Part shown: in pieces, positions 1 to 64,000 of the stretch
Layout: the number at the start of each line of letters is the position of its first letter
Numbering within the stretch: the first letter of the stretch is position 1
DNA from: Isoptericola halotolerans
Lineage (GTDB): Bacteria > Actinomycetota > Actinomycetes > Actinomycetales > Cellulomonadaceae
Reading direction: 5' to 3'
DNA length: 64,000 bases
Assembly: GCF_003003075.1 (NCBI RefSeq)
Contig: NZ_PVTX01000003.1
Coordinates: forward strand, 124,001 to 188,000
Program-made: the position numbers and the translations under genes
Notes under the pieces: model-generated
Databases searched by the model: none
Told to the model about the DNA's origin: nothing
Seen by the model: only the letters and a program-made list of their open reading frames with translations

Positions 1-1486
<1,486 letters not shown>

Positions 1487-1596
1487 CCGTGACGGGGCGC
1501 TGCCCCGCTTCCCTTCGTCCGGGCGGTGGTTCGATAGGCGAAACTACACGGCCGTCCTGAGAGTTCCCGGTGTGTTCGCGCAGGGCTCAGCGCACG

Positions 1597-2148
1597 TCAG
1601 GCGTAGACGTGCGGTGCGAGCGTCCCGATGAACGGCAGGTTGCGGTACTTCTCGGCGTAGTCGAGGCCGTAGCCGACCACGAACTCGTTGGGGATGTCGA
1701 AGCCGACGTACTTCACGTCGACCTCCACCTTCGCGGCGTCCGGCTTGCGGAGCATCGTCGCGATCTCGACCGACTCCGGGCCGCGGGAGCGCAGGTTCTG
1801 CACCAGCCAGGACAGGGTGAGACCCGAGTCGATGATGTCCTCGGCGATCAGGACGTTGCGCCCCGACAGGTCGGTGTCGAGGTCCTTGAGGATCCGCACC
1901 ACCCCGGACGACTTGGTCCCGGAGCCGTAGGAGGACACGGCCATCCAGTCCATCGAGACCGGGTGGTGGAGGCGGCGCGAGAGGTCGGCCATGACCATGA
2001 CCGCACCCTTGAGCACCCCGACCAGCAGCAGGTCCTTGCCCGCGTAGTCCGCGTCGATCTGGGCGGCCATCTCGTCCAGCCGGCTGCCCAGCTGTTCCTC
2101 GGTGAGCAGGATGTCGGCGAGGTCGCCGGCGACGTCCGACTGGTCCAC
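1597..2148 (-). CDS. hpt: hypoxanthine phosphoribosyltransferase
   Basis: Purine salvage enzyme that transfers phosphoribose from PRPP to hypoxanthine or guanine in the cytoplasm. The 183-residue length is normal for the family. The PRPP-binding signature [13 protein letters not shown] is present, as is an early [13 protein letters not shown] segment typical of the fold. The start is a GTG at 2148, three bases after the tilS stop codon, so the two genes are almost certainly cotranscribed and translationally coupled. The C-terminus ends LAPHVYA. A 110-base gap separates it from ftsH, enough for a separate ftsH promoter. Confidence 0.95.
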
Positions 2149-2151
2149 GGG

Positions 2152-3267
2152 CTACTCCTCATGGTGCGGGATGGGTTCCGCGCCGGGAACCGTGCCCGAG
2201 CGCAGGACCAGCCTGCCACACGCGCGCGTGGCCCGTGCGCCACCGGGCAGGTGCACCTCGCCCTGACCGCGCCACCGCACCACCAGGGCGTCGAGCGCCG
2301 TGACGTGCCGCGACGTCGTCGTCCCCGCAGGACAGCCTGCGGCCAGGGCCGCGGCACGCAGCGCCCGACGGCGCAGCGCGGCGGGTGCCTCGGCGAGCGG
2401 TGTGACGTCGAGCACGACGGCGTCGCCGGCGTCCGTCGGGCCCGTCCCCCCGGTCCCGGCGGGAGGACCGCCGGGAGGACCGGGCGGGACGCGCGCCGTG
2501 GCCAGCAGGTCCGCGGCGAGCGCGTCGAGCAGGTCCGCGTCGTCGCGGAGCTGGTCCGCGCTGCGCCCGAGCGCTGCCACCGCGCCGGGGCCGAGCACCT
2601 CCTCGAGCGCCGGCAGCAGCCGTCCGCGCACGCGCGAGCGAAGCGGTGCCCCGGCCGCGGACACGTCGTTCGTCGGGTCCTGCCACGGCTCGAGGCCGAC
2701 GACGGCGCACACCTGCTCCGTCTGGGCGCGCCGCAGCCCGAGGAACGGCCGGCGGTAGGGACCGCGACGTCGCGGCATCCCCGCCAGCGAGCGTGTCCCG
2801 CTCCCCCGGGCGAGGCCGAGCAGCACCTGCTCCGCCTGGTCGTCCAGCGTGTGGCCCAGCAGGACCGCGGCCGCGCCCGTGGCGGCGACCACGTCGTCGA
2901 ACGCCGCGTAGCGGGCGTCGCGCGCCGCGGACTCCGGGCCGCCGACCACCGGGTCCACCTCGACGCGACGCACCACCACCGGGTCGAGGCCCAGCTCGCG
3001 GCACTGCTGCGCGGCCCGCCGGGCCACGCCGTCGGAGCCGGGCTGCAGGGCGTGGTCGACGACGACGGCGCCCGCCCGCACCGCGTGCCCCGGGGAGCGC
3101 ACCGAGCGGCCGACCCGTCGCGACTCCGTGGCGAGCGTGGCCGCGAGCGCCGACGAGTCCGGGCCGCCCGAGCAGGCCACGAGCACCAGGGCGTCGGGCG
3201 GGAGGTCGGCGAGCTCGGCGCGCACCGCGGCGCGGGCGGCGGCGAGGGCGGGGTCGACGCGGGCCAC
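2152..3267 (-). CDS. tilS: tRNA(Ile)-lysidine synthase
   Basis: Modifies the wobble C of the CAU-anticodon tRNA(Ile) to lysidine using ATP and lysine, so the tRNA reads AUA. The PP-loop ATPase motif SGGPDS lies at residues 33-38, followed by an N-type ATP pyrophosphatase domain ([12 protein letters not shown]) and a degenerate C-terminal region rich in Ala and Pro. I place the start at GTG 3267 (VARVDPAL), directly after the end of the upstream metalloprotease gene, giving 371 residues. The frame stays open upstream, but a longer start would overlap the neighbour and add Arg-rich sequence not typical of TilS. Its stop nearly abuts the hpt start. Confidence 0.93.
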
Positions 3268-3272
3268 GCGTC

Positions 3273-4403
3273 TCAGCCGTGGACGCGGCGCACCCAGGCC
3301 CGCGCGTCGTGGATCTCCCGCGCGGACGGCAGATGCTCGGGGGCGGCCCACACGGCGTTCAGCGCGTCACGGCCGGCGCGCTCCTCCACGGCGCGCACGA
3401 ACCGGGCGCCGTCGCGGTACTGCGCCAGCTTGGCGTCCATGCCGAGGACCCGCCGCAGCACCGCGTCGAACCGGGGTGCGCCCTCGCCGTCGCGCCGCTT
3501 CTCGAACCGGGACCGGATGGTGCGGACGCTCGGCACCACGCGCCGGCCGACGGCGTCCATCATCACGTCGGCGTGCCCCTCCAGGAGCGCCATGACGGCG
3601 GTGATCTCGGCGAGCACGCGCTTCTGCTCGGCACCCAGGACCTGGTCGAGCGGTGTGGTGAGCTCGCCGCGGACGGCGTCGAGCACGGTGCGCCCGACCA
3701 GGGCGGCCTTGTCCCGCCAGGGAGCGTGGGCCAGGCCCATCGAGGTGGTGGTGACGTCCTGCAGGAGGGTGCCGAGCCGGCCGGCGAGGTGGTCCGCGAG
3801 CCAGGGCGCGGCGGCGAACTGCAGGGCGTGGGTCTGCTCGTGCAGGCAGACCCAGAGATGGAAGTCGCGGCGGTCCAGGCGCAGCGCCTGCTCCGCGGCG
3901 AGCACGTTGGGCGCCACCAGCAGCAGCGCGGGCCGACCCTCGCCGTAGGGGTCGAACTGGCCGAGCACCTTCGACGAGAGGAGCGCGAGGAGCCCGCCGA
4001 CCTCGGCCGCTCCGGCCAGCCGGGCGGCCCCGGACCCTGCCGACGACGCGTCCTTGCCGAGGACGGCGAGCGCCGGCGCGGTCATCGCCGCCATCGAGCG
4101 GGTGTTGGCCAGCGCCCAGGTGGCGCGGTCGACGACGCGGACGTCGCCGAGGTCGGGTCGCGGCACGCGGACGCGGCGCAGCCGGCCGTCCGGGTGGTGG
4201 TCCCGCTCGACGTCGGCCCCCGTCGCGGGACGCATCCGCGTCACCCGCAGGACGTGCGGGACGGCGTCGTGGGCGGCCGTGCGCAGCGACCCGACCAGGT
4301 CGTCGAGCTCGCCGCGCGTGGCGACGGGTCCCGGCCGCGCGACGCGACGGGCGATCTGTGCGGCCGTCGACCAGTCGACGAGGGCGGTGCTCGGTGCGGT
4401 CAC
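3273..4403 (-). CDS. zinc-dependent metalloprotease, DUF2342 (zincin_2) family
   Basis: A 376-residue member of an actinobacterial family annotated as zinc-dependent metalloprotease or coenzyme F420 biosynthesis-associated protein; its substrate is unknown. The HExxH zinc motif is seen as HEQTHALQF in a helical context, and the C-terminal half contains [11 protein letters not shown], which probably supplies the third zinc ligand. No signal peptide is visible. The start is GTG 4403. It has no Shine-Dalgarno sequence but has TACCGT at 4415-4410, six bases before the GTG, which suggests a leaderless transcript. It lies between dacB and tilS, all in one direction. The F420 link is a family annotation; the window's cofD/cofC genes are 18 kb away. 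Confidence 0.85.
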
Positions 4404-4425
4404 GGGTCCACGGTAACCGCGGCGG

Positions 4426-5832
4426 CTACGAGCAGCCGCAGGCCGCGAGGTCTCCCACGAAGTCGTCGAAGAGCAGGTTGGCGCCCACCGAGCCGCCCTC
4501 GGGGATGCGGTCGGCGATCAGCGCGAAGACGAGCAGCCGGTCGTCGTCCGTGACCACGGTGCCGGCGAGCGCCCGGACGTCGGGCAGGCTCCCCGTCTTC
4601 GCCTCCGTGTAGCCGCGGCCGGGGTTGTCACCACCGAACCGGTCGGCGAGCGTGCCCTCGAGGCCGGCCACGGGCAGGCCGGTCACGGCTGCGCGCAGCT
4701 CGGGCTGCGCCGCGGCCACGAGGAGGCTGTCGACGAGCTGCTGCGCGCTCATGCGCGAGCCCGTGCCGAGCCCGGACAGGTCGGTGAGCACGGCGCCCGA
4801 CAGGTCCACGCCCTGGTCCTCGACGGTGGCGAGCACCTCGCTGACGGCCGCGTCCGCCGAGCCGGGCAGGCCGGCGTCGATCGCGACGAGCCGTCCCACC
4901 ACTTCCGTGAGGGTGTTGTCGGACTCCTCGAGCAGGTAGCCGACGAGGTCGCCGAGCGGTGCGGACTCCACCCGGCCGACCTCCACCGCCGACGACGGCG
5001 CCGCCTGCCGCACGATCTCCCCGGACACCTCGATGCCGCGGTCGGCCAGCGCGTCGGCGAACGTGCGGGCGGCGGCGAGCGCCGGGTCCTCCTCGCGGCG
5101 GGCGTACTTGTCGTCGGTGAGCCGGGCGGCGTCGACGGCGAGCGCGGCCACGGGGGCGACGTAGCCGTCGGCCGCGTCGCTGGCCCGGACCGTGGGGGCG
5201 ATCGCGGGCCCGGTGAAGAGGGTGTCGTCGACGGCGAGCGTCACGGAGTCCGTACCGGTCAGGCGGATCTTCGCCGCCACCTGGTCAGCGAGGTCGCCCA
5301 GGCCGGCGTGGCCGTTGACCGCCGCGGGATCTCCCTCGCCCGCCGCGAGCAGCATGTCGCCACCGCCGACGAGCACCAGCCGGTCGTCGCTGTGCAGCAT
5401 CGCCCGCGTGACGAGCCGGGTGTCGCCGCCGGGCCCGGCGTAGGCCGCCACGGCGGTGAGGATCTTCTGGGTGGACGCCGGGATCATCAGCCGGTCCGGG
5501 GCGGACTGTCCCAGCGTCGTCCCCGTGGCGCCGTCGGCGACCAGCACCCCGACCCGCTTGCCGAGCCGGTTGTCGCCCGCCAGGTCGTCGACCAGGTCGT
5601 CGACGGCGGCGGCGTCCGGCACGGGGGCGTCCTGCGACACGGCGGGGAGCACGGCGGAGGGGCTCGGGCCGGTGGTCGCGCCGGGGGCGTCGGGGAACGG
5701 CGCGGGGGGCTCGGGGGCCGGTTCGAGGGTGACCATGCCGGGCACGACGTCGTACGCGTCGGCCACCAGGTAGCCGCCGAAGAGGGCCACGACCGTCGTG
5801 ACGGTGGCGCCGATGCTCAGCCGCCACCCCAT
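4426..5832 (-). CDS. dacB: D-alanyl-D-alanine carboxypeptidase/endopeptidase, PBP4 (DacB) family
   Basis: Penicillin-binding protein of the S13 family that trims or cleaves peptidoglycan peptides outside the membrane. The start at ATG 5832 is chosen because GGGGAGGA precedes it at good spacing; this gives 468 residues with an N-terminal membrane anchor (about residues 6-24) and a Pro/Ala-rich spacer. The three active-site motifs are visible: SxxK as STQK at residues 120-123, SxN as SDN in EESDNTL, and KTG in [11 protein letters not shown] large inserted domain between SxxK and SxN is typical of PBP4. It ends in CGCS. It is divergent from ppa with 155 bases between start codons. Confidence 0.93.
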
Positions 5833-5987
5833 GCGGTCCTCCCCGTTCTCGTGAACCTGGTCACAAGCAGGCTCCGTCCCCCGCATTCTCGCACGTTCTC
5901 GCGCGCGAGCAGCACCGCGCCACGGCGTCCGGACGGCGTCTGCGTGGCACACTGGGGCTGCGCGCACGCCCCGAGACTGGAGGAACA

Positions 5988-6482
5988 GTGGAGTTCGACG
6001 TCACGATCGAGATCCCGAAGGGTCAGCGGAACAAGTACGAGGTCGATCACGAGTCGGGCCGGATCCGGCTCGACCGGATGCTGTTCACCTCGACCCGCTA
6101 CCCGGACGACTACGGGTTCATCGAGGGCACCCTCGGCGAGGACGGCGACCCGCTCGACGCACTCGTCCTGCTGGAGGAGCCCACGTTCCCCGGCTGCCTC
6201 ATCAAGTGCCGCGCGCTGGGCATGTTCCGGATGCGCGACGAGGCGGGCGGCGACGACAAGGTCCTGTGCGTGCCGCTCGGTGACCAGCGCGCCGCGTGGC
6301 GCCAGGACATCGACGACGTCTCGGACTTCCACCGCCTGGAGATCCAGCACTTCTTCGAGGTCTACAAGGACCTGGAGCCGGGCAAGTCGGTCGAGGGTGC
6401 GCACTGGGTCGGCCGCGAGGAGGCCGAGGCGGAGATCGAGCGCTCCTTCCAGCGGGCGAAGGACTCCGGCTACAGCCACTGA
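5988..6482 (+). CDS. ppa: inorganic pyrophosphatase (family I)
   Basis: Hydrolyses pyrophosphate released by biosynthetic reactions; soluble and cytoplasmic. The 164-residue length is standard. The metal-binding signature is seen in [11 protein letters not shown], preceded by [12 protein letters not shown] and followed by the C-terminal helix with HWVGREEAE. Translation starts at GTG 5988 with GGAGGA just upstream, so this gene has a conventional ribosome binding site, unlike several neighbours. A strong stem-loop follows 10 bases after the stop. Divergent dacB and ppa is a common arrangement in this group of bacteria. Confidence 0.97.
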
Positions 6483-6492
6483 CGCGTCGCAC

Positions 6493-6530
6493 CGGCGGCC
6501 CCCTCCCCTCGACGGGCGAGGGGGCCGCCG
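6493..6530 (+). terminator. intrinsic terminator-like hairpin after ppa
   Basis: A perfect 13-bp stem (CGGCGGCCCCCTC at 6493-6505 with its complement at 6518-6530) encloses a 12-base loop that can itself pair partly. There is no long T-run after it, as is usual in high-GC actinobacteria. It sits 10 bases past the ppa stop codon. Confidence 0.75.
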
Positions 6531-6590
6531 TCGTCTCACGCTGTGGATCACCCCTTCCACTCAGCGAGACCACGCTCGTACGGTCACGTC

Positions 6591-7922
6591 ATGACAGACG
6601 CACCCCGCTGGTCCTTCACCACCCGCCAGATCCACGCCGGCCAGGCGCCCGACCCGACGACGGGTGCCCGGGCGCTGCCGATCTTCCAGACCACGTCCTA
6701 CGTGTTCCCCGACGCCGAGACCGCCGCCAAGCGGTTCGCGCTCGCGGAGCTGGGGCCTATCTACACGCGGATCAACAACCCGACCCAGGAGGTCGTGGAG
6801 AACCGCATCGCGGACCTCGAGGGCGGCGTCGGCGCCCTGCTGCTCGCCTCCGGCCAGGCGGCCGAGACGTTCGCGATCCTCAACGTCGCCGAGGCCGGCG
6901 ACCACGTCGTCGCCTCCTCGAGCCTGTACGGCGGCACGTACAACCTGCTCAAGCACACCTTGCCGCGGCTCGGCATCGAGACCACGTTCGTCGACGACGC
7001 GCACGACGCCGACGCCTGGCGCGCCGCCGTCCGGCCGAACACCAAGGCGTTCTTCGCCGAGACCATCCCCAACCCGCGCGGGGACTTCCTCGACATCGCG
7101 CTGGTGGCGGACGCCGCGCACGCCGCCGAGGTGCCGCTCATCGTCGACAACACGGTGGCGACGCCGTACCTCGTGCGGCCGATCGAGCACGGCGCGGACG
7201 TCGTCGTGCACTCGGCCACGAAGTACCTCGGCGGGCACGGCACGTCCGTGGCCGGCGTGATCGTCGACTCGGGGAACTTCGACTACGCCCGGTACCCCGA
7301 GCGGTTCGCGGGCTTCAACACCCCCGACCCCTCGTACAACGGCGTGGTCTACGCCCGGGACCTGGGCGTCGACGGGATCCTCGGCGCCAACCTGGCGTAC
7401 GTCCTCAAGGCGCGCGTGCAGCTCCTGCGCGACCTCGGCGCAGCGGTCTCCCCCTTCAACGCGTTCCAGATCTCCCAGGGCATCGAGACGCTCTCCCTGC
7501 GCGTCGAGCGGCACGTGGCCAACGCCCAGCGGGTCGCCGAGTGGCTCGAGGCGCGCGACGACGTCCGCACCGTCCACTACGCGGGCCTGGCGTCCAGCCC
7601 GTGGCACGCCACCCAGCAGCGCTACGCCCCGCGGGGTGCCGGCGCGGTGGTGGCGTTCGAGCTCGACGGCGGGGCGGAGGCCGGCCAGGCGTTCGTCTCG
7701 GCGCTCGAGCTGCACTCGAACGTGGCGAACATCGGTGACGTCCGCTCCCTGGTGATCCACCCGGCGTCCACGACCCACAGCCAGCTCACCCCGGCCGAGC
7801 AGGCCAAGTCCGGCGTCACACCGGGCCTGGTGCGCCTCGCCGTCGGCATCGAGGACGTCGACGACATCCTCGCCGACCTCGAGCTGGGCTTCACCGCCGC
7901 GAAGGCGGCGCTCGGACGCTGA
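6591..7922 (+). CDS. metY: O-acetylhomoserine aminocarboxypropyltransferase (sulfhydrylase)
   Basis: PLP enzyme that converts O-acetylhomoserine and sulfide to homocysteine, the direct-sulfhydrylation route to methionine. It is 443 residues long. The PLP lysine lies in [11 protein letters not shown] (about residue 211), and the family signatures TTSYVFPD and YTRINNPTQ are near the N-terminus. An in-frame GTG upstream exists, but the start at ATG 6591 is preferred because TACGGT lies at 6579-6584, exactly six bases before it, indicating a leaderless transcript. The partner gene metX is 10 kb downstream. A 13-bp stem-loop follows. Confidence 0.94.
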
Positions 7923-7928
7923 CGTCGT

Positions 7929-7967
7929 CGCGCGACGCCGTCTCACGATGTCCGACGGCGTCGCGCG
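7929..7967 (+). terminator. terminator-like hairpin after metY
   Basis: A 13-bp stem, CGCGCGACGCCGT at 7929-7941 pairing with 7955-7967, around a 13-base loop. It starts seven bases after the metY stop codon and precedes the TACGGT promoter element of the next gene. Confidence 0.6.
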
Positions 7968-7993
7968 CGCCGCGCGCGCCGTACGGTGGTCGC

Positions 7994-9055
7994 ATGCTCG
8001 CCACGATGATCCATGCCGCCCGTGACGTCCGCGCCGAGGAGCGCCCCGACCCGGTGCTGCTGACGCCGCACGACGCCGTCCTGCGGGTGGTGGCCGCGTG
8101 CGTGTGCGGCTCCGACCTGTGGCCCTACCGCGGCGTGACCCCCACCAAGGAACCGCACCCCATCGGTCACGAGCTGATCGGCGTGGTCGAGGAGGTGGGC
8201 GCCGAGGTGACCTCGGCCGAGCCCGGCGACGTCGTTGTCGTGCCGTTCTCGCTGAGCTGCGGTCGGTGCCAGTCCTGCCGGGCCGGGTACCCCTCGGCGT
8301 GCGACCGGGTGACCGGCTTCGGCTCGACCGACCGCGAGGGGCACCCCGTCGACGGCGCCCAGAGCGAGCGGGTCCGCATCCCGCTGGCGCAGCACTCGCT
8401 GTTCCCGGTGGGCCGCCCCCTGGCGGACCTGGAGGCCGCCGGCCTGGTGCCGCACCTGCTGACGCTGTCGGACGTGATGTCCACCGGACACCACGCCGCC
8501 GTGTCGGCCGGGGTCGGTCCGGGCGACACCGTGGCCGTGGTGGGCGACGGCGCCGTCGGGCTGTGCGGCGTCATCGCCGCGCGCCGCCTCGGGGCGGAAC
8601 GCGTCGTGGCGTTCTCGCGGCACCCGGACCGGGCCGCCCTGGCGCGCGAGCTGGGCGCCACCGACGTCGTCGCCGAACGCGGCGAGGAGGGCGTCGCCGC
8701 GCTGCGCGAGCTGCTCGGCGGCGACCTGGCCGACGCCGCGCTCGAGTGCGTCGGCACCGAGGAGTCCATGGCGCAGGCGCTCGGGTCGGTCCGTGGCGGC
8801 GGCCGTGTCGGGTTCGTCGGCGTGCCGCACGGCGGCTCGCAGGTGCCGATCGGGCAGCTCTTCCGCCGCAACATCACCGTGGGCGGCGGGATGGCGCCCG
8901 CCCGTGCCCACATGGCGGAGCTGCTTCCCGACGTGCTGTCGGGTGCGATCCGGCCGGGGAAGGTGTTCGACGCCGAGATGCCCCTGGCCGACGTCGCGCA
9001 GGCCTACGCCGCGATGGACGAGCGCCGGGCGACCAAGGTGCTGCTGCGCCCCTGA
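7994..9055 (+). CDS. zinc-dependent alcohol dehydrogenase (MDR family)
   Basis: NAD(P)-dependent medium-chain dehydrogenase; the substrate cannot be read from the sequence. The catalytic zinc site is VCGSD (Cys38) with GHE in PIGHELIG. The structural zinc lobe shows four cysteines in CGRCQSCRAGYPSAC, and the nucleotide-binding fold carries GDGAVG near the middle. It is 353 residues long, typical of the family. TACGGT at 7982-7987 lies exactly six bases before ATG 7994, indicating a leaderless start; no ribosome binding site is seen. The gene stands alone between metY and the convergent GPP34-like gene. Confidence 0.92.
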   Translation: MLATMIHAARDVRAEERPDPVLLTPHDAVLRVVAACVCGSDLWPYRGVTPTKEPHPIGHELIGVVEEVGAEVTSAEPGDVVVVPFSLSCGRCQSCRAGYPSACDRVTGFGSTDREGHPVDGAQSERVRIPLAQHSLFPVGRPLADLEAAGLVPHLLTLSDVMSTGHHAAVSAGVGPGDTVAVVGDGAVGLCGVIAARRLGAERVVAFSRHPDRAALARELGATDVVAERGEEGVAALRELLGGDLADAALECVGTEESMAQALGSVRGGGRVGFVGVPHGGSQVPIGQLFRRNITVGGGMAPARAHMAELLPDVLSGAIRPGKVFDAEMPLADVAQAYAAMDERRATKVLLRP

Positions 9056-9075
9056 GACCCGGGTGCAGGGCGGGC

Positions 9076-9771
9076 TCAGCCCCGCGGGACGAGGGTCAGG
9101 GCGTAGGTCGTGCTGTTGACGATCGTGGCGGTGACCGTGCGCGCCACCGCCGCGCCGGCGGCCTGGGCGCCCCAGGTGCCGCGCTCGAGCTCGTGCGCAC
9201 GCTTGATGACCGGCGTCGTCCACGGGATCTCCCGGTGGAGCTGGGGAAGCGTGCCGCTGCCCGCCAGCAGGCCCCCGAGCGCCGCCACCCGTGGCGTCGG
9301 TTCCGCGCCGTCGACGAGCACCGCACGGACGCTCTCGACGAGCTCCGCCCGGCGGGGCGTCCCGCCGTCCACGAGCGCGGTCGACCGGAAGAGGCCGAGC
9401 ACCGTGCGGGACTCCTGGCGGATGTCGCCGCGCGCGACGACGTTCTCGAGCAGCGGCGCCCGCAGCCCGGGGCCGATGGCGGCGAGCACGGTCTGGACCC
9501 CGCGGGGCTTGCCGGCCACGTAGTCCCAGGCCGACCGCAGGACGGGGTCCGACGGCGCCCGGTCCTCGACGGCGCCCACGCGGACGTTCCCACCGGGCGA
9601 GCGCGTGGTGCGCACGTGCTCGCCGAGCGCGAGGTCCGCGAGCACGCCGCCGGCCAGGACGTAGTACAGGGTGTTCTCCCCGGCGATCGTGCCGGACCGT
9701 GGCTGGAAGAGCAGCAGCAGCAGGTCCTCCGCCAGCGTGGGGGCGGCCGGTGGACCGGGGCGCTCGGACAT
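9076..9771 (-). CDS. GPP34 (Golgi phosphoprotein 3-like) family protein
   Basis: A 231-residue protein with the GPP34 fold, recognised from TLAEDLLLLLFQPRSG followed by YYVLAGGVLADLALGE and an all-helical C-terminal region. Eukaryotic GOLPH3 proteins bind phosphatidylinositol 4-phosphate; the actinobacterial versions have no established role. The start at ATG 9771 has GAGAGGA upstream. A longer start at 9798 would overlap the response-regulator gene. It follows the two-component genes in the same direction with 23 bases between them, so it may belong to that operon. Confidence 0.8.
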   Translation of the reverse strand: MSERPGPPAAPTLAEDLLLLLFQPRSGTIAGENTLYYVLAGGVLADLALGEHVRTTRSPGGNVRVGAVEDRAPSDPVLRSAWDYVAGKPRGVQTVLAAIGPGLRAPLLENVVARGDIRQESRTVLGLFRSTALVDGGTPRRAELVESVRAVLVDGAEPTPRVAALGGLLAGSGTLPQLHREIPWTTPVIKRAHELERGTWGAQAAGAAVARTVTATIVNSTTYALTLVPRG

Positions 9772-9794
9772 GTCGTTCCTCTCGTCGGTGCGCG

Positions 9795-10397
9795 TCACAG
9801 CCAGTCGTGCTCACGGGCATAGCGGGCGGCCTCGTGCCGCGTGCGGGTCTGCGTCTTCTGCATGGCGCTGGACAGATAGTTGCGCACCGTTCCTGGTGCC
9901 AGGTACAGCCGGGCGGCGATCTCGGCGACCGAGTAGCCGTCGCGCGTCACCCGGAGCACGTCGAGCTCCCGGTCCGTCAGCGGGACGTCGTCGATGAGGG
10001 CCGCGGCGGAGACGTCCTGGTCGATCCACCGCCCTCCCTCGTGCAGCGCCGCGACGACCCGGGCGATGTGCGCCGGCTCGGCCGACTTGCTCACGAAGCC
10101 CTGCACCCCGAGCCGCAGGGCCTGGCGCAGCACCCCCGGCCGGGCGTGGCGGGTCAGCATGAGGACCACCTGCCCCGGCAGGACACGGCGGATCTCGGCC
10201 ACGGCCTCCAGGCCGTCGACCCCCGGCATCTCGAGGTCGACGACCAGCACGTCGGGCCGGTGCGCGATCGTGGCCTCGACCGCCTCCGCGCCGTCGGCCG
10301 CCTCCGCCAGGACGGTGACGTCACCCTCGAGCGGGAGGAGCGCGGCGAGCGCCCTGCGGATCAGGGCCTCGTCGTCGGCCAGCACCACCGTGGTCAT
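9795..10397 (-). CDS. NarL/DesR-type response regulator
   Basis: Two-component regulator of 200 residues. The receiver domain has the acidic pair DDE near the N-terminus, the phosphoacceptor Asp in VVDLEMPG (about residue 54) and the conserved Lys in GFVSKS. A LuxR-type helix-turn-helix follows: LTDRELDVLRVTRDGYSVAEIA and then APGTVRNYLSSAMQK. ATG 10397 overlaps the kinase stop codon (ATGA), so the pair is translationally coupled. The adjacent divergent ABC transporter is the likely target, and a 15-base inverted repeat in the shared promoter region is a candidate binding site. Confidence 0.93.
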   Translation of the reverse strand: MTTVVLADDEALIRRALAALLPLEGDVTVLAEAADGAEAVEATIAHRPDVLVVDLEMPGVDGLEAVAEIRRVLPGQVVLMLTRHARPGVLRQALRLGVQGFVSKSAEPAHIARVVAALHEGGRWIDQDVSAAALIDDVPLTDRELDVLRVTRDGYSVAEIAARLYLAPGTVRNYLSSAMQKTQTRTRHEAARYAREHDWL

Positions 10398-11608
10398 CGT
10401 GCGTCCTCCTCGGGCTGCAGGTCGGCCCCGGCGGCGCCGGCGGCTCCGGCGGCGCCGGCCGGGAAGGTGGCCGCCGTCCGGAACCGGTCGTCCGCGAGCT
10501 CCGCGGTCAGCGTGCCGCCGTTGTCCGCCACCCGGCTCGCGAGCAGCGCCAGCCCGCGCAGCGTCGGCGGCGGGTGCCCGTCGACCCCGTCGTTGACGAT
10601 CGTGATGCCGTGGTCCGTGACCGCCACGTGCACCAGCGTGGCGCGTGAGTGGCGCAGGACGTTGGTGGTCGTCTCCCGCAGCACCTGCGCCAGCAGGTCG
10701 CCGGGCTGCGCCCGGACGCTCGGCGGGTGGTCGACACGGACGTGGATGCCCGCGGCCTCGAGCAGGTTCCTGGCGTTCTCCAGCTCGGCCGACAGGTTCG
10801 GCCGACGGCGCCCGTAGGCAAGCTCCTTGGCCTGCGCGATCGTGTCGCCGACCAGGTCGTACGTCTCGCGCAGCTCCTGCTCCGCGCGCGCCGTGTCCGC
10901 GCGCAAGAGCTTCTGCGCCAGCGCGATCTTCAGCTTCACCACGTGCAGCGTGTGGCCCTGGATGTCGTGCAGGTCGCTCGCGAACCGGACCCGCTCACGC
11001 ACGACGGCGAGCTCCGCCTCCCGTTCCCGTGCCTCCTCCAGCTCCGTCATCACGTCGTAGAACCCCTTGTTGGGAAGCCGCAGGCAGATCGAGACGACGG
11101 TGAAACCGGTGGGCAGGATCACGAAGGAGATCAGCGCACCCGCCGAGAAGGGCCCGGCAGCGACCAGCCCCCAGGTGCCGACCGCCGCGACGTACAGCCC
11201 GACCCCGACGGCTGCCACGGCCCGGTGGCGCGGAAGCTCCGGGACCACCAGGCACGCCACGACGGCCAGCGCGTAGTAGGCGGCCTGCGTGTCGCCGTCG
11301 ACCACCAGGGCGCCGTACGGCCACACCGCCGCCGAGACGAGCAGGCAGGGCGCCGCCACTCGCGCGAGGTCGCCGGCGGACCACCGCTCGAACGCGACCA
11401 GGGCGGCCAGCAGGCCCGCCGACAGCACCAGCGCCTGGTCCCAGGTCTGCGCCTGCCTCGCCACCAGCAGGACCCCCACGGCGGCGATCACCGGCAGCAG
11501 CGCCGTGAGGTTGACCCGGCGGAACCGCCGACGTGAGGACCGTGACGCCGTCGACGGCTTCCAGAGCCCCGCGGCCGCGCGCTGCGGGGCGGAGGTGCGG
11601 TCATCCAT
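10394..11608 (-). CDS. DesK-type sensor histidine kinase
   Basis: Membrane sensor kinase of 404 residues. The N-terminal half has four to five hydrophobic helices with short loops and no large sensor domain, as in DesK-like and LiaS-like kinases that sense the membrane itself. The HisKA_3 phosphoacceptor site is DLHDIQGHTLHVVKLK, followed by a compact ATPase domain (VLRETTTNVLRHS, GHPPPTLRGLALLASRV). The start is ATG 11608; a longer frame exists but lacks support. The C-terminus carries a short Gly-Ala-Ala repeat encoded by a tandem of GGCGCCGGC-like units. It is cotranscribed with its regulator and divergent from the ABC genes. Confidence 0.92.
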   Translation of the reverse strand: MDDRTSAPQRAAAGLWKPSTASRSSRRRFRRVNLTALLPVIAAVGVLLVARQAQTWDQALVLSAGLLAALVAFERWSAGDLARVAAPCLLVSAAVWPYGALVVDGDTQAAYYALAVVACLVVPELPRHRAVAAVGVGLYVAAVGTWGLVAAGPFSAGALISFVILPTGFTVVSICLRLPNKGFYDVMTELEEAREREAELAVVRERVRFASDLHDIQGHTLHVVKLKIALAQKLLRADTARAEQELRETYDLVGDTIAQAKELAYGRRRPNLSAELENARNLLEAAGIHVRVDHPPSVRAQPGDLLAQVLRETTTNVLRHSRATLVHVAVTDHGITIVNDGVDGHPPPTLRGLALLASRVADNGGTLTAELADDRFRTAATFPAGAAGAAGAAGADLQPEEDAR

Positions 11609-11676
11609 GGTGGGCGGCTCACAGGGCTCGAGGGATCGTGCCCACCAGTATCCGTCCACGGACGAACCTCCTGCTA

Positions 11677-11691
11677 GTGACGCTGCGTCAC
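11677..11691. promoter_or_regulatory. candidate response-regulator operator
   Basis: GTGACG-CTG-CGTCAC is a perfect 6+6 inverted repeat with a 3-base centre. It lies in the 164-base gap between the divergent kinase and ABC-transporter genes. A further half-site, TGACGCC, lies near 11722. This is where a DesR-type regulator would be expected to bind; the assignment is inference. Confidence 0.45.
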
Positions 11692-11772
11692 ACCGGGGCG
11701 ATGCGGTCCGTCATGCCGGCGGGTGACGCCGGGACACTGGGATCCCGCCGCCGTCGGCGGTCTGATGGGGCC

Positions 11773-12669
11773 ATGTCAACCAACACTGTGATCGACGTCG
11801 AGGGACTCGACGTCGCGTACGGCGACTTCCACGCCGTCAAGGACCTGTCGTTCCACATCGAGCGCGGTGAGCTCTACGCGCTCCTGGGGACCAACGGTGC
11901 CGGCAAGACGTCGACCCTCGAGGTCGTCGAGGGGCACCGCCAGGCCACCTCGGGCACGGTGCGCGTGCTCGGGTCGGACCCGGCCGACCGCTCGGTGGTG
12001 CGCCCACGGGTCGGGATCATGCTGCAGGAGAGCGGCTTCTCGGCCGACCTCACCGTCGCGGAGTCCGCGCGGCTGATCGGCCGCCTGAGCGGACGCGAGG
12101 ACTCCGTGGAGCGCGTCCTGGGCCTCGTCGACCTCGGGCACAAGGCGGACACCCGCACCGGTCAGCTCTCCGGCGGGGAGCGGCGTCGGCTCGACTTCGC
12201 GACCGCGGTGTACGGCAACCCGGAGCTCCTGTTCCTCGACGAGCCCACCACCGGCCTGGACATCGCGTCCCGGGACTCCCTGTGGGCCACGGTGCAGCGG
12301 CTGCGCGACGAGGGCACGACGGTCGTGCTGACGACCCACTACCTGGAGGAGGCGCAGCAGCGTGCCGACCGCATCGGCCTGATGCACCGCGGCACGTTCC
12401 GCCACCAGGGGACGGTGGCCGAGCTGACCCGGTCGCTCCCGGCCTCGATCCAGTTCTCGCTGCCGCGGCACGCCCCCGCGCCGCCGACGAGCTCCGTCCC
12501 GCAGGCCGATGCGTCCTACGCGATCGAGACCTTCGAGCTCCAGCGAGACCTCAAGCAGCTCCTCGACTGGGCAGACACCCACGGCGTCGAGCTGGAGGGC
12601 CTCTCCGCGGCACCGACCCGCCTGGACGACGTCTTCCGCGCCATCGGCGCCGACTCCACCGCTTCCTGA
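11773..12669 (+). CDS. ABC transporter ATP-binding protein
   Basis: ATPase subunit (298 residues) of a two-gene exporter. Walker A GTNGAGKT is at residues 39-46, the signature is LSGGERRRLDF, Walker B is LLFLDEPTTGLD and the switch histidine is in TTHYLEEA. The last 60 residues form an extra domain typical of multidrug or antibiotic exporters of the DrrA/CcmA type. The start at ATG 11773 excludes a long upstream open frame that would run through the shared promoter region. The permease gene follows 23 bases after the stop. Control by the divergent two-component system is likely. Confidence 0.94.
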   Translation: MSTNTVIDVEGLDVAYGDFHAVKDLSFHIERGELYALLGTNGAGKTSTLEVVEGHRQATSGTVRVLGSDPADRSVVRPRVGIMLQESGFSADLTVAESARLIGRLSGREDSVERVLGLVDLGHKADTRTGQLSGGERRRLDFATAVYGNPELLFLDEPTTGLDIASRDSLWATVQRLRDEGTTVVLTTHYLEEAQQRADRIGLMHRGTFRHQGTVAELTRSLPASIQFSLPRHAPAPPTSSVPQADASYAIETFELQRDLKQLLDWADTHGVELEGLSAAPTRLDDVFRAIGADSTAS

Positions 12670-12692
12670 CCTACCTCGAACAGGAGATCATC

Positions 12693-13415
12693 GTGCTTCC
12701 TCTCGCCCAGGCCGAGCTGGTCCAGCTCTTCCGCAACCGGTCGGTGCTCGTCACCAGCCTCCTCATGCCCGTCGCGGTCGCCGTCTTCTTCATCAGCTAC
12801 CGCGACGTCTTCACGCGGATCGGCAGCATCGGGTACGTCGCCGCCGTGCTCGTGTTCACGATCGCCGCGTTCAACCTCTATGCGACGACGGTCACCACGC
12901 TGGCCGCCCGGCGCCAGGGCCTCTTCCTCAAGCGGCTCCGGTCGACGGCGGCGAGCGACGCCACCATCCTGACCGGGCTCGTCCTGCCGGTCGGTGCCAT
13001 CGCTCTGGTGCAGATCGCCCTGATCCTCGGGGTCTTCGCCGCCGCCAGCGGCGGTGGACCTGTCGACGCCGTGCTCCTCGTCGCGGCGACCCTCGCGGCT
13101 TTCGCCATGATGCTCGCCCTGGGGATCGCGACCGCGGGCGTGACGAACTCCCCCGAGCACGCCCAGGTGACCGCCCTGCCCCTGAGCATCGGCGTGATCG
13201 CCGTCGCCAGCTGGGTCGGCATCACCGGCACCGAGAGCATGGCCCTGCTCAAGCGGCTCCTGCCCGGGGGTGCGGCCACCGAGCTGATCGTCGCCGCCTG
13301 GGACGGCGGCGCCGCGCTGACCGGCTCGCTCCCCCTGCTCGCCCCGACGCTGGCATGGGTCCTGGTCGCTGTCGCCGTCGCGGCGAAGATGTTCCGGTGG
13401 GAGCCGCGCCGCTGA
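12693..13415 (+). CDS. ABC transporter permease (ABC-2 type)
   Basis: Membrane subunit of 240 residues with six predicted hydrophobic helices, for example LVTSLLMPVAVAVFFISY and ALVQIALILGVFAAA. The start at GTG 12693 has CAGGAGA seven bases upstream, which rejects a longer open frame through the ATPase gene. It partners the preceding ATPase. The pair resembles the efflux systems often found beside LiaRS/DesKR-type two-component genes; the substrate is unknown. Confidence 0.9.
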   Translation: MLPLAQAELVQLFRNRSVLVTSLLMPVAVAVFFISYRDVFTRIGSIGYVAAVLVFTIAAFNLYATTVTTLAARRQGLFLKRLRSTAASDATILTGLVLPVGAIALVQIALILGVFAAASGGGPVDAVLLVAATLAAFAMMLALGIATAGVTNSPEHAQVTALPLSIGVIAVASWVGITGTESMALLKRLLPGGAATELIVAAWDGGAALTGSLPLLAPTLAWVLVAVAVAAKMFRWEPRR

Positions 13416-13428
13416 CGCTCCCGCCCGG

Positions 13429-13453
13429 GCCGGCCGCCTCTCAGGCGGCCGGC
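13429..13453. terminator. bidirectional hairpin terminator between convergent genes
   Basis: An 11-bp perfect stem (GCCGGCCGCCT at 13429-13439 with 13443-13453) and a 3-base loop. It lies after the ABC permease and overlaps the stop codon of the convergent acyltransferase gene, so it could serve both. Confidence 0.65.
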
Positions 13454-15171
13454 TCGGGCCGGTGCACGCCGCGAGGCCGGTAGCCGAGCTCCTCGGAGAG
13501 GTCGAGGAGGTCCGCGAGCAGCCAGACGGTGGCGAGCCACATCTCGGTTCCCTGCAGGCTCGGCAGGGTGCCGTCGGCCCCGCGGGTCGCCGGGTGCGGG
13601 ACGCGGAAGGCGAGGCCGACGCCGTCCTGCCAGCCGGGGAGCACCGCCGCCAGGAGCCGGCGGGCCGTGGCCCGGACCTCGTCGGTGCGGTGGCCGGTGG
13701 ATCGAGCCGACCAGAGGGGGTGGGCGACGTCGAGGACGTTGCACGCGGTGTAGCTCTCCGGGCGGAACCAGCGGTCGTCGCGGACGTGCGCCAGGACGGT
13801 GTCGACGACGCGGTCCGGGTACGGGACAGGCAGACCGTGCTGCGCGAAGGTGCCGCGGGTCGTCCGGTAGTACCCGTTGACGGGTTGGAGCAGACCCCCG
13901 TCCGGAGTGGGCCGCCCCCAGAGGCCCGTCGCGGGGTCGGCCCTCGTCAGCAACCACCCCATGAGCGTCTCGAGCGCCCCGGACACCGGGCCGTGGTCCG
14001 CGCCGTCCTCCGTGTCGCCCTCCGCGTCGTCCCGGCGGGCGTTCCACAGCAGAGCCGTCCCGAGCGCGTCGACCTGGTGCCCGGCGCCCCACGCGTCGCG
14101 ACGCCAGGGCAGCGCGTCCAGGGCGGCGACGAGCTCGGGAGCGCTGCGCCGGGCGAACCGGATCGGCACCGCGAACCTGCTGCCGAGCAGGTCGAGCGCG
14201 TACCCGACGCACAGCACGTGGTAGCTCTCGTCCGGGTGCGGCCACGGCTCGTCGGCCGGGGCACGCCGGCCGTCGGACGACAGCTCACCCACGAGCCCGG
14301 TCCGCGGGTCCTGCCACGAGCGCAGCCGGTCGACCTGCTCGGCTGCGGGCAGCTGCCCGGGTGCTGCACCGAGGAGGAGGTCCGCGACCTCGATCGCGTC
14401 GCACTGGGCGCGGACCGTCGCCCGGCCGCCCGGCCGGTCGAGGAACAGCCGTGCCCGCGGGTCCCAGTGGCTGGCGAGGACGTCCGGCGCCTGGTCGCGA
14501 GCGCGGTCGGCGAACGCGCGGAGGGCCTCCGCCAGGCCGTCGCCCGAGGCGGCGGCACGGGGAGCGCCGGACGGCGGCACCCGCCACTTGAGCACGCGTG
14601 CCGGGTTCCCCCCGACGACGGCGCCGGGCGGCACGTCCTTGGTGACGACGGCACCCGCGGCGAGGACGGCGGCGTCGCCGACCGTGACGCCGTCGAGCAG
14701 GACGACGTGCGACCCGATCCACACGTCGTCCCCGACGCTGATCCCCCGCGACGTCAACGGCTGCTGGTGGACCTCGGTGCCGGCGTCGAACGTGTGGTTG
14801 AACCCGAGGATCGAGGTGTGCGCCCCGATGCGCACCGCGTCGCCGAGGACGACGTCGCCGCGCACCACCGTGTACGCGTTGACCGAGCAGTCCCGCCCGG
14901 CGCGCAGCGTCCCGGTGAGATAGGCGCCGGCCGCCACGTACGTCCGCTCCCCGAGGGTGAGGTGCTCGTTCTGCACGGCGGCGTGCTCCGAGACGAACAC
15001 GCCGTCCGCCAGCCTCCACGTGGGGTGCAGGCCCTGCAGGTGGTCCTGCCAGGCGAGCTGGCGGGCACGCTGCTCGTCGTCGGCGTCGGTCCAGAAGCCC
15101 CAGGGTGAGAAGTCGTGGTCGTGCGGACGTGTGCCGCTGCCGGGGGCGACGCCCTGCGCATCGGGTCTCAC
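13441..15171 (-). CDS. left-handed beta-helix acyltransferase fused to a helical-barrel domain
   Basis: A 576-residue two-part protein. Residues of roughly 30-230 are a hexapeptide-repeat acetyltransferase, with repeats such as VVRGDVVLGDAVRIGAHTS, IGSHVVLLDGVTVGDAAVLA and the terminal GAVVGGNPARVLKWR. From about residue 250 to the end there is an alpha-helical region with repeated Trp and His motifs (ETLMGWLLTRADPATGLWG, YYRTTRG, ACNVLDVAHPLW) that looks like an alpha/alpha barrel, perhaps a sugar-active or sugar-binding fold. The start at GTG 15171 has AGGAG at good spacing; an ATG at 15222 has no ribosome binding site. Function is probably modification of a sugar or polysaccharide, but this is inference. 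Confidence 0.75.
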   Translation of the reverse strand: MRPDAQGVAPGSGTRPHDHDFSPWGFWTDADDEQRARQLAWQDHLQGLHPTWRLADGVFVSEHAAVQNEHLTLGERTYVAAGAYLTGTLRAGRDCSVNAYTVVRGDVVLGDAVRIGAHTSILGFNHTFDAGTEVHQQPLTSRGISVGDDVWIGSHVVLLDGVTVGDAAVLAAGAVVTKDVPPGAVVGGNPARVLKWRVPPSGAPRAAASGDGLAEALRAFADRARDQAPDVLASHWDPRARLFLDRPGGRATVRAQCDAIEVADLLLGAAPGQLPAAEQVDRLRSWQDPRTGLVGELSSDGRRAPADEPWPHPDESYHVLCVGYALDLLGSRFAVPIRFARRSAPELVAALDALPWRRDAWGAGHQVDALGTALLWNARRDDAEGDTEDGADHGPVSGALETLMGWLLTRADPATGLWGRPTPDGGLLQPVNGYYRTTRGTFAQHGLPVPYPDRVVDTVLAHVRDDRWFRPESYTACNVLDVAHPLWSARSTGHRTDEVRATARRLLAAVLPGWQDGVGLAFRVPHPATRGADGTLPSLQGTEMWLATVWLLADLLDLSEELGYRPRGVHRPEPAA

Positions 15172-15278
15172 AGTGCTCCTGGGATCGGGCGGGTGACGCC
15201 CGGTCGGCGCCGACGCGGACATGCTACGGCGGGCCCGGCGGCCGGGACGGCTCCTCGGCCGCCGCGGTCCGGGAACGA

Positions 15279-16061
15279 TCACGGTCGATCAGCCGGGCCG
15301 CCGGGGCGCCGGTGGATCGCCAGGTCGGTCCGTCCGGGCGCGTGCTCCTCGAGCAGCCGCCGCTGCGCGTCGTAGTCGTCGAGCAGCCGCCGGTAGGGCA
15401 GCGGCTCGTCGGTGCCGAGGTTCTCGAACCGCTTGCGCACCTGCGCCCTGGCGTCCTCGACGCCCGCCCACACCGGGGAGTCGACGCCGAGCAGGGCGAG
15501 CGGCGCCAAGGGCTCGATGCCCGTGTACCAGAGGATCCCGTGGTTCACGGGGAACAGCAGGTCCTCGATGTGGCCGTTCACGCCGCGCGGCCCGAAGGCC
15601 TCCGCCCGGTCGCCCGCTGTCGTCACGACCAGCCCGCGCTTGCCCGCGAACGCACCGTCACCGTACTTGCGGGGGTTGCCCGCGGCGTCGCGCAGGCCGT
15701 AGGCGAAACCCTGGGTGAAGACCCGGTCGACCCATCCCTTGAGGACGGCCGGCATCCCCGCCCACCAGAGCGGGAAGACCAGGACGAGGAGGTCGGCCCG
15801 GCGCAGGAGCTCCTGGTGCCGCGCGACCTCCGCGTCCAGGGTGCCCGACGCCGCCGCGTCGAGCGCGTGGGTGCCGACCGGCGCGGTCAGCTCCTCGACG
15901 CCGTAGTCCGACGGCCGGACGGCGGGGTGCCAGCCGAGCCGCGCCAGGTCGACCAGGACGACGTCGTCGCCCTGGTCACGGAGCGTCGACTCGGCGGTGG
16001 CGGCGAGGTCCGCGGTCAGGGAGCCGGCCGACGGAGCCGCGGAGACGATGAGTGCCTGCAT
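15279..16061 (-). CDS. flavodoxin-fold NAD(P)H:quinone oxidoreductase
   Basis: A 260-residue member of the MdaB/NQO-like family that reduces quinones by two electrons using FMN or FAD. The N-terminus MQALIVSAAPSAGSLTADLA fits the flavin phosphate loop, and the substrate-side motif LVFPLWWAGMPAVLKGWVDR is characteristic. The start at ATG 16061 has TACGGT (16073-16068) six bases upstream, indicating a leaderless transcript; the open frame extends further but would enter the promoter. It is divergent from an HxlR-type regulator, a common pairing for electrophile- or quinone-responsive reductases. Confidence 0.88.
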   Translation of the reverse strand: MQALIVSAAPSAGSLTADLAATAESTLRDQGDDVVLVDLARLGWHPAVRPSDYGVEELTAPVGTHALDAAASGTLDAEVARHQELLRRADLLVLVFPLWWAGMPAVLKGWVDRVFTQGFAYGLRDAAGNPRKYGDGAFAGKRGLVVTTAGDRAEAFGPRGVNGHIEDLLFPVNHGILWYTGIEPLAPLALLGVDSPVWAGVEDARAQVRKRFENLGTDEPLPYRRLLDDYDAQRRLLEEHAPGRTDLAIHRRPGGPADRP

Positions 16062-16067
16062 GGTGTG

Positions 16068-16124
16068 ACCGTAGGCACAACCGACCGCCAGCGGTAGTAC
16101 GGTCATCTGTGTCACCAAGGGACA
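16068..16124. promoter_or_regulatory. divergent promoters and possible HxlR operator
   Basis: The 83-base gap holds TACGGT on the minus strand (16073-16068) for the reductase and TACGGT on the plus strand (16098-16103) for hxlR. Across the predicted hxlR transcription start lies TGTC-N7-GACA (16110-16124), a short inverted repeat that could be an autoregulatory site. The arms are only 4 bp, so the operator call is weak. Confidence 0.4.
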
Positions 16125-16144
16125 TCAGGGGAAGCGAGGACCCC

Positions 16145-16510
16145 ATGCGGGACGCGGTACGACGCGCGCTGGAGGTGTGCCCGGTCGAGGTCGGCATCGC
16201 CGTCGCCGGCGGGGACTGGAAGCTGACCACCGTGTCGAAGCTGGCCGACGGGCCGCTGCGCTTCGGCGAGCTGCAGCGGGCCGTGGGTCCCGTCTCGGCC
16301 AAGACGCTCACCCGCCAGCTCCGGGCGCTGGAGACCGACGGCGTCGTGCTGCGCACCGTGTACCCCGAGGTACCGCCGCGCGTGACCTACGAGCTCACGG
16401 AGGCCGGCCGCGAGCTGGCCACGATCGCCACGCTGCTGGGCCGCTGGAGCGAGCGGTTCGTCCCCCGGCCGGGACCAGATGCCGTCTCAGAATATGGTCC
16501 CGCATCGTGA
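16145..16510 (+). CDS. HxlR-family transcriptional regulator
   Basis: A winged-helix regulator of 121 residues. The N-terminal cysteine is present in EVCPVEVGIAVAGGDWKL, in the position where redox-sensing HxlR/YodB/HypR proteins carry a reactive Cys. The DNA-binding helix is VSAKTLTRQLRALETDG and the wing is YPEVPPRVTYELTEAGREL. The start at ATG 16145 has GAGGA upstream. It probably controls the divergent quinone reductase; this is inferred from position. Confidence 0.9.
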   Translation: MRDAVRRALEVCPVEVGIAVAGGDWKLTTVSKLADGPLRFGELQRAVGPVSAKTLTRQLRALETDGVVLRTVYPEVPPRVTYELTEAGRELATIATLLGRWSERFVPRPGPDAVSEYGPAS

Positions 16511-16541
16511 GATCCGCTGGGCAGCGCCCCTGGCAGGGCGT

Positions 16542-16547
16542 TACCGT
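16542..16547 (+). promoter_or_regulatory. -10 element of the metX leader transcript
   Basis: TACCGT ends exactly six bases before the ATG of a seven-codon ORF, the same geometry seen before many start codons in this window. The transcript would begin at the A of that ATG. No -35 match is obvious. Confidence 0.5.
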
Positions 16548-16553
16548 CGCACC

Positions 16554-16577
16554 ATGACTCGTCGAATGCGCAGCTGA
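16554..16577 (+). CDS. short upstream ORF (candidate leader peptide) ahead of metX
   Basis: ATG-ACT-CGT-CGA-ATG-CGC-AGC-TGA encodes MTRRMRS and ends 100 bases before metX. It is placed as a leaderless ORF, with TACCGT six bases upstream. Two of seven residues are Met and three are Arg. The 100 bases between it and metX are rich in C and G and hold no other ORF of note; the metX ribosome binding site is near 16665-16672. A role in translation-dependent attenuation of metX is inferred, not shown. Confidence 0.5.
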   Translation: MTRRMRS

Positions 16578-16677
16578 CCACCGCGCACCTTCGCCTGCCT
16601 GCGGCCACGCACCGGGCAGCCACACGCCGCGTGCGCCCGCCCGACCGCACCGCCGGAGACCGCAGCCAGGAGAGACG

Positions 16678-17913
16678 ATGACCCCGACGCCGACCAGCAC
16701 GACGAGACCGGCGGGCGCTCCCGCGGCAGTCCGACCCCGCGCCACCCGCCGCGGCCCCGCGTCGCCCGTCCCGGCGTCCGGCGCCTGGCGCGAGGGCGAC
16801 CCGGTCGCGGACCGCCGGTTCGCCGACGTCGGCACCTTCGACCTCGAGGCCGGCGGACGCCTGCCGGACGTGCGCGTGGCCTACGAGACGTACGGCGAGC
16901 TCGCACCGGACGGCTCCAACGCTGTCCTGGTCCTCCACGCGCTCACCGGCGACGCCCACGTGCGCGGTCCCGCCGGGCCCGGCCAGCTCACCGCCGGCTG
17001 GTGGGAGCCCATGATCGGCCCCGGCGCACCGATCGACACCGACCGGTACTTCGTGGTGGTGCCCAACGTGCTCGGCGGCTGCCAGGGAACCACCGGCCCG
17101 GCGTCCACCGCACCCGACGGCCGGCCGTGGGGCGGCCGGTTCCCGCGCATCACGACGCGCGACCAGGTCGCCGTCGAGGTCGAGCTGGCCCGGCTGCTCG
17201 GCATCCGCTCGTGGGCCACCGTCGTCGGCGCCTCCATGGGTGGCATGCGCGTGCTGGAGTGGGCGATCCTCGGGCCCGAGGCCGGCATCGAGGTGCGCTC
17301 CGTCGCCGCCATCGCCACCGCCGCGCAGTCGTCGGGCGACCAGATCGCCTGGGCCCACCCGCAGCTCGGCGCCATCCGGGCCGACCCGCGCTGGAACGGC
17401 GGCGACTACTACGACGCCCCGGACGGCGAGGGCCCGCACGCCGGACTGGCGATCGCGCGGCAGATCGCGCACACCACCTACCGCACCGCACGCGAGCTCG
17501 ACGAGCGGTTCGGGCGCCTGCCCCAGGGCGGCGAGGACCCGTTCGACGACGGCCGCTTCGCCGTGCAGTCGTACCTCGACCACCACGGCGACAAGCTCGC
17601 ACGCCGGTTCGACGCCAACTCCTACCTGCGGCTCACCGAGACGATGATGACGCACGACCTCGGCCGGGACCGCGGCGGGGTGGACTCCGCCCTGGCGCAG
17701 ATCACCGCACGGGCGCTCGTCGTGGCGGTAGACAGCGACCGGCTGTTCCCGCCGGCACAGTGCGCCCGGATCGCCGCGGGGGTGCCGGGCGCCGGGGAGC
17801 TGCGCGTCATCACCTCCGACTTCGGGCACGACGGGTTCCTGCTCGAGCACGACCAGACGGGACCGCTGCTGCGGGACTTCCTCACCGAGGTCGCGCCGGT
17901 TCCTCCCGCATAG
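16678..17913 (+). CDS. metX: homoserine O-acetyltransferase
   Basis: Acetylates homoserine with acetyl-CoA, making the substrate of MetY. It is 411 residues long with an alpha/beta-hydrolase fold. The nucleophile is in GASMGGMRVLEW, the acid in AVDSDRLFPPAQ and the histidine in GHDGFLLEHDQ. The N-terminal 25 residues are Pro/Ala/Thr-rich and probably disordered. The start at ATG 16678 has CAGGAGAG upstream. It is preceded by a seven-codon leader ORF and a 124-base untranslated region, so post-transcription-initiation control is plausible. Confidence 0.96.
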   Translation: MTPTPTSTTRPAGAPAAVRPRATRRGPASPVPASGAWREGDPVADRRFADVGTFDLEAGGRLPDVRVAYETYGELAPDGSNAVLVLHALTGDAHVRGPAGPGQLTAGWWEPMIGPGAPIDTDRYFVVVPNVLGGCQGTTGPASTAPDGRPWGGRFPRITTRDQVAVEVELARLLGIRSWATVVGASMGGMRVLEWAILGPEAGIEVRSVAAIATAAQSSGDQIAWAHPQLGAIRADPRWNGGDYYDAPDGEGPHAGLAIARQIAHTTYRTARELDERFGRLPQGGEDPFDDGRFAVQSYLDHHGDKLARRFDANSYLRLTETMMTHDLGRDRGGVDSALAQITARALVVAVDSDRLFPPAQCARIAAGVPGAGELRVITSDFGHDGFLLEHDQTGPLLRDFLTEVAPVPPA

Positions 17914-17948
17914 CGCGCGAGCGGGGCACGCCGGACCCACCATGGTGC

Positions 17949-17969
17949 GGGACGCCGCCAGGGCGTCCC
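17949..17969 (+). terminator. short hairpin after metX
   Basis: GGGACGCC (17949-17956) pairs with GGCGTCCC (17962-17969) around a 5-base loop. It begins 35 bases after the metX stop and just before the ribosome binding site of the next gene. It may be a weak terminator. Confidence 0.4.
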
Positions 17970-17991
17970 CGTCCCTCCAGGAGGACCGACC

Positions 17992-18411
17992 ATGGCCAGG
18001 CTCACCCCCTACCTCAGCTTCCGGGACCAGGCCCGCGAGGCCCTCGAGTTCTACCGGACCGCGCTCGGCGGTGAGCTGGAGATCATGACGTTCGGCTCCA
18101 TGCCCGGCATGACCGACGACCCCGCCGAGGAAGAGCTCGTCATGCACGGTCAGCTCGAGGCGCCCGGCGGGCTCGTCCTCATGGCCGCCGACACGCCGTC
18201 GTCCATGCCGTACGTGCCCGCGACGAGCGGCGTGACGGTGGCGCTCACCGGCGGCCCGGAGGACATGGACCACGTGCAGGCGGCGATCAGCACGTTGCTC
18301 GACGGCGCCACCGACGTCATGCCGTTCGACCCGGCACCCTGGGGCGACCACTACGGTCAGCTCACCGACCGCTACGGCATCACCTGGATGTTCGACGTCG
18401 GCGCGAGCTGA
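17992..18411 (+). CDS. VOC-superfamily (PhnB/glyoxalase-like) protein
   Basis: A 139-residue protein of the vicinal-oxygen-chelate superfamily, close to the PhnB/YjdN group: the N-terminus TPYLSFRDQAREALEFYRTA and the C-terminal WGDHYGQLTDRYGITWMFD are typical. Metal ligands are not certain. The start is ATG 17992 with CAGGAGGA upstream. It could share a transcript with metX, but a small hairpin lies between them. The function is unknown. Confidence 0.85.
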   Translation: MARLTPYLSFRDQAREALEFYRTALGGELEIMTFGSMPGMTDDPAEEELVMHGQLEAPGGLVLMAADTPSSMPYVPATSGVTVALTGGPEDMDHVQAAISTLLDGATDVMPFDPAPWGDHYGQLTDRYGITWMFDVGAS

Positions 18412-18420
18412 CCCGGACCG

Positions 18421-19410
18421 CTACGCGAGCAGGACCGCCTCCCGGCGACGCTCGAGCGTCACCAGGTCCTGCTCCACCACGACCCGCCGGTCGGCCAGCC
18501 GCTGGGTGACGTGCTGGACGGCGGCGCGCGCGGCCTCGACCCGGTCGCGCGACGCACGGATGTGCCGGGCCACGGACAGGTCGCTGAAGACGTTGTCGAA
18601 CCAGATGTCGAACGTCCGCGTCAGGCCCTCCACGCCCAGCACACCGACGCCGCGCTCGCCGACGTCGCCCAGCTCGACCGCCAGGTGGGCCAGCGCCGCG
18701 TCGGCGACCCGGACCCGCTCGGCCGCCCGGTCCAGGCGGTGGTGCTTGGCCATGCTCGCCAGCCAGTCGCCACCCAGGAAGGTGTCGTAGGTCGACCAGC
18801 CGTCGGCCCCGGCCAGCTCGCCCGCCGCCGCCTCGAGAGCGTGCGCGGCGGCGTCGGCCGCCTCCTGCGCCTGGTCGATCTCGACCTGCTCCGCCCGCCG
18901 GCGTCCCCGGCGTTCCGCGACGTCCACGAGCTCGGCGCCGCGGCCGCCGCCCGCCGTCCACAGCCACGCCTCCTTGTCGGCCAGCGCCTGCTCCCGCCGC
19001 CCGGCGACGTCACCGAGCCCGACGACGGCGTCCTCGGCCACCTGCAGCTCGCGCCGGGCCGCCGCACGGCGCGCCTCGGCCGCCGCGGCGGCGTATTCCG
19101 CGGCCTGCTGCTCGGCGCGCTCGGTGTCGAGGCGGTCCTCGCGGGTGCCGCGCAGCGTCGCCCAGAGCCGGTCGAGGCTCGGCGACTCGAGCCGGTCGAC
19201 GTCGGCCGACTCGGCGGCGAGCAGCTCCTGCGCCCGGGCCACCGCCTGCTCGGCCACCCGCAGCCCCGACGCCGCACGTTCCCGGCGGGCCAGGTAGTCG
19301 GCGAGCAGCGTGGCGTCCTGCTGCGCCCGCTCGACGCGCGCCTCCAGGGCCGCGGAGTCGGGATCGGTGGGGTCGGGCTCGGCAGGTCGGTGCACGACGT
19401 CGTCAACCAT
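18421..19410 (-). CDS. coiled-coil protein of unknown function
   Basis: I do not recognise the family. The 329 residues are Ala/Glu/Arg-rich with long stretches predicted to form coiled coils (ARVERAQQDATLLADYL; EQQAAEYAAAAAEARRAAAR; AAHALEAAAGELA). The middle is less helical, with STYDTFLGGDWLASMAKHH and FDIWFDNVFSDL. There is no signal peptide or membrane segment. ATG 19410 is chosen because TATGTT (19423-19418) lies seven bases upstream, indicating a leaderless start. It is divergent from a quinone reductase-like gene, with 51 bases between start codons, and convergent with the VOC gene. Confidence 0.7.
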   Translation of the reverse strand: MVDDVVHRPAEPDPTDPDSAALEARVERAQQDATLLADYLARRERAASGLRVAEQAVARAQELLAAESADVDRLESPSLDRLWATLRGTREDRLDTERAEQQAAEYAAAAAEARRAAARRELQVAEDAVVGLGDVAGRREQALADKEAWLWTAGGGRGAELVDVAERRGRRRAEQVEIDQAQEAADAAAHALEAAAGELAGADGWSTYDTFLGGDWLASMAKHHRLDRAAERVRVADAALAHLAVELGDVGERGVGVLGVEGLTRTFDIWFDNVFSDLSVARHIRASRDRVEAARAAVQHVTQRLADRRVVVEQDLVTLERRREAVLLA

Positions 19411-19461
19411 GGCGACCAACATAGTGGCCCGCGGCACCGGAAGGTCCTCTACGTTGGGACC

Positions 19462-20421
19462 ATGCTCGCTGCCACCGTCGCCCGCTTCTCCCCCGACGAC
19501 CCGCTGCACGGACTCGAGGTCACCGACCGGCCCGCACCGACGGACCGGGAGCACTGGACCACGGTGCAGGTCCGTGCCGCCGCCCTCAACCACCACGACC
19601 TGTGGTCGTTGCGCGGGGTGGGCCTGCGCGAGGAACAGCTCCCGATGATCCTCGGCACGGACGCCGCCGGCGTCGCACCGGACGGCTCCGAGGTGGTGCT
19701 GCACGGCGTCGTCGGTGCGGACGGCCACGGCGTCGGCCCGCACGAGCGCCGGTCGCTGCTGTCCGAGCGGTACCCGGGCACCCTCGCCGAGCAGGTCGCC
19801 GTCCCCACGGCGAACCTGGTGCCCAAGCCCGCCGAGCTCACCTTCGCCGAGGCGGCCTGCCTGCCGACGGCGTGGCTCACGGCCTACCGGATGCTGTTCG
19901 GCGCGGCCGCGCTCCGGCCGGGCGACCGGGTCCTGGTGCAGGGCGTGGGCGGCGGTGTCGCGACGGCGGCCATCGTCCTGGGAGCGGCCGCCGGCCTCGA
20001 GGTGGTGGCCACGTCGCGCGACGGCGCCAAGCGCGAGCGGGCCCTCCAGCTCGGCGCGGCTCACGCCGTCGAACCCGGCACCCGGCTGCCCGCGCGCGTC
20101 GACGCCGTCGTCGAGTCCGTCGGGCAGGCGACATGGGCGCACTCGGTGCGGTCCGTGCGGCCCGGCGGCGTGATCGTCGTGTGCGGGGCCACCAGCGGCG
20201 ACGCACCGCCCGCGGAGCTCACGCGGGTGTTCTTCTCCGAGATCCGTGTCCAGGGCGTCACCATGGGCTCGCGCGAGGACCTCGCCGCGCTGCTGCGGTT
20301 CTGCGCACGGACCGGCGTGCGGCCCGTCATCGACTCCGAGGTGTCGCTGGCCGACGTCGGCGCCGGCCTCGCCCGGCTGGCGGCCGGCGACCAGACGGGC
20401 AAGATCGTCGTCATCCCCTGA
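19462..20421 (+). CDS. NADPH:quinone reductase-like MDR oxidoreductase
   Basis: A medium-chain dehydrogenase of 319 residues without the zinc-binding cysteines, so closer to quinone oxidoreductases than to alcohol dehydrogenases. NHHDLWSLRG marks the N-terminal domain and VLVQGVGGGVATAAI the nucleotide loop. TACGTT at 19450-19455 lies six bases before ATG 19462, indicating a leaderless mRNA. The stop codon is embedded in a repeated sequence (20419-20538). Confidence 0.87.
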   Translation: MLAATVARFSPDDPLHGLEVTDRPAPTDREHWTTVQVRAAALNHHDLWSLRGVGLREEQLPMILGTDAAGVAPDGSEVVLHGVVGADGHGVGPHERRSLLSERYPGTLAEQVAVPTANLVPKPAELTFAEAACLPTAWLTAYRMLFGAAALRPGDRVLVQGVGGGVATAAIVLGAAAGLEVVATSRDGAKRERALQLGAAHAVEPGTRLPARVDAVVESVGQATWAHSVRSVRPGGVIVVCGATSGDAPPAELTRVFFSEIRVQGVTMGSREDLAALLRFCARTGVRPVIDSEVSLADVGAGLARLAAGDQTGKIVVIP

Positions 20422-20538
20422 CCTCACGTCGTGCGCGCGATTGACCTCACGTTGCGGGCGCGATCTCTGGCCCGATATGCCCGCTATGCGCGGTTATTCG
20501 GCCCAGAAATCGCGCCCACAACGATCGCGCGCACGACG
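20419..20538. repeat. palindromic repeat element, copy 1
   Basis: Outer arms CGTCGTGCGCGCGAT (20427-20441) and 20524-20538 are perfect 15-bp complements. Inner arms starting CGTTGCGGGCGCGAT at 20450 pair with 20498-20523 with few mismatches. The left side also shows a direct repeat of about 23 bp (20419-20441 and 20442-20464, both beginning TGACCTCACGT). The element fills the gap between the MDR stop codon and the convergent gene. A related, more decayed copy is at 51130-51217. Confidence 0.75.
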
Positions 20539-20562
20539 CCCCGAGGGGGCCGACGGCGGGGG

Positions 20563-22308
20563 TCAGGCGAAGCGGGCGCGGTAGGCGTCGAGCAACGACG
20601 GGCCGTCGGGCCCGAGGTGCCACACGTTCCAGCCGTCGTCCGTGGGCGTGCCGCTCGCGGCCGAGGCCGCATGGTCCGGGTGCTGGTAGCGCGAGCCGTC
20701 GGACAGCTCGATCACGCCGTCGGGGTGCAGCACCGCCTCGAAGTGCTGGCGGCGGCGCGGCCGCGACCACACGAGCAGGGTGGGGCGGTGCAGCGTGGCC
20801 GCCAGCGCGATGAGGTCGCCGTCCACCTCGTCGTCGAACGCCAACGGCGCCGGCGGCGCGCTCTCGTACAGCCCGTGGTCGGGCGGTGGCGTGTACGACG
20901 GCGCCTCGAGCGGCGGGACCTCGAGGCGCGGCAGGTCGTCGGACGCGTTCGTCCAGGTGCTCGGCGTCGACGGCTCCCACCCGGAGGACCGGTACGGCGG
21001 CGGGTCGTTGAGCGGGTCCTCCCAGCGGGCCTCCGGCGGGTCCCACGGCGCCGGCTCACGGCGTCGTGCGGCAGGCTCCGGCCGAGGCACCGGCGGCAGG
21101 TCCAGCGCCGGGGCGGTGTACCGCGCGAAGTCCTCCCCGAGGCCGGGGGTGTCGGTGCTCGCCGCCGACGTCGTCGTGCGGCGAGCCAGCTCCGCGAGGT
21201 CGAGGTCCTCCGCCGAGCCCGCGGACGCCGCGGTGAAGGCCGCGAGCTCCGGCGAGGGCTGCTGAGGCTGCGACGAGAAGCGGTCGGTGCGGGACCGTCG
21301 TCGGACGGCGGGCGCCGGCTGGGGGGCCGGAGCCGGCTGGGGGGCGGCTGCCGGCTGCGGCGGCGCGGGAGGCGGCGGTGGAGGGGTGTCCGCGGGCGCC
21401 GGACGGGGCACCGCACCCTCCGGCGCGACACCGCCCGGTGCCCCCGCGCCCGGGGCGTCGGGCCGGACCGTGGGCAGCGACAGGCTGGAGGCGCCGGCGG
21501 CGGCCCGCCGTCCCGCCCGGGTCCGCTGCGGGGCCGGGTCGGGCGTGGCCGGCCGGGCCGGTGCCGCGGGCGCGCTGGGTGCGGCGGGCTGGGTCACCGC
21601 GGGGTGCTTGCCGGTGAGCGCGATGCCGACCTTGACGCCCTCGGCGAACGACTCCGGCTCGCTGCCGCCGGCCGCCGAACCGCCGCGGGCCTCCTCCGCG
21701 GGTGCGGCGCCGGACAGGCGCGGCGCCGTCGGGGCGGAGGCGGGGTGGATGACGAGCGGGGAGACGTCGACGAACCGCCGGCCGTCCTGGCTGTGCACCA
21801 CGCCCATCTTGAGGACCTCGACGGGCATCGTGGGCTGGCGCAGGAAGTCGACGGCGTTGAGGATCTCCTCGCCGGCGTCCTGGCAGATGATGATCAGCCG
21901 GGCGCTGGAACGCCCCGGCTGGGAGCGGGTGATCGGCACGGAGTCGTAGAACGAGGCGACGTCGCGCTGGAACGCGTTCGGCCCGCCGTGGTAGCGGGAC
22001 GCTAGCTCTCCCCGGGTGAGCCGGCCGGCCCAGCCCGCGTGGTCCAGCGCCCGGGTCAGGGCCGGGCGGTCGAGATCGGCGACCAGCTCGACCACGACCG
22101 GTGAGCCGGTGGCGTCCAGCGCGAGCAGGTGCGGCTCGTCCGGCCCCACGCCCTGCGCGACGGGGAAGATCTGCTCACCGAGCAGCCCGTCAATGTGCGA
22201 GTCCACGACGCGGTGCGCCGTCGTCCCGAGCCCGGGCTCCACGGCCCCTGAGGATCGCCCGGACTGGACGAGGAGCGGCCTGCTGGCGTCGACCTCGAAC
22301 AGTGGCAT
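20563..22308 (-). CDS. protein with nuclease-like N-terminal domain and RAMA-like C-terminal domain
   Basis: A 581-residue protein. Residues 1-190 resemble PD-(D/E)XK-type nuclease folds (EPHLLALDATGSPVVVELVA, ALDHAGWAG), although the usual catalytic Lys after the Glu is not evident. The middle third is a long Pro/Ala/Gln-rich disordered linker. The last 90 residues (AVLHPDGVIELSDGSRYQHP then DGWNVWHLGPDG) match the pattern of the RAMA domain, found in readers of modified DNA in restriction-like systems. The start is ATG 22308 with GGGGAGA upstream. No methylase or other defence gene is adjacent. Domain calls are pattern recognition only. Confidence 0.55.
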   Translation of the reverse strand: MPLFEVDASRPLLVQSGRSSGAVEPGLGTTAHRVVDSHIDGLLGEQIFPVAQGVGPDEPHLLALDATGSPVVVELVADLDRPALTRALDHAGWAGRLTRGELASRYHGGPNAFQRDVASFYDSVPITRSQPGRSSARLIIICQDAGEEILNAVDFLRQPTMPVEVLKMGVVHSQDGRRFVDVSPLVIHPASAPTAPRLSGAAPAEEARGGSAAGGSEPESFAEGVKVGIALTGKHPAVTQPAAPSAPAAPARPATPDPAPQRTRAGRRAAAGASSLSLPTVRPDAPGAGAPGGVAPEGAVPRPAPADTPPPPPPAPPQPAAAPQPAPAPQPAPAVRRRSRTDRFSSQPQQPSPELAAFTAASAGSAEDLDLAELARRTTTSAASTDTPGLGEDFARYTAPALDLPPVPRPEPAARRREPAPWDPPEARWEDPLNDPPPYRSSGWEPSTPSTWTNASDDLPRLEVPPLEAPSYTPPPDHGLYESAPPAPLAFDDEVDGDLIALAATLHRPTLLVWSRPRRRQHFEAVLHPDGVIELSDGSRYQHPDHAASAASGTPTDDGWNVWHLGPDGPSLLDAYRARFA

Positions 22309-22413
22309 CGCGCTGACTTCTCCCCGGTTGCGGCACACGGCCCGGTGCCGTGTGCCGCATAGCCTACGGCGCGGGGTCCCGTGACCTGCAACACCCCAGG
22401 TGGGTGACCACGA

Positions 22414-22734
22414 TCACGCGTGGCCGGCCTGCTCCTCGTCCGCCGCGAGGGCCTCCTCGACCCTGCGGACCTTGGCGTCGAGCTGGCCGGTGTACCCCGG
22501 GCGGATGTCCGCCTTGAGGACCAGCGAGACCCGGTGGCCGCCCGCGCCGACGGCCTCGGTGGCGCGCTGGATCACCGGCATCACCTCGTCCCACTCGCCC
22601 TCGACCTCGGTGAACATGGACGTGGTCCGGTGCGGCAGCCCGGACTCGCGCACGATGCGGACGGCCTCGGCGACGGGGCCCGCGACGGACTCCCCCGCGC
22701 CGAGCGGGGAGACGGAGAACGCGAAGACAGCCAT
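22414..22734 (-). CDS. MTH1187/YkoF-type thiamine-binding protein
   Basis: A 106-residue protein with the N-terminus MAVFAFSVSPLGAGESVA, the mid motif RTTSMFTEVEGEWDEVM and SLVLKADIRPG, all typical of the MTH1187 family, which forms a ferredoxin-like fold and binds thiamine-like ligands in characterised members. It is divergent from cofD with 35 bases between start codons. The cellular role is uncertain. Confidence 0.85.
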   Translation of the reverse strand: MAVFAFSVSPLGAGESVAGPVAEAVRIVRESGLPHRTTSMFTEVEGEWDEVMPVIQRATEAVGAGGHRVSLVLKADIRPGYTGQLDAKVRRVEEALAADEEQAGHA

Positions 22735-22769
22735 GCGTCCATCATGCCGTGCCCGTCTAGGCTCGGGGG

Positions 22770-23732
22770 GTGAGTACCTCGGTGACGGTCCTGGCCGGTG
22801 GCGTCGGCGGCGCCCGGCTCGCGCACGGCTTCGCGCTGGCGCTGCCCGACGGCGGCGCGCCGGCGGACGGTGGCGGCCTGACGTGCGTGGTCAACGTGGG
22901 TGACGACACGGCACGCCACGGGCTGCACGTCTCGCCCGACCTCGACACGGTGATGTACACCCTGGCCGGGCTCAACGACGAGGAGCGCGGCTGGGGGCTC
23001 ACGGGCGAGTCGTACGCCACGCTGGCGCAGCTCGAGCGGCTGGGCGAGGACACGTGGTTCACGCTCGGGGACAAGGACCTCGCCACCCACGTGGTGCGGA
23101 CCGCCCGGCTCCGGGAGGGTGTGCCGCTGAGCGAGGTGACGGCCGCGCTGGCGGCGTCGCTGGGGGTGCACGCCCGGCTGCTGCCCGTCACGGACGACCC
23201 GGTGCGCACGCGGGTCACCACGCCGTCGGGCACGCTGGCCTTCCAGGAGTACTTCGTGCGGCGCCAGCACGCGGACGCGGTGCTGGGTCTGACCTTCGAC
23301 GGGATCGGGACGGCGGCTCCCGCCCCCGGGGTGCTGCCGGCGGTGACGGACGCCGACCTCCTCGTGGTGGCGCCGTCGAACCCGTTCCTGTCGGTGGAGC
23401 CGGTGCTCGGGGTGCCCGGCGTGCGCGACGCCGTGCGGGCTTCTCGCGCGCGCCGGGTGGCGGTGAGCCCGATCGTGGGCGGGCGCGCCGTGAAGGGTCC
23501 GGCCGCGCAGATCCTCGAGACGCTGGGGCACGAGGTCTCGGCGCTGGGCGTGGCCCGGCTCTACACCGGCGTGGTGGACGTCATGGTGATCGACGAGGCC
23601 GACGCAGCGCTCGCCGCCCCGATCGCGGACCTCGGGTTCGAGGTGGTGGTCACCGGCACCGTCATGGGTGGCCCGGACGGCCGCGAGCGCCTCGCCCGCG
23701 AGCTCCTCGCCGGCGTCGGGCACCGGGCGTGA
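22770..23732 (+). CDS. cofD: 2-phospho-L-lactate transferase (F420 biosynthesis)
   Basis: Also called FbiA in actinobacteria. It joins the activated phospholactyl/phosphoenolpyruvyl group to Fo, making F420-0 or its dehydro form. It is 320 residues long. The N-terminal nucleotide motif is VLAGGVGGARLAHGF, followed by NVGDDTARHGLHVSPDLDTV and GRAVKGPAAQ. The start is GTG 22770, with TAGGCT at 22758-22763 exactly six bases upstream, indicating a leaderless start. It overlaps cofC by four bases, so the two make one operon. Confidence 0.95.
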   Translation: MSTSVTVLAGGVGGARLAHGFALALPDGGAPADGGGLTCVVNVGDDTARHGLHVSPDLDTVMYTLAGLNDEERGWGLTGESYATLAQLERLGEDTWFTLGDKDLATHVVRTARLREGVPLSEVTAALAASLGVHARLLPVTDDPVRTRVTTPSGTLAFQEYFVRRQHADAVLGLTFDGIGTAAPAPGVLPAVTDADLLVVAPSNPFLSVEPVLGVPGVRDAVRASRARRVAVSPIVGGRAVKGPAAQILETLGHEVSALGVARLYTGVVDVMVIDEADAALAAPIADLGFEVVVTGTVMGGPDGRERLARELLAGVGHRA

Positions 23733-24472
23733 CGAGCCCTCGCACGGTCGCGGTCGTCCCCCTGCGGGACGGCGTCTCCGGCAAGTCGCGGCTGGCGGCC
23801 GCCCTGGACCCGGGTGCCCGACGGCGGCTGGTCGTCGCGCTCGCCCGGCACGTCGGGGAGGTCCTCGCCTCGCTGGTGGCGGACGGCGGGCTGGCGGGTG
23901 TCGTGGTCGTGACGGCGGACGTGCCGTTCGTCGAGGAGGTGCTGCCCGGTCTGATCGGCAACTCGTCACCTGATCGGCAGTCCGGACTGCCGATCAGGTC
24001 ACGAGTTGCCGAGGTGATTCCGGAGCCGCCCGACCGGCCCGGCCTGAACGGTGCCCTCGACCACGCCCGCGAGCACGTCCGGGTGCACGCTCGTGAGCAC
24101 GGCGCGTACCGCGGGGCGGACCGGGTGCTGGTGGTGCACGCGGACCTGCCGCGGCTCACGGCCGCCGACGTGCACGCCCTCCTCACGACCGAGGCGGACG
24201 TGGCCGTCGCGACCGACCGGCACGGCACCGGCACCAACCTGTTGTCCGTGCCGCTGGAGGTGCCGGGCGCCGACGGCTTCCCCTTCCGGTTCGGTCCCGG
24301 GTCCCGGGCCGCCCACGAGGGGGAGGCCGCCGCGCACGGCCTGACCTCCGCCGTCGTGCAACGCCCCGGCACGGCCGCCGACCTGGACACGATCGACGAC
24401 TGGGCCGAGCTCCCGGGCGAGATCCGTGCCCGGGTGGGTGCCGCCGTCGGGCACCCGCTGACCGCGCGGTAG
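23729..24472 (+). CDS. cofC: 2-phospho-L-lactate/PEP guanylyltransferase (F420 biosynthesis), with palindrome insertion
   Basis: CofC/FbiD activates phospholactate or phosphoenolpyruvate with GTP for the CofD step. The start is GTG 23729, overlapping the cofD stop (GTGA), giving 247 residues. Family motifs are VAVVPLRDGVSGKSRL, VVVTADVPFVEEVL, GLNGALDHA, VLVVHADLPRL and GTGTNLLSVPL. About 18 residues (IGNSSPDRQSGLPIRSR) between VLPGL and VAEVIPEPPD are encoded by a 58-bp palindrome and look like an in-frame insertion in a surface loop. The flanking family sequence is intact, so the enzyme may still work. Confidence 0.9.
   Translation: MTSPRTVAVVPLRDGVSGKSRLAAALDPGARRRLVVALARHVGEVLASLVADGGLAGVVVVTADVPFVEEVLPGLIGNSSPDRQSGLPIRSRVAEVIPEPPDRPGLNGALDHAREHVRVHAREHGAYRGADRVLVVHADLPRLTAADVHALLTTEADVAVATDRHGTGTNLLSVPLEVPGADGFPFRFGPGSRAAHEGEAAAHGLTSAVVQRPGTAADLDTIDDWAELPGEIRARVGAAVGHPLTAR
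23955..24012. repeat. 58-bp near-perfect palindrome inside cofC
   Basis: The left arm 23955-23983 and right arm 23984-24012 are complements over 29 bp with a single mismatch (C at 23967 against C at 24000) and no loop. The 10-mer CTGATCGGCA occurs both at 23951 and at 23970. It is read in frame as part of cofC. No target-site duplication can be defined with certainty. Confidence 0.9.
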
Positions 24473-24476
24473 CGCC

Positions 24477-25445
24477 TCAGGCCGCGTCGAGCCGGGCACG
24501 GACCTCGGCCGGCAGGTCGAGGTGCACCGCGCCGAGGAGCTCGTCGAGCTGCTCCACCGAGCTCGGCCCGGTCACCGGGACGACCGGGACCTCGCCGCCC
24601 ATCATCCAGCTCAGCGCCACCTGCGCGGGCGTCGCGCCGATCTCGCGGGCCACCTCCCGCAGCACGCTGACCCGGTGGACCGAACCGGGGTGGTCGGCGT
24701 CGTGGTACAGCCCCTTGTCCTCCCGCATCAGGGCACCCGCCTGCAGCGGCCCGTACCCCACGACCGTCAGCGCGGGCCGGCCCGGCGCCCCCGTGGAGGC
24801 GGCGTAGTCGAGCAGGTCGCGGGTCACCCAGGGCCGCGACGTCGGCCGCGGGTACACGTAGGAGTGCTGCTGCTGCACGACGGCGTAGGGCGGCACCCCC
24901 TGGCGCTCGGCCTCGGCGCGGGCCTCCACCAGGCGCCACAGCGCGACGTTGGAGATGCCCGTCAGGCCCACCGACCTCTCGGCCTGGAGCTTGCCGAGGG
25001 CGCCGACCGTCTCGGCGAGCGGGGTGGCCCGGTCGTCCACGTGCCCGTAGAGCACGTCGATGCGGTCGGTGCCCAGGTGGCGCAGGCTCTCGTGGGCCTG
25101 GGCCTCGATCACCTCGGCGCCCAGGCCCTCGAAGTTCTCCGGCCCGAAGGGTGCCGCCGGGTCGCGGGGACCGGCACCGACCTTGGTGGCGATGCGTACC
25201 TGGTCGCGGACGCCGCGCGACGCCAGCCAGCCGCCGATCAGGTCCTCGCTGTCCCGGCCGTGGCCTCCGTTCCAGATCGCATAGTTGTTCGCGGTGTCGA
25301 GGAAGGTGCCCCCGGCCTCGACGAACCGGTCGAGGATCGCCTCCGAGGTGGCCGGGTCCACGAGGGTGCCGTAGTTCATGGTGCCGAGGCACAGCATGGA
25401 GACCTCGATGGCGCGGTCTCCGGTGCCGATGGTGCGGTAGCGCAT
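24477..25445 (-). CDS. aldo/keto reductase (copy 1)
   Basis: NADPH-dependent reductase of 322 residues. The catalytic tetrad appears as Asp in FLDTANNYAIW with the Tyr shortly after it, Lys in RIATKVG and His in VLYGHVDD. The start is ATG 25445 with GGAGAG upstream. It is strongly similar in length and sequence to the next gene upstream, so the two arose by tandem duplication. Both face away from a MocR-type regulator, which may control them. The substrate is unknown. It converges on cofC with only four bases between stop codons. Confidence 0.92.
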   Translation of the reverse strand: MRYRTIGTGDRAIEVSMLCLGTMNYGTLVDPATSEAILDRFVEAGGTFLDTANNYAIWNGGHGRDSEDLIGGWLASRGVRDQVRIATKVGAGPRDPAAPFGPENFEGLGAEVIEAQAHESLRHLGTDRIDVLYGHVDDRATPLAETVGALGKLQAERSVGLTGISNVALWRLVEARAEAERQGVPPYAVVQQQHSYVYPRPTSRPWVTRDLLDYAASTGAPGRPALTVVGYGPLQAGALMREDKGLYHDADHPGSVHRVSVLREVAREIGATPAQVALSWMMGGEVPVVPVTGPSSVEQLDELLGAVHLDLPAEVRARLDAA

Positions 25446-25471
25446 GGTGCTCTCCGTTCGGTGGTATCGGT

Positions 25472-26452
25472 TCAGACGGCGTCGAGCCGGGCGCGCAGCT
25501 CCGGGTCGAGGTCGAGGTCGGCGGCACCGAGCAGCTCGTCGAGCTGGTCGACGCTGCTCGCACCGACGACGGGGATCACCGGGACCTCGCCGCCGAGCAG
25601 CCACGCGAGCACCACCTGGTTCGGCGTGGCGCCGATCTCTGCCGCCACCTCGCGCAGCACACGCAGCCGCTCGTGGGTGGTGGCGTGGTCGAAGCCGTCC
25701 CACAACGGCTTGTCGGCACGAGTGAGGGCGCCCTGCATGAGGGGCGAGTACGCGGTCACGGCGAGCGGGCTGCCCGCCTCGGACGACGCGCGGGCGTAGT
25801 CGAGCAGCTCCGACGACGCCCAGTTGTGCCGGCCGACGTCCGGCCGCGGGTAGGGGTACGTGAGCTGCTGCTGCACCAGCCCGTAGGGGGCGACGCCCTG
25901 ACGGCGGGCCTCCTCGCGGGCCTCGACCACGCGGTGCAGCGCGGCGTTGGAGATGCCGGTGATCCCGACGATCCCCTCCGCCTGGAGCGTGCCGAACGCG
26001 CCGACGGTCTCGGCGAGCGAGGTGTCGACGTCGTCCACGTGGCCGTAGAGGGCGTCGAGGTGGTCGACGCCGAGGTGGCGCAGGCTCTCCCGCGCCTCCC
26101 GGGCGATCGTGTCGGCGCCGAGGCCCTGGTAGTTCGACGGCGGCACGTGCGTCTGCGGCAGGTCCGGGTCCTTCTTGGCCGCACCCACCTTGGTGGCGAG
26201 GCGCACGTCGTCGCGGAGGCCCCGGTCCGCGAGCCAGCGGCCGAGGACGTCCTCGCTGTCCCGGCCGTGCCCGCCGTCCCAGCCGTTGTAGTTGTTCGCG
26301 GTGTCGAGGAACGTGCCGCCGGCCTCGACGAAGCGGTCGAGGATCGCGAACGACGTGGCCTCGTCCGTGTGGGTGCCGAACCACATCGTGCCGAGGCACA
26401 GGGCGCTGACCTCGAAGGACGTCGAGCCGTTGCTGATGGTGCGGTAGCGCAT
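25472..26452 (-). CDS. aldo/keto reductase (copy 2)
   Basis: Paralogue of the preceding gene, 326 residues, sharing blocks such as RFVEAGGTFLDTANNY, GHGRDSED and VEQLDELLGA or its variant VDQLDELLGA. The active-site residues are retained: Asp and Tyr in DTANNY, Lys in LATKVG and His in LYGHVDD. The start at ATG 26452 has AAGGAGA upstream. The 67-base gap to the divergent MocR-type gene contains the palindrome GGTATACC (26502-26509), which overlaps the likely promoters of both. Confidence 0.92.
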   Translation of the reverse strand: MRYRTISNGSTSFEVSALCLGTMWFGTHTDEATSFAILDRFVEAGGTFLDTANNYNGWDGGHGRDSEDVLGRWLADRGLRDDVRLATKVGAAKKDPDLPQTHVPPSNYQGLGADTIAREARESLRHLGVDHLDALYGHVDDVDTSLAETVGAFGTLQAEGIVGITGISNAALHRVVEAREEARRQGVAPYGLVQQQLTYPYPRPDVGRHNWASSELLDYARASSEAGSPLAVTAYSPLMQGALTRADKPLWDGFDHATTHERLRVLREVAAEIGATPNQVVLAWLLGGEVPVIPVVGASSVDQLDELLGAADLDLDPELRARLDAV

Positions 26453-26519
26453 GGTGTCTCCTTCGTTCTGACCCCGTCGACGCTACGGAGAGATCGGACC
26501 GGGTATACCGTCCATTGAC

Positions 26520-27965
26520 ATGGCCAGTGACCAGACCAATCTGGCGTGGGAGACACTGCTCGACCTGGGCTCCGCGCCCGGCCCGCGAGTGGCGCGGCTC
26601 GAGCGCGCACTGCGTGACGCCGTCGGCTCCGGGCGGTTGCCGGCCGGTGCCGCGCTGCCCGCCAGCCGCCGGCTCGCCGAGTCGCTCGGCATCTCACGCT
26701 GGGTCGTCACCGAGGCCTACGGCCAGCTCGTCGCCGAGGGCGTGCTCGAGGCGCGAGTGGGTGCCGGCACGCGAGTGGCCGCCGGGCCGGGACCCGGTGC
26801 CGGGCCGGCCCGCGACCCGACTCCGGCGACGGCCGCGCCGCCGCACCTGCCGCTCCTGCCCCCGCGGCCCGTCTTCGACCTGCGCCCCGGGATTGCCGAC
26901 CTCCGGCACGTCCCGCGGGACGCCTGGCTGCGGGCGGCGCGCGAGGCGCTGACCACGGCCTCGAGCACGGACCTCTCGGCGGCGCCCGGACCGGGCCACC
27001 CTGCCGCGCGCACGGCGGTGGCGGCCCATCTGCGCCGCGCGCGGATGGTCGAGGCGCCGGACACCGCCGTCGTGGTGACCCGCGGAGCGACCGACGCGAT
27101 GGCGCGCGTCGCGGCCGCCCTGCGGGCCGCCGGGCACACGCACCTGCTCGTGGAGGACCCGTCGTGGCCCGTCCTGCGCGACGTCGCACGACAGGCCGGG
27201 CTGGAGCCCGTGCCGGTGCCGGTGGACGCCCGCGGGATCGACGTCGACCGCCTCGCCGAGGCCGGCGCCCGGACCGGAGCACGAGCGGTGCTGCTCACCC
27301 CCGCCCACCAGTTCCCCACGGGGGTGGCGCTCGCCGGCGAGCGCCGCGAGGCGGTGCTGGCCTGGGCCCGCGCCGTCGACGGCCTGGTGATCGAGGACGA
27401 CTACGACGCCGAGTTCCGCTACGACCGGCGGCCCGTGGCGGCCCTGCAGCGGCTCGACCCGGAGCGGGTCGTGCTGCTCGGGTCCGTGAGCAAGACGATG
27501 TCACCGGCGTTCGGGATCGGATGGATGGTGGTGCCGACCGGGTGGCGGGCCGCGGTGGGCGAGGCCGGACCGGGCGGCGCGCCGTCCGTCGTGGACCAGC
27601 TCACCTTCACGCGGTTCCTCACCGACGGCGGGTACGACCGGCACCTGCGGGCCGCGCGGACGCGGTTCCGGCGGCGGCACGACGCGCTCGCGAGCGCCGT
27701 CGGGCACCGGATGCCCGGCGCACGGCTGCACGGCATGGCCGCCGGGCTGCACGCGGTGCTCGAGCTGCCCGACGACGGCGACGTGCGGGCGTCCGACGCG
27801 GCCGAGTTGGTCCGGGCGGCCGCTGCCCGCGACGTCGGCGTGGTCGACCTGCGGCGCTACCAGGCCCGGCCGGCGGCACGGTCGCGGACGCTGGTGCTCG
27901 GCTACGGGAACCTCGTCGACGCCCGGCTGGAGGAGGCGGTGGCGCGGCTGGCGGCCTGCGTCTGA
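26520..27965 (+). CDS. MocR/PdxR-family regulator (GntR helix-turn-helix plus aminotransferase fold)
   Basis: A 481-residue chimeric regulator. The N-terminal winged helix (about residues 20-90) has GRLPAGAALPASRRLAESLGISRWVVTEAYGQL. After an Ala/Pro linker comes an aminotransferase class I domain with IEDDYDAEFRYDRRP and the PLP lysine in LLGSVSKTMSPAFGIGW. Such proteins sense PLP, amino acids or aldehydes. It is divergent from two aldo/keto reductases, its likely targets. The start is ATG 26520; TACCGT (26506-26511) is eight bases upstream, and no ribosome binding site is seen. Confidence 0.9.
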   Translation: MASDQTNLAWETLLDLGSAPGPRVARLERALRDAVGSGRLPAGAALPASRRLAESLGISRWVVTEAYGQLVAEGVLEARVGAGTRVAAGPGPGAGPARDPTPATAAPPHLPLLPPRPVFDLRPGIADLRHVPRDAWLRAAREALTTASSTDLSAAPGPGHPAARTAVAAHLRRARMVEAPDTAVVVTRGATDAMARVAAALRAAGHTHLLVEDPSWPVLRDVARQAGLEPVPVPVDARGIDVDRLAEAGARTGARAVLLTPAHQFPTGVALAGERREAVLAWARAVDGLVIEDDYDAEFRYDRRPVAALQRLDPERVVLLGSVSKTMSPAFGIGWMVVPTGWRAAVGEAGPGGAPSVVDQLTFTRFLTDGGYDRHLRAARTRFRRRHDALASAVGHRMPGARLHGMAAGLHAVLELPDDGDVRASDAAELVRAAAARDVGVVDLRRYQARPAARSRTLVLGYGNLVDARLEEAVARLAACV

Positions 27966-27969
27966 GGGC

Positions 27970-28575
27970 TCACCAGCGCCCGCGGTGCACGACGTCGGCC
28001 ATCGGCTTGCGCTGCCGGCGTGCGGGCGAGCCTTTCGCTCCCCCGGCCTCGGGGTGCCCGACGGCGACGACTCCCGTGGGCGCCCACTCGCCCGGCACGC
28101 CGAACGCGTCCCGGAAGGCCGCCAGGCGTCCGGCGTCGATCCCGAAGAAGCACGCACCGAGGCCCTCGTCGACCGCGGTCTGGAGCATGAGCAGCGACGC
28201 CATCCCTGCGTCGACGTGCCAGTACGGCACCGGCCAGCGCGCCTCGTCCCGGTCCGTCCAGCCCTTGTCCGGCTCGGCGTACCGGCCGACGTAGGCGTCG
28301 CGCGAGCACAGCACCACGACCAGCACCGGGGCCGTGCGCATCCCGGCCAGCCAGGCGGACATGTCGCGCACCGAGTCCTCCGGCGTGGTCGCCGCCCAGA
28401 ACCGCTCGCGCTCCTCGTCGGAGGTCAGCACCAGGAACGACCAGCCCTGCGTGAACCCCGCGCTCGGGGCACGCACGGCGTGGTCGAGCAGCCGGTCGAC
28501 CACCTCCGGGGCGACCGGCTCCTCGCGGAAGCGGCGGACCATGCGCCGTCGTCGGACCACGTCACGGAACTCCAT
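27970..28575 (-). CDS. nitroreductase-family protein
   Basis: FMN-dependent oxidoreductase of 201 residues. The N-terminus EFRDVVRRRRMVRRFREEPV, then HAVRAPSAGFTQGWSFLVLT and GLGACFFGIDAGR, are family signatures. The insertion with AEPDKGWTDRDEARWPVPYW is typical of a subgroup that includes F420/FMN-linked enzymes, but the cofactor cannot be decided here. It converges on the MocR-type gene with four bases between stop codons. The stop is TGA read from 27972-27970. Confidence 0.85.
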   Translation of the reverse strand: MEFRDVVRRRRMVRRFREEPVAPEVVDRLLDHAVRAPSAGFTQGWSFLVLTSDEERERFWAATTPEDSVRDMSAWLAGMRTAPVLVVVLCSRDAYVGRYAEPDKGWTDRDEARWPVPYWHVDAGMASLLMLQTAVDEGLGACFFGIDAGRLAAFRDAFGVPGEWAPTGVVAVGHPEAGGAKGSPARRQRKPMADVVHRGRW

Positions 28576-28609
28576 GCGGCCATCGTGGCATCCCGTGGCC
28601 TCCGCGGCG

Positions 28610-31600
28610 TCAGAGCCGCTCGGCGAGAACCTCCACCAGCGCCTTGCCCTCCACGCCCTCGAGCTGCACCGCCTGGGTGCGGCACGAGAACCCGTCGGCG
28701 ATGAACTCCTCGCCCTCGCCCTGCGCCCGCAGGGCGGGGAGCAGGGCGTTCTCCGCCACGGCGACCGACACGTCGTAGTGCCCCTTCTGCATGCCGAAGT
28801 TGCCAGCCAGCCCGCAGCACCCGGCGAGCTCGGTGACGGTCGCCCCGGCGTCGGCCAGCAGCGACCGGTCGGCGCCGAAGCCCATCACCGAGTGCTGGTG
28901 GCAGTGCGGCTGCACGACGGCGGTCACGTCGCTGAGGTCCGGCAGCTCCCAGCCCGAGTCCGCGGCGGGTGCCGTGGCCGGGTCGGTCAGCAGCTCGGCG
29001 AGCGTCTTCGTCGCGGCGGCGACGGCGACGGCTCGCGGGTCGTCGGGGAACAGGTCCAGCAGGTCCGAGCGGAGCACCGCCGTGCACGACGGCTCGAGCC
29101 CCAGGATCGGCATCCCGTTGACCGCGTACGGACCGAGCACCGTCAGCAGGTCGCTCAGCCGGCGCCGCGCACCGTCGAGCTGGCCCGTGGAGATCCACGT
29201 CAGCCCGCAGCAGGCCTGCTTGTCGGGGACGACGACCTCGTACCCGGCCGCCTCGAGCACCTTCACGGCGGCCTGGGGCACGGACGGCGAGAGCGAGTCG
29301 CTGAACGAGTCGGTCCACAGCACGACCTTCGGCCGCGTCTCCGGCGCCGGCTTGCCCGGCAGGTCGCGGTGCGCCAGGCCGGGCACGCCGTGCGTGGCGT
29401 ACCCGCGGCGCCACCACGTACGGAACGGCAGCTCGGCGAAGCGCGGGACCTCGCGGCGCGTGTCCATGCCACCGCCCCACAGCACGGCCTTGCGGACCCA
29501 GCCCACGGACAGCACCTTGTTGATCGCCCGCGGCGCGAGCCCCGCCCACCTGGCCCAGCGCGGCAGCCAGCCGAGCGCGTAGTGGTCCATCGGGCGGAGC
29601 TTCCCGCGATACGTCCGGTGGAGCACCTCGGACTTGTACTGCGCCATGTCGACCCCGGCCGGGCAGTCCGACGAGCACGCCTTGCAGCTCAGGCACAGGT
29701 CCAGGGACTCGTGCACCTCCGGCGCGGTGAGGCCGCCGACGAGCGACCCGTTGACCGCCTCCTGCAGCACGCGGGCGCGGCCGCGGGTGACGTCCTTCTC
29801 GTCCTTGGTCGCCAGGTAGGACGGGCACATGAACCCGCCGGCCGCGCTGGTGTCCGCCCGGCACTTGCCGACGCCGACACACCGGTGCACCGCCGTCGTC
29901 AGGTCGTGGTGGTCGTGGGGGAACGCAAAACCCGCGTACCCGGTCTTCTTCGCCGGGCCGCGCAGGGTCCCGGAGCCCAGCAGACCCCGGTCGCCGATCG
30001 GTGCCGTGGACGGCACCTTCCGGGCCGCGGGGCGGCGCAGGTCCGCGTCGACGGCGGCGGGCCGCACGACCACGCCGGGGTTGAGCACGTCGTCCGGGTC
30101 GAACAGCGCCTTGACCTGCTCCAGCAGCGCGATCGCCTCGGGCGAGTACATCAGGGGCAGCAGCTCGGAGCGGGCGCGGCCGTCGCCGTGCTCACCCGAC
30201 AGCGACCCGCCGTACTTCGCCACGAGCTCGGCGGCCTCGATGAGGAACGTGCGCAGCACCGAGCCCGACGTCTCCAGCGGGATGTCGATGCGCAGGTGCA
30301 TGCAGCCGTCGCCGAAGTGCCCGTACGGCAGGCCGTCGACGCCGTAGCGCGCCATGAGCGCGTCCAGGTCGCGCAGGTAGTCGCCGAGCTTCTCCGGCGG
30401 CACCGCAGAGTCCTCCCAGCCGGGCCAGGCCTGCTCCCCGGCGGGCGTGCGCCCGGCCAGCCCGGCGCCGTCGGCCCGGATCTGCCACATCTTCGTCGCG
30501 TCGGGACCGGCCGGGTAGATGGCGGCGTCGACCGCCGCGGAGGCCCCCACGATCATCTCCGCGATCTCGCGGGCCTCGCCGGGCGACGTGCCGCCGACCT
30601 CGATCATCAGCCAGCCCGCGCCGTCGGGCAGGTCCGGGACGGAGTCCGCACCGTTCGCACGCCGGACGACGTCCACCAGCCGGGCGTCGAGACCCTCGAT
30701 CGCGAGCGGGTCGTGCCGCAGGAGCACCGGGACGTCGTCGGCCGCAGAGGGCATGTCCGGGTAGCCGAGCACCACCAGCGTGGGGGCGCTCGGCACCGGG
30801 ACCAGCTCGAGCGTGGCGCCCAGCACGGTGACGAGCGTGCCCTCCGTGCCGACCAGCATCTTGGCCAGGTCCGAGCCGTTCTCCGGCAGCAGGTGCTCCA
30901 GCGAGTAGCCGGACACCTGCCGGCCGAACCGACCGAACTCGGTGCGGATGAGCGCCAGGTTCTCGCGGACGAGCTCCGCCAGGCCGGGGACCGCGGCGAA
31001 CGTCGGGTCGCCCCGGCCCGCGGTGAACCGGCGGCCCCGCCCGTCCACCACGTCGAGGGAGACCACGTTGTCGGCCGTGCGGCCGTAGGCGACGGCGTGC
31101 GGCCCGCAGGCGTTGTTGCCGATCATCCCGCCGAGCGTGGCGCGGTTCTGCGTGGACGGGTCCGGCCCGAACCGCAGCCCGTGCGGCGCCGCGGCGCGCT
31201 GGAGCGAGGACATCACCACACCCGGCTCGACGACGGCAGTCCGGGCCTCCGGGTCGACGGTGCCGATGGCGTGCAGGTGCTGGGAGAGGTCGAGGACCAC
31301 GCCCGGGCCCACCGAGTTGCCGGCCACCGAGGTGCCGGCACCGCGCGCGGTGACCGGGACGCCGAGCTCACGGAGCACCTCCAGCGCCGCGACGACGTCG
31401 TCCGTCGACGTCGGGAAGGCCACCACGTCGGGGACTACCCGGTAGTTCGAGGCGTCCGTGGAGTACTCGGCACGACGGCGCGTCATGGTGTCGACGACGC
31501 CGGCCATCACCGTGCGCAGGGCCGTGGCGACCGCCTCGCGCGCCTCGGCCGCCGCGAGCTGCGCCTCGCGCTCGGCCTCCCGCTGGGCCGCCAGCGCGGA

Positions 31601-31681
31601 CACCTGCGCGTCCTCCGCGGACGGCGCGGCGTCCGGGGACGGGTCGTGGCCGGAAGGTGTGGTCGTCGACTGGGCAGACAC
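28610..31681 (-). CDS. FAD-linked oxidase with C-terminal Fe-S and CCG domains (D-2-hydroxyacid dehydrogenase type)
   Basis: A 1023-residue fusion enzyme that probably oxidises D-lactate or another D-2-hydroxyacid and passes electrons to the respiratory chain. Order: Ala/Glu-rich helical N-terminus; FAD-binding_4 domain (VTARGAGTSVAGNSVGPGVV; GGMIGNNACGPHAVAYGRT); FAD-oxidase C-terminal domain (HGDGRARSE); two 4Fe-4S-type clusters (CVGVGKCRADTSAAGGFMCP; CLSCKACSSDCPAGVDM); and two CCG domains (ACCGLTWISTGQ; GCCGLAGNFGMQKGHYD). The start is GTG 31681. Longer frames exist but run through the neighbour's promoter, and CACAAT lies six bases before the GTG. It is divergent from an epimerase-like gene. 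Confidence 0.92.
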   Translation of the reverse strand: MSAQSTTTPSGHDPSPDAAPSAEDAQVSALAAQREAEREAQLAAAEAREAVATALRTVMAGVVDTMTRRRAEYSTDASNYRVVPDVVAFPTSTDDVVAALEVLRELGVPVTARGAGTSVAGNSVGPGVVLDLSQHLHAIGTVDPEARTAVVEPGVVMSSLQRAAAPHGLRFGPDPSTQNRATLGGMIGNNACGPHAVAYGRTADNVVSLDVVDGRGRRFTAGRGDPTFAAVPGLAELVRENLALIRTEFGRFGRQVSGYSLEHLLPENGSDLAKMLVGTEGTLVTVLGATLELVPVPSAPTLVVLGYPDMPSAADDVPVLLRHDPLAIEGLDARLVDVVRRANGADSVPDLPDGAGWLMIEVGGTSPGEAREIAEMIVGASAAVDAAIYPAGPDATKMWQIRADGAGLAGRTPAGEQAWPGWEDSAVPPEKLGDYLRDLDALMARYGVDGLPYGHFGDGCMHLRIDIPLETSGSVLRTFLIEAAELVAKYGGSLSGEHGDGRARSELLPLMYSPEAIALLEQVKALFDPDDVLNPGVVVRPAAVDADLRRPAARKVPSTAPIGDRGLLGSGTLRGPAKKTGYAGFAFPHDHHDLTTAVHRCVGVGKCRADTSAAGGFMCPSYLATKDEKDVTRGRARVLQEAVNGSLVGGLTAPEVHESLDLCLSCKACSSDCPAGVDMAQYKSEVLHRTYRGKLRPMDHYALGWLPRWARWAGLAPRAINKVLSVGWVRKAVLWGGGMDTRREVPRFAELPFRTWWRRGYATHGVPGLAHRDLPGKPAPETRPKVVLWTDSFSDSLSPSVPQAAVKVLEAAGYEVVVPDKQACCGLTWISTGQLDGARRRLSDLLTVLGPYAVNGMPILGLEPSCTAVLRSDLLDLFPDDPRAVAVAAATKTLAELLTDPATAPAADSGWELPDLSDVTAVVQPHCHQHSVMGFGADRSLLADAGATVTELAGCCGLAGNFGMQKGHYDVSVAVAENALLPALRAQGEGEEFIADGFSCRTQAVQLEGVEGKALVEVLAERL

Positions 31682-31798
31682 GTGGCGATTGTGCCACCGC
31701 CGCGCCAGGATCGACCCGACCGTCCGCCACGCGGGGCAGGCCGCCGTGCACGGTCCGCCCGTCGCGCGCGGCCGGACCAGCACCGATAGCGTCAGGGC

Positions 31799-32914
31799 AT
31801 GCGAGTCGTCGTCATCGGAGCCACCGGGAACGTCGGGACATCGATCCTGCGCGCCCTCGTCGCCGAACCGGTCGTCACGTCCGTCGTGGGGGTCGCCCGC
31901 CGCGTCCCGCGCACGGACGGCACCAGCACCGTCGGCCCGCCGCACGACGCCGTGGAGTGGGCACGCGCCGACCTCGCGGACGACGCCACCGTCGCCGAGC
32001 GCCTCGACGCGGCGCTCGCCGGTGCCGACGTCGTCATCCACCTGGTCTGGACGATCCAGCCGGCGCGCAAGCCCGACGTGCTCCACCACGTCAACGTGGA
32101 CGGGACCCGCGCCGTCGTCGACGCCGTGGTGCGCAACCGCGTGCAGCACCTGCTCTTCATGTCGGCGTCCGGGGTCTACTCCCCCGGACCGGCCGACGGC
32201 CACGCGATCGACGAGAGCTGGCCCACCCGCGGCGTCCCCGGCTCGTCCTACGCGCTCGACAAGGCCGAGGTCGAGTCCATGCTGGACGAGGTGGAGGCCG
32301 CCGAACCGTGGCTCACCGTGACGCGGATGCGCTCGGCGATCATGCTGCAGCGCGAGGCCGGTGCCGAGATCGGGCGCTACTTCCTCGGGCCGGTCGGCCG
32401 CATCGGCCTGAAGATCGCGGCGGGGCCGCTGGGCAAGGCGGTCGGGGGGCTGATCCGCGGCTGGCAGGCGGACCGGCCGCCGGAGCCCGTCGACCCGCCG
32501 CTGTTCCCGCTCGTGCCGTTCCCCCGCGGGCTCCGGCTGCAGGTGCTGCACCCGGACGACACCGCGAGCGCCGTCCGGGCCGCCGTCGTCGGCCGCCACC
32601 CCGGTGCCTTCAACCTGGCACCCGACGGTGCGCTGACCGGCCAGGACCTGGCCGACCTGCTCGCCGACGGCCACCTCGTCCAGCTACCGGTCGGGCTGAT
32701 GCGGCGCGGCCTGGACCTGGCGTCCCGCGCACGCCTCGTACCGATCGACGCAGGGTGGCTCGACATGGCGGCGGCCAACATCGTCATGGACGCCGCACGC
32801 GCCCGCGACGTCCTGCACTGGCAGCCGACGCGCACCCAGGGCGAGGTGCTGCTCGAGGTGATCGGCGGGGTGCTCGACGGTGCTCACGCCGACACCCCGC
32901 CGCTCACCAAGTAG
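31799..32914 (+). CDS. NAD-dependent epimerase/dehydratase-family protein
   Basis: An extended short-chain dehydrogenase of 371 residues. The dinucleotide loop is GATGNVGTSI at the N-terminus and the catalytic YxxxK is in SSYALDKAEVE, preceded by SASGVYSPGP. The last 100 residues resemble the NmrA/YfcH-like C-terminal part. TAGCGT at 31787-31792 is exactly six bases before ATG 31799, indicating a leaderless start. The substrate is unknown. Confidence 0.87.
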   Translation: MRVVVIGATGNVGTSILRALVAEPVVTSVVGVARRVPRTDGTSTVGPPHDAVEWARADLADDATVAERLDAALAGADVVIHLVWTIQPARKPDVLHHVNVDGTRAVVDAVVRNRVQHLLFMSASGVYSPGPADGHAIDESWPTRGVPGSSYALDKAEVESMLDEVEAAEPWLTVTRMRSAIMLQREAGAEIGRYFLGPVGRIGLKIAAGPLGKAVGGLIRGWQADRPPEPVDPPLFPLVPFPRGLRLQVLHPDDTASAVRAAVVGRHPGAFNLAPDGALTGQDLADLLADGHLVQLPVGLMRRGLDLASRARLVPIDAGWLDMAAANIVMDAARARDVLHWQPTRTQGEVLLEVIGGVLDGAHADTPPLTK

Positions 32915-32924
32915 CGAGGAGAGG

Positions 32925-33056
32925 GAGCTCGCTCCGGCTCAGCCCTCGGACCCGTGGTCGGGCTGGGCCTGCACTCGCGAGCTCGCTCCGGCTCAGCCCA
33001 CGGACCCACGGTCGGGCTGGGCCTGCACTCGCGAGCTCGCTCCGGCTCAGCCCTCG
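32925..33056. repeat. 54-bp tandem repeat, about 2.4 copies, at an osmC 3' end
   Basis: The units begin GAGCTCGCTCCGGCTCAGCCC at 32925, 32979 and 33033, an exact 54-base period. The first two copies differ at about three positions. The third is truncated after 24 bases where it enters the osmC coding end, so each unit carries a copy of the gene's stop-codon context. As 54 is divisible by three, the frame through the repeats stays open. Confidence 0.85.
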
Positions 33057-33490
33057 TACGAGACGTCGAGCGTGATGTCGCCGACGCCCGCCAGCGCCTT
33101 GGAGATCGGGCACCCGAGCTTGGCGTCCTCGGCGGCCTTGCGGAAGCCGGCCTCGTCCGTGCCCGTGGCGTAGCCACGCACGGACAGCGCGATCGTGGAG
33201 ATCTGGAAGCCGCCCGCCGGGTCCGGCGACAACGTGACGTCGGCCGTGACCTCCACCTGCTCGGGCGTCGCACCGACGTTGCCGAGCTCGCCGGAGAACG
33301 CCATGGCGAAGCAGGAGGAGTGCGCGGCCGCGACCAGCTCCTCCGGGCTGGTGGTGCCGTCCGCGTCGTCGGCGGCACGCTGCGGGAACGAGACGGGGAA
33401 CGTCCCGGTGCCGGAGCTCGAGAGCTCCAGCTGGCCCGACCCTTCCTGCAGGGTGCCGTTCCAGGCGGTGCGTGCGGTACGAGTGGGCAT
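33047..33490 (-). CDS. OsmC/Ohr-family peroxiredoxin
   Basis: Thiol peroxidase acting on organic hydroperoxides, 147 residues. The two redox cysteines are in AAHSSCFAMAF and LGCPISKAL. The central helix and the FPVSFPQRAADD segment fit the OsmC subgroup (SACOL1771/YhfA-like). The start at ATG 33490 has AAGGAGA upstream. The stop codon lies inside the third copy of a 54-bp tandem repeat. Confidence 0.92.
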   Translation of the reverse strand: MPTRTARTAWNGTLQEGSGQLELSSSGTGTFPVSFPQRAADDADGTTSPEELVAAAHSSCFAMAFSGELGNVGATPEQVEVTADVTLSPDPAGGFQISTIALSVRGYATGTDEAGFRKAAEDAKLGCPISKALAGVGDITLDVSYEG

Positions 33491-33545
33491 GCCGATCTCC
33501 TTCAGAAGGACTTCAGGGACGCTCCGACCGTACCCCGGGACGCCC

Positions 33546-34937
33546 TCAGGAGGAGGTCGTGTCGAGCGCCTCCTCGGCCACCGCGAGCACCGACCAGGTG
33601 TTCCCCGCGGCATCGCTCAGCTCGTAGGCCGGCAGCAGCAGGACGGCCCCGCCCGCGTCGTGGTGCTGGGTGAGCCCCAGGCGGGCCTCGGTGATGGTCA
33701 CCTCGGACACCGGCCACGGCAGGTCGCCGCCCGACGACGGCGGCGCGGGCGGCGGCGTCGGTTCGCCACCGTCCTCCTCGACGGACTCCTCGAGCATCCG
33801 CTCCGTCTCCTGCGCGTACGCCACGGGCCACGAGGACCCGCCGAACCGCGGGTCCCCCAGCCGCTCGACGGCCTCCGCCGGGCTCACCACCGGGTAGTCG
33901 CCCAGCGGTGCCGTCGCGGCGAGGAACCCGTCGAGCCACGCGATGCCGTCGTCGCTCACGGTCGCGCTCCAGGTCGCCCCGGTCGCCTGCCCGTCCACCA
34001 CCTGCGTGGCCGAGACCCACCGCGCACCCTCGCTGCCGCCGTCGTCCGGCACGTCGAACGCGAAACCGGACGGATCCACCCCGACCTGCTCCATGAGGTC
34101 GCGCACCTGGTCGGTCGCCTCCTGCGGCGAGACCTCGGGTCGGTCCGGCTGCGCGCAGGGGGCGGGCTCGATGACGTCGGCCCCGCCCTCGGCGTCCTCG
34201 CGCTCCTGCGCATCGACCGGCTCCTCGGCGCAGCGCCACGGGTCGGCCGCCGGGTCGTTGTAGCTGAAGTAGGCGGTGCCGTCCGCCGAGAGCCAGATGC
34301 TCGGCCCGTCACCGTCGCGCGGACCCACCTGCCACGACCCCCACTCCCAGCGGGGCTCGCCCGCGACGCCGAGCGCCTCGGCGAGGCGGGCGGCGCCGGC
34401 CTCGGTGGCCACCTCCCGGGCGTCGTAGGCGTAGGCCGCCGCGGTGCCGGGCTCGTCCGAGAGCCCGCTCCCGCTGAACACCGCCCGGCCGTCGTGCCAG
34501 CCGGGCAGGGAGATGTCGGCGGAGGACGACGCACCGGCCGAGTCCTCGGTCGCCGCCTGGCCCTCCATCGCCTCGCTCGCCGCGCTGTCCCCGCCGGACT
34601 CCGCCCCGTCACGGGCCCCGCCGAGGGTGATCGGCGGCAGCACCTCGCTCGCCGCCTCGTCGCTCGCCGTGGGTGCCCCGCCCTCGGCACCGGCCGCACC
34701 GAGCAGGTACCCGCCGCCGCCCAGCGCCACGGCACCGGCCACGCCCGCGGCCACCAGCCACGGTGCCCGGCGCCGCTCCCGCCGCCCGGCGAGCTCGTCG
34801 GTGCCCGACGACGGCACCTGCGCGGGCGTGCCGGCCAGCGCGTCGACCTTGGCCCGGAGCACACCCGGCCGCGGCTCCGCGTCGGCCGCCGGGTCCGCGG
34901 CGGCGAGCCGCTCGAAGGACTCGTCCTCGGTGTTCAT
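33546..34937 (-). CDS. single-pass membrane protein, probable anti-sigma partner of the ECF factor
   Basis: A 463-residue protein with a short cytoplasmic N-terminus (MNTEDESFERLAAADPAAD), one membrane helix (about residues 60-80, WLVAAGVAGAVALGGGGYLL) and a large extracytoplasmic region. That region is acidic, Ser/Ala-rich near the membrane, and then has Trp/Asp-rich domains of no recognised family. The N-terminus resembles short anti-sigma domains but no zinc HxxxCxxC motif is present. The start is ATG 34937 with GAGGAGG. It follows the sigma factor gene by 46 bases in the same direction, which supports the regulatory pairing. Confidence 0.75.
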   Translation of the reverse strand: MNTEDESFERLAAADPAADAEPRPGVLRAKVDALAGTPAQVPSSGTDELAGRRERRRAPWLVAAGVAGAVALGGGGYLLGAAGAEGGAPTASDEAASEVLPPITLGGARDGAESGGDSAASEAMEGQAATEDSAGASSSADISLPGWHDGRAVFSGSGLSDEPGTAAAYAYDAREVATEAGAARLAEALGVAGEPRWEWGSWQVGPRDGDGPSIWLSADGTAYFSYNDPAADPWRCAEEPVDAQEREDAEGGADVIEPAPCAQPDRPEVSPQEATDQVRDLMEQVGVDPSGFAFDVPDDGGSEGARWVSATQVVDGQATGATWSATVSDDGIAWLDGFLAATAPLGDYPVVSPAEAVERLGDPRFGGSSWPVAYAQETERMLEESVEEDGGEPTPPPAPPSSGGDLPWPVSEVTITEARLGLTQHHDAGGAVLLLPAYELSDAAGNTWSVLAVAEEALDTTSS

Positions 34938-34983
34938 CACGACCTCCTCGGGGCGTGCTCGCTTCGACACCCTGCCTGTGTCG

Positions 34984-35562
34984 TCACGGGCGGCTTCCTT
35001 GCGTCCCGTCGGACGTGGCCCCGGACGGTGCGTCGCCCTCGGAGGCGTCCTCGTCGCCCTGCGCCCACACGTCGCGCAGCCGGGCACGGGCGCGGGAGAG
35101 GGCGGCGTCGGCGCCGCCACGGCCGACGCCCAGGACCTCCGCGAGGTCGTCGCCCCCGAGCCCGTCCCACGCGACGAGGAGCAGGATGCGCCGGTCCCGC
35201 GGCGACAGCCCGGCCAGCGCCCGGCGCACGCGGTCGTCGGTCACGGCGAGCACCGCCGGGTCGACGTCGTCGGGCTCGTCCGGCACGGCGGCCACCGGCA
35301 GTGCGCGGTGCTTGCGCCGGTGGTTGGCGAGCACGTAGCCGGCGGTCCGGTAGAGCCAGGGCAGCTCCGCCCCGCGCGGCACGTCGGTGCGGCGTCGCCA
35401 GGCGGTGGCGAGCACGTCGGCGGCGAGGTCCTCGGCCTCGTCCCGCGACCCGTCGCCGGCCGGGAGCCGGCGCAGGAAGTAGCGGTGCACGGCACCCGAG
35501 TGCGCGGCGAACAGCGCGTCGAACCAGGCGTCGTCGTGCTCGGTCGCCACGTCGGGGGTCAC
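34984..35562 (-). CDS. ECF-type RNA polymerase sigma factor
   Basis: A sigma-70 family factor of 192 residues with only regions 2 and 4. Region 2 is FDALFAAHSGAVHRYFLRRL and AEDLAADVLATAWRRR. Region 4 is LAGLSPRDRRILLLVAWDG, then LAEVLGVGRGGADAALSRAR. The start is GTG 35562, with CAGGAGG just upstream. Much longer open frames in this phase overlap the next gene and are rejected. The downstream membrane protein is its likely regulator; the target genes are unknown, but two cell-surface genes lie immediately upstream in divergent orientation. Confidence 0.93.
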   Translation of the reverse strand: MTPDVATEHDDAWFDALFAAHSGAVHRYFLRRLPAGDGSRDEAEDLAADVLATAWRRRTDVPRGAELPWLYRTAGYVLANHRRKHRALPVAAVPDEPDDVDPAVLAVTDDRVRRALAGLSPRDRRILLLVAWDGLGGDDLAEVLGVGRGGADAALSRARARLRDVWAQGDEDASEGDAPSGATSDGTQGSRP

Positions 35563-35718
35563 GGTGCCTCCTGCGGTCGGTGGTCGCGGCGCTGCGACGG
35601 TCCGCGTGCCGGTTGCCTGCTCTGTGTCACGAGGACCCCCAGCCTTGCAGCACGTCGAGGCGGGTTTCACCCTTCGACACGCTGACCTCGCGGTCGGCCG
35701 GCCACGTACGCTGCCGGT

Positions 35719-37590
35719 ATGACCGTCGAGACGGGCGGTGCAGCGGACCTGCGAAGGGTGCGGCCGCGGCGCCGTGCCCTGCGCTGGGTGCTGGCGACGA
35801 TGGTCGTGCTCGTCATCGCCGTCCTGGTCGCCGCGGTGCTGATGATCCGCGACGCCCTGACGGCCCGCGACGCGCTCCAGGACGCCGCCGCGCAGGTCCC
35901 CGCCGTCGAGGAGACGCTGCGCACGGGGCTGTTCGAGGAGTCGGGCCGGTCGATGACGGACGCCCCCGAGCTGATCGCGCTGCAGGAGCAGACCGCGATC
36001 GCGCGGGACGCCACCGACGGCGTGCTGTGGGACCTCGCCTCCTACCTGCCGGTGATCGGCCCCTCGGTGGACGCCGTCCAGCGCGTCGCCGCGGCCCTCG
36101 ACGACCTCGCCGCGGACGTCCTGCCGGCGCTCGCCGCGACGGCCGACGCGGCGGCGGCGACCAGCCGCACCGACGACGGCGGGATCGACCTGGCCCCGCT
36201 CGCCGCGGTGGCCGGGCAGGCGTCCGCCGCGCGCGTGACCCTCGACGAGGCGCGGGCCGAGCTGGACCAGGTCGATCCCACCCGGATCCGCACCGAGCTC
36301 GTGGAACCGCTGGTCGCGCTCGACGCGCGGCTCGACCAGCTCGCGGGCATCACGGCGACCGCGGAGCGTGTCACGACTCTCCTGCCACCGATGCTCGGCG
36401 CGGACGGACCCCGCCAGTACCTGCTGCTCGGCATGAACAACGGCGAGCTGCGGGCCGCCGGCGGCATCCCCGGCGCCCTCACCCTGATGGCCGTCGAGGA
36501 CGGCCGGGTGACGATCGAGAAGCAGGCGGCCAGCGGCGACGTCGGGCCGTTCGCGGAGAGCGTCGTGCCCCTCGACCCGGAGGAGGAGGCGGCCTACTCG
36601 GAGCGGATCGGACGGTTCGTGCAGGACGTGACGGCCACCCCGGAGTTCCCGACGACCGGCGCCGCCGCCGCCGAGATGTGGGCGCGCTCGCAGGGCGAGA
36701 CGGTGGACGGCGTCGTCGCCACCGACCCGGTCGCCCTGTCGTTCCTGCTCGAGGTGACCGGGCCGGTCCAGGTCCCGCTCCCCGAGGAGGTCGCCGCCGC
36801 GGTCGGCAGCGACAGCGTCGAGGTCGGCGCGGAGAACGTCGTCGACCTGCTGCTGCGCCGGGTCTACGACACGTTGCAGCCGGAGGAGGCCGACCAGCTC
36901 TTCGCGGCCGTCGCCGCGGCCACGTTCGCCGGCATCACGTCGAGCGACATGGAGGTCAGCGCCGTCCTGCCGGCGTTCCAGCGCGCGGCGGCGCAGCACC
37001 GGCTCCTGACCTGGTCGGCGGATCCGGACGAGCAGGACCTGCTCACGGGGACGCTGATCGCCGGGACGTTCGGTGCCGAGCGGACCGCGGACGCCGTCGG
37101 CGTGTTCCTCGAGGACACGAGGGTCGGCAAGATGTCCGCCTACCTGGACGTCGAGCTGGACCTGGCGAGATCGGTGTGCACCGGCGACGGCCGCCTCGAC
37201 ACCGTGGCGGTGACGCTCACCAACCGGCTCGACCGCGAGACGGCCCGCGACCTGCCCTTCTACGTCGCCGGCCCCGAGGACGACCCGCGCCGGGGGGACG
37301 TCGTCGTCAACCTCACGGCTGCGGGGCCGCAGGGCGGCGGGGCACCGGCCCTGACCCAGGACGGCGCCCCGGTCGGTGGGTCGAGCCTGGCCGTGCACGG
37401 CCGGCAGAACACCACCATCGGCGTGACGCTGCGCCCGGGGCGCACGACGACGATCGAGGTCGCCGTGCCCGCCTCGGCCGCGGCGGCGCGCGGCGAGGGC
37501 ACCGGCGTCCCCGGCCGCCTCGAGGTGTGGTCCACCCCCACGGCGAGCACGTCCGGGCTCCGCGAGCTCGAGGTCCCGTTCTGCGGGTGA
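35719..37590 (+). CDS. DUF4012-domain membrane protein
   Basis: A 623-residue protein with an N-terminal membrane anchor (LRWVLATMVVLVIAVLVAAVLMI) and a large extracellular part. The DUF4012 core is recognised by YLLLGMNNGELRAAGGIPGA and later by EMWARSQGETVDGVVATDPVALSFLLE. Members are often encoded near surface-polysaccharide or wall genes, but their function is not established. TACGCT at 35707-35712 is exactly six bases before ATG 35719, indicating a leaderless start. A strong hairpin overlaps the stop codon. Confidence 0.88.
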   Translation: MTVETGGAADLRRVRPRRRALRWVLATMVVLVIAVLVAAVLMIRDALTARDALQDAAAQVPAVEETLRTGLFEESGRSMTDAPELIALQEQTAIARDATDGVLWDLASYLPVIGPSVDAVQRVAAALDDLAADVLPALAATADAAAATSRTDDGGIDLAPLAAVAGQASAARVTLDEARAELDQVDPTRIRTELVEPLVALDARLDQLAGITATAERVTTLLPPMLGADGPRQYLLLGMNNGELRAAGGIPGALTLMAVEDGRVTIEKQAASGDVGPFAESVVPLDPEEEAAYSERIGRFVQDVTATPEFPTTGAAAAEMWARSQGETVDGVVATDPVALSFLLEVTGPVQVPLPEEVAAAVGSDSVEVGAENVVDLLLRRVYDTLQPEEADQLFAAVAAATFAGITSSDMEVSAVLPAFQRAAAQHRLLTWSADPDEQDLLTGTLIAGTFGAERTADAVGVFLEDTRVGKMSAYLDVELDLARSVCTGDGRLDTVAVTLTNRLDRETARDLPFYVAGPEDDPRRGDVVVNLTAAGPQGGGAPALTQDGAPVGGSSLAVHGRQNTTIGVTLRPGRTTTIEVAVPASAAAARGEGTGVPGRLEVWSTPTASTSGLRELEVPFCG

Positions 37591-37616
37591 AAACGGCCGT
37601 CCGGCCGCTTTCACCC
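37585..37616 (+). terminator. hairpin overlapping the DUF4012 stop codon
   Basis: GGGTGAAAACGGCC (37585-37598) pairs with GGCCGCTTTCACCC (37603-37616) over 14 positions with one mismatch and a 4-base loop. The TGA stop codon is within the left arm. Confidence 0.75.
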
Positions 37617-37720
37617 GTACCAGACATACCCGCGCCGCCGCGCCGTGGCTAGCGTGAAAGGCGCGCAGGGACTCCGGCGCACGGCGCACCAGGGCACGGC
37701 ACACCAAAGGGGACGGACCG

Positions 37721-38806
37721 ATGACTTCGGCACCACGCGCGCGGCGACGCGCACTCACGGCGGTCGGCCTCAGTGCCGTCGTCGTGCTCGGCGGCGGGAC
37801 GCTCGCGGTGGCCGACACCGACGACGGGCCGAGCCCGTCCCCGAGCGTGACCGGCTACGCGGAGGAGCCCGAGGAGAACCTCGAGCTCGAGATCCTGGAG
37901 CCGATCTGCGACGGCGACGTGCCGTACCTGCAGTACGACGCCGTCACCGAGGGCGTCGAGCCCCCGCCCGACGCCGTGACGATCACGTTCGTCAACCCCT
38001 CCGGCGACGACTACGTGGTCGCCGACCAGCCTCTGTCCGGCCGGGTCCTCTGGCCGGGCGCCGAGGTCGACGGTGCCGGCAACCCCACGGACTGGCCGGG
38101 CTGGAGCCTCGTCGACGGCGAGTGGGTCGTGGGCGACGAGTGGGACTGGGTCCGACCGTCGGTCGAGGTCCTCTTCGAGGTCAACCCGTCGGCGACGCGG
38201 ACGGTCGGCTACCCGCCGTCCTCCCCGGACTGCGCCACGAACCCGCCCGAGGTCGACGAGCCGACGATCGAGGTCGACACCCTCACCCCGCTGTGCTCGG
38301 AGGGCGTGACCTACCTCGACTACGGGGTGACCGTGACGGGCACGCCAGAGACGACGGTGACCCTGACCTGGCAGAACCCGGACGGCGAGGACTTCGTCCA
38401 GACCGACCAGCCGCTCCAGGGCCGCGTGCTCTGGCCCGGCGCCTACCCCGAGCGGTTCGTCGAGCTGTCCGCCGAGGACGGCTGGGAGCTCGTCAACAAC
38501 ATGTGGCAGAACACCCGGGACTTCGGCTGGGCGGTCGGCACCGTCGACGTCACGTTCGCCGTCAACCCCGAGGTGACCGTCCCGGTGACCTTCCCGCAGG
38601 ACACCGACGGCTGCATCGACGAGGAGGTGCCGCCTCCGGGCACCACGGTGGCCGGCCCTCCGGACCCGGGTGCGTCGACGCCGTTCCTGCCGCAGACGGG
38701 TGGCGAGGTCCTCGGCCTGCTGGCCGTCGCCGCGGGCCTCCTCGCCGCGGGCGCCGTGATCGTCGTGGTCGTCCGCCGCCGCCGCGGGGCCGTCGGCAGC
38801 GAGTAG
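37721..38806 (+). CDS. LPXTG-anchored cell-wall surface protein
   Basis: A secreted wall protein of 361 residues. It has an N-terminal signal peptide (RRRALTAVGLSAVVVLGGGTLAVAD), two copies of a domain of about 120 residues (one from LEILEPICDG with PLSGRVLWPGAEV, the second from IEVDTLTPLC with PLQGRVLWPGAYP), a Pro/Gly spacer, the sortase motif LPQTG, a hydrophobic helix and a positive tail RRRRG. No sortase gene is in the window. The start is ATG 37721 with AAAGGGGA upstream. A TAGCGT element at 37648-37653 would give a 5' untranslated region of about 60 bases. Confidence 0.9.
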   Translation: MTSAPRARRRALTAVGLSAVVVLGGGTLAVADTDDGPSPSPSVTGYAEEPEENLELEILEPICDGDVPYLQYDAVTEGVEPPPDAVTITFVNPSGDDYVVADQPLSGRVLWPGAEVDGAGNPTDWPGWSLVDGEWVVGDEWDWVRPSVEVLFEVNPSATRTVGYPPSSPDCATNPPEVDEPTIEVDTLTPLCSEGVTYLDYGVTVTGTPETTVTLTWQNPDGEDFVQTDQPLQGRVLWPGAYPERFVELSAEDGWELVNNMWQNTRDFGWAVGTVDVTFAVNPEVTVPVTFPQDTDGCIDEEVPPPGTTVAGPPDPGASTPFLPQTGGEVLGLLAVAAGLLAAGAVIVVVVRRRRGAVGSE

Positions 38807-38823
38807 ACCGGCGGACGAGCGCA

Positions 38824-38867
38824 GCACGACGCCCCCTCCCGACGGGCCGCGGGAGGGGGCGTCGTGC
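38824..38867. terminator. bidirectional terminator between wall protein and chitinase genes
   Basis: A perfect 17-bp stem (GCACGACGCCCCCTCCC at 38824-38840 with 38851-38867) with a 10-base loop in the convergent gap. It is the strongest simple terminator in the window. Confidence 0.85.
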
Positions 38868-38899
38868 GTGCGGCGCGGGAACCAGCCCGAGCTGCGCTC

Positions 38900-40579
38900 T
38901 CAGCAGGTACCGAGGTCCTCCCAGACGCCCCACTCGCCGGTGGTGCCGGGGGCCTCGCCCGTCGTCCACCACTTGGCCCGCCAGCTGTGCCCGTCCCACG
39001 AGACGACGTCGCCCGCGGTGTACACCGCACCGCTGCTCCACCCGTCACCACAGGTCGGGTCCGGGTCCGGTGTGGGGTCCGGGTCGGGCGTGGGGTCCGG
39101 GTCCGGTGTGGGGTCCGGGTCCGGCGTGGGGTCCGGGTCGGGTGTCGGGTCCGGGTCCGGCGTGCCGGGGTCGACAGGTCCGGCCGGGCCGCTGAAGAGC
39201 CCCGCGGCGACGGCGTCGAGCAGCTCGGCGTCGTCGTCACCGGAGAGGTCCCACCACATCGCGCCGCCGAGACCCTCGTCCCGGACGTACGCGGACTTCT
39301 GCGCCACGGTGGCCGGCGTGTCCAGGGACCACCACTGGTTGCCGTCGTAGCGCCAGGCCGCGCCGAGCGTGGCGTCGTAGTACTCCGTGCCGACGTTCCG
39401 CAGCACGTCGTAGTCCTCGATGCCGGCCTCCCACGTGCCCGGAGCCGCACCGGTCGCCGGTCCCCAGGCGTCCGACGAGGTCGCACCCTGCCAGCCACGG
39501 CCGTACATGGCCATGCCGAGGCCGAGCTGGGCCGGGTCCACGCCGGCCGAGACGTACTCCTGGACGGCGGTGTCCACGGAGAACTGCCGGCTCGGCTCAC
39601 GGGTGTCCGCCGGGTCGTCGTACAGGTTGATCTGGTGGCCGGTCAGGTCCGGGTCCCAGGCGCCGTGCAGGTCGTACCCCTGGACGTTGCCGTAGTCGAG
39701 CGACTCGAAGATCCGCGGGTCGTTCCAGCCGCCGGCGGCGATGTCCTCCGGGTTGGCCGGGAGGAACGCGCTGAGCAGGTATTCCTCCCCGGTCTGCGCC
39801 CCGTAGGCGTCGAGCTGCTCCCGGAACTCGGCGAGCAGGAGCCGGAAGTTCTCGGCGTCGTTCTCCTCGTCGACGTGGTTGCCCTCCAGCCCGCTGTTCG
39901 TGCCGGGCCACTCCCAGTCGATGTCGATGCCGTCGAACACGCCGGCAGCGGCTCCGGGCCCGCCACGACCGTCGATCACGGGCAGGTCGCCCTTGAGGTA
40001 GAGGTCGATGCAGGAGGACACGAAGTTCTCCCGCGACGCGGCCGTGGCTGCGGCGCGCGAGAAGTTCTTCGACCAGGTCCAGCCGCCGATCGACAGCATG
40101 ACCTTGAGGTCGGGGTGCAGCTCCTTGAGCTGCTTGAGCTGGTTGAACGAGCCGGCCAGCGGCTGGTCCCAGGTGTCGGCGACCCCGGCGACGGAGTTCG
40201 CCGCGGTGTAGCCCATCCCGAAGTCGGCCCAGGCGTCGCCCGCACCGTCGGAGCCGTTCGGCCCGGTGCCCTGCGCCTTGTTCGCCACGAAGCACTCGAG
40301 GCTCTCGTGGTGGATGTTGCCGAAGGAGTAGTTGATGTGGGTGAGGTTCTCGGCGGCGCCGGAGGTCACCAGGTCCTTGACCTGGAAGTCGCGCCCGTAG
40401 ACGCCCCACTGCGTGAAGTAGCCGACGTTGCGGAACCCGTTGATGGCGCTGTCGCCGGACGACGTCGGCGCGGCGGAGGCGCTGGTCGCGGCGACGGCGC
40501 CGAGGGCACCGGCGAGCGCGACGGCCGTCCCGGCGAGGGCCGCCGTGATCCGGCGTGCTCCTCGTGCTGGTCTGGACAT
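38900..40579 (-). CDS. secreted GH18 chitinase with C-terminal chitin-binding module
   Basis: A 559-residue chitinase. An N-terminal signal peptide (about residues 1-37, ending SASAAP) precedes the GH18 catalytic barrel. The barrel has the active-site signature FDGIDIDWEWPG (DxxDxDxE), the substrate-binding segment SIGGWTWSKNFS and a terminal GGAMWWDLSGDD. A linker of repeated Pro-Asp-Pro-Thr follows, then a CBM5/12 module with YTAGDVVSWDGHSWRAKWWT. The start at ATG 40579 has GAGGAAGAG upstream. It lies just downstream of a second, larger GH18 chitinase in the same direction, separated by two hairpins. Confidence 0.95.
   Translation of the reverse strand: MSRPARGARRITAALAGTAVALAGALGAVAATSASAAPTSSGDSAINGFRNVGYFTQWGVYGRDFQVKDLVTSGAAENLTHINYSFGNIHHESLECFVANKAQGTGPNGSDGAGDAWADFGMGYTAANSVAGVADTWDQPLAGSFNQLKQLKELHPDLKVMLSIGGWTWSKNFSRAAATAASRENFVSSCIDLYLKGDLPVIDGRGGPGAAAGVFDGIDIDWEWPGTNSGLEGNHVDEENDAENFRLLLAEFREQLDAYGAQTGEEYLLSAFLPANPEDIAAGGWNDPRIFESLDYGNVQGYDLHGAWDPDLTGHQINLYDDPADTREPSRQFSVDTAVQEYVSAGVDPAQLGLGMAMYGRGWQGATSSDAWGPATGAAPGTWEAGIEDYDVLRNVGTEYYDATLGAAWRYDGNQWWSLDTPATVAQKSAYVRDEGLGGAMWWDLSGDDDAELLDAVAAGLFSGPAGPVDPGTPDPDPTPDPDPTPDPDPTPDPDPTPDPDPTPDPDPTCGDGWSSGAVYTAGDVVSWDGHSWRAKWWTTGEAPGTTGEWGVWEDLGTC
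39055..39165 (-). repeat. Pro-Asp-Thr linker repeat in the smaller chitinase
   Basis: Imperfect tandem 18-base units of the type GTCCGGGTCSGGYGTSGG encode repeated DPTPDP linker sequence between the catalytic and chitin-binding modules. A similar, less regular linker (PDPTPDPEPTPEPTP) is encoded near 42885-43010 in the larger chitinase. Copy number is likely to vary between strains. Confidence 0.8.
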
Positions 40580-40598
40580 GGTCTCTTCCTCTCTGTCG

Positions 40599-40620
40599 GG
40601 CCCGGCCGCTCGGCCGGGCC
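40599..40620. terminator. short GC hairpin before the smaller chitinase
   Basis: GGCCCGGCC (40599-40607) pairs with GGCCGGGCC (40612-40620) around four bases. It lies 19 bases upstream of the smaller chitinase start, so it may act on its leader rather than as a terminator. Confidence 0.45.
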
Positions 40621-40626
40621 GGGGTG

Positions 40627-40661
40627 CCGGTCGGGTCCCCGGTGCGCGGGGACCCGACCGG
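40627..40661 (-). terminator. terminator after the larger chitinase
   Basis: A perfect 15-bp stem, CCGGTCGGGTCCCCG (40627-40641) with 40647-40661, and a 5-base loop, starting nine bases after the stop codon of the larger chitinase (minus strand). Confidence 0.75.
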
Positions 40662-40670
40662 TCGTGCTGG

Positions 40671-43271
40671 TCAGCAGGCGCCGTCGTCGGTCCAGGGGCT
40701 CGACCCGCTCGTGGACGGCTCGTCGCCCTGCGTCCACCACCGGGCGGTCCAGGTGCGGCCCGCGTGGGTGACGGTCGCGCCGCCCGTGTAGGCGGTCGTG
40801 GCGTCCCAGGCCGCGCCGGAGCAGTCCCCCGTACCGCCGGTGCCGCCGTCGTCGCCGCCTCCGGTGCCACCGGCCGGCAGGTCGACGACGTCCACGCCGC
40901 GCGGGTGGTCGTACGTGGTCGCGTAGTCGACGCCGTCCACGGTGACGACCACGTTCGAGAACTGCGCGACGGGCAGCGCCCACTTGAGCTGGTTGGTGAT
41001 CGAGCCGCCGGCAGGGATCCCGCCGGCCGGCACCGTGAACGTCGCGGTGTGGAAGGTCGCTCCCAGCCCGCCCACGTTCGGGCCGCTGCGTCCCGGCGTC
41101 GTCGTCGTGCCGTACCCGGACCAGTCGCTCATCGCACCGGTGTCCGTGGTGCTGTACTGGAAGGTGACCGTGGCACCGGCCGGGACGTCGGTCGCACCAC
41201 GGTTGTGGAACACGACCTCGGGCGCGATCGGGTAGTTGTTGTCCCCGAGCGCGAACTCCGTGTACTCCAGGTCCACGTCCAGCGCCTCGGCCGGCATCGG
41301 TGTCTCGGCCTTGGTCGCCCCGTAGGGCGTGGTGGCGGACAGCTTGCTGTGCATGAGGTCGACGAGGTCGCTGCCCATGGCGTACTGGCCGGCCGCGGCG
41401 TCGTACGAGTAGTCGCCCGCCAGCTCCCAGATCATGAGGCCGCCGAGGCCGGTGTCGGCGACGTAGTCGGCCTTGGCGCCGATCGCGTCGGTCGAGTCGC
41501 CGGACAGGAACGTGCGCGTCTGCGCGTTCCACCACCACTCGTTCTTCGTGACCTCGTCGAAGTGGTGGGTGTAGTCGCCCTCGAGGGTCGTGGGCACCCC
41601 GTACGCCTCGGCGTAGTCGCCCGCCACGCCGTCCTGGAGGTTCAGGGCGTGCCAGATCGGGTTCACGCCCGCGGGGACGGCGTTGCCCTGCGGGTCGGTG
41701 TCGTACCAGAGGTTGTCGATGCCGTCGGCGCCGAACCCGCACTTGCCGTTGGTGCCCGCCGGGCAGGCGAAGCCGGCCGGTGCCGGTGCCCGGCCGCCCA
41801 TGCCGTGCGTCCCGCCCGTCACGCCCTGGAAGCCACGGGTGTAGAACGGCACGCCCAGGTTGATGCGTCCGGCCTGCATGGCGCCCCGGAAGTAGTGGGC
41901 GGCCCAGTCCCCGTTGAGGTAGCCGATGCCGTCGTACGCCGTGTAGACGCCGCCGGCCGAGAGCTCGGGGTCCTGACCGTCGTCGAACAGGGCGGCGTTG
42001 CCGCCCACGTACTCGTTCCAGGCACCGTGCAGGTCGTAGGTCATCATGTTGACGTAGTCGACGTACTCGGTGATCTGGTGCACCTCCATGCCGCGCAGCA
42101 GCCAGCCCGACGACGGCGTGGCGGTGGTCAGCAGGTAGTACTCGCCGTCCTCGGCGCCCGCCCGGTCGAGGTGCTCGCGCAGCGTCTTCATGAGGGCCAC
42201 GTAGCCGTCGAACAGCTCGCCGCGGCGGGCGTTGGAGATCTCGAAGTCGTCCGGGTTGCCGGCGTCGGCGTTGGACGTCGGGTACTCGTAGTCGATGTCG
42301 ATGCCGTCGAACCCGTACTGCCGCACGAAGTCCACGACGGACGCGGCGAACGTGTCCATCCGCTCCTGCGACTCGGTGAGGGTGTAGAAGCCTCCCGACG
42401 CGACCCGGTTGCCGTCGCCGTCGAAGTAGCCGCCGGTCTCGGCCCAGCCGCCGACGGCGGGGATCACCTTGACGCCGGGGTTCTCGGCCTTGTAGCGCGA
42501 CAGCAGGTTGAAGTGGCCGGTGTAGTCCAGGGACGGGTCCATCTCGGCCCCGGGGACCTCGGGCCACGTCATGTCGGTGGCGGGGTTGCCCGCCACCTGG
42601 GCGTTGACGGAGACCTCGTCGTCCGGCCCCACGTGCGCGAAGGCGTAGTTGACGTGGCTCAGCGAGTCCCAGGGGATGTCGTTCGCGAGGTAGGCGGGCT
42701 GGCCGTTCTTGCCGGTGCGCCAGCTCGTGAAGTAGCCGATCACGCGGCGGTCGAGGCCGTTCGGCAGGATCTCGCGGCCGTCGGTGTCGTAGACGTCGCA
42801 GTAAGGGGTGTCGACGCCCTCGGTCGGGGCCATGCCGTCGGGCCGGCAGACGTCGTCCGGGTTGTCCGCCGGCGGAGCCGTCGGCTCCGGGTCGGGTGTC
42901 GGCTCCGGGGTGGGGTCCGGCGTCGGGTCCGGCGTCGGGTCCGGCGTGGGCTCGGGCGTCGGCTCCGGGTCCGGCGTCGGGTCCGGCGTCGGCTCGGGGT
43001 CGGGCTCGCCGCACGCCCCCTGCGACGTCCACGGCCCCCAGGCCGACGCCCCGGGCTCGTCGCCCTGGGTCCACCACGAGGCGGTGTAGTTGTGGCCGTC
43101 GTACGAGGCGACGTCACCCTGGGTGTAGACGGCGGTGGCCGTCCAGGCCGGCTCGCAGTCGACCGCGGCGGTGGCCGTCGTGGTCGCCGCGGCCGTCAGC
43201 CCGGCCGTGCCGAGAACGAGGGCGGTGGCCGCGGCGCCGAGTCGGCGCCGGCCGGTGGACAAGGCTCGCAT
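40671..43271 (-). CDS. multimodular secreted GH18 chitinase (two chitin-binding modules)
   Basis: An 866-residue enzyme. Order: signal peptide (about 1-35); N-terminal CBM5/12 (YTQGDVASYDGHNYTASWWT); acidic Pro/Thr linker; GH18 domain with VIGYFTSWRTG, VIPAVGGWAETGG, the catalytic FDGIDIDYEYP and MIWELAGDYS; an Ig/fibronectin-like beta domain (LEYTEFALGDNNYPIAPEVV onward, ending ATTYDHPRG); a Gly-rich linker; and a C-terminal CBM5/12 (TYTGGATVTHAGRTWTA? region, with ARWWTQGDEPS). The start is ATG 43271 with GGGAGA upstream. The gene lies directly downstream of a LuxR-type regulator on the same strand. Confidence 0.95.
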   Translation of the reverse strand: MRALSTGRRRLGAAATALVLGTAGLTAAATTTATAAVDCEPAWTATAVYTQGDVASYDGHNYTASWWTQGDEPGASAWGPWTSQGACGEPDPEPTPDPTPDPEPTPEPTPDPTPDPTPDPTPEPTPDPEPTAPPADNPDDVCRPDGMAPTEGVDTPYCDVYDTDGREILPNGLDRRVIGYFTSWRTGKNGQPAYLANDIPWDSLSHVNYAFAHVGPDDEVSVNAQVAGNPATDMTWPEVPGAEMDPSLDYTGHFNLLSRYKAENPGVKVIPAVGGWAETGGYFDGDGNRVASGGFYTLTESQERMDTFAASVVDFVRQYGFDGIDIDYEYPTSNADAGNPDDFEISNARRGELFDGYVALMKTLREHLDRAGAEDGEYYLLTTATPSSGWLLRGMEVHQITEYVDYVNMMTYDLHGAWNEYVGGNAALFDDGQDPELSAGGVYTAYDGIGYLNGDWAAHYFRGAMQAGRINLGVPFYTRGFQGVTGGTHGMGGRAPAPAGFACPAGTNGKCGFGADGIDNLWYDTDPQGNAVPAGVNPIWHALNLQDGVAGDYAEAYGVPTTLEGDYTHHFDEVTKNEWWWNAQTRTFLSGDSTDAIGAKADYVADTGLGGLMIWELAGDYSYDAAAGQYAMGSDLVDLMHSKLSATTPYGATKAETPMPAEALDVDLEYTEFALGDNNYPIAPEVVFHNRGATDVPAGATVTFQYSTTDTGAMSDWSGYGTTTTPGRSGPNVGGLGATFHTATFTVPAGGIPAGGSITNQLKWALPVAQFSNVVVTVDGVDYATTYDHPRGVDVVDLPAGGTGGGDDGGTGGTGDCSGAAWDATTAYTGGATVTHAGRTWTARWWTQGDEPSTSGSSPWTDDGAC

Positions 43272-43380
43272 CGGAGTCTCCCTGCATGGTCGGGCGATGC
43301 CACGTTGCATCGTTCCGTCAAAAGTAAGGAGCCTTGCCATTTACGGGAATGAGGGAAGCCCACATCGTCGCGGGGCGGCA
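43272..43380 (-). promoter_or_regulatory. promoter region of the larger chitinase
   Basis: The roughly 110-base gap is less GC-rich than its surroundings. On the minus strand it contains TTACTTTTGACGG and the inverted repeat GATGC-AACGTG-GCATC (43298-43313) close to the expected transcription start. A 20-base palindrome lies at its upstream end (43381-43400). No match to the CebR-type operator TGGGAGCGCTCCCA is seen. Confidence 0.4.
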
Positions 43381-43400
43381 CCTACGTGACTTCACGTAGG
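43381..43400. promoter_or_regulatory. 20-bp palindrome at the regulator stop codon, upstream of chitinase
   Basis: CCTACGTGACTTCACGTAGG has 9-bp arms around a 2-base centre. It contains the stop codon of the LuxR-type gene and lies 110 bases upstream of the chitinase start. The tiny loop makes it a poor terminator, while its size and symmetry suit a dimeric regulator's binding site. Confidence 0.45.
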
Positions 43401-45097
43401 GCGAGGCGTGCCGGGCTGAGCGCCAGCACCACGAGCTCCGACCGCGAGCGGACGTCGAGCTTGCGGAACACCCGCCCCAGGTGCACCTCGACCGTCCGCA
43501 CCGAGACGCACAGCGCCGCAGCCACCTCGCGGTTGGTGAGACCGGAGGTGACGAGCCGCGCCACCTCGAGCTCGCGGCTCGTGAGCGCCGCTGCCCAGGC
43601 CGGCGGCGCCGTCGGGGGCCTCTCCGCGTCGACAGCCCCGTCGGGTGCCTCGCCGGACCGGCCACGGCCGGTCGCGGCCACGAGGGCGGAGAGTCCCGGC
43701 CCTCCGCGACCGGCGCGGCCCTCCGCGGCCGTGGCGGCGGCCCACGCACCGACGTCGTGGACCACCTCGGCCACCGGCGGGCCGACGTCCACCAGCGCCG
43801 CCGTCGTCGCGCCGGTCCGGCAACGGTCCAGCCCGTCGAGGCGACGGGACAGCTCGATGCCGAGCCCACCGGCGACGTGCGCCACGGGCAGCCGGGCGGC
43901 GGCGTCGTCGAGCACGACGGCCGCCTGGTCGACCCGGGCGGCGCGGAGCAGGAGCAGCGCCTGGACCACGCGGACCGTGGCCTCTGCCAGCGGCGAGAGC
44001 GCTCCGGCCGCCGTCGGCCACGGCCCCGGCCGCGGCCACGCCGGCACGACGCCGACGGCCACCCGCGCCAGCAGCCCCTCGGCCCGCGCGGGGTCGTCGT
44101 CGAGCAGCCGGAGGCACCGGGCCACCGCCGACGTGGCCCTGCGGTCCGTCCGGCTGCCGGCCGCACGGACCAACGGTTCGACGAGCCGCGCGAGCGCCGC
44201 CCCGCGCCCCGCACGGCGGTCGACGGCGGAGGCGCCGCCGTCCGTGCCGGTGACGTCCGCGTCGGTGACGTCCGAGCCGTCCACGGCGCGACCCGCCCGG
44301 AGCGCATGCGTCACGGCGGCGGCGTCCACGGCCGCGCGCTCGACCGCGGGGACACCGCTGCTGCCCGCCCGCCGCAGCCAGTCGTCGGCGTCGGCCAGGT
44401 GCCCGCTCCACAGCGCGGCCCGCCCGGCGGCGAGGAAGGCCAGCCCGCGCCGCTCCCCCGTGCCGTGGCTCGCCGCCTCCCGCGCGACCTCGTGGGCCGC
44501 CTCCGTGGCCCCGCGCGACGAGAGCTGCCCGGCGAGCTCCACGAGGCCGTCGGCCAGCAGCTCGTCGCCGGCGAGCGTGCTCAGCGCGGTGTGCCACAGG
44601 GCGACACCCGGCTCGCCGCACTCCCGGGCGGCGCGCGCCAGCGCCGTGTGGGCGGCGGTCCGGGCCGCGAGGTCGACCTCGTCGTGCACCACCGACCGCA
44701 TCCGGGGATCGGTCACGCGGAAACGCCCGGCGGCCAGGTGGACGTCGGCCGCGACGAGGCCGCCGACCAGCGTGCCCGCCGCGTCCCCGGCGGCCTCCAG
44801 CAGGACGTCGGCACGGTCGGTGACGGCCACGGCCGCGCACAGCAGGACGGACCGGTCGTCCCTGCCGCCGCGGGTGCGCGCCCAGCCGGACCGCAGGGCG
44901 GGGACCGCCGGCAGCGGGTCGGGCAGGAGGGCCGTCCCGGCCAGGTGCTCGGGCCGCAGCAGGGCCGCGAGCTGGGACAGCGCGGCCGCGTCGCCGCCCA
45001 GCACCCGGCCCAGTCGCGCGGCCACGTGGGGCGCCACGGCACGGCGGGTCTCGTGGCCGAGCAGAGCGAGCGCGTCGACCGGCGGGTTCGACGCCAT
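43382..45097 (-). CDS. LuxR-type transcriptional regulator with long helical N-terminal region
   Basis: A 571-residue protein. The C-terminal 65 residues are a LuxR-type helix-turn-helix (LTSRELEVARLVTSGLTNREVAAALCVSVRTVEVHLGRVFRKL). The rest is Ala-rich and helical, resembling the repeat region of large LAL/MalT-type regulators. No Walker A motif or receiver domain is seen, so the ATPase module of that family is missing. The start is ATG 45097 with CGGAGG upstream. The adjacent chitinase genes are plausible targets. Confidence 0.82.
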   Translation of the reverse strand: MASNPPVDALALLGHETRRAVAPHVAARLGRVLGGDAAALSQLAALLRPEHLAGTALLPDPLPAVPALRSGWARTRGGRDDRSVLLCAAVAVTDRADVLLEAAGDAAGTLVGGLVAADVHLAAGRFRVTDPRMRSVVHDEVDLAARTAAHTALARAARECGEPGVALWHTALSTLAGDELLADGLVELAGQLSSRGATEAAHEVAREAASHGTGERRGLAFLAAGRAALWSGHLADADDWLRRAGSSGVPAVERAAVDAAAVTHALRAGRAVDGSDVTDADVTGTDGGASAVDRRAGRGAALARLVEPLVRAAGSRTDRRATSAVARCLRLLDDDPARAEGLLARVAVGVVPAWPRPGPWPTAAGALSPLAEATVRVVQALLLLRAARVDQAAVVLDDAAARLPVAHVAGGLGIELSRRLDGLDRCRTGATTAALVDVGPPVAEVVHDVGAWAAATAAEGRAGRGGPGLSALVAATGRGRSGEAPDGAVDAERPPTAPPAWAAALTSRELEVARLVTSGLTNREVAAALCVSVRTVEVHLGRVFRKLDVRSRSELVVLALSPARLALREVT

Positions 45098-45147
45098 CGT
45101 GAACCTCCGGGTCGACCTTTGCCGGGTCGGCGCAGGTCAGCGGTTTG

Positions 45148-45573
45148 TTAGGTCTCCAACATCATAGTGATCGGCCCGTCGTTCACCAGTTCTACGGCCA
45201 TGTCGGCACCGAACACCCCGGTCGAGACCTCGATCCCCCGCCCACGCAGGTCGGCCACGACGGCGTCCACCAGCGGTTCCGCCACGGGACCGGGCGCGGC
45301 CGCCTGCCAGGTGGGCCGGCGGCCCTTGCGCGCGTCCCCGTACAGCGTGAACTGGCTGACCACCAGCACCGGGGCGCCCTCGTCGGCCACCGAGCGCTCG
45401 CCACGCAGGAGGCGCAGGTCGGCGATCTTGCGGGCGATGGTGGCGGCGTCCGCCGGACCGTCGTCGTGGGTGACGCCGACCAGCGCCACCAGCCCGGGGC
45501 GGTCGAACGCACCGACCACCTCGCCGTCGACCGTCACGCTCGCCCGCGTCGCCCGCTGGACCACCGCCCTCAC
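45148..45573 (-). CDS. dtd: D-aminoacyl-tRNA deacylase
   Basis: Removes D-amino acids (and misacylated glycine) from tRNA. It is 141 residues long. Family motifs: [19 protein letters not shown], the active-site segment [17 protein letters not shown] and the C-terminal [12 protein letters not shown]. The start at GTG 45573 overlaps the asparaginase stop codon (GTGA), showing translational coupling. Confidence 0.95.
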
Positions 45574-46607
45574 GACCGCACCCCCTGCCCGACGGCGGCC
45601 CGAGCGCCGAGCCCGTCGTCGAACGTCGCGCGGACCTCGCCCACGGGCTCGCCGCCGCCGAGCACCGGGACCCGACCGATCGCCGCCAGGGCTGCCGGGT
45701 CGGCGCCCGGCACCTCGAGCGCACCGGCGAGCCGCAGCGCCGCCGCCAGCAGGGCGGGCCGGGGCCGGTCGGCGCCGTCGAGCACCTTGAACGCCAGCGA
45801 GGATCCGTCCGGGAGCCCGGCCGCGCACACGCCGTCGGCGCCGATCTTCGCCACGGCACCGGGCACGGCCCGCATCGCCAGGGTGTCCTCGCGGCCCGTG
45901 CCGGCGACCATCTCGGGGTGTGCGGACATGGCCCGCGCCACCCGCGCCGTCGGCTCCTGGGACATGTCCGCCGCCGCTGCACCCGCGAGCGTGCCGAACG
46001 AGCGGGCCAGCCCCGACAACGTCGTGGCGAACAGCGGCGCGCCGCAGCCGTCGGTCGTCACGTGCGCGGGTTCCGCGCCGGTCAGCTCGGTGATCACGGC
46101 CCGCACCGCGCGCTGCAGCGGATGGTCCACCGCGAGGTAGCCGCCGGTCTCCCAGCCCGCGGCGACGCACGTCGCCAGCATGGCCGCGTGCTTGCCGGAG
46201 CAGTTCTGCGCGATCGGCTCGGCGTCCCGGCCGGCGCGCAGCCAGTCGGCAGCCGCCGGCGGGTACATCGGCAGGCTGGGGGTGTTGCGCAGGGCGTCCA
46301 CCCCCAGCCCGGCGCCCGCGAGGATCGCCCGTGCGCCGTCCCGGTGCACCGGCTCGCCGTTGTGGCTCGCCGCCGCGAGCGCCAGCAGCTCCGGCGGCAG
46401 GTCGAGCCCCGCGCGCACCATGGCGACCGCCTGCAGGGGCTTCAGGGACGAGCGGGGCCAGATCTCCGCCGTCGGGTCCCCGGCCGCGAGGACGACCTCG
46501 CCGGCGGCGTCGAGCACGACCAGGTGCCCCAGGTGGACCGACTCCACGAGGTCGCCGCGCACGACCTCGGCGAGCGGGACGGCGCCCCGGGTGATCTCCG
46601 CCGTCAT
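45570..46607 (-). CDS. asparaginase (asparaginase II / AnsA-like, Pfam Asparaginase_II)
   Basis: A 345-residue protein of the actinobacterial/rhizobial asparaginase family, distinct from the E. coli type. Recognised by [44 protein letters not shown] and [13 protein letters not shown]. The conserved Ser and Lys motifs around SSLKP and CSGKH are intact. The start is ATG 46607, which overlaps neither neighbour; a GTG 12 bases upstream is possible. It forms a short operon with dtd and follows the DUF2516 gene. Confidence 0.9.
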
Positions 46608-46615
46608 CCGGCGGC

Positions 46616-46942
46616 TCACCACCCGCTCGGGCCCTGGCGGCGGCCCTTGCCAGGACCGTACGCCTGCAGCTTCGGGCGCACGTCCACGAGGTAGACGATC
46701 GCGGCGACGCACGCGATGAGGTTGAGGAAGCTCGTCGAGGTGAGCATCATCGGCGGCAGCCCGAGGAAGCCGAGCGCGGCCGCGACACCCAGGATGAGCA
46801 ACCAGATCGGCTTGCTCAGCTTGCCCTCCGCCGTGAAGCCGCGCGCCGGGCGGCGCAGCGCGTCGACCAGCGCCCACACCTGGACGACGAAGACGACGAT
46901 CGCCAGGATGACGAAGACGTAGTACTGGAGGTTCGCGATCAC
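46616..46942 (-). CDS. DUF2516-family membrane protein
   Basis: A small membrane protein of 108 residues with two to three hydrophobic helices ([54 protein letters not shown]). The segment [19 protein letters not shown] is typical of DUF2516. The start is GTG 46942, with TAGCCT (46954-46949) exactly six bases upstream. The vapC stop codon TAG is the first half of this element, so the gene has its own promoter inside the end of vapC. The function is unknown. Confidence 0.88.
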
Positions 46943-46948
46943 GCGACC

Positions 46949-46954
46949 AGGCTA
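46949..46954 (-). promoter_or_regulatory. -10 element overlapping the vapC stop codon
   Basis: On the minus strand TAGCCT (46954-46949) contains the TAG stop of the PIN toxin gene and lies six bases before the GTG start of the DUF2516 gene, matching the window's leaderless promoter pattern. Confidence 0.55.
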
Positions 46955-47374
46955 CGGGAGGACGCGCAGGCGCCGGTCACGCGCCGCGGTCGCGACGTGC
47001 TCGTCCCACGCCGCGACGAGGGTGTCGTCGTGCGCCACGGCGAGCGCGCTGGCCACGTGCACCGCGTCCCCGCCGCGCAGCGGGTGCGGCCCCGCGGCCA
47101 GCTCGGCCGCGGTGTCGGCGACCCGGGACGTGACCTCGACGAGGTGCAGGGCGGGCCAGAGCGCGGTCCACCGGTCGAGCGCCCGACGGCGCGAGCCCGG
47201 GTCGAGCACGCCGGCACGCTCGCCCGCGGCGAGGATGGCGCGCAGCTCGGTGTCGGCCAGCCGGGACGTGACGACGACGTCGGCCCGGTTCCACAGCGCG
47301 CTCGCCAGGTCGGAGCCCTGCTCGGGGACGCACAGCTTGACCAGGGCGCTGGCGTCGAAGTAGACGAGTGCCAT
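46952..47374 (-). CDS. PIN-domain ribonuclease toxin (VapC-like)
   Basis: A 140-residue PIN-domain protein. The acidic residues of the active site are seen in VYFDASALVKL (first Asp), ADTELRAIL (Glu), GGDAVHVASAL (Asp) and VAAWDEHV (Asp). VapC toxins cleave specific RNAs, often tRNAs. The start is ATG 47374 with GAGAGGA upstream. The gene follows a Phd/YefM-type antitoxin by 31 bases, making a standard type II toxin-antitoxin pair. Confidence 0.9.
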   Translation of the reverse strand: MALVYFDASALVKLCVPEQGSDLASALWNRADVVVTSRLADTELRAILAAGERAGVLDPGSRRRALDRWTALWPALHLVEVTSRVADTAAELAAGPHPLRGGDAVHVASALAVAHDDTLVAAWDEHVATAARDRRLRVLP

Positions 47375-47405
47375 CGGGGCGGGGTCCTCTCAGCGGCTCA
47401 CGGGC

Positions 47406-47690
47406 TCAGCGGCGGATGCGCCGGACGAGTCCGGACAGTCCCGAGCGGGCGGCACCGTTGCCCGCGCCGATCGCCTGCGCCGTCTGCGGCACGGCGTGGG
47501 TGGGGCGCTCCGCCTGGGCCGGCGTGAGCAGCCCGTCGCGCACGAGCTCGCTGACGAGGTCGGCGCTGCCCACGCCCGTGAGCCGGGCGACCGGGACCCC
47601 ACGGTCGGTGATGACCACGTCCTCGCCGTCGCGAGCCCTCTCGATCCACGACTTCAGCTCGGCGCGCAACGCGCTGACGGATACCTCCAT
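47406..47690 (-). CDS. Phd/YefM-type antitoxin (VapB partner)
   Basis: A 94-residue antitoxin. The N-terminal MEVSVSALRAELKSWIERARDGEDVVITDRGVPVARL is the classic prevent-host-death fold that binds DNA and pairs with a toxin. The C-terminal half is flexible and would wrap the PIN toxin. The start is ATG 47690; TACCGT lies eight bases upstream and no ribosome binding site is seen. It is the first gene of the pair and probably represses its own promoter. Confidence 0.85.
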   Translation of the reverse strand: MEVSVSALRAELKSWIERARDGEDVVITDRGVPVARLTGVGSADLVSELVRDGLLTPAQAERPTHAVPQTAQAIGAGNGAARSGLSGLVRRIRR

Positions 47691-47733
47691 GACCAGCGAC
47701 GGTACACCCCGCGGCGGCAGCCGAACAGGGCAC

Positions 47734-48669
47734 TCACCGCCCGGCACCGCCGAACAGCATCTTGGCCAGCAGGAGCATGAACCCGATCCAGCCGACCACG
47801 AACGTCAGCCAGGACCACTCCCACCCGGCGGCCATGCCGACGACGACGAAGCCGACGAACGCGGACACCCAGATCACTCCCGCCAGGATGCCGAACCGTG
47901 CCGCAGCCTCCGGGTCGCGGGAGAACCGGTCACCCGGCCGGCCGTGCTCGCGGGCGGCCTGACGTACCCATGCCTTCTCGCGGTTGGTCTGCGTGGCGCC
48001 GAGCCCGGCGAACAGCCCGACCCCGCTCACGAGCGGTGGCGCGGCGATGATCGTCAACCACGGGGGCCCGCCGGTCACGACGATGCCGACCAGCCCCACC
48101 CCGACCACGACGAGCCCGGCCGCGGACCCGTACCCGGCGGCCCGCCCGGCGGGGACCGGATGCTTGGTGGTGGTCTCCTGCGCCACGGAGCTGCCCACGA
48201 TCCAGCCGCCACCGAGCCCGGCGCCCAGGATCCACCCGACGAGCGCACCGACCGGGGCCGCGATGACACCGATGATCCCGAGGTAGACCAGGACCAGGAG
48301 CGCGGCCGTGGTGGCCGCGGTGATCACGAGGCTGACCACGAAGGCCGGCCGCGGCCGGACCTTGTGCGCCAGCGCGGCCTGCGCCATCGACCCGTACCCG
48401 TCGGTGCGCGCACGGGCCGGCGCCGGTTCCGTCGTCTCCGCGAGGAGCGCCCGCACGTCGCCGAGCTCGTCGACGGCACGGCGTGCGGCGTCGGCGGGGG
48501 CGACGCCGGAGGCCTCGAGCTCAGCGGCCCGGGAGGCGAGGTTCGCCCGGATCTCCTCCTTGAGGTCCTGGACCTCGGCGGTCGGCTCGACGCCGGCGAA
48601 GACGTCGTCGAGGAGGCGGTGGACCGTGCTCTGTGCGGGGTTCCTTGTCTGTGAGCAGGAGGGTGTCGA
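47734..48669 (-). CDS. permease prefix domain membrane protein without a visible start codon
   Basis: The reading frame encodes a permease-prefix (HAAS-like) domain, VHRLLDDVFAGVEPTAEVQD to AARRAVDELGDVRAL, followed by five to six membrane helices (for example IIGVIAAPVGALVGWILGAG). Homologues begin a few residues before the VHR segment. Here the in-frame stop TGA at 48672-48670 is followed by no ATG, GTG, TTG or CTG until GTG 48456, which is after the prefix domain. The start lies inside the end of padR, in the +1 frame relative to it. It may be a +1 frameshift product, use a rare start codon, be a broken gene, or reflect a sequence error. Confidence 0.7.
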   Translation of the reverse strand, partial: STPSCSQTRNPAQSTVHRLLDDVFAGVEPTAEVQDLKEEIRANLASRAAELEASGVAPADAARRAVDELGDVRALLAETTEPAPARARTDGYGSMAQAALAHKVRPRPAFVVSLVITAATTAALLVLVYLGIIGVIAAPVGALVGWILGAGLGGGWIVGSSVAQETTTKHPVPAGRAAGYGSAAGLVVVGVGLVGIVVTGGPPWLTIIAAPPLVSGVGLFAGLGATQTNREKAWVRQAAREHGRPGDRFSRDPEAAARFGILAGVIWVSAFVGFVVVGMAAGWEWSWLTFVVGWIGFMLLLAKMLFGGAGR

Positions 48670-49006
48670 TCACGTCGCGGGTGGCGAGCCACGCGGCGAC
48701 GTTGCGGTGGAACACGGCGCGTCCGGCGTCGGTGATCCGGTAGTACTTGCGGCGGCCGCCCTGGGACTCGTCGCCCCAGTAGGCCTCGACCAGGCCGTCC
48801 CGGGTCAGCCGGCGGTAGGTCGCGTAGAGCGTCGCCTCCTTGATCTCGTGCGCACCGCCGGTGGCGTCGCGGATCGTCTTGTAGATCTCGAAGCCGTAGC
48901 GGTCGCCGCGGCGCAGCATGGCCAGCACGACCGTGTCGGTGTGACCCCGCAACATGTCGGCGGAGAAGGCGTCCTCCGCCGGAGGGCTCTCGTCGGACTG
49001 CATCAC
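48521..49006 (-). CDS. PadR-family transcriptional regulator
   Basis: A winged-helix regulator: SADMLRGHTDTVVLAMLRRGDRYGFEIYK, then EATLYATYRRLTRDGLVEAYWGDESQGGRRKYYRITDAG. The family core ends near TRDVIDTLLLTDKEP. The remaining 40 residues (Pro/Arg/Gly-rich) are translated out of frame across the downstream gene's prefix domain, so the natural protein may end or shift frame near 48640. TATAGT (49019-49014) lies seven bases before GTG 49006, suggesting a leaderless start; ATG 49003 is the alternative. It probably autoregulates and controls the membrane gene downstream. Confidence 0.85.
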   Translation of the reverse strand: MMQSDESPPAEDAFSADMLRGHTDTVVLAMLRRGDRYGFEIYKTIRDATGGAHEIKEATLYATYRRLTRDGLVEAYWGDESQGGRRKYYRITDAGRAVFHRNVAAWLATRDVIDTLLLTDKEPRTEHGPPPPRRRLRRRRADRRGPGPQGGDPGEPRLPGR

Positions 49007-49137
49007 GACAGGTACTATATCTGATCAACTACTCACGTCGAGCAGGCCCGGGCACCCGCCGGGCGGCCCGCACGCCGAGCGCGACCCGGCTCGCCGTGGC
49101 AGGCTGCCCACCAGGCGAGCACCAGGGAGGACCTCGC

Positions 49138-51132
49138 GTGACGGCGCAGACCGCAGACCCGCAGGCGCTACCGCAGTCGAAGATCTGGGCCATCTTCGGC
49201 GGGCTCATGCTCGCGATGCTCCTGGCGGCCCTCGACCAGACCATCGTCGCCACGGCGCTGCCCACCATCGTCAGCGACCTCGGCGGTGCCGAGCACCTCT
49301 CCTGGGTCGTCACGGCCTACATGCTCGCCACCACCGCGACCACCGTGCTGTGGGGCAAGCTCGGCGACCTGCTCGGGCGCAAGGTGCTGTTCATCGTCTG
49401 CATCGGCATCTTCCTCGGCGGCTCGATGCTGTGCGGCACGTCCGAGACGATGGGCCAGCTCATCGCCTGGCGTGCCCTGCAGGGCGTCGGTGGCGGCGGC
49501 CTGATGGTGCTGAGCCAGGCGATCATCGGCGACGTCGTCTCACCGCGCGAGCGAGGCAAGTACCAGGGGCTGTTCGGCGCCGTCTTCGGCGTCTCGTCGG
49601 TCGCCGGGCCGCTCCTGGGCGGCTGGTTCGTGGACAACCTGTCGTGGCAGTGGGTCTTCTACATCAACGTGCCCATCGGCATCGTCGCGCTCGTGGTGGT
49701 CGCCGCCGTGCTGCCGCCCATCACCCCGCGCAGCCGCCCGCGGATCGACTACGCGGGCATCGTCCTGCTCGCCGTCGTCTCCACCGCGATCGTGCTGACG
49801 ACCAGCCTCGGCGGGACGACGTGGGGCTGGAATTCCGTGCAGGTGTACGCGATGGTCACGGTCGCCGTGGTCGGGGTGGTGACCTTCGTGCTGGTCGAGC
49901 GCCGCGCCCCCGAGCCCGTGCTGCCGCTGCACCTGTTCCGCAACCGGGTGTTCTCCGTCGCCGCGGTCGTCGGGTTCGTGGTCGGGTTCGCGATGTTCGG
50001 CGCGATCACCTACCTGCCCCTGTACCTGCAGACGGTCAAGGGCTCGAGCCCGACCCTCTCCGGCCTCGAGATGACGCCCATGATGCTGGGCCTGCTCCTC
50101 ACCTCGATCGGGTCCGGGCAGCTCATCACCCGGACGGGGCGGTACAAGGTCTTCCCGATCCTGGGCACGGCGATCACCGCCGTCGGCCTCTTCCTGCTCT
50201 CCCTCATGGACCGCGACACGACGACCCTGCAGTCCAGTCTGAGCATGTTCGTGCTCGGCATGGGCCTCGGCATGGTCACGCAGGTGCTGGTGATCGCCGT
50301 GCAGAACGCCGTCGCCTACCGCGACCTCGGGACGGCCACGTCGGGCGCCACCTACTTCCGGACGATCGGCTCCTCCGTGGGCGTCGCCGTCTTCGGGACG
50401 ATCTTCGCCAACCAGCTCGTCGCGAACCTGTCGACCGGCGCGCCGTCCACGGCCCAGGGCCCCTGCGGCCCCGACGTGCTCGAGGCGTCCCCGCAAGGGC
50501 TGGCCCAGTGCCCGCCCGACGTCCAGGACTGGTTCCTGGACGGGTACGCCGACACGCTGCAGACCGTGTTCCTGTGGGCCGTGCCGGTCGCCGTCGTCGC
50601 CTTCGCCCTGTCCTGGCTGCTGCCCCAGGTCGAGCTGCGCACCGCGACGCGCGACGCCGAGCCGACCGTCGCCGCGGGTCAGGCAGCGGGCGAGACCTTC
50701 GCCCTGCCGTCGAGCCGGACCTCTCTCGAGGAGCTGCGGATGATCCTGTGGCGGCGCGTCGGCGCGCAGGACCCGCTGCGCGTCTACGAGATCACCGCAC
50801 CCGACGCCGACCTCTCGCCCGAGGAGGCCTGGATGATCACGCGCGTCTCGCTCAAGCGCAGCCGGGAGATCTCCGTCATGGCGGAGCGCAGCCACGCCTC
50901 CGAGGCGACGGTGCGGCACGTGGCCGCCGGGCTGGCCGGGCGCGGTCTCGTGGACCTCGCGGGGTCCACGGTGACGGCCAACGACCAGACGGACGTGGCC
51001 GCGGAGATCCTCCGCGAGGCCGAGCGGCGACGGATCCAGCAGGTCGTGGCGGAGTGGCCGGGTGAGGAGCCGGAGATCGACAGCCTCGTCCACGAGGTCT
51101 CGACGCTCGTGTTCGCCGACGCCACCGACTGA
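49138..51132 (+). CDS. DHA2-type MFS multidrug exporter with extra C-terminal cytoplasmic domain
   Basis: A 664-residue drug:proton antiporter of the 14-helix class. Motif LAALDQTIVATALPTIVSDLGG (within 20-residue blocks, motif D1) follows the first helix, GKLGDLLGRKVLF is motif A and GLFGAVFGVSSVAGPLLGG is motif C. After the last helix about 150 residues remain: an acidic segment, then MITRVSLKRSREISVMAERS and EATVRHVAAGLAGRGLVDLA, which looks like a small winged-helix domain. The start is GTG 49138 with AGGGAGGA upstream. It is divergent from padR, a common source of control for such exporters. Confidence 0.9.
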   Translation: MTAQTADPQALPQSKIWAIFGGLMLAMLLAALDQTIVATALPTIVSDLGGAEHLSWVVTAYMLATTATTVLWGKLGDLLGRKVLFIVCIGIFLGGSMLCGTSETMGQLIAWRALQGVGGGGLMVLSQAIIGDVVSPRERGKYQGLFGAVFGVSSVAGPLLGGWFVDNLSWQWVFYINVPIGIVALVVVAAVLPPITPRSRPRIDYAGIVLLAVVSTAIVLTTSLGGTTWGWNSVQVYAMVTVAVVGVVTFVLVERRAPEPVLPLHLFRNRVFSVAAVVGFVVGFAMFGAITYLPLYLQTVKGSSPTLSGLEMTPMMLGLLLTSIGSGQLITRTGRYKVFPILGTAITAVGLFLLSLMDRDTTTLQSSLSMFVLGMGLGMVTQVLVIAVQNAVAYRDLGTATSGATYFRTIGSSVGVAVFGTIFANQLVANLSTGAPSTAQGPCGPDVLEASPQGLAQCPPDVQDWFLDGYADTLQTVFLWAVPVAVVAFALSWLLPQVELRTATRDAEPTVAAGQAAGETFALPSSRTSLEELRMILWRRVGAQDPLRVYEITAPDADLSPEEAWMITRVSLKRSREISVMAERSHASEATVRHVAAGLAGRGLVDLAGSTVTANDQTDVAAEILREAERRRIQQVVAEWPGEEPEIDSLVHEVSTLVFADATD

Positions 51133-51217
51133 CCCGTTCAGCGTGCGGGCGCGATTCTTGGCCCGAGATGCCCCGGATGTCCCAGTTCTCGGTGGCACGA
51201 AGTGCACCCACAACGGG
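51130..51217. repeat. palindromic repeat element, copy 2 (decayed)
   Basis: Starts with the TGA of the exporter gene. GTGCGGGCGCGATTCTTGG and the following CCCGAGATGCCC closely match copy 1 (20451-20482). The ends CCCGTT (51133-51138) and AACGGG (51212-51217) are complementary, and the inner arms pair imperfectly. Like copy 1, it occupies a gap between convergent genes. Confidence 0.65.
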
Positions 51218-51228
51218 AAGCACGGCGG

Positions 51229-52362
51229 TCAGAGCTCCGGCAGGTGCTCGCGTGCCGCTCGCGGGTCCAGCCCGCTCGCCTCGAGGGCGTCGACCACCGG
51301 CGAGCGCAGCAGCACCACCAGCGACGCCACCCGCAGGTCCCCGCCGCCGACGGCGTGCGGGTCGGCCGCCGCGGCGACGTCGACCAGCACGGCGCGGGCC
51401 TCCTCCACGGACGCTCCCCCGCCGACGGCGGAGGCCAGCAGCCGCGCCCCGCCGGCGAACCGCTCGACCTCGTCCGCCAGCAGACCGAGCTCCGGCCACG
51501 TCCCGTCCGGCCCGACGACGGTCGGCGCCCGGCGCGCGAGGAGCCGGACGCTGCGCATGGCCCGGTCCACCAGCACCGCCTGCCCGGCCAGGACGTGGAT
51601 GTCGCCGCGCTGGGCCCGGTTGACGCCGACCCGCGCGATCTCCTCCGCCCGGCGGGCCGTGTCCCGCCAGTCCGCCAGCACCGCCTCCGACGCGCGGCCG
51701 CGCACCAGCGCCGCGCCGAGGTCGTCCATGTCGCGCTGGCGCAGCCCCCGCCCGACCGTCTCCAGCGTCTCCGCCAGCTCCGTCGTGGCCTCGTACGCCA
51801 GCGAGCGCAGCCGTCGCAGCGGGTCGCTGGGCAGGAGCAGCGTGACGGCCAGCGCCACCAGCCCGCCGACGGCGGCGTCGGTCCACCGGCCGAAGGCACC
51901 CTCGTTCGCCACGGCCGCGGGCAGGCCCACGACGACGATGGCCTGCACGCCGGCCTGCGTGACCAGCAGCGGCCCGCGGTCGATGAACCGGGCCAGCAGC
52001 GCCGAGACGAGGAGCACCACGGTGAGCTGCCACCAGCCGGTACCGATGAGCCCCACGATGACCTCGCCGATGCCGACACCGACGGCGACGCCCACCGCGA
52101 CCTCGGCGACGCGGCGCAGCTCCCGCTCGAACGAGAACCCCAGGCACACCCAGGCCGCGACGGCGGCGAAGAACGGCTGGTCGTGGCCGAGGACCACCTG
52201 CGCCAGCAGGTAGGCCGCCCCGGCGGCGAGGGACGCCTGGACGATGGGCCAGAACCCGGTGCGCACCCGGGCGAGGCCCTGCCGGATGCGGATCCGCCGG
52301 ACGAGCGTCCGCACCGCGGCACCCGCGGCTGCGCCCGCCTCCCGCGGGTCCGGCGCTCTCAC
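51229..52362 (-). CDS. FUSC-family (aromatic acid exporter-like) membrane protein
   Basis: A 377-residue protein. The N-terminal half has about six membrane helices (FWPIVQASLAAGAAYLLAQV; FFAAVAAWVCLGFSFER; QAIVVVGLPAAVA), with the conserved FERELRRV after helix two. The C-terminal half is a soluble helical domain. This matches the FUSC/ArAE group of putative small-molecule exporters. The start is GTG 52362, where TGTGAT lies six bases upstream. The ygfZ stop codon is just upstream, so read-through transcription is also possible. Confidence 0.85.
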   Translation of the reverse strand: MRAPDPREAGAAAGAAVRTLVRRIRIRQGLARVRTGFWPIVQASLAAGAAYLLAQVVLGHDQPFFAAVAAWVCLGFSFERELRRVAEVAVGVAVGVGIGEVIVGLIGTGWWQLTVVLLVSALLARFIDRGPLLVTQAGVQAIVVVGLPAAVANEGAFGRWTDAAVGGLVALAVTLLLPSDPLRRLRSLAYEATTELAETLETVGRGLRQRDMDDLGAALVRGRASEAVLADWRDTARRAEEIARVGVNRAQRGDIHVLAGQAVLVDRAMRSVRLLARRAPTVVGPDGTWPELGLLADEVERFAGGARLLASAVGGGASVEEARAVLVDVAAAADPHAVGGGDLRVASLVVLLRSPVVDALEASGLDPRAAREHLPEL

Positions 52363-52369
52363 CCCACGA

Positions 52370-53539
52370 TCACAGCAGGCTCTGCGACCCGTCGCCACCG
52401 CGGGGGGTCAGTCCCCGCAACGTCTCGCGCCGGCCCTCGGGCCGGTCCGCGGAGACACCCTCACCGGGCACGATCGTCTCCTGGGTGGCGTCGACCACCA
52501 GCTCCTGGGCGTCCGCGCCGGTCCCGACGGTGCCCACGACGACGAGCGGCGCGTCGTCCGGCAGGCTCCGCTTGACCACGGCGAGGGCCACCGGACCGAG
52601 CTCGTGGTGACGCGCGACCGAGGTGACCGTGCCGACCACCTTGCCGTCCGCGCCGTCGCGCCGGACCTCCGCGCCGCCCTCGGGCACCACGTGCTGCGAC
52701 CCGTCGAGGTGCAGCATGACGACGCGCCGCGGGGGGCGGCCCAGGTTGTGCACCCGCGCGACCGTCTCCTGGCCGCGGTAGCAGCCCTTGTGCAGGTGGA
52801 CGGCGGTCCGCAGCCAGTCGAGCTCGTGGGGCACGGAGCGGTCGTCGACCTCGCGCGCCAGCCGCGGGCGCCACGCCTCGACCCGCAGCGCCTCGGTGGC
52901 CCAGGTGCCGGCGAGGCGCCAGCCCGCGGCCTCCCGCTCCGCGACGGCGTCGGCGAGCGTCTCGCGCGGCACCAGCACGAGCCGCCACGCGCGGTCCGCA
53001 CCGGGATGCTCCTCCTCCGGGGGCCCGTACCGGGTGCCGCCGACGGCGACGCGCGGCCAGGTGTCCCACCACGTCACGGGCTCGCCCTCGGCCCCCTCGG
53101 CGGCCACGGGCTCGCCGATCGCGGCGAACTCGCCGGTGACGTCGTCGATCTCGACCCGCATCATGAACCGCATGCGCGTGAGCCAGGCGACGAGGGGCTC
53201 GACGTGGTCGCGCTCGGTGATCAGCCAGGTGGACGTGCCGTCGTCGACGACGCCGAGCGCGTGCTCGATCCGCCCCTGCGGCGAGAGCACGAACAGCTCG
53301 GTGGAGGTCCGCGGCGCCAGGTGCTCCACGTCCTGCGAGGTGATGGAGTGCAACCAGGTCAGGCGGTCGGGACCGGTGAGGCGCACGACCCCGAGCTGGG
53401 ACTGGTCGACGACGGCGCCGCCGCGGGCGAGCGCGCGCTGCTCGGCGACGGGCTCGCCGTAGTGCCAGGCGACGCCCTCGTCGGGACCGGTCGCCGCGAC
53501 GGCGCCGGGGCGGTCCAGGACCGGGCTGCGGTAGGTCAT
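52370..53539 (-). CDS. ygfZ: folate-binding protein YgfZ (Fe-S cluster maintenance)
   Basis: A tetrahydrofolate-binding protein of the GcvT-like fold that helps iron-sulfur enzymes to keep their clusters. It is 389 residues long. The diagnostic motif with the conserved cysteine is KGCYRGQETVARVHNLG, and the N-terminal half has LTGPDRLTWLHSITSQDV. ATG 53539 overlaps the stop of the preceding nitrobindin-like gene (ATGA), so they are coupled. Confidence 0.93.
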   Translation of the reverse strand: MTYRSPVLDRPGAVAATGPDEGVAWHYGEPVAEQRALARGGAVVDQSQLGVVRLTGPDRLTWLHSITSQDVEHLAPRTSTELFVLSPQGRIEHALGVVDDGTSTWLITERDHVEPLVAWLTRMRFMMRVEIDDVTGEFAAIGEPVAAEGAEGEPVTWWDTWPRVAVGGTRYGPPEEEHPGADRAWRLVLVPRETLADAVAEREAAGWRLAGTWATEALRVEAWRPRLAREVDDRSVPHELDWLRTAVHLHKGCYRGQETVARVHNLGRPPRRVVMLHLDGSQHVVPEGGAEVRRDGADGKVVGTVTSVARHHELGPVALAVVKRSLPDDAPLVVVGTVGTGADAQELVVDATQETIVPGEGVSADRPEGRRETLRGLTPRGGDGSQSLL

Positions 53540-54126
53540 GACAGGCCGTCGACGCGGTCGAGCTCGCCGGAGGCGTACGAGCCCATCGGGTGACCGAACG
53601 CGGCGAGCTCCTCGAGCCACAGCAGCCGGCCCTCGACGTTGCCGTAGAGCCGCTTGGCGGCGGTCACCTCGGCCGCGGTGGACGTGCGGGCGACGAAGTC
53701 GGTGGCGAGGTCGACGCGGCCGTCGCCCACGAGGCCCAGGAACAGCGAGAGCCGGCCCGACGCGTCGGTCACCAGCACCTCGAGGGCGTGCTTGCCCTCG
53801 GGGAGGTCGTCGGGACGCTCCGACGAGATGCGCCAGTAGCCGGTCTCGGTGGACCACACGGTGTCGAAGGCGTCGTCGCCCTCGCCGGCACCGTCCGGCG
53901 CCTCGCCGTCCGTCGTCTCGCCGTCCGCCGCCGCGGCGGAACGCACGCGCAGCGTCGAGGCGAAGCGCAGGTACGGCCCGCCGTCGTGGTCGAAGACGAG
54001 CTCCTGCCGGAACGGCGTCTCGGCGATGCCCTCGTACTTGATGACGCCTGCACCCGTCCACCGGCCGACGAGCCAGGCGAGCGGGTACACCTCGGGCGCG
54101 AGTCCCTCGGGGAAGGCGAAAGGCAT
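53536..54126 (-). CDS. nitrobindin-like (FABP/DUF1794) heme-binding beta-barrel protein
   Basis: A 196-residue beta-barrel protein. The N-terminal motif is PLAWLVGRWTGAGVIKYEG, the standard nitrobindin entry, followed by FRQELVFDHDGGPYLRF and a C-terminal GNVEGRLLWLEEL. Characterised relatives bind ferric heme and act on peroxynitrite or NO. An acidic insertion (ADGETTDGEAPDGAGEGDD) in the middle looks lineage-specific. ATG 54126 overlaps the stop codon of a 37-residue membrane peptide gene by one base (TGATG). Confidence 0.88.
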   Translation of the reverse strand: MPFAFPEGLAPEVYPLAWLVGRWTGAGVIKYEGIAETPFRQELVFDHDGGPYLRFASTLRVRSAAAADGETTDGEAPDGAGEGDDAFDTVWSTETGYWRISSERPDDLPEGKHALEVLVTDASGRLSLFLGLVGDGRVDLATDFVARTSTAAEVTAAKRLYGNVEGRLLWLEELAAFGHPMGSYASGELDRVDGLS

Positions 54127-54239
54127 CAGCGCTGGCCCTGGAACAGCTTGTAGACGACGTAGCCCGCGAACCAGGTGATCACGCCGACCGTGACGACCAG
54201 GAGGCTGGTGAAAAAGATCTCGAGTGCTTCGACCGACAT
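54126..54239 (-). CDS. 37-residue single-pass membrane peptide
   Basis: The peptide begins MSVEALEIFFTSLLVVTVGV and ends YVVYKLFQGQR. It has a short acidic N-terminus, one hydrophobic helix of about 23 residues and a basic C-terminus. It is supported by TAGGAT (54251-54246) exactly six bases before the ATG and by its TGATG junction with the nitrobindin-like gene, which implies coupled translation. I do not recognise a named family. Confidence 0.7.
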   Translation of the reverse strand: MSVEALEIFFTSLLVVTVGVITWFAGYVVYKLFQGQR

Positions 54240-54280
54240 GCTCCGATCCTAACCGCGGCGCCACGGCTAGGGTCGGCGCT
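54240..54280. promoter_or_regulatory. compact divergent pair of leaderless promoters
   Basis: Only 41 bases separate two start codons. On the minus strand TAGGAT (54251-54246) is six bases before the ATG at 54239. On the plus strand TAGGGT (54268-54273) is seven bases before the ATG at 54281. The two -10 elements are 16 bases apart, so the polymerases would compete. Confidence 0.65.
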
Positions 54281-54658
54281 ATGACCGAGACCACATCGCA
54301 GCGTTCCCTCGTCGTCAAGAGCACGGCCGGCACCGAGCGGGCGGAGGCCACCAACCAGGCGCTGACCGTCGCCGCCGCGGCCGTGGCGGCGGGCGTCGAG
54401 GTGTCCCTGTGGCTCACAGGCGAGTCGGCGTGGTTCGCGCTGCCCGGCCGGGCGGACGAGCTCGAGCTGGAGCACGCGGCGCCGGCCGGCGACCTGCTCG
54501 CAGGGGTCCTGGCCGCCGGCACCGTCACGCTGTGCACCCAGTGCGCCGCGCGGCGCGGGATCGGGCCGGACGACGTGCTCGACGGCGTCCGGATCGCGGG
54601 CGCCCCGGTGTTCGTCGAGGAGTCGTTGCGGCCGGGCGCGCAGGCGCTCGTCTACTGA
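54281..54658 (+). CDS. DsrE/DsrF-like family protein
   Basis: A 125-residue protein of the DsrE-like fold. The N-terminus QRSLVVKSTAGTERAEATNQ is followed by a hydrophobic core and the C-terminal cysteine motif TLCTQCAARRGIG. Relatives act in sulfur relay or bind cyclic ligands. The start is ATG 54281 (leaderless pattern); a longer start at 54224 would cross the divergent promoter. It converges on a thioredoxin/DUF4395 operon, which also suggests thiol or sulfur chemistry. Confidence 0.85.
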   Translation: MTETTSQRSLVVKSTAGTERAEATNQALTVAAAAVAAGVEVSLWLTGESAWFALPGRADELELEHAAPAGDLLAGVLAAGTVTLCTQCAARRGIGPDDVLDGVRIAGAPVFVEESLRPGAQALVY

Positions 54659-54682
54659 CCGCGCCCGGCGGCGTGCAGCGCC

Positions 54683-55168
54683 TCAGGCCCGGGCGCGCCG
54701 GAGCCGCCGGCCGATCAGGTAGAGCTCGCAGCCGAGGCACAGCCCGACGGTGGCGTTGAGCGCCGCCGCCAGGAAGGCGATCCCCGCCGCCCACGGCACC
54801 GCCGCCAGGACGCCGGCCAGGCCGAGCACGACACCAGCACCGGTCACCGCGAGGCCCACGAGCTGGGCGAACCGCGGCGGGCGCGGGTCCTCCAGGTGCT
54901 CCGGGCTGCCGAGGCGCGGGCGGACGAGCAGGCGGAACAGCCAGCCCTGCCAGGTCGCCTGAGGACCGCGGACCGCGCCCGGCAGGAAGCTCAGCGCGAC
55001 GACGGCGAGCAGCACCAGCGCCGGGGTGGTGGGCCCCAGCAGCACGACGACGGCGAGCAGCGCCGCGGTGATCCCCGCTCCCACGCGCGGACCGCGGGGG
55101 TCGATCCCGGCGGGCTCCGCCGTCGTCCCCTCCGGGGTGTGCGGTGCGGTGCGGTGCGTGCGGGTCAT
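54683..55168 (-). CDS. DUF4395-domain membrane protein
   Basis: A 161-residue membrane protein. It begins with the family motif AGIDPRGPRVGAGITAALLAVV, has FRLLVRPRLGSPEHLEDPRPPRFAQ between helix pairs, and ends with LGCELYLIGRRLRRARA after the Cys-containing last helix. DUF4395 proteins are commonly coded with thioredoxin-like or rhodanese-like genes. The start at ATG 55168 has GGGAGGA upstream and overlaps the stop of the thioredoxin gene (ATGA). Confidence 0.9.
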   Translation of the reverse strand: MTRTHRTAPHTPEGTTAEPAGIDPRGPRVGAGITAALLAVVVLLGPTTPALVLLAVVALSFLPGAVRGPQATWQGWLFRLLVRPRLGSPEHLEDPRPPRFAQLVGLAVTGAGVVLGLAGVLAAVPWAAGIAFLAAALNATVGLCLGCELYLIGRRLRRARA

Positions 55169-55629
55169 GCGTTCCTCCCGGAAGGCTGGTCGATCGGTGT
55201 GACGGCGGCGAGCGCGGCCCGGGCCTGAGCGGGGGTCATGGCTCCCGACGCGCGAGCCACCTCCGCCCCGGCGGCGTCGAGCACGAGCACGGTCGGGGTA
55301 CGCAGGACACCCGCACGGAGCGCCAGGTCGAGGTGGGTCTCGACGTCGACCTCCACGTGGGCGACGCCGGGCTCCCCGGCCGACAGCGCTCCCAGCACCC
55401 GGGCGGTGGCGCGGCAGGGGGCGCACACCGGCGCGGAGAACTGCAGGAACGTGGCCCGCGCGCCGGGCAGAGCGCCCAGGGCGGCGAGGTCGGCGGCCCA
55501 GACCGCCGACGCGTCCCCGGCCGCGGCGCCGTCGTGCCGGCGCAGGCGGCCCTGCCGACCCCGCCAGACGAGGCCGACGACGGCGGTCAGCACGACGAGC
55601 GCGACGAGCGACGGCCACTGCACGGACAT
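55165..55629 (-). CDS. membrane-anchored thioredoxin-family protein
   Basis: A 154-residue protein with an N-terminal membrane helix (SLVALVVLTAVVGLVWRG) and a thioredoxin domain whose active site is CAPC in QFSAPVCAPCRATARV. The cis-proline is in LRTPTVLVLD. It is probably a periplasm-side or membrane-tethered thiol reductase or oxidase. The start at ATG 55629 has GGGAGGT upstream. It is cotranscribed with the DUF4395 gene by a four-base overlap. Confidence 0.9.
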   Translation of the reverse strand: MSVQWPSLVALVVLTAVVGLVWRGRQGRLRRHDGAAAGDASAVWAADLAALGALPGARATFLQFSAPVCAPCRATARVLGALSAGEPGVAHVEVDVETHLDLALRAGVLRTPTVLVLDAAGAEVARASGAMTPAQARAALAAVTPIDQPSGRNA

Positions 55630-55807
55630 CCTGACCTCCCTGTGGTCCTTCTCCGGCGGGGAACAGATCCGTTTGCATGAATGTTCCCGGTACCGTGGAG
55701 CCTGCGATGCGCCGTAGCGTACGCGCCCCGACGCCACGGCACCGCCGCCAACCCGCTCACGAGACGGGTGCAGCGGCAGCCGCCGCGGGCACCCTGGAGG
55801 ACCCGCG

Positions 55808-56470
55808 ATGACCGACGCCCCCACCCGGATCTGGAACGACCTCGTCGTCCCCGCCCCCGGGACCTACGAGCTCGACGTCGCCCACCAGCGCATCGGCTTC
55901 CTGGCGATGCACATGATGGTGAGCCCCGTCCGTGGGCAGTTCGGCACCGGTTCCGCCGTCATCCACGTCGCCGAGGACCCGCTCGCCTCCACCGTGGCGG
56001 CGTCGATCGACGCCGCGTCCATCGAGACCGCGCACGCCGACCGGGACGCGCACCTCAAGAGCCCCGACTTCCTCGACGTCGACGTCTTCCCCACGATCGA
56101 GTTCCGGTCCACCGGGGTGGAGTGGAACCCCGCGCCCGACCCGATCTTCTCGTGGGCGGCGCTCAAGGGCCGCCTGCCCGGCCGGGACGTCGACACCCAG
56201 CGCGCCACGGCCGGGTCACGCACCCGGTTCGTGCTCCACGGGCACCTGACGATCCGTGGCGTCACGCACCCGATCGCGCTCGACGCGGAGTTCGGCGGCG
56301 TCGGCACCGACCCGTACGGCCGCCACCTGTTCGGGTTCAGCGCCACCGCGGACTTCGAGCGGGAGAAGTTCGGGCTGCTGTGGAACGTCGCCCTGGAGGC
56401 CGGCGGCGTGCTGGTCGCCAAGACCGTCCGCATCGAGCTCGCGGGCGAGGCCATCCGCGTCGACGGATGA
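55808..56470 (+). CDS. YceI-family lipocalin-like protein
   Basis: A 220-residue protein of the YceI family, beta-barrels that bind isoprenoid or other lipids. Motifs: GTYELDVAHQRIGFLAMHMM at the N-terminus, SPDFLDVDVFPTIEFRST in the middle and GHLTIRGVTHPIALDAEF late. No signal peptide is present, so it is likely cytoplasmic, unlike E. coli YceI. The start at ATG 55808 has GGAGGA upstream. The 178-base gap before it contains the thioredoxin operon promoter. Confidence 0.92.
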   Translation: MTDAPTRIWNDLVVPAPGTYELDVAHQRIGFLAMHMMVSPVRGQFGTGSAVIHVAEDPLASTVAASIDAASIETAHADRDAHLKSPDFLDVDVFPTIEFRSTGVEWNPAPDPIFSWAALKGRLPGRDVDTQRATAGSRTRFVLHGHLTIRGVTHPIALDAEFGGVGTDPYGRHLFGFSATADFEREKFGLLWNVALEAGGVLVAKTVRIELAGEAIRVDG

Positions 56471-56503
56471 GGCCTCCGACGGTGTGCCGGACGGCCGGGC
56501 ACG

Positions 56504-57238
56504 TCAGATGACGACGCGGCCCACCACGAACACGAGGATCCCCGTCACCACGACCGGGACCGCGGCGGCCGTCAGGCCCGCCCGGCGCAGCGACAGCGTC
56601 GGCTGGCGCTCGAAGAGGAAGCGCAGCGCCGCCGCGACCAGTCCCGCCACGAGCCCGGCGATCATGCCGGTGACCGGCTCCACCTCCGGGACCGCCGACG
56701 CGGTGCCCGCTCCCGCCACGGCGCCGAGCGCGACCGAGATGAGCGAGCCGGTCCAGCCGCCGGCGATCGGCAGCGCCGAGACCGCGGCGGCGACGGCGAG
56801 CGCCACGGCGCTGGTCAGCACCAGCGCCGCACCGGCGTCCGAGCGCCCCGTGGCGACCCAGCCGGAGGCGGAGACCGCGACGACGATCCCCGCCGTCATG
56901 CCGCTCACCGACTCCACGAGCCGGGGGCGTCCGCCACGCCGGAGCATCTGCGCCACGAAGGCGAGGACCAGGGCCATCGCGATGACCAGGGGGACGTTGC
57001 GCAGCACGGGCTCGTCCTCGGTCGCCCACGCCATCGCGACACCGCCGAGGCCGGCGAGCAGCACCACCAGCACGGTCGCGCCCTCCGCGGGCAGCCGCAG
57101 GAGCGCGGCCCAGCCCACCGCCACGAGCACCACGAGACCGGCGGCGGCGGCCGTCGTCCACAGCGGCCCCAGGTACGCCGCGGCGGCGACGAGCGCGGCG
57201 AGCGCGGCGGTCGTCACGGCACGGGTGGTCACGGTCAC
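56504..57238 (-). CDS. hypothetical multi-helix membrane protein
   Basis: I do not recognise the family. It is 244 residues and almost entirely hydrophobic, with about eight to nine helices ([74 protein letters not shown]). Short loops are basic on one side ([18 protein letters not shown]). The start is uncertain: GTG 57238 is used, since longer frames run into the divergent glnR promoter. The 87-base shared promoter region suggests possible GlnR influence, but this is a guess. Confidence 0.65.
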
Positions 57239-57325
57239 GACGAAGAGTCTCGCATGCCGACCCGTTGTGATCTCCGGCGCAGGGCACGGTACCTTTACCA
57301 CCACCGGTGGCGGGAGGAGGTGCGC

Positions 57326-58072
57326 GTGGCCGAGCTGTTGATCCTGACCCCCGCGACAGGCGGGTCGGTCGAGGTACTGCCCGCACTGGGTCTGCTCTCG
57401 CACAAGGTGCGGGTGCTGCCGATGGAGCCGTCCGCGCTGGTGGACGCCCCCGACTCGGACGTCGTGCTGCTCGACGCGCGCCGCGACCTGGTCGCCGCCC
57501 GCACCACCTGCCGGCTGCTGCACGCGACCGGCCTCACCGTCCCCCTCGTGCTCGTCCTGACCGAGGGTGGGCTCACGGTCGTCAACCACGAGTGGGGCGC
57601 GGACGACCTGCTGCTCGAGAACGCCTCCCCCGCCGAGGTCGAGGCCCGCCTGCGGCTCGTCGTGGAGAAGTCGGCCCACGGCCCGGCGGAAGACTCGCCC
57701 CAGGAGATCTCCGCGGGCGAGCTCGCGATCGACGCCGGCGGCTACACGGCCCGGCTCCGCGGCCGGCCGATCGACCTCACCTACAAGGAGTTCGAGCTCC
57801 TCAAGTACCTCGTGCAGCACCCGGGCCGTGTCTTCACCCGCGCCCAGCTCCTGCAGGAGGTGTGGGGCTACGACTACTACGGCGGCACCCGCACGGTCGA
57901 CGTGCACGTGCGCCGCCTGCGCGCCAAGCTCGGGCCCGAGCACGAGCAGCTCATCGGCACCGTGCGCAACGTCGGCTACCGGTTCGACCCGCCGAAGGAG
58001 CCCCGCGACGACGAGGGCGACGACCCGGGCTCGGGCGCCCGAGGCTCCACGCGGGTGTCCTCGGGCGGCTGA
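57326..58072 (+). CDS. glnR: GlnR-type orphan OmpR-family nitrogen regulator
   Basis: A 248-residue winged-helix regulator. The N-terminal receiver-like domain ([31 protein letters not shown]) lacks the full acidic pocket, as in orphan GlnR. The C-terminal DNA-binding domain ([53 protein letters not shown]) is highly typical of actinobacterial GlnR, which controls nitrogen assimilation. The start is GTG 57326 with GGGAGGAGG upstream. The 10-bp palindrome CCACCGGTGG (57301-57310) in the leader may be an operator. Confidence 0.9.
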
Positions 58073-58089
58073 ACCGGTAGGTTCGGCGC

Positions 58090-59028
58090 GTGACCGCCAT
58101 GCCCGACACCGACTACACCTCCGCCCTCGTGGACGGGCCGTGGCGTCACGAGTTCGTCCCGGCCAACGGCTCCCGGTTCCACGTCGCGACGGCCGGCCCC
58201 GCCCGGGGCAACGGCGACCGCGCCCCGCTCGTGCTGTTCCTGCACGGGTTTCCCCAGATGTGGTGGGCGTGGCGCCACCAGCTCTCCGCGCTGTCCGACG
58301 ACGGCGTCCGGGTCGCCGCGATGGACCTGCGCGGCGTGGGCGCCTCCGACAAGCCGCCCTCCGGGCACGACATCCCCACCCGCACGCGGGACGTCGCCGG
58401 CGTGGTGCGCTCCCTCGGTCACGACCGTGCCGTCGTCGTCGGCTCCGGCACCGGCGGTGCGCTGGCGTGGGCGATGGCGGCGCTGCAGCCCGCCGTCACG
58501 GCCGGTGTGGTCTCCCTGGCCTCGCCGCACCCGCTGCGCCTGCACGTGCCCGGGCGGCGCCTGCTGACCCCCGCCGCCCGCAAGACGCTCGCCCTCTACC
58601 AGCTTCCGTCGGTCGCCGAACGTCGCCTGACGCGGGGCGACGAGGTGGCCCGCGTGCTCGCCGCGGGTGCGGCCCGACCCCTGCCGTCAGAGGTCGTGGA
58701 CCGGTACCGCCAGGTCATCCGCATCCCGTTCGCCGCGCACAGCTCGGTCGAGTCCCTGCGCTGGCTGACGCGATACGCCGCGCGGCCCAGCGGACGGCGG
58801 TTCCTGGCGGCCCTGCGCCGGCCGATCGACGTGCCCGTGCTGCAGGTGCACGGCACCGCCGACGGATTCGTGCGGGCCGCGACGGCCGACGTCGACGGCG
58901 CGGCGCTCGCGCGCGACTTCCGGTTCGAGGTGGTCGAGGGTGCCGGCCACTACCTCGCCGAGGAGGCCCCGGACGCGGTCGACGCCCTCCTCGCCGACTG
59001 GCTCCCGCACGCCCTCGCCGCGAGGTAG
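58090..59028 (+). CDS. alpha/beta hydrolase, atypical nucleophile elbow
   Basis: An epoxide hydrolase-like alpha/beta-fold protein of 312 residues. HGFPQMWWAWRHQL supplies the oxyanion region, MDLRGVGASDKP the next loop, and the late acid and histidine are seen in VHGTADGF and VEGAGHYLAEEAPD. The nucleophile elbow reads VVVGSGTGGALAW, with Gly where GHDWGG or GHSMGG families have Asp or Ser. The start is GTG 58090, with TAGGTT (58078-58083) six bases upstream. The stop codon is inside the first copy of a 20-bp tandem array. Confidence 0.87.
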   Translation: MTAMPDTDYTSALVDGPWRHEFVPANGSRFHVATAGPARGNGDRAPLVLFLHGFPQMWWAWRHQLSALSDDGVRVAAMDLRGVGASDKPPSGHDIPTRTRDVAGVVRSLGHDRAVVVGSGTGGALAWAMAALQPAVTAGVVSLASPHPLRLHVPGRRLLTPAARKTLALYQLPSVAERRLTRGDEVARVLAAGAARPLPSEVVDRYRQVIRIPFAAHSSVESLRWLTRYAARPSGRRFLAALRRPIDVPVLQVHGTADGFVRAATADVDGAALARDFRFEVVEGAGHYLAEEAPDAVDALLADWLPHALAAR

Positions 59029-59140
59029 TCACCCACCCGCCGAGGTAGTGCCTCGCTTGCCGAGGTAGTGCCGCGTCCGGCGACGTAGTGGCCCAACCGG
59101 CGAGGTAGTCGCCGGCCCGGCGAGGTAGTGCCGCTCAGGC
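59021..59140. repeat. 20-bp tandem repeat array between convergent genes
   Basis: Six units, each beginning CGAGGTAGT (CGACGTAGT in one), start at 59021, 59041, 59061, 59081, 59101 and 59121: an exact 20-base period. The second half of each unit varies but is always GC-rich. The first unit contains the TAG stop of the hydrolase; the last contains the TGA stop of nth (minus strand). The array therefore fills the whole intergenic gap and both gene ends. Confidence 0.9.
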
Positions 59141-59866
59141 CCGGCCGCCCGTGCGGACGAGCTTCGCCGCGGCCGCCGGGTCGGTCTCGCCCGCGCCGTA
59201 CGAGGGGCACCACCGGGCCACCGGGCAGGCCCCGCACGCCGGACGACGCGCATGGCAGATCCTCCGCCCGTGCCACACGAGGTGGTGGCTGAGCATCGTC
59301 CAGTCCTTCTTCGGGAAGATGGCGCCGACGGCGTGCTCCACCTTGACCGGGTCCTCCTCCGTCGTGAAGCCCAGCCGCCGTGCCAGCCGGCCGAAGTGCG
59401 TGTCGACCGTGATCCCCGGGACGCCGAACGCGTTCCCCAGGACCACGTTCGCCGTCTTGCGCCCGACGCCAGGAAGCGTGACGAGGTCCTGCAGGCGGGC
59501 GGGCACCTCGCCGTCGTACCGCTCCACCAGTGCGCGGCCGAGGCCCATCACCGCACGGGTCTTGGCCCGGTAGAAGCCCAGCGGACGCAGGATCTCCTCC
59601 ATCTCCGCAGGATCGGCGCCGGCGAGGGCAGCCGCGTCGGGATAGCGGGCGAACAGGGTGGGGGTCGTCGCGTTGACCCGCACGTCCGTCGTCTGCGCGG
59701 AGAGCACCGTGGCGATCAGCAGCTCGAGCGGCGTCGTGAAGTCGAGCTCGGCGCGCGCCTCCGGGTACGTCGCGGCGAGCACGCGGTCGATCCGCCGCGC
59801 TCGGCGGACCAGCGCCAGGGGCGACTCCCCCGTCGGGGTAGGCTGCTGTGGCTTCTCGGCGGTCAC
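59135..59866 (-). CDS. nth: endonuclease III (DNA glycosylase/AP lyase)
   Basis: Base-excision repair enzyme for oxidised pyrimidines, 243 residues. The helix-hairpin-helix with catalytic Lys is [13 protein letters not shown] and the catalytic Asp is in [13 protein letters not shown]. The C-terminal 4Fe-4S loop follows C-x6-C-x2-C-x5-C in [17 protein letters not shown]. The start is GTG 59866, with TACGCT (59878-59873) six bases upstream. A much longer open frame is rejected because it enters the divergent regulator's promoter. Its stop codon lies in a tandem repeat. Confidence 0.94.
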
Positions 59867-60068
59867 CTCGGCAGCGTATCGGCCACCTCCGACACCGACC
59901 GCGGTGCCCTGACAGGAACCGCGGCGGCCGCTCGTTCGTTCGCCGGGGAGCCACCCGAGACCGACCCTTCCAGGCACGATGCCCCTGCGTGAGGCACACT
60001 GAGACCTGGAACACATTTCGAGACAGCACCGTCCCGCGCGGACGACATCTGAGAACGTGAGGATTCCT

Positions 60069-60746
60069 GTGGACGACACCGTCGTGCTCTCCGCCCCCCT
60101 CTTCGCGGACATGGACAGCGAAGAGTCGAAGGCACTCTTCGAGTCGATGATCCCCGTCGAGCTGACCCGCGGAGACGTCCTGTTCCGCGAGGGAGAGCCG
60201 GGCGATCGTTTGTACGTGATCGCGCAGGGCAAGATCAAGCTCGGTCGCCGCTCCAGCGACGGCCGCGAGAACCTGCTCTCGATCCTCGGACCGGGCGAGA
60301 TGTTCGGCGAGCTGTCGCTGTTCGACCCCGGCCCCCGCACCGCCACGGCCTCGTCCGTCTCCGACGCCCTCTGCTACGAGCTGCGCCACCAGGCCCTCGT
60401 CCAGTGGATCGCCGCGCACCCCAACGTCGCCACGACGCTGCTCGGCGCCCTGGCCCGCCGGCTGCGTCGCACGAACGAGACCCTCGCCGACCTCGTCTTC
60501 TCCGACGTGCCCGGCCGCGTCGCCAAGGCGCTGCTCGACCTGTCCAACCGGTTCGGCGAGCCCAACGACGAGGGCGTCCGCGTCGCCCACGACCTCACGC
60601 AGGAGGAGCTCGCCCAGCTCGTCGGCGCCTCCCGCGAGACCGTCAACAAGGCGCTGGCCGACTTCGCGACCCGCGGCTGGGTCCGGCGCGAGGGCCGCGC
60701 CGTCGTCCTGCTGGACCTGGACCGCCTGGAGCGAAGGGCTCGCTGA
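60069..60746 (+). CDS. crp: CRP/FNR-family cyclic-nucleotide-type regulator
   Basis: A 225-residue global regulator, close to the actinobacterial Crp/GlxR group. The cyclic-nucleotide-binding domain has [20 protein letters not shown] and the phosphate cassette [16 protein letters not shown]. The helix-turn-helix is [24 protein letters not shown] 60069 (VDDTVVLS) is preferred over GTG 60057 since GAGGA lies six bases before it and related proteins begin with a similar DDT segment. It is divergent from nth, as in many actinobacteria. Two large hairpins follow the gene. Confidence 0.92.
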
Positions 60747-60770
60747 GCCTCCCTCGTCTGGCTCGCTCAC

Positions 60771-60868
60771 GCGGGGATGACGGAGCCCTCTGCACGGTCG
60801 CGTTCACGGGCGCTGCGCGCCCTCCACTTCGGGATCGACGACCGTGCAGAGGGCTTCGTCATCCCCGC
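60771..60868. repeat. hairpin element A (30-bp stem, structured loop)
   Basis: The left arm GCGGGGATGACGGAGCCCTC... (60771-60800) pairs with 60839-60868 at 29 of 30 positions. The 38-base loop reads CGTTCACG, a mini-hairpin (GGGCGC-TGC-GCGCCC), then TCCACTTCGGGA. The same loop framework recurs in element B in reverse orientation. Confidence 0.9.
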
Positions 60869-60915
60869 TTCGTTCCTCGGCCTGCGGTGAGCACAGCGCA
60901 AGGCGGGACGACCAA

Positions 60916-61018
60916 GCGGACGGTGGCGCGATCCGTCGCGCGGTCGTCTCTTTCCCGAAGTGGAGCGCCCCCTGGGGCGCGTGAACGCGACCGCGCGACG
61001 GATCGCGCCACCGTCCGC
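60916..61018. repeat. hairpin element B (31-bp perfect stem, same loop inverted)
   Basis: The left arm 60916-60946 (GCGGACGGTGGCGCGATCCG...) is a perfect 31-bp complement of 60988-61018. The loop (60947-60987) contains TCCCGAAGTGGAGCGC and GCGCGTGAACG, the reverse complement of the loop of element A, again around a mini-hairpin (GCGCCCC-CT-GGGGCGC). The stem is different from that of A except for the innermost CGGTCG/CGACCG. Confidence 0.9.
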
Positions 61019-61033
61019 GTCAGTATCTTGGCG

Positions 61034-61501
61034 TCAGGCAGTGAGCTCAGCAATCAGCTCGACCTCGACCGGGGCGTCCAGCGGGAGGACCGCGACGCCG
61101 ACGGCGGAGCGCGCGTGCGTGCCGGCGTCGCCGAAGATCTCACCGAGCACCGTGCTGGCACCGTTGAGGACGGCGGGCTGACCGGTGAACGACGGGTCGC
61201 TCGCGACGAACCCGGTCACCTTGACGATGCGGACACCGTCGAGCGAGCCGACGACGGAGCGCACCGCAGCGAGCGCGTTGAGCGCGCAGGTGCGGGCCAG
61301 GTCCGTGGCCGTGGCGGCGTCGACGAGACCGTCGCCCTCGCCGACCTTCCCCGTGACGGGCAGCTCGCCGCTCACGAACGGGAGCTGCCCGGCCGTGTAG
61401 ACGTAGCGCCCCGAGCGGACCGCCGGCTGGTACGCCGCGACCGGTGCTGCGACGTCGGGCAGGGTGATGCCCAGCTCGGCGAGGCGGCTGTCGATGCTCA
61501 T
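61034..61501 (-). CDS. RidA/YjgF-family protein
   Basis: A 155-residue protein of the larger RidA subfamily (YjgH-like). Members often deaminate reactive imines or enamines, though this subgroup is less studied. Motifs: RLAELGITLPDVAAPVAAYQ, RYVYTAGQLPFVSGELP and the C-terminal LPLDAPVEVELIAEL. The Arg normally used for catalysis in archetypal RidA is not evident at the expected place. The start is taken as ATG 61501; GTG 61513 would overlap the preceding stop codon (GTGA) and is a real alternative. Confidence 0.87.
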   Translation of the reverse strand: MSIDSRLAELGITLPDVAAPVAAYQPAVRSGRYVYTAGQLPFVSGELPVTGKVGEGDGLVDAATATDLARTCALNALAAVRSVVGSLDGVRIVKVTGFVASDPSFTGQPAVLNGASTVLGEIFGDAGTHARSAVGVAVLPLDAPVEVELIAELTA

Positions 61502-61509
61502 ACCCGCGC

Positions 61510-61671
61510 TCACGCGCCGGAGGGTCTCTTGAGGTAGGCGACCAGCCCGGTGCCGTCCGGGCCGGGCACGACCTGCACGAGCTCCCAGCCGTCCGCACCC
61601 CACTGGTCCAGGATCGCCTTGGTGTTGTGGATGAGGAGGGGGATGGTCGCGTATTCCCACGTGGTAGCCAT
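61510..61671 (-). CDS. DUF4177-type small protein
   Basis: A 53-residue protein, MATTWEYATIPLLIHNTKAI then LDQWGADGWELVQVV. The pattern of an N-terminal strand (WEYATIPL) followed by LDQWGADGWELV matches DUF4177, small alpha/beta proteins of unknown function. ATG 61671 has TACCAT (61683-61678) exactly six bases upstream, so a leaderless start is likely. It is cotranscribed with the RidA gene. Confidence 0.85.
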   Translation of the reverse strand: MATTWEYATIPLLIHNTKAILDQWGADGWELVQVVPGPDGTGLVAYLKRPSGA

Positions 61672-61812
61672 GCGGCGATGGTAGCCCGAGCGGGTGAAGC
61701 CCGACGTCCGGGACCGGCCGTTCTCGGGCCTCGACCACCGCTCCACAGGACCTGCACACGCGCGGCGCGCGGATCGGCTGGCCCCGTCGGAGTGACCCTC
61801 TAGGCTTGGAAC

Positions 61813-64000
61813 ATGGCGAACTCTGAGCCGCGCAGCATGACGCGCACGATCCCCGCGACCCAGATGGTCGCGCTCCTGCTCGCCTTCCTGCTCGCCGCCG
61901 GCGCCGGTGGCGTGCTCGCTGCGGGGTTCGTCATCCCGGCGGTCGCCGGCGCCAACGCCGCCGCCGACAGCACCATCGAGATGTACGACGACGTGCCGGC
62001 CGAGCTCGAGCCGCAGCCGTTGTCGCAGCAGTCGCGCATCTACGCGAGCAACGGCAAGCTGCTGGCCACGTTCTACTACCAGAACCGCATCGTGCTACCG
62101 CTCGAGGAGATCTCCGAGCACATGCAGCATGCGGCCATCGCCATCGAGGACGAGCGCTTCTACGAGCACAACGGCGTGGATCCCAAGGGCATCACCCGCG
62201 CGGCGGTCAACAACCTCAGCGGCTCGGACACGCAGGGCGCGTCGACGATCACGCAGCAGTACGTCAAGAACATGCTCATCGAGGCGGCGCTGCAGGACGG
62301 CGACCCCTTCGCGGTGATCGACGCGCACGAGGACACCCTCAACCGCAAGCTCCGCGAGGCGAAGATGGCCATCGCGCTCGAGAAGAAGATGTCCAAGGAG
62401 GAGATCCTCCAGGGCTACCTCAACGTGGCGCAGTACGGCAAGAACCAGATCTACGGCGTCGAGACTGCCTCCCGCTACTACTTCGACAAGTCCGCGATCG
62501 ACCTGACGCCGGTCGAGGCGGCCACCATCGCCGGTGTGACGAAGGCGCCGAGCCAGTTCGACCCCACGCAGAACCCGGAGAACGCGGAGGAACGCCGCAA
62601 CCTCGTCCTGCAGAACATGTGGAAGCTCGGGTACATCACCACCGAGCAGCGCGAGGAAGCGCAGGAGACGCCGCTCGAGGACACCCTGAAGGTGACGCCG
62701 GTGTCGGCCGGTTGCCAGTCGGCCAACGGATCGGCGTTCTTCTGCGACTACGTGATCAAGGAGATCCTCCTCGACGCGACGTACGGCGAGACGCGGGCCG
62801 ACCGCAACAAGCTGCTCTACCGTGGCGGGCTCGAGATCCACACCACGCTGGACATGAAGATGCAGCGCCAGGCGTACAAGACGATCAAGAGCGCGGTTCC
62901 CGAAGGCGACGAGAGCGGACTCGAGGCGTCCGTCGTCTCGGTCGAGCCTGGCACGGGCAAGATCAAGGCGATGGCCCAGAACGTGCCCTACACGGGGACG
63001 AAGGCCGCCGACAAGGCCTCCCGCGACACGACCGTCAACTACAACGCCGACTACATCCACGGCGCGTCGGGCGGGTTCCAGCCGGGTTCGAACTTCAAGC
63101 CGATCGTGCTCGCGGAGTGGCTGCGCAGTGGACACACACTGAACGACACGGTCAGCGCCAACCACAACACATACACGGTCGGCAACTTCACGTCGCCGTG
63201 CGTGGGTAGCCTCGGTACCGAAACCTGGTCTCCGAGGAACGCCGAAGGTAACACCGCCGGGAACATCTCTGTGCTCCGGGCGACCTACGAGTCGGTCAAC
63301 ACCGCGTACGCATCCATGGGTGCTCAGCTCAATCTCTGCGATCTTCGCAGCACCGCCTTCGACATGGGTTTCCGGCCGACAAGCAAGTCGGGAGTCGGGC
63401 CGCTCAATACGGGCACTGTCAAGAAGACCGACATCGACATCCAGGCTCCGATGGTGCTCGGGACGCAGGAGTCCTCGCCGCTGAACATGGCCTCGACGTA
63501 CGCGACCCTGGCTTCGGGCGGCACGTTCTGCACGCCGGTGGCAATCACCGAGGTGACGGGGCCCGACGGGATGTCGTACGACGTCCCCCAGTCCCAGTGC
63601 GACAAGAATGCGCTGCCCAGCAACATCGCAAACACCATGGTGTACGCCATGGAGAAGGTCTTCACCGACGGTACTGCGCGACGGCTTGGCGGTTTGGCAG
63701 ATGGACGGCCGGTGGCCGGCAAGACGGGTACTTCGCAGGCCGCCGCGCAGACCTGGTTCAGCGGCTTCACTCCGCAGCTCGCCTCGACGGTATGGGTCGG
63801 CTCGGTCGAGAGCCAGACCGAGGACCACACGGGCGGCATGTACGTCAACGGAAACTGGTACGACCCCCTGTATGGCTCGTCGGTCGCCGCTCCGGCGTGG
63901 AAGGAATACATGGACGTGGCCGTCGAGGGCATGCCTGTGCAGGAATTCGGCTCGCCCGACCAGAACCTCATCGGGCAGGCGCCGGCGCCGTACGTCCCGC
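61813..64000 (+). CDS. class A penicillin-binding protein (transglycosylase-transpeptidase), 3' end outside window
   Basis: Bifunctional peptidoglycan synthase (PonA-like). It has a cytoplasmic N-terminus, one membrane helix (MVALLLAFLLAAGAGGVLAA), a GT51 transglycosylase domain with HAAIAIEDERFYEHNGVD and QGASTITQQYVKNML, and a transpeptidase domain with SxxK as SNFK in QPGSNFKPIVL, SxN as SVN in YESVNTAY and KTG in VAGKTGTSQAA. About 729 residues are visible. TAGGCT at 61801-61806 is exactly six bases before ATG 61813, indicating a leaderless mRNA. The base composition falls slightly toward the 3' end. Confidence 0.95.
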   Translation, partial: MANSEPRSMTRTIPATQMVALLLAFLLAAGAGGVLAAGFVIPAVAGANAAADSTIEMYDDVPAELEPQPLSQQSRIYASNGKLLATFYYQNRIVLPLEEISEHMQHAAIAIEDERFYEHNGVDPKGITRAAVNNLSGSDTQGASTITQQYVKNMLIEAALQDGDPFAVIDAHEDTLNRKLREAKMAIALEKKMSKEEILQGYLNVAQYGKNQIYGVETASRYYFDKSAIDLTPVEAATIAGVTKAPSQFDPTQNPENAEERRNLVLQNMWKLGYITTEQREEAQETPLEDTLKVTPVSAGCQSANGSAFFCDYVIKEILLDATYGETRADRNKLLYRGGLEIHTTLDMKMQRQAYKTIKSAVPEGDESGLEASVVSVEPGTGKIKAMAQNVPYTGTKAADKASRDTTVNYNADYIHGASGGFQPGSNFKPIVLAEWLRSGHTLNDTVSANHNTYTVGNFTSPCVGSLGTETWSPRNAEGNTAGNISVLRATYESVNTAYASMGAQLNLCDLRSTAFDMGFRPTSKSGVGPLNTGTVKKTDIDIQAPMVLGTQESSPLNMASTYATLASGGTFCTPVAITEVTGPDGMSYDVPQSQCDKNALPSNIANTMVYAMEKVFTDGTARRLGGLADGRPVAGKTGTSQAAAQTWFSGFTPQLASTVWVGSVESQTEDHTGGMYVNGNWYDPLYGSSVAAPAWKEYMDVAVEGMPVQEFGSPDQNLIGQAPAPYVP

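Follow-up and report, generated by a model that had tools for sequence, protein, structure and literature searches.

Two long hairpins lie in the gap between a pair of convergent genes in the actinobacterium Isoptericola halotolerans, one gene specifying a Crp-like regulator (crp) and the other a RidA-like protein (ridA). What kind of element are these hairpins, and what are they doing behind these two genes? A sequence-only reading of the surrounding DNA (64,000 nucleotides, referred to here as the window) proposed either a selected DNA or RNA structure or a palindromic mobile element. The hairpins stand where that reading placed them: an inverted-repeat search returned the same arms and the same pairing, giving element A at 60771-60868 (+), with arms 97% complementary and 38 nt between them, and element B at 60916-61018 (-), with arms 100% complementary and 41 nt between them. 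The locus is made up as follows.

60057..60746 (+): crp-like regulator gene (ORF, Pfam), with element A at its 3' end in sense
60771..60800 (+): 5' arm of element A, 30 nt, 29/30 paired (inverted-repeat search)
60801..60838 (+): conserved tip of element A, consisting of CGTTCAC, the mini-hairpin, TCCACTTCGGGA and TCGA (sequence, tip pattern, family alignment)
60808..60822 (+): mini-hairpin of element A within the tip, GGGCGC-TGC-GCGCCC, which varies with compensation between copies
60839..60868 (+): 3' arm of element A (inverted-repeat search)
60916..60946 (-): 3' arm of element B (inverted-repeat search)
60947..60987 (-): conserved tip of element B (sequence, tip pattern, family alignment)
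60965..60980 (-): mini-hairpin of element B, GCGCCC-CAGG-GGGCGC (sequence, covariation)
60988..61018 (-): 5' arm of element B, 31 nt, 31/31 paired (inverted-repeat search)
61034..61501 (-): ridA-like (YjgF/L-PSP) gene (ORF, Pfam), with element B at its 3' end in sense

Pfam agrees with the earlier placement between convergent crp and ridA, matching the crp product to cNMP-binding/HTH_Crp proteins and the ridA product to YjgF/L-PSP proteins; 24 nt separate the crp stop codon from the start of A, and 15 nt separate the ridA stop codon from the start of B on the other strand. The loop framework that was said to recur in opposite orientations can be located word by word, with CGTTCACG at 60801-60808 (+) in A and 60980-60987 (-) in B, and CCACTTCGGGA at 60824-60834 (+) in A and 60953-60963 (-) in B; neither word is by itself a rarity in the window, but their combination in a hairpin is. 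The stems had been described as unrelated except for an innermost CGGTCG/CGACCG, and this hexamer is indeed present, although it proved common across the family rather than specific to the pair. Both elements fold with unusual stability (RNA folding z = -12.0 for A and -10.0 for B, with 0/200 equally stable shuffles for each), and a covariance model run over the window returned A and B only (a third row being B on the other strand). Two other inverted structures were observed in the window, a loopless 58-bp palindrome at 23955-24012 (29-nt arms, 97% complementary) and, at 38824-38867, a perfect 18-bp stem with an 8-nt loop, which has the form of an ordinary terminator.

Beyond the window, A and B belong to a real dispersed palindromic family that combines a free stem of about 30 bp with a conserved tip. 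In the genome of origin (3.85 Mb in 22 contigs), a gapped tip pattern gave 10 exact matches and its reversed control 0; across the GTDB family the exact tip was found at 108 places in 33 of 221 genomes and 6 of 25 genera, with all controls at 0, one of these places (in G163) being without a mini-hairpin and looking like chance. We took in 104 of the 108 places, and the 98 of these 104 distinct copies that have stems of at least 18 bp were the ones used in later counts. When 84,980 species genomes were scanned for the exact tip, 76 stretches came up, and six genera (Isoptericola, Promicromonospora, Krasilnikoviella, Myceligenerans, Puerhibacterium and Xylanimonas) account for 68; of the 8 outside these six genera, 7 are stemless and 1, in a rumen Eubacterium metagenome-assembled genome (MAG), has a stem. 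A relaxed tip pattern matched in 188 of 221 family genomes, with controls of the same order, and is therefore mostly background, while in the genus itself it was in excess (19 matches in the genome of origin, 48 in G136 and 51 in G141).

A covariance model with free stems, the search that the sequence-only reading had proposed, likewise recovered many further copies with covarying stems. This model (R1) was built on alignment A1, which holds 60 of the 104 copies and required at least 26/28 pairs paired and arms under about 80% identical, so that its percentage paired is partly by construction. R1 had matches in 18/18 genomes of the genus, where the best 150 candidates per genome were searched and 60 places were taken from the 150 matches listed; at E<=0.01 it counted 17 copies in the genome of origin, 56 in G136 and 55 in G141, both congeners. 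Over the GTDB family it matched in 37 of 220 genomes and 6 of 25 genera, and over the order, under stricter filters and with ten candidates scored per genome, in 8 of 396 genomes, all within two genera of the same family. In alignment A2, two rows that repeated elements already present, read on the other strand, were left out, and a few rows are off register by a base, which inflates its unpaired counts. Every set of copies was collected with a pattern or model and then restricted to those with a stem, so rates of unpaired positions are lower bounds. The element is absent from Rfam 15: the window at 60000-62000 gave 9 matches, all below gathering score, 20 carrier loci gave 0 at gathering score, and the element of locus L043 gave 14 matches, all below; these sub-threshold matches were to miRNA, sRNA and leader models, a result that long hairpins in general may produce. 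The literature searched yielded no description of this palindrome family, which is apparently undescribed and is concentrated in the Promicromonosporaceae.

What identifies the element is its tip, comprising the mini-hairpin and two conserved blocks, while the arms vary yet stay complementary. Elements are mostly about 95-105 bp long with tips of about 38-43 nt, and stem length is held within a narrow range (28-32 bp in 135 of the 168 tip-bearing long hairpins among the loci examined). Both-sided changes were found in 28/28 modelled outer pairs, and the covariation score was 0.853, against 0.174 (sd 0.010) for shuffled and 0.10-0.16 for slid partners. Within the tip, the mini-hairpin occurs in several G-C flipped versions, CGTTCAC..TCCAC becomes CGCTCAC..TCCGC (T:A to C:G) in 6/6 copies having the C, a degraded tip in G137 departing from this covariation, and TCC..CGGG becomes TGC..CGCG (C:G to G:C) in 5 copies, three copies with an extra base having been left out. 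Because these paired changes inside the tip covary, the tip itself is folded, its likely form being a three-way junction that includes a tertiary contact. Likenesses of the tip to a tRNA T-arm, a hammerhead core and an anti-Shine-Dalgarno sequence were considered and dropped.

Copies have a marked relation to the ends of genes. A gene end in the sense of the tip lies no more than 200 nt upstream in 131 of 175 distinct copies (no more than 50 nt in 93; median 31), one of the 131 being an in-gene copy. Sorted by the gene ends nearby, 64 of the 175 have a sense end only, 12 an antisense end only, 67 both (the sense end being nearer in 60) and 32 neither, many of the last being in-gene copies; with a cruder gene caller, 76 exact-tip copies placed between genes had the upstream gene in sense in 59 cases and in antisense in 17. 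Upstream rRNA or tRNA genes were considered as a cause of copies without a sense gene end and were found in none of 20 loci. Where two copies lie within 1 kb, the tips point inward in 15/15 places, each in the sense of its own convergent gene; six of these places are the crp-ridA site in different species and some in G136 and G141 are probably orthologous, leaving about eight to ten that are independent. The genes upstream of copies include crp, ridA, glpK, sdhB, rpoC and those for an FKBP isomerase, ectoine synthase, PurE and a transport permease, glpK and sdhB being names that we presume for FGGY-kinase and iron-sulfur Pfam matches.

What stands at the orthologous ends when the element is missing is informative. 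The glpK end, where the element is carried in two genera, has it in 10 of 17 usable loci of the genus (two with a variant tip), and the remaining 7 have an ordinary hairpin with a stem of 13-28 bp and a loop of 2-10 nt, 4-48 nt past the stop codon. At the crp end a regular expression found the element in 12 of 18 loci; G137 has the degraded tip, G140 and G142 have ordinary hairpins, G143 and G144 have only weak 9-bp hairpins, and G150 (L050) keeps an orthologous stem without the tip, with the apex GGTC-AC-GACC, a candidate for tip loss or for the unoccupied state. The rpoC end, readable with two motifs in 14 of 17 cases, has 3 elements, 9 other hairpins and 2 cases without a good hairpin near the stop codon; a fourth rpoC-end element is in G136. 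Other palindromes were also seen behind rpoC: a second palindromic repeat type, built on GAGGTAG words and forming hairpins of 31-38 bp at several loci, has two of these hairpins there, in G138 (L335) and G134 (L331), and in G142 (L341) there is a 45-bp palindrome with GAGATAGAGA words.

No U-tract follows the stem, although the first base after it is T in 69%. In mycobacteria, I-shaped terminators have been described as hairpins that lack a U-tract and lie no more than 50 bp from the stop codon (PMC12288462), and the present hairpins resemble such actinobacterial terminators in both respects; their position fits, in that 93 of the 131 sense-end copies are within 50 nt and orthologous ends mostly carry other hairpins. 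They differ from the ordinary hairpins at the same ends, which mostly have short loops, in their conserved structured tip, their stem of mostly 28-32 bp and their coding copies. A terminator role for the 3' copies is argued mainly from the fact that other hairpins mostly replace the element at orthologous ends, and on this basis A probably terminates crp transcripts and B ridA transcripts. Several 3' copies are orthologous across species, which counts against taking current mobility as demonstrated.

Other copies lie within proteins. Among the 175 distinct copies, 23 are in frame within genes of six kinds, with the tip in either orientation. By Pfam, run on one representative per kind (the remaining members were placed by eye, on the basis of the same reading frames), the hosts are a glycine dehydrogenase (GDC-P), a DUF3418 protein, a hydrolase/AMP-binding fusion, an RNase-H/AAA protein, a glycosyltransferase and HemD; in the DUF3418 protein, which we take to be HrpA-like, a single Pfam match spans the insert. 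Empty alleles were sought for two of the six kinds, gcvP and the glycosyltransferase, and were found in relatives for both. The aligned region of gcvP is 165 aa in G135, G148, G150, G138 and G149 and 196-222 aa in eight carriers (the motif missed another eight gcvP genes in the genus, which were left out, and a regular-expression positive in G135 is a chance match); carriers typically read RADVxLPEVEGALAPVNASARG with the tip antisense, and the predicted insert peptide in one of them is PEVEGALAPVNAS. The glycosyltransferase region, compared without two orthologues that the motifs missed, is 42 aa in G143, which is empty, and 71-72 aa in carriers. Its tip is sense in G137 and antisense in G144 with nearly the same arms, so that either the tip has flipped over between its arms or one site received two insertions. 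At both hosts the inserts comprise stem and tip together. Since coding copies occur in both orientations and tips at gene ends are mostly sense, polarity appears to matter only for tips that form the untranslated end of an RNA.

The coding copies also bear on how the arms are kept paired. The stems had been read as conserved in structure through compensatory change, and such change is abundant: on both sides of the pair it restores Watson-Crick pairing in 679 of 787 changed pairs among crp orthologues (11 of 18 loci), 149 of 189 among glpK orthologues (8 of 16 loci) and 28 of 30 among rpoC orthologues (3 chosen loci), these counts covering all pairwise comparisons, with related pairs counted more than once. 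Compared with its G134 counterpart, element A has 24 of 28 pairs identical, 3 compensated and 1 otherwise changed. In gcvP copies, too, both-sided changes account for 164 of 206 changed pairs, and non-Watson-Crick positions make up 19 of 598 within genes, against 127 of 3380 at gene ends (3' UTR), counted over the innermost 26 pairs in copies pre-selected for a stem and including related copies. Selection on RNA pairing would make G-U pairs more frequent than A-C mismatches, yet G-U was not favoured (33 G-U vs 50 A-C over the gene and gene-end sets; 14 vs 19 in 54 non-redundant copies). Because stems inside coding genes, which have no need of a terminator, are paired just as well, compensatory change alone is no proof of selection on RNA, a point that the earlier reading did not see, as it did not see the in-frame coding insertions; the simplest account of these counts is that pairing is probably kept by a process at the level of DNA.

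Several observations concern the dispersal of the family. At sites with unrelated flanks, 5' arms can be 96-100% identical over the 26 nt compared, as in L065 and L230 of G136 and in L240 (G136) and L251 (G141); flank identity by gapped alignment was unused in this comparison, as unrelated GC-rich flanks score about 0.7. In the genome of origin, six copies have longer common flanks bounded by GAGGTAG-containing repeats and thus form a composite repeat. The GAGGTAG repeat was also noted at L182:4412 and in the flanks of L001, L002, L006 and L008-L010, while GAGTCAGCGC and its variants recur intergenically in G136 and G141, sometimes in tandem and often beside elements (L055 2300-2480, L233 at about 1630, and flanks of several G136/G141 copies). 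In G136, L066 and L067 have tandem tips about 75-90 bp apart, with a full stem in one only. Neither a mobilising enzyme nor a terminal motif nor a target-site duplication came to light, the enzyme search covering the Y1 transposase (Y1_Tnp, PF01797) in the genomes of the genus, where it was found in 0/18 (a control was positive in 5/14); the linkers at the empty gcvP and glycosyltransferase sites are too diverged to reveal target duplications. No copy was found in phage or plasmid records, the one match being of 31 nt and 90% (E 0.07) in an Embleya plasmid gene, and IMG/VR gave 0 for the exact tip, 0 for the Eubacterium-type tip, and 3 and 54 stretches for relaxed tips, with a paired stem in 0/54.

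By behaviour, the family appears closest to the Rickettsia palindromic elements (RPE), a parallel that draws on descriptions rather than on sequence. RPE are described as long stem-loops of about 100-150 bp, more exactly 105-146 bp, that lie between genes and in frame in conserved genes (PMC2229807, PMC10969869, PMC3767692), and a further case of an in-frame palindromic element is presented in PMC5656822; in these accounts, frequent in-frame insertion of palindromes is described above all for Rickettsia and Wolbachia, and occasionally for other miniature inverted-repeat elements (MITEs). Like RPE and the Wolbachia palindromic elements, the A/B family consists of long palindromic stem-loops, at the lower edge of the size range, which are found in frame within conserved protein genes as well as between genes; unlike them, it resides in a different phylum and has free arms, conservation of the tip only, and a fixed tip polarity behind genes. 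REP sequences and BIMEs, with suspected roles in termination and mRNA stability and with stems given as 5-13 bp and a GTAG or CGTC tag (PMC3733652), are dispersed palindromes too, but the present family occurs in 18 genus genomes without a Y1 transposase. The DNA uptake sequences of Neisseria and Pasteurellaceae are reported as conserved words recurring in terminator hairpins (PMC1852404); those hairpins, as described, are complementary copies of the word, in contrast to a free stem with a conserved apex. Hairpin elements in mitochondria are reported from intergenic DNA, some being proposed as mobile (PMC5910586, PMC2800124), and in the sponge examples as described there the stems are conserved and the loops vary, the reverse of the A/B family. 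Borrelia hairpins are the subject of PMC2674063. Double-hairpin elements are reportedly present in fungal mitochondria as well.

The explanation we favour, and hold with fair though not full confidence, is that A and B are small palindromic mobile DNA whose arms are kept paired at the DNA level and whose copies behind stop codons terminate transcripts. The arms would be kept complementary by hairpin-templated correction during replication or by the element's own copying, and a copy behind a stop codon would act as an intrinsic I-shaped terminator (one without a U-tract) or as an mRNA 3'-end hairpin; because tip polarity follows the gene, the tip at gene ends is presumed to be read as RNA. At the present locus each gene would have its own copy, A ending crp transcripts and B ending ridA transcripts. 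The two alternatives offered by the sequence-only reading would then both apply, given a family that is dispersed and enters genes and whose tip polarity follows the gene. One rival is a structured RNA that is purely functional: a terminator or stability element of the 3' UTR, specific to this clade, with a protein-bound tip, selected as RNA and not mobile. It would account well for the tip polarity, for the same genes carrying the element across species (glpK even in two genera) and for the ordinary hairpins that replace it at orthologous ends, but it is unlikely in view of the in-frame copies (gcvP, the HrpA-like gene, hemD and others), the empty gcvP and glycosyltransferase alleles, the near-identical arms at unrelated sites, and the absence of a G-U preference together with equal pairing within coding genes.

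Three further rivals were weighed. An ordinary MITE, that is, a deletion derivative of an insertion sequence (IS) with terminal inverted repeats that is moved by the IS transposase, would be expected to have the size, palindromy, dispersal and mixture of intergenic and intragenic insertion seen here. In MITE families the terminal repeats are conserved and match a parent IS. In the A/B family the arms are inverted but differ between copies, so that the terminal part is the variable one and the apex alone is conserved, and no target duplication could be shown; we regard this reading as quite unlikely. Insertion of the tip alone into the apex of existing terminator hairpins, with the stems belonging to host terminators, is suggested by the G150 crp hairpin, whose stem is recognisably orthologous without a tip, yet among 191 distinct hairpins of 20 bp or more, drawn from 327 loci that were with few exceptions chosen for the element, 168 carry the tip by regular expression, some of the other 23 are tip variants, and the gcvP and glycosyltransferase inserts bring stem and tip together, all of which makes it very improbable. 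Palindromes of REP type moved by a RAYT/TnpA-REP transposase would match the 3' placement, the palindromy and the many copies; with Y1_Tnp in 0/18 genomes, this is effectively refuted in the genus unless the enzyme falls outside PF01797, the stem is far longer than the 5-13 bp given for REP (PMC3733652), and we give it scarcely any credence. On the favoured reading, mobile palindromic DNA with copies that end transcripts, the A/B family represents RPE-like mobile elements, with a plausible co-opted terminator role for A and B, and the conserved tip probably has a binding partner, as yet putative.

A single case suggests that the class is wider than one family. In the rumen Eubacterium MAG (L123 5012-5104, -), the same tip sits in a long hairpin (z -7.5; R1 52.8 bits, E 1.5e-9 in 91 kb) about 10 nt behind the reading frame of a GTPase, presumably typA-like, and in its sense. 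Misbinning of the MAG is possible, and the low GC of the locus (47% over 8 kb) argues against contamination from Isoptericola; the tip would occur here in a genome of the Bacillota, far outside the actinobacteria. It is a tentative possibility, one we rate below even chances, that these elements constitute a new kind of mobile DNA in which the signal for identity and transfer is carried at the hairpin apex, each arm is renewed or corrected from the other, giving every copy nearly perfect arms of its own, and the tip is invertible and read as DNA, RNA and protein, in a class wider than the family. If so, one element would be read as a DNA palindrome, as an RNA terminator and, in both orientations, as protein.

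For RNA discovery, the covariation in coding copies is a caution, as compensatory change can arise in places that have no use for an RNA hairpin. Actinobacteria that are in culture and combine many copies with empty alleles and covarying arms would allow tests of how such elements move and of how their arms stay complementary, and in these bacteria a mobile element seems to serve as the terminator of core genes (crp, glpK, sdhB and rpoC).
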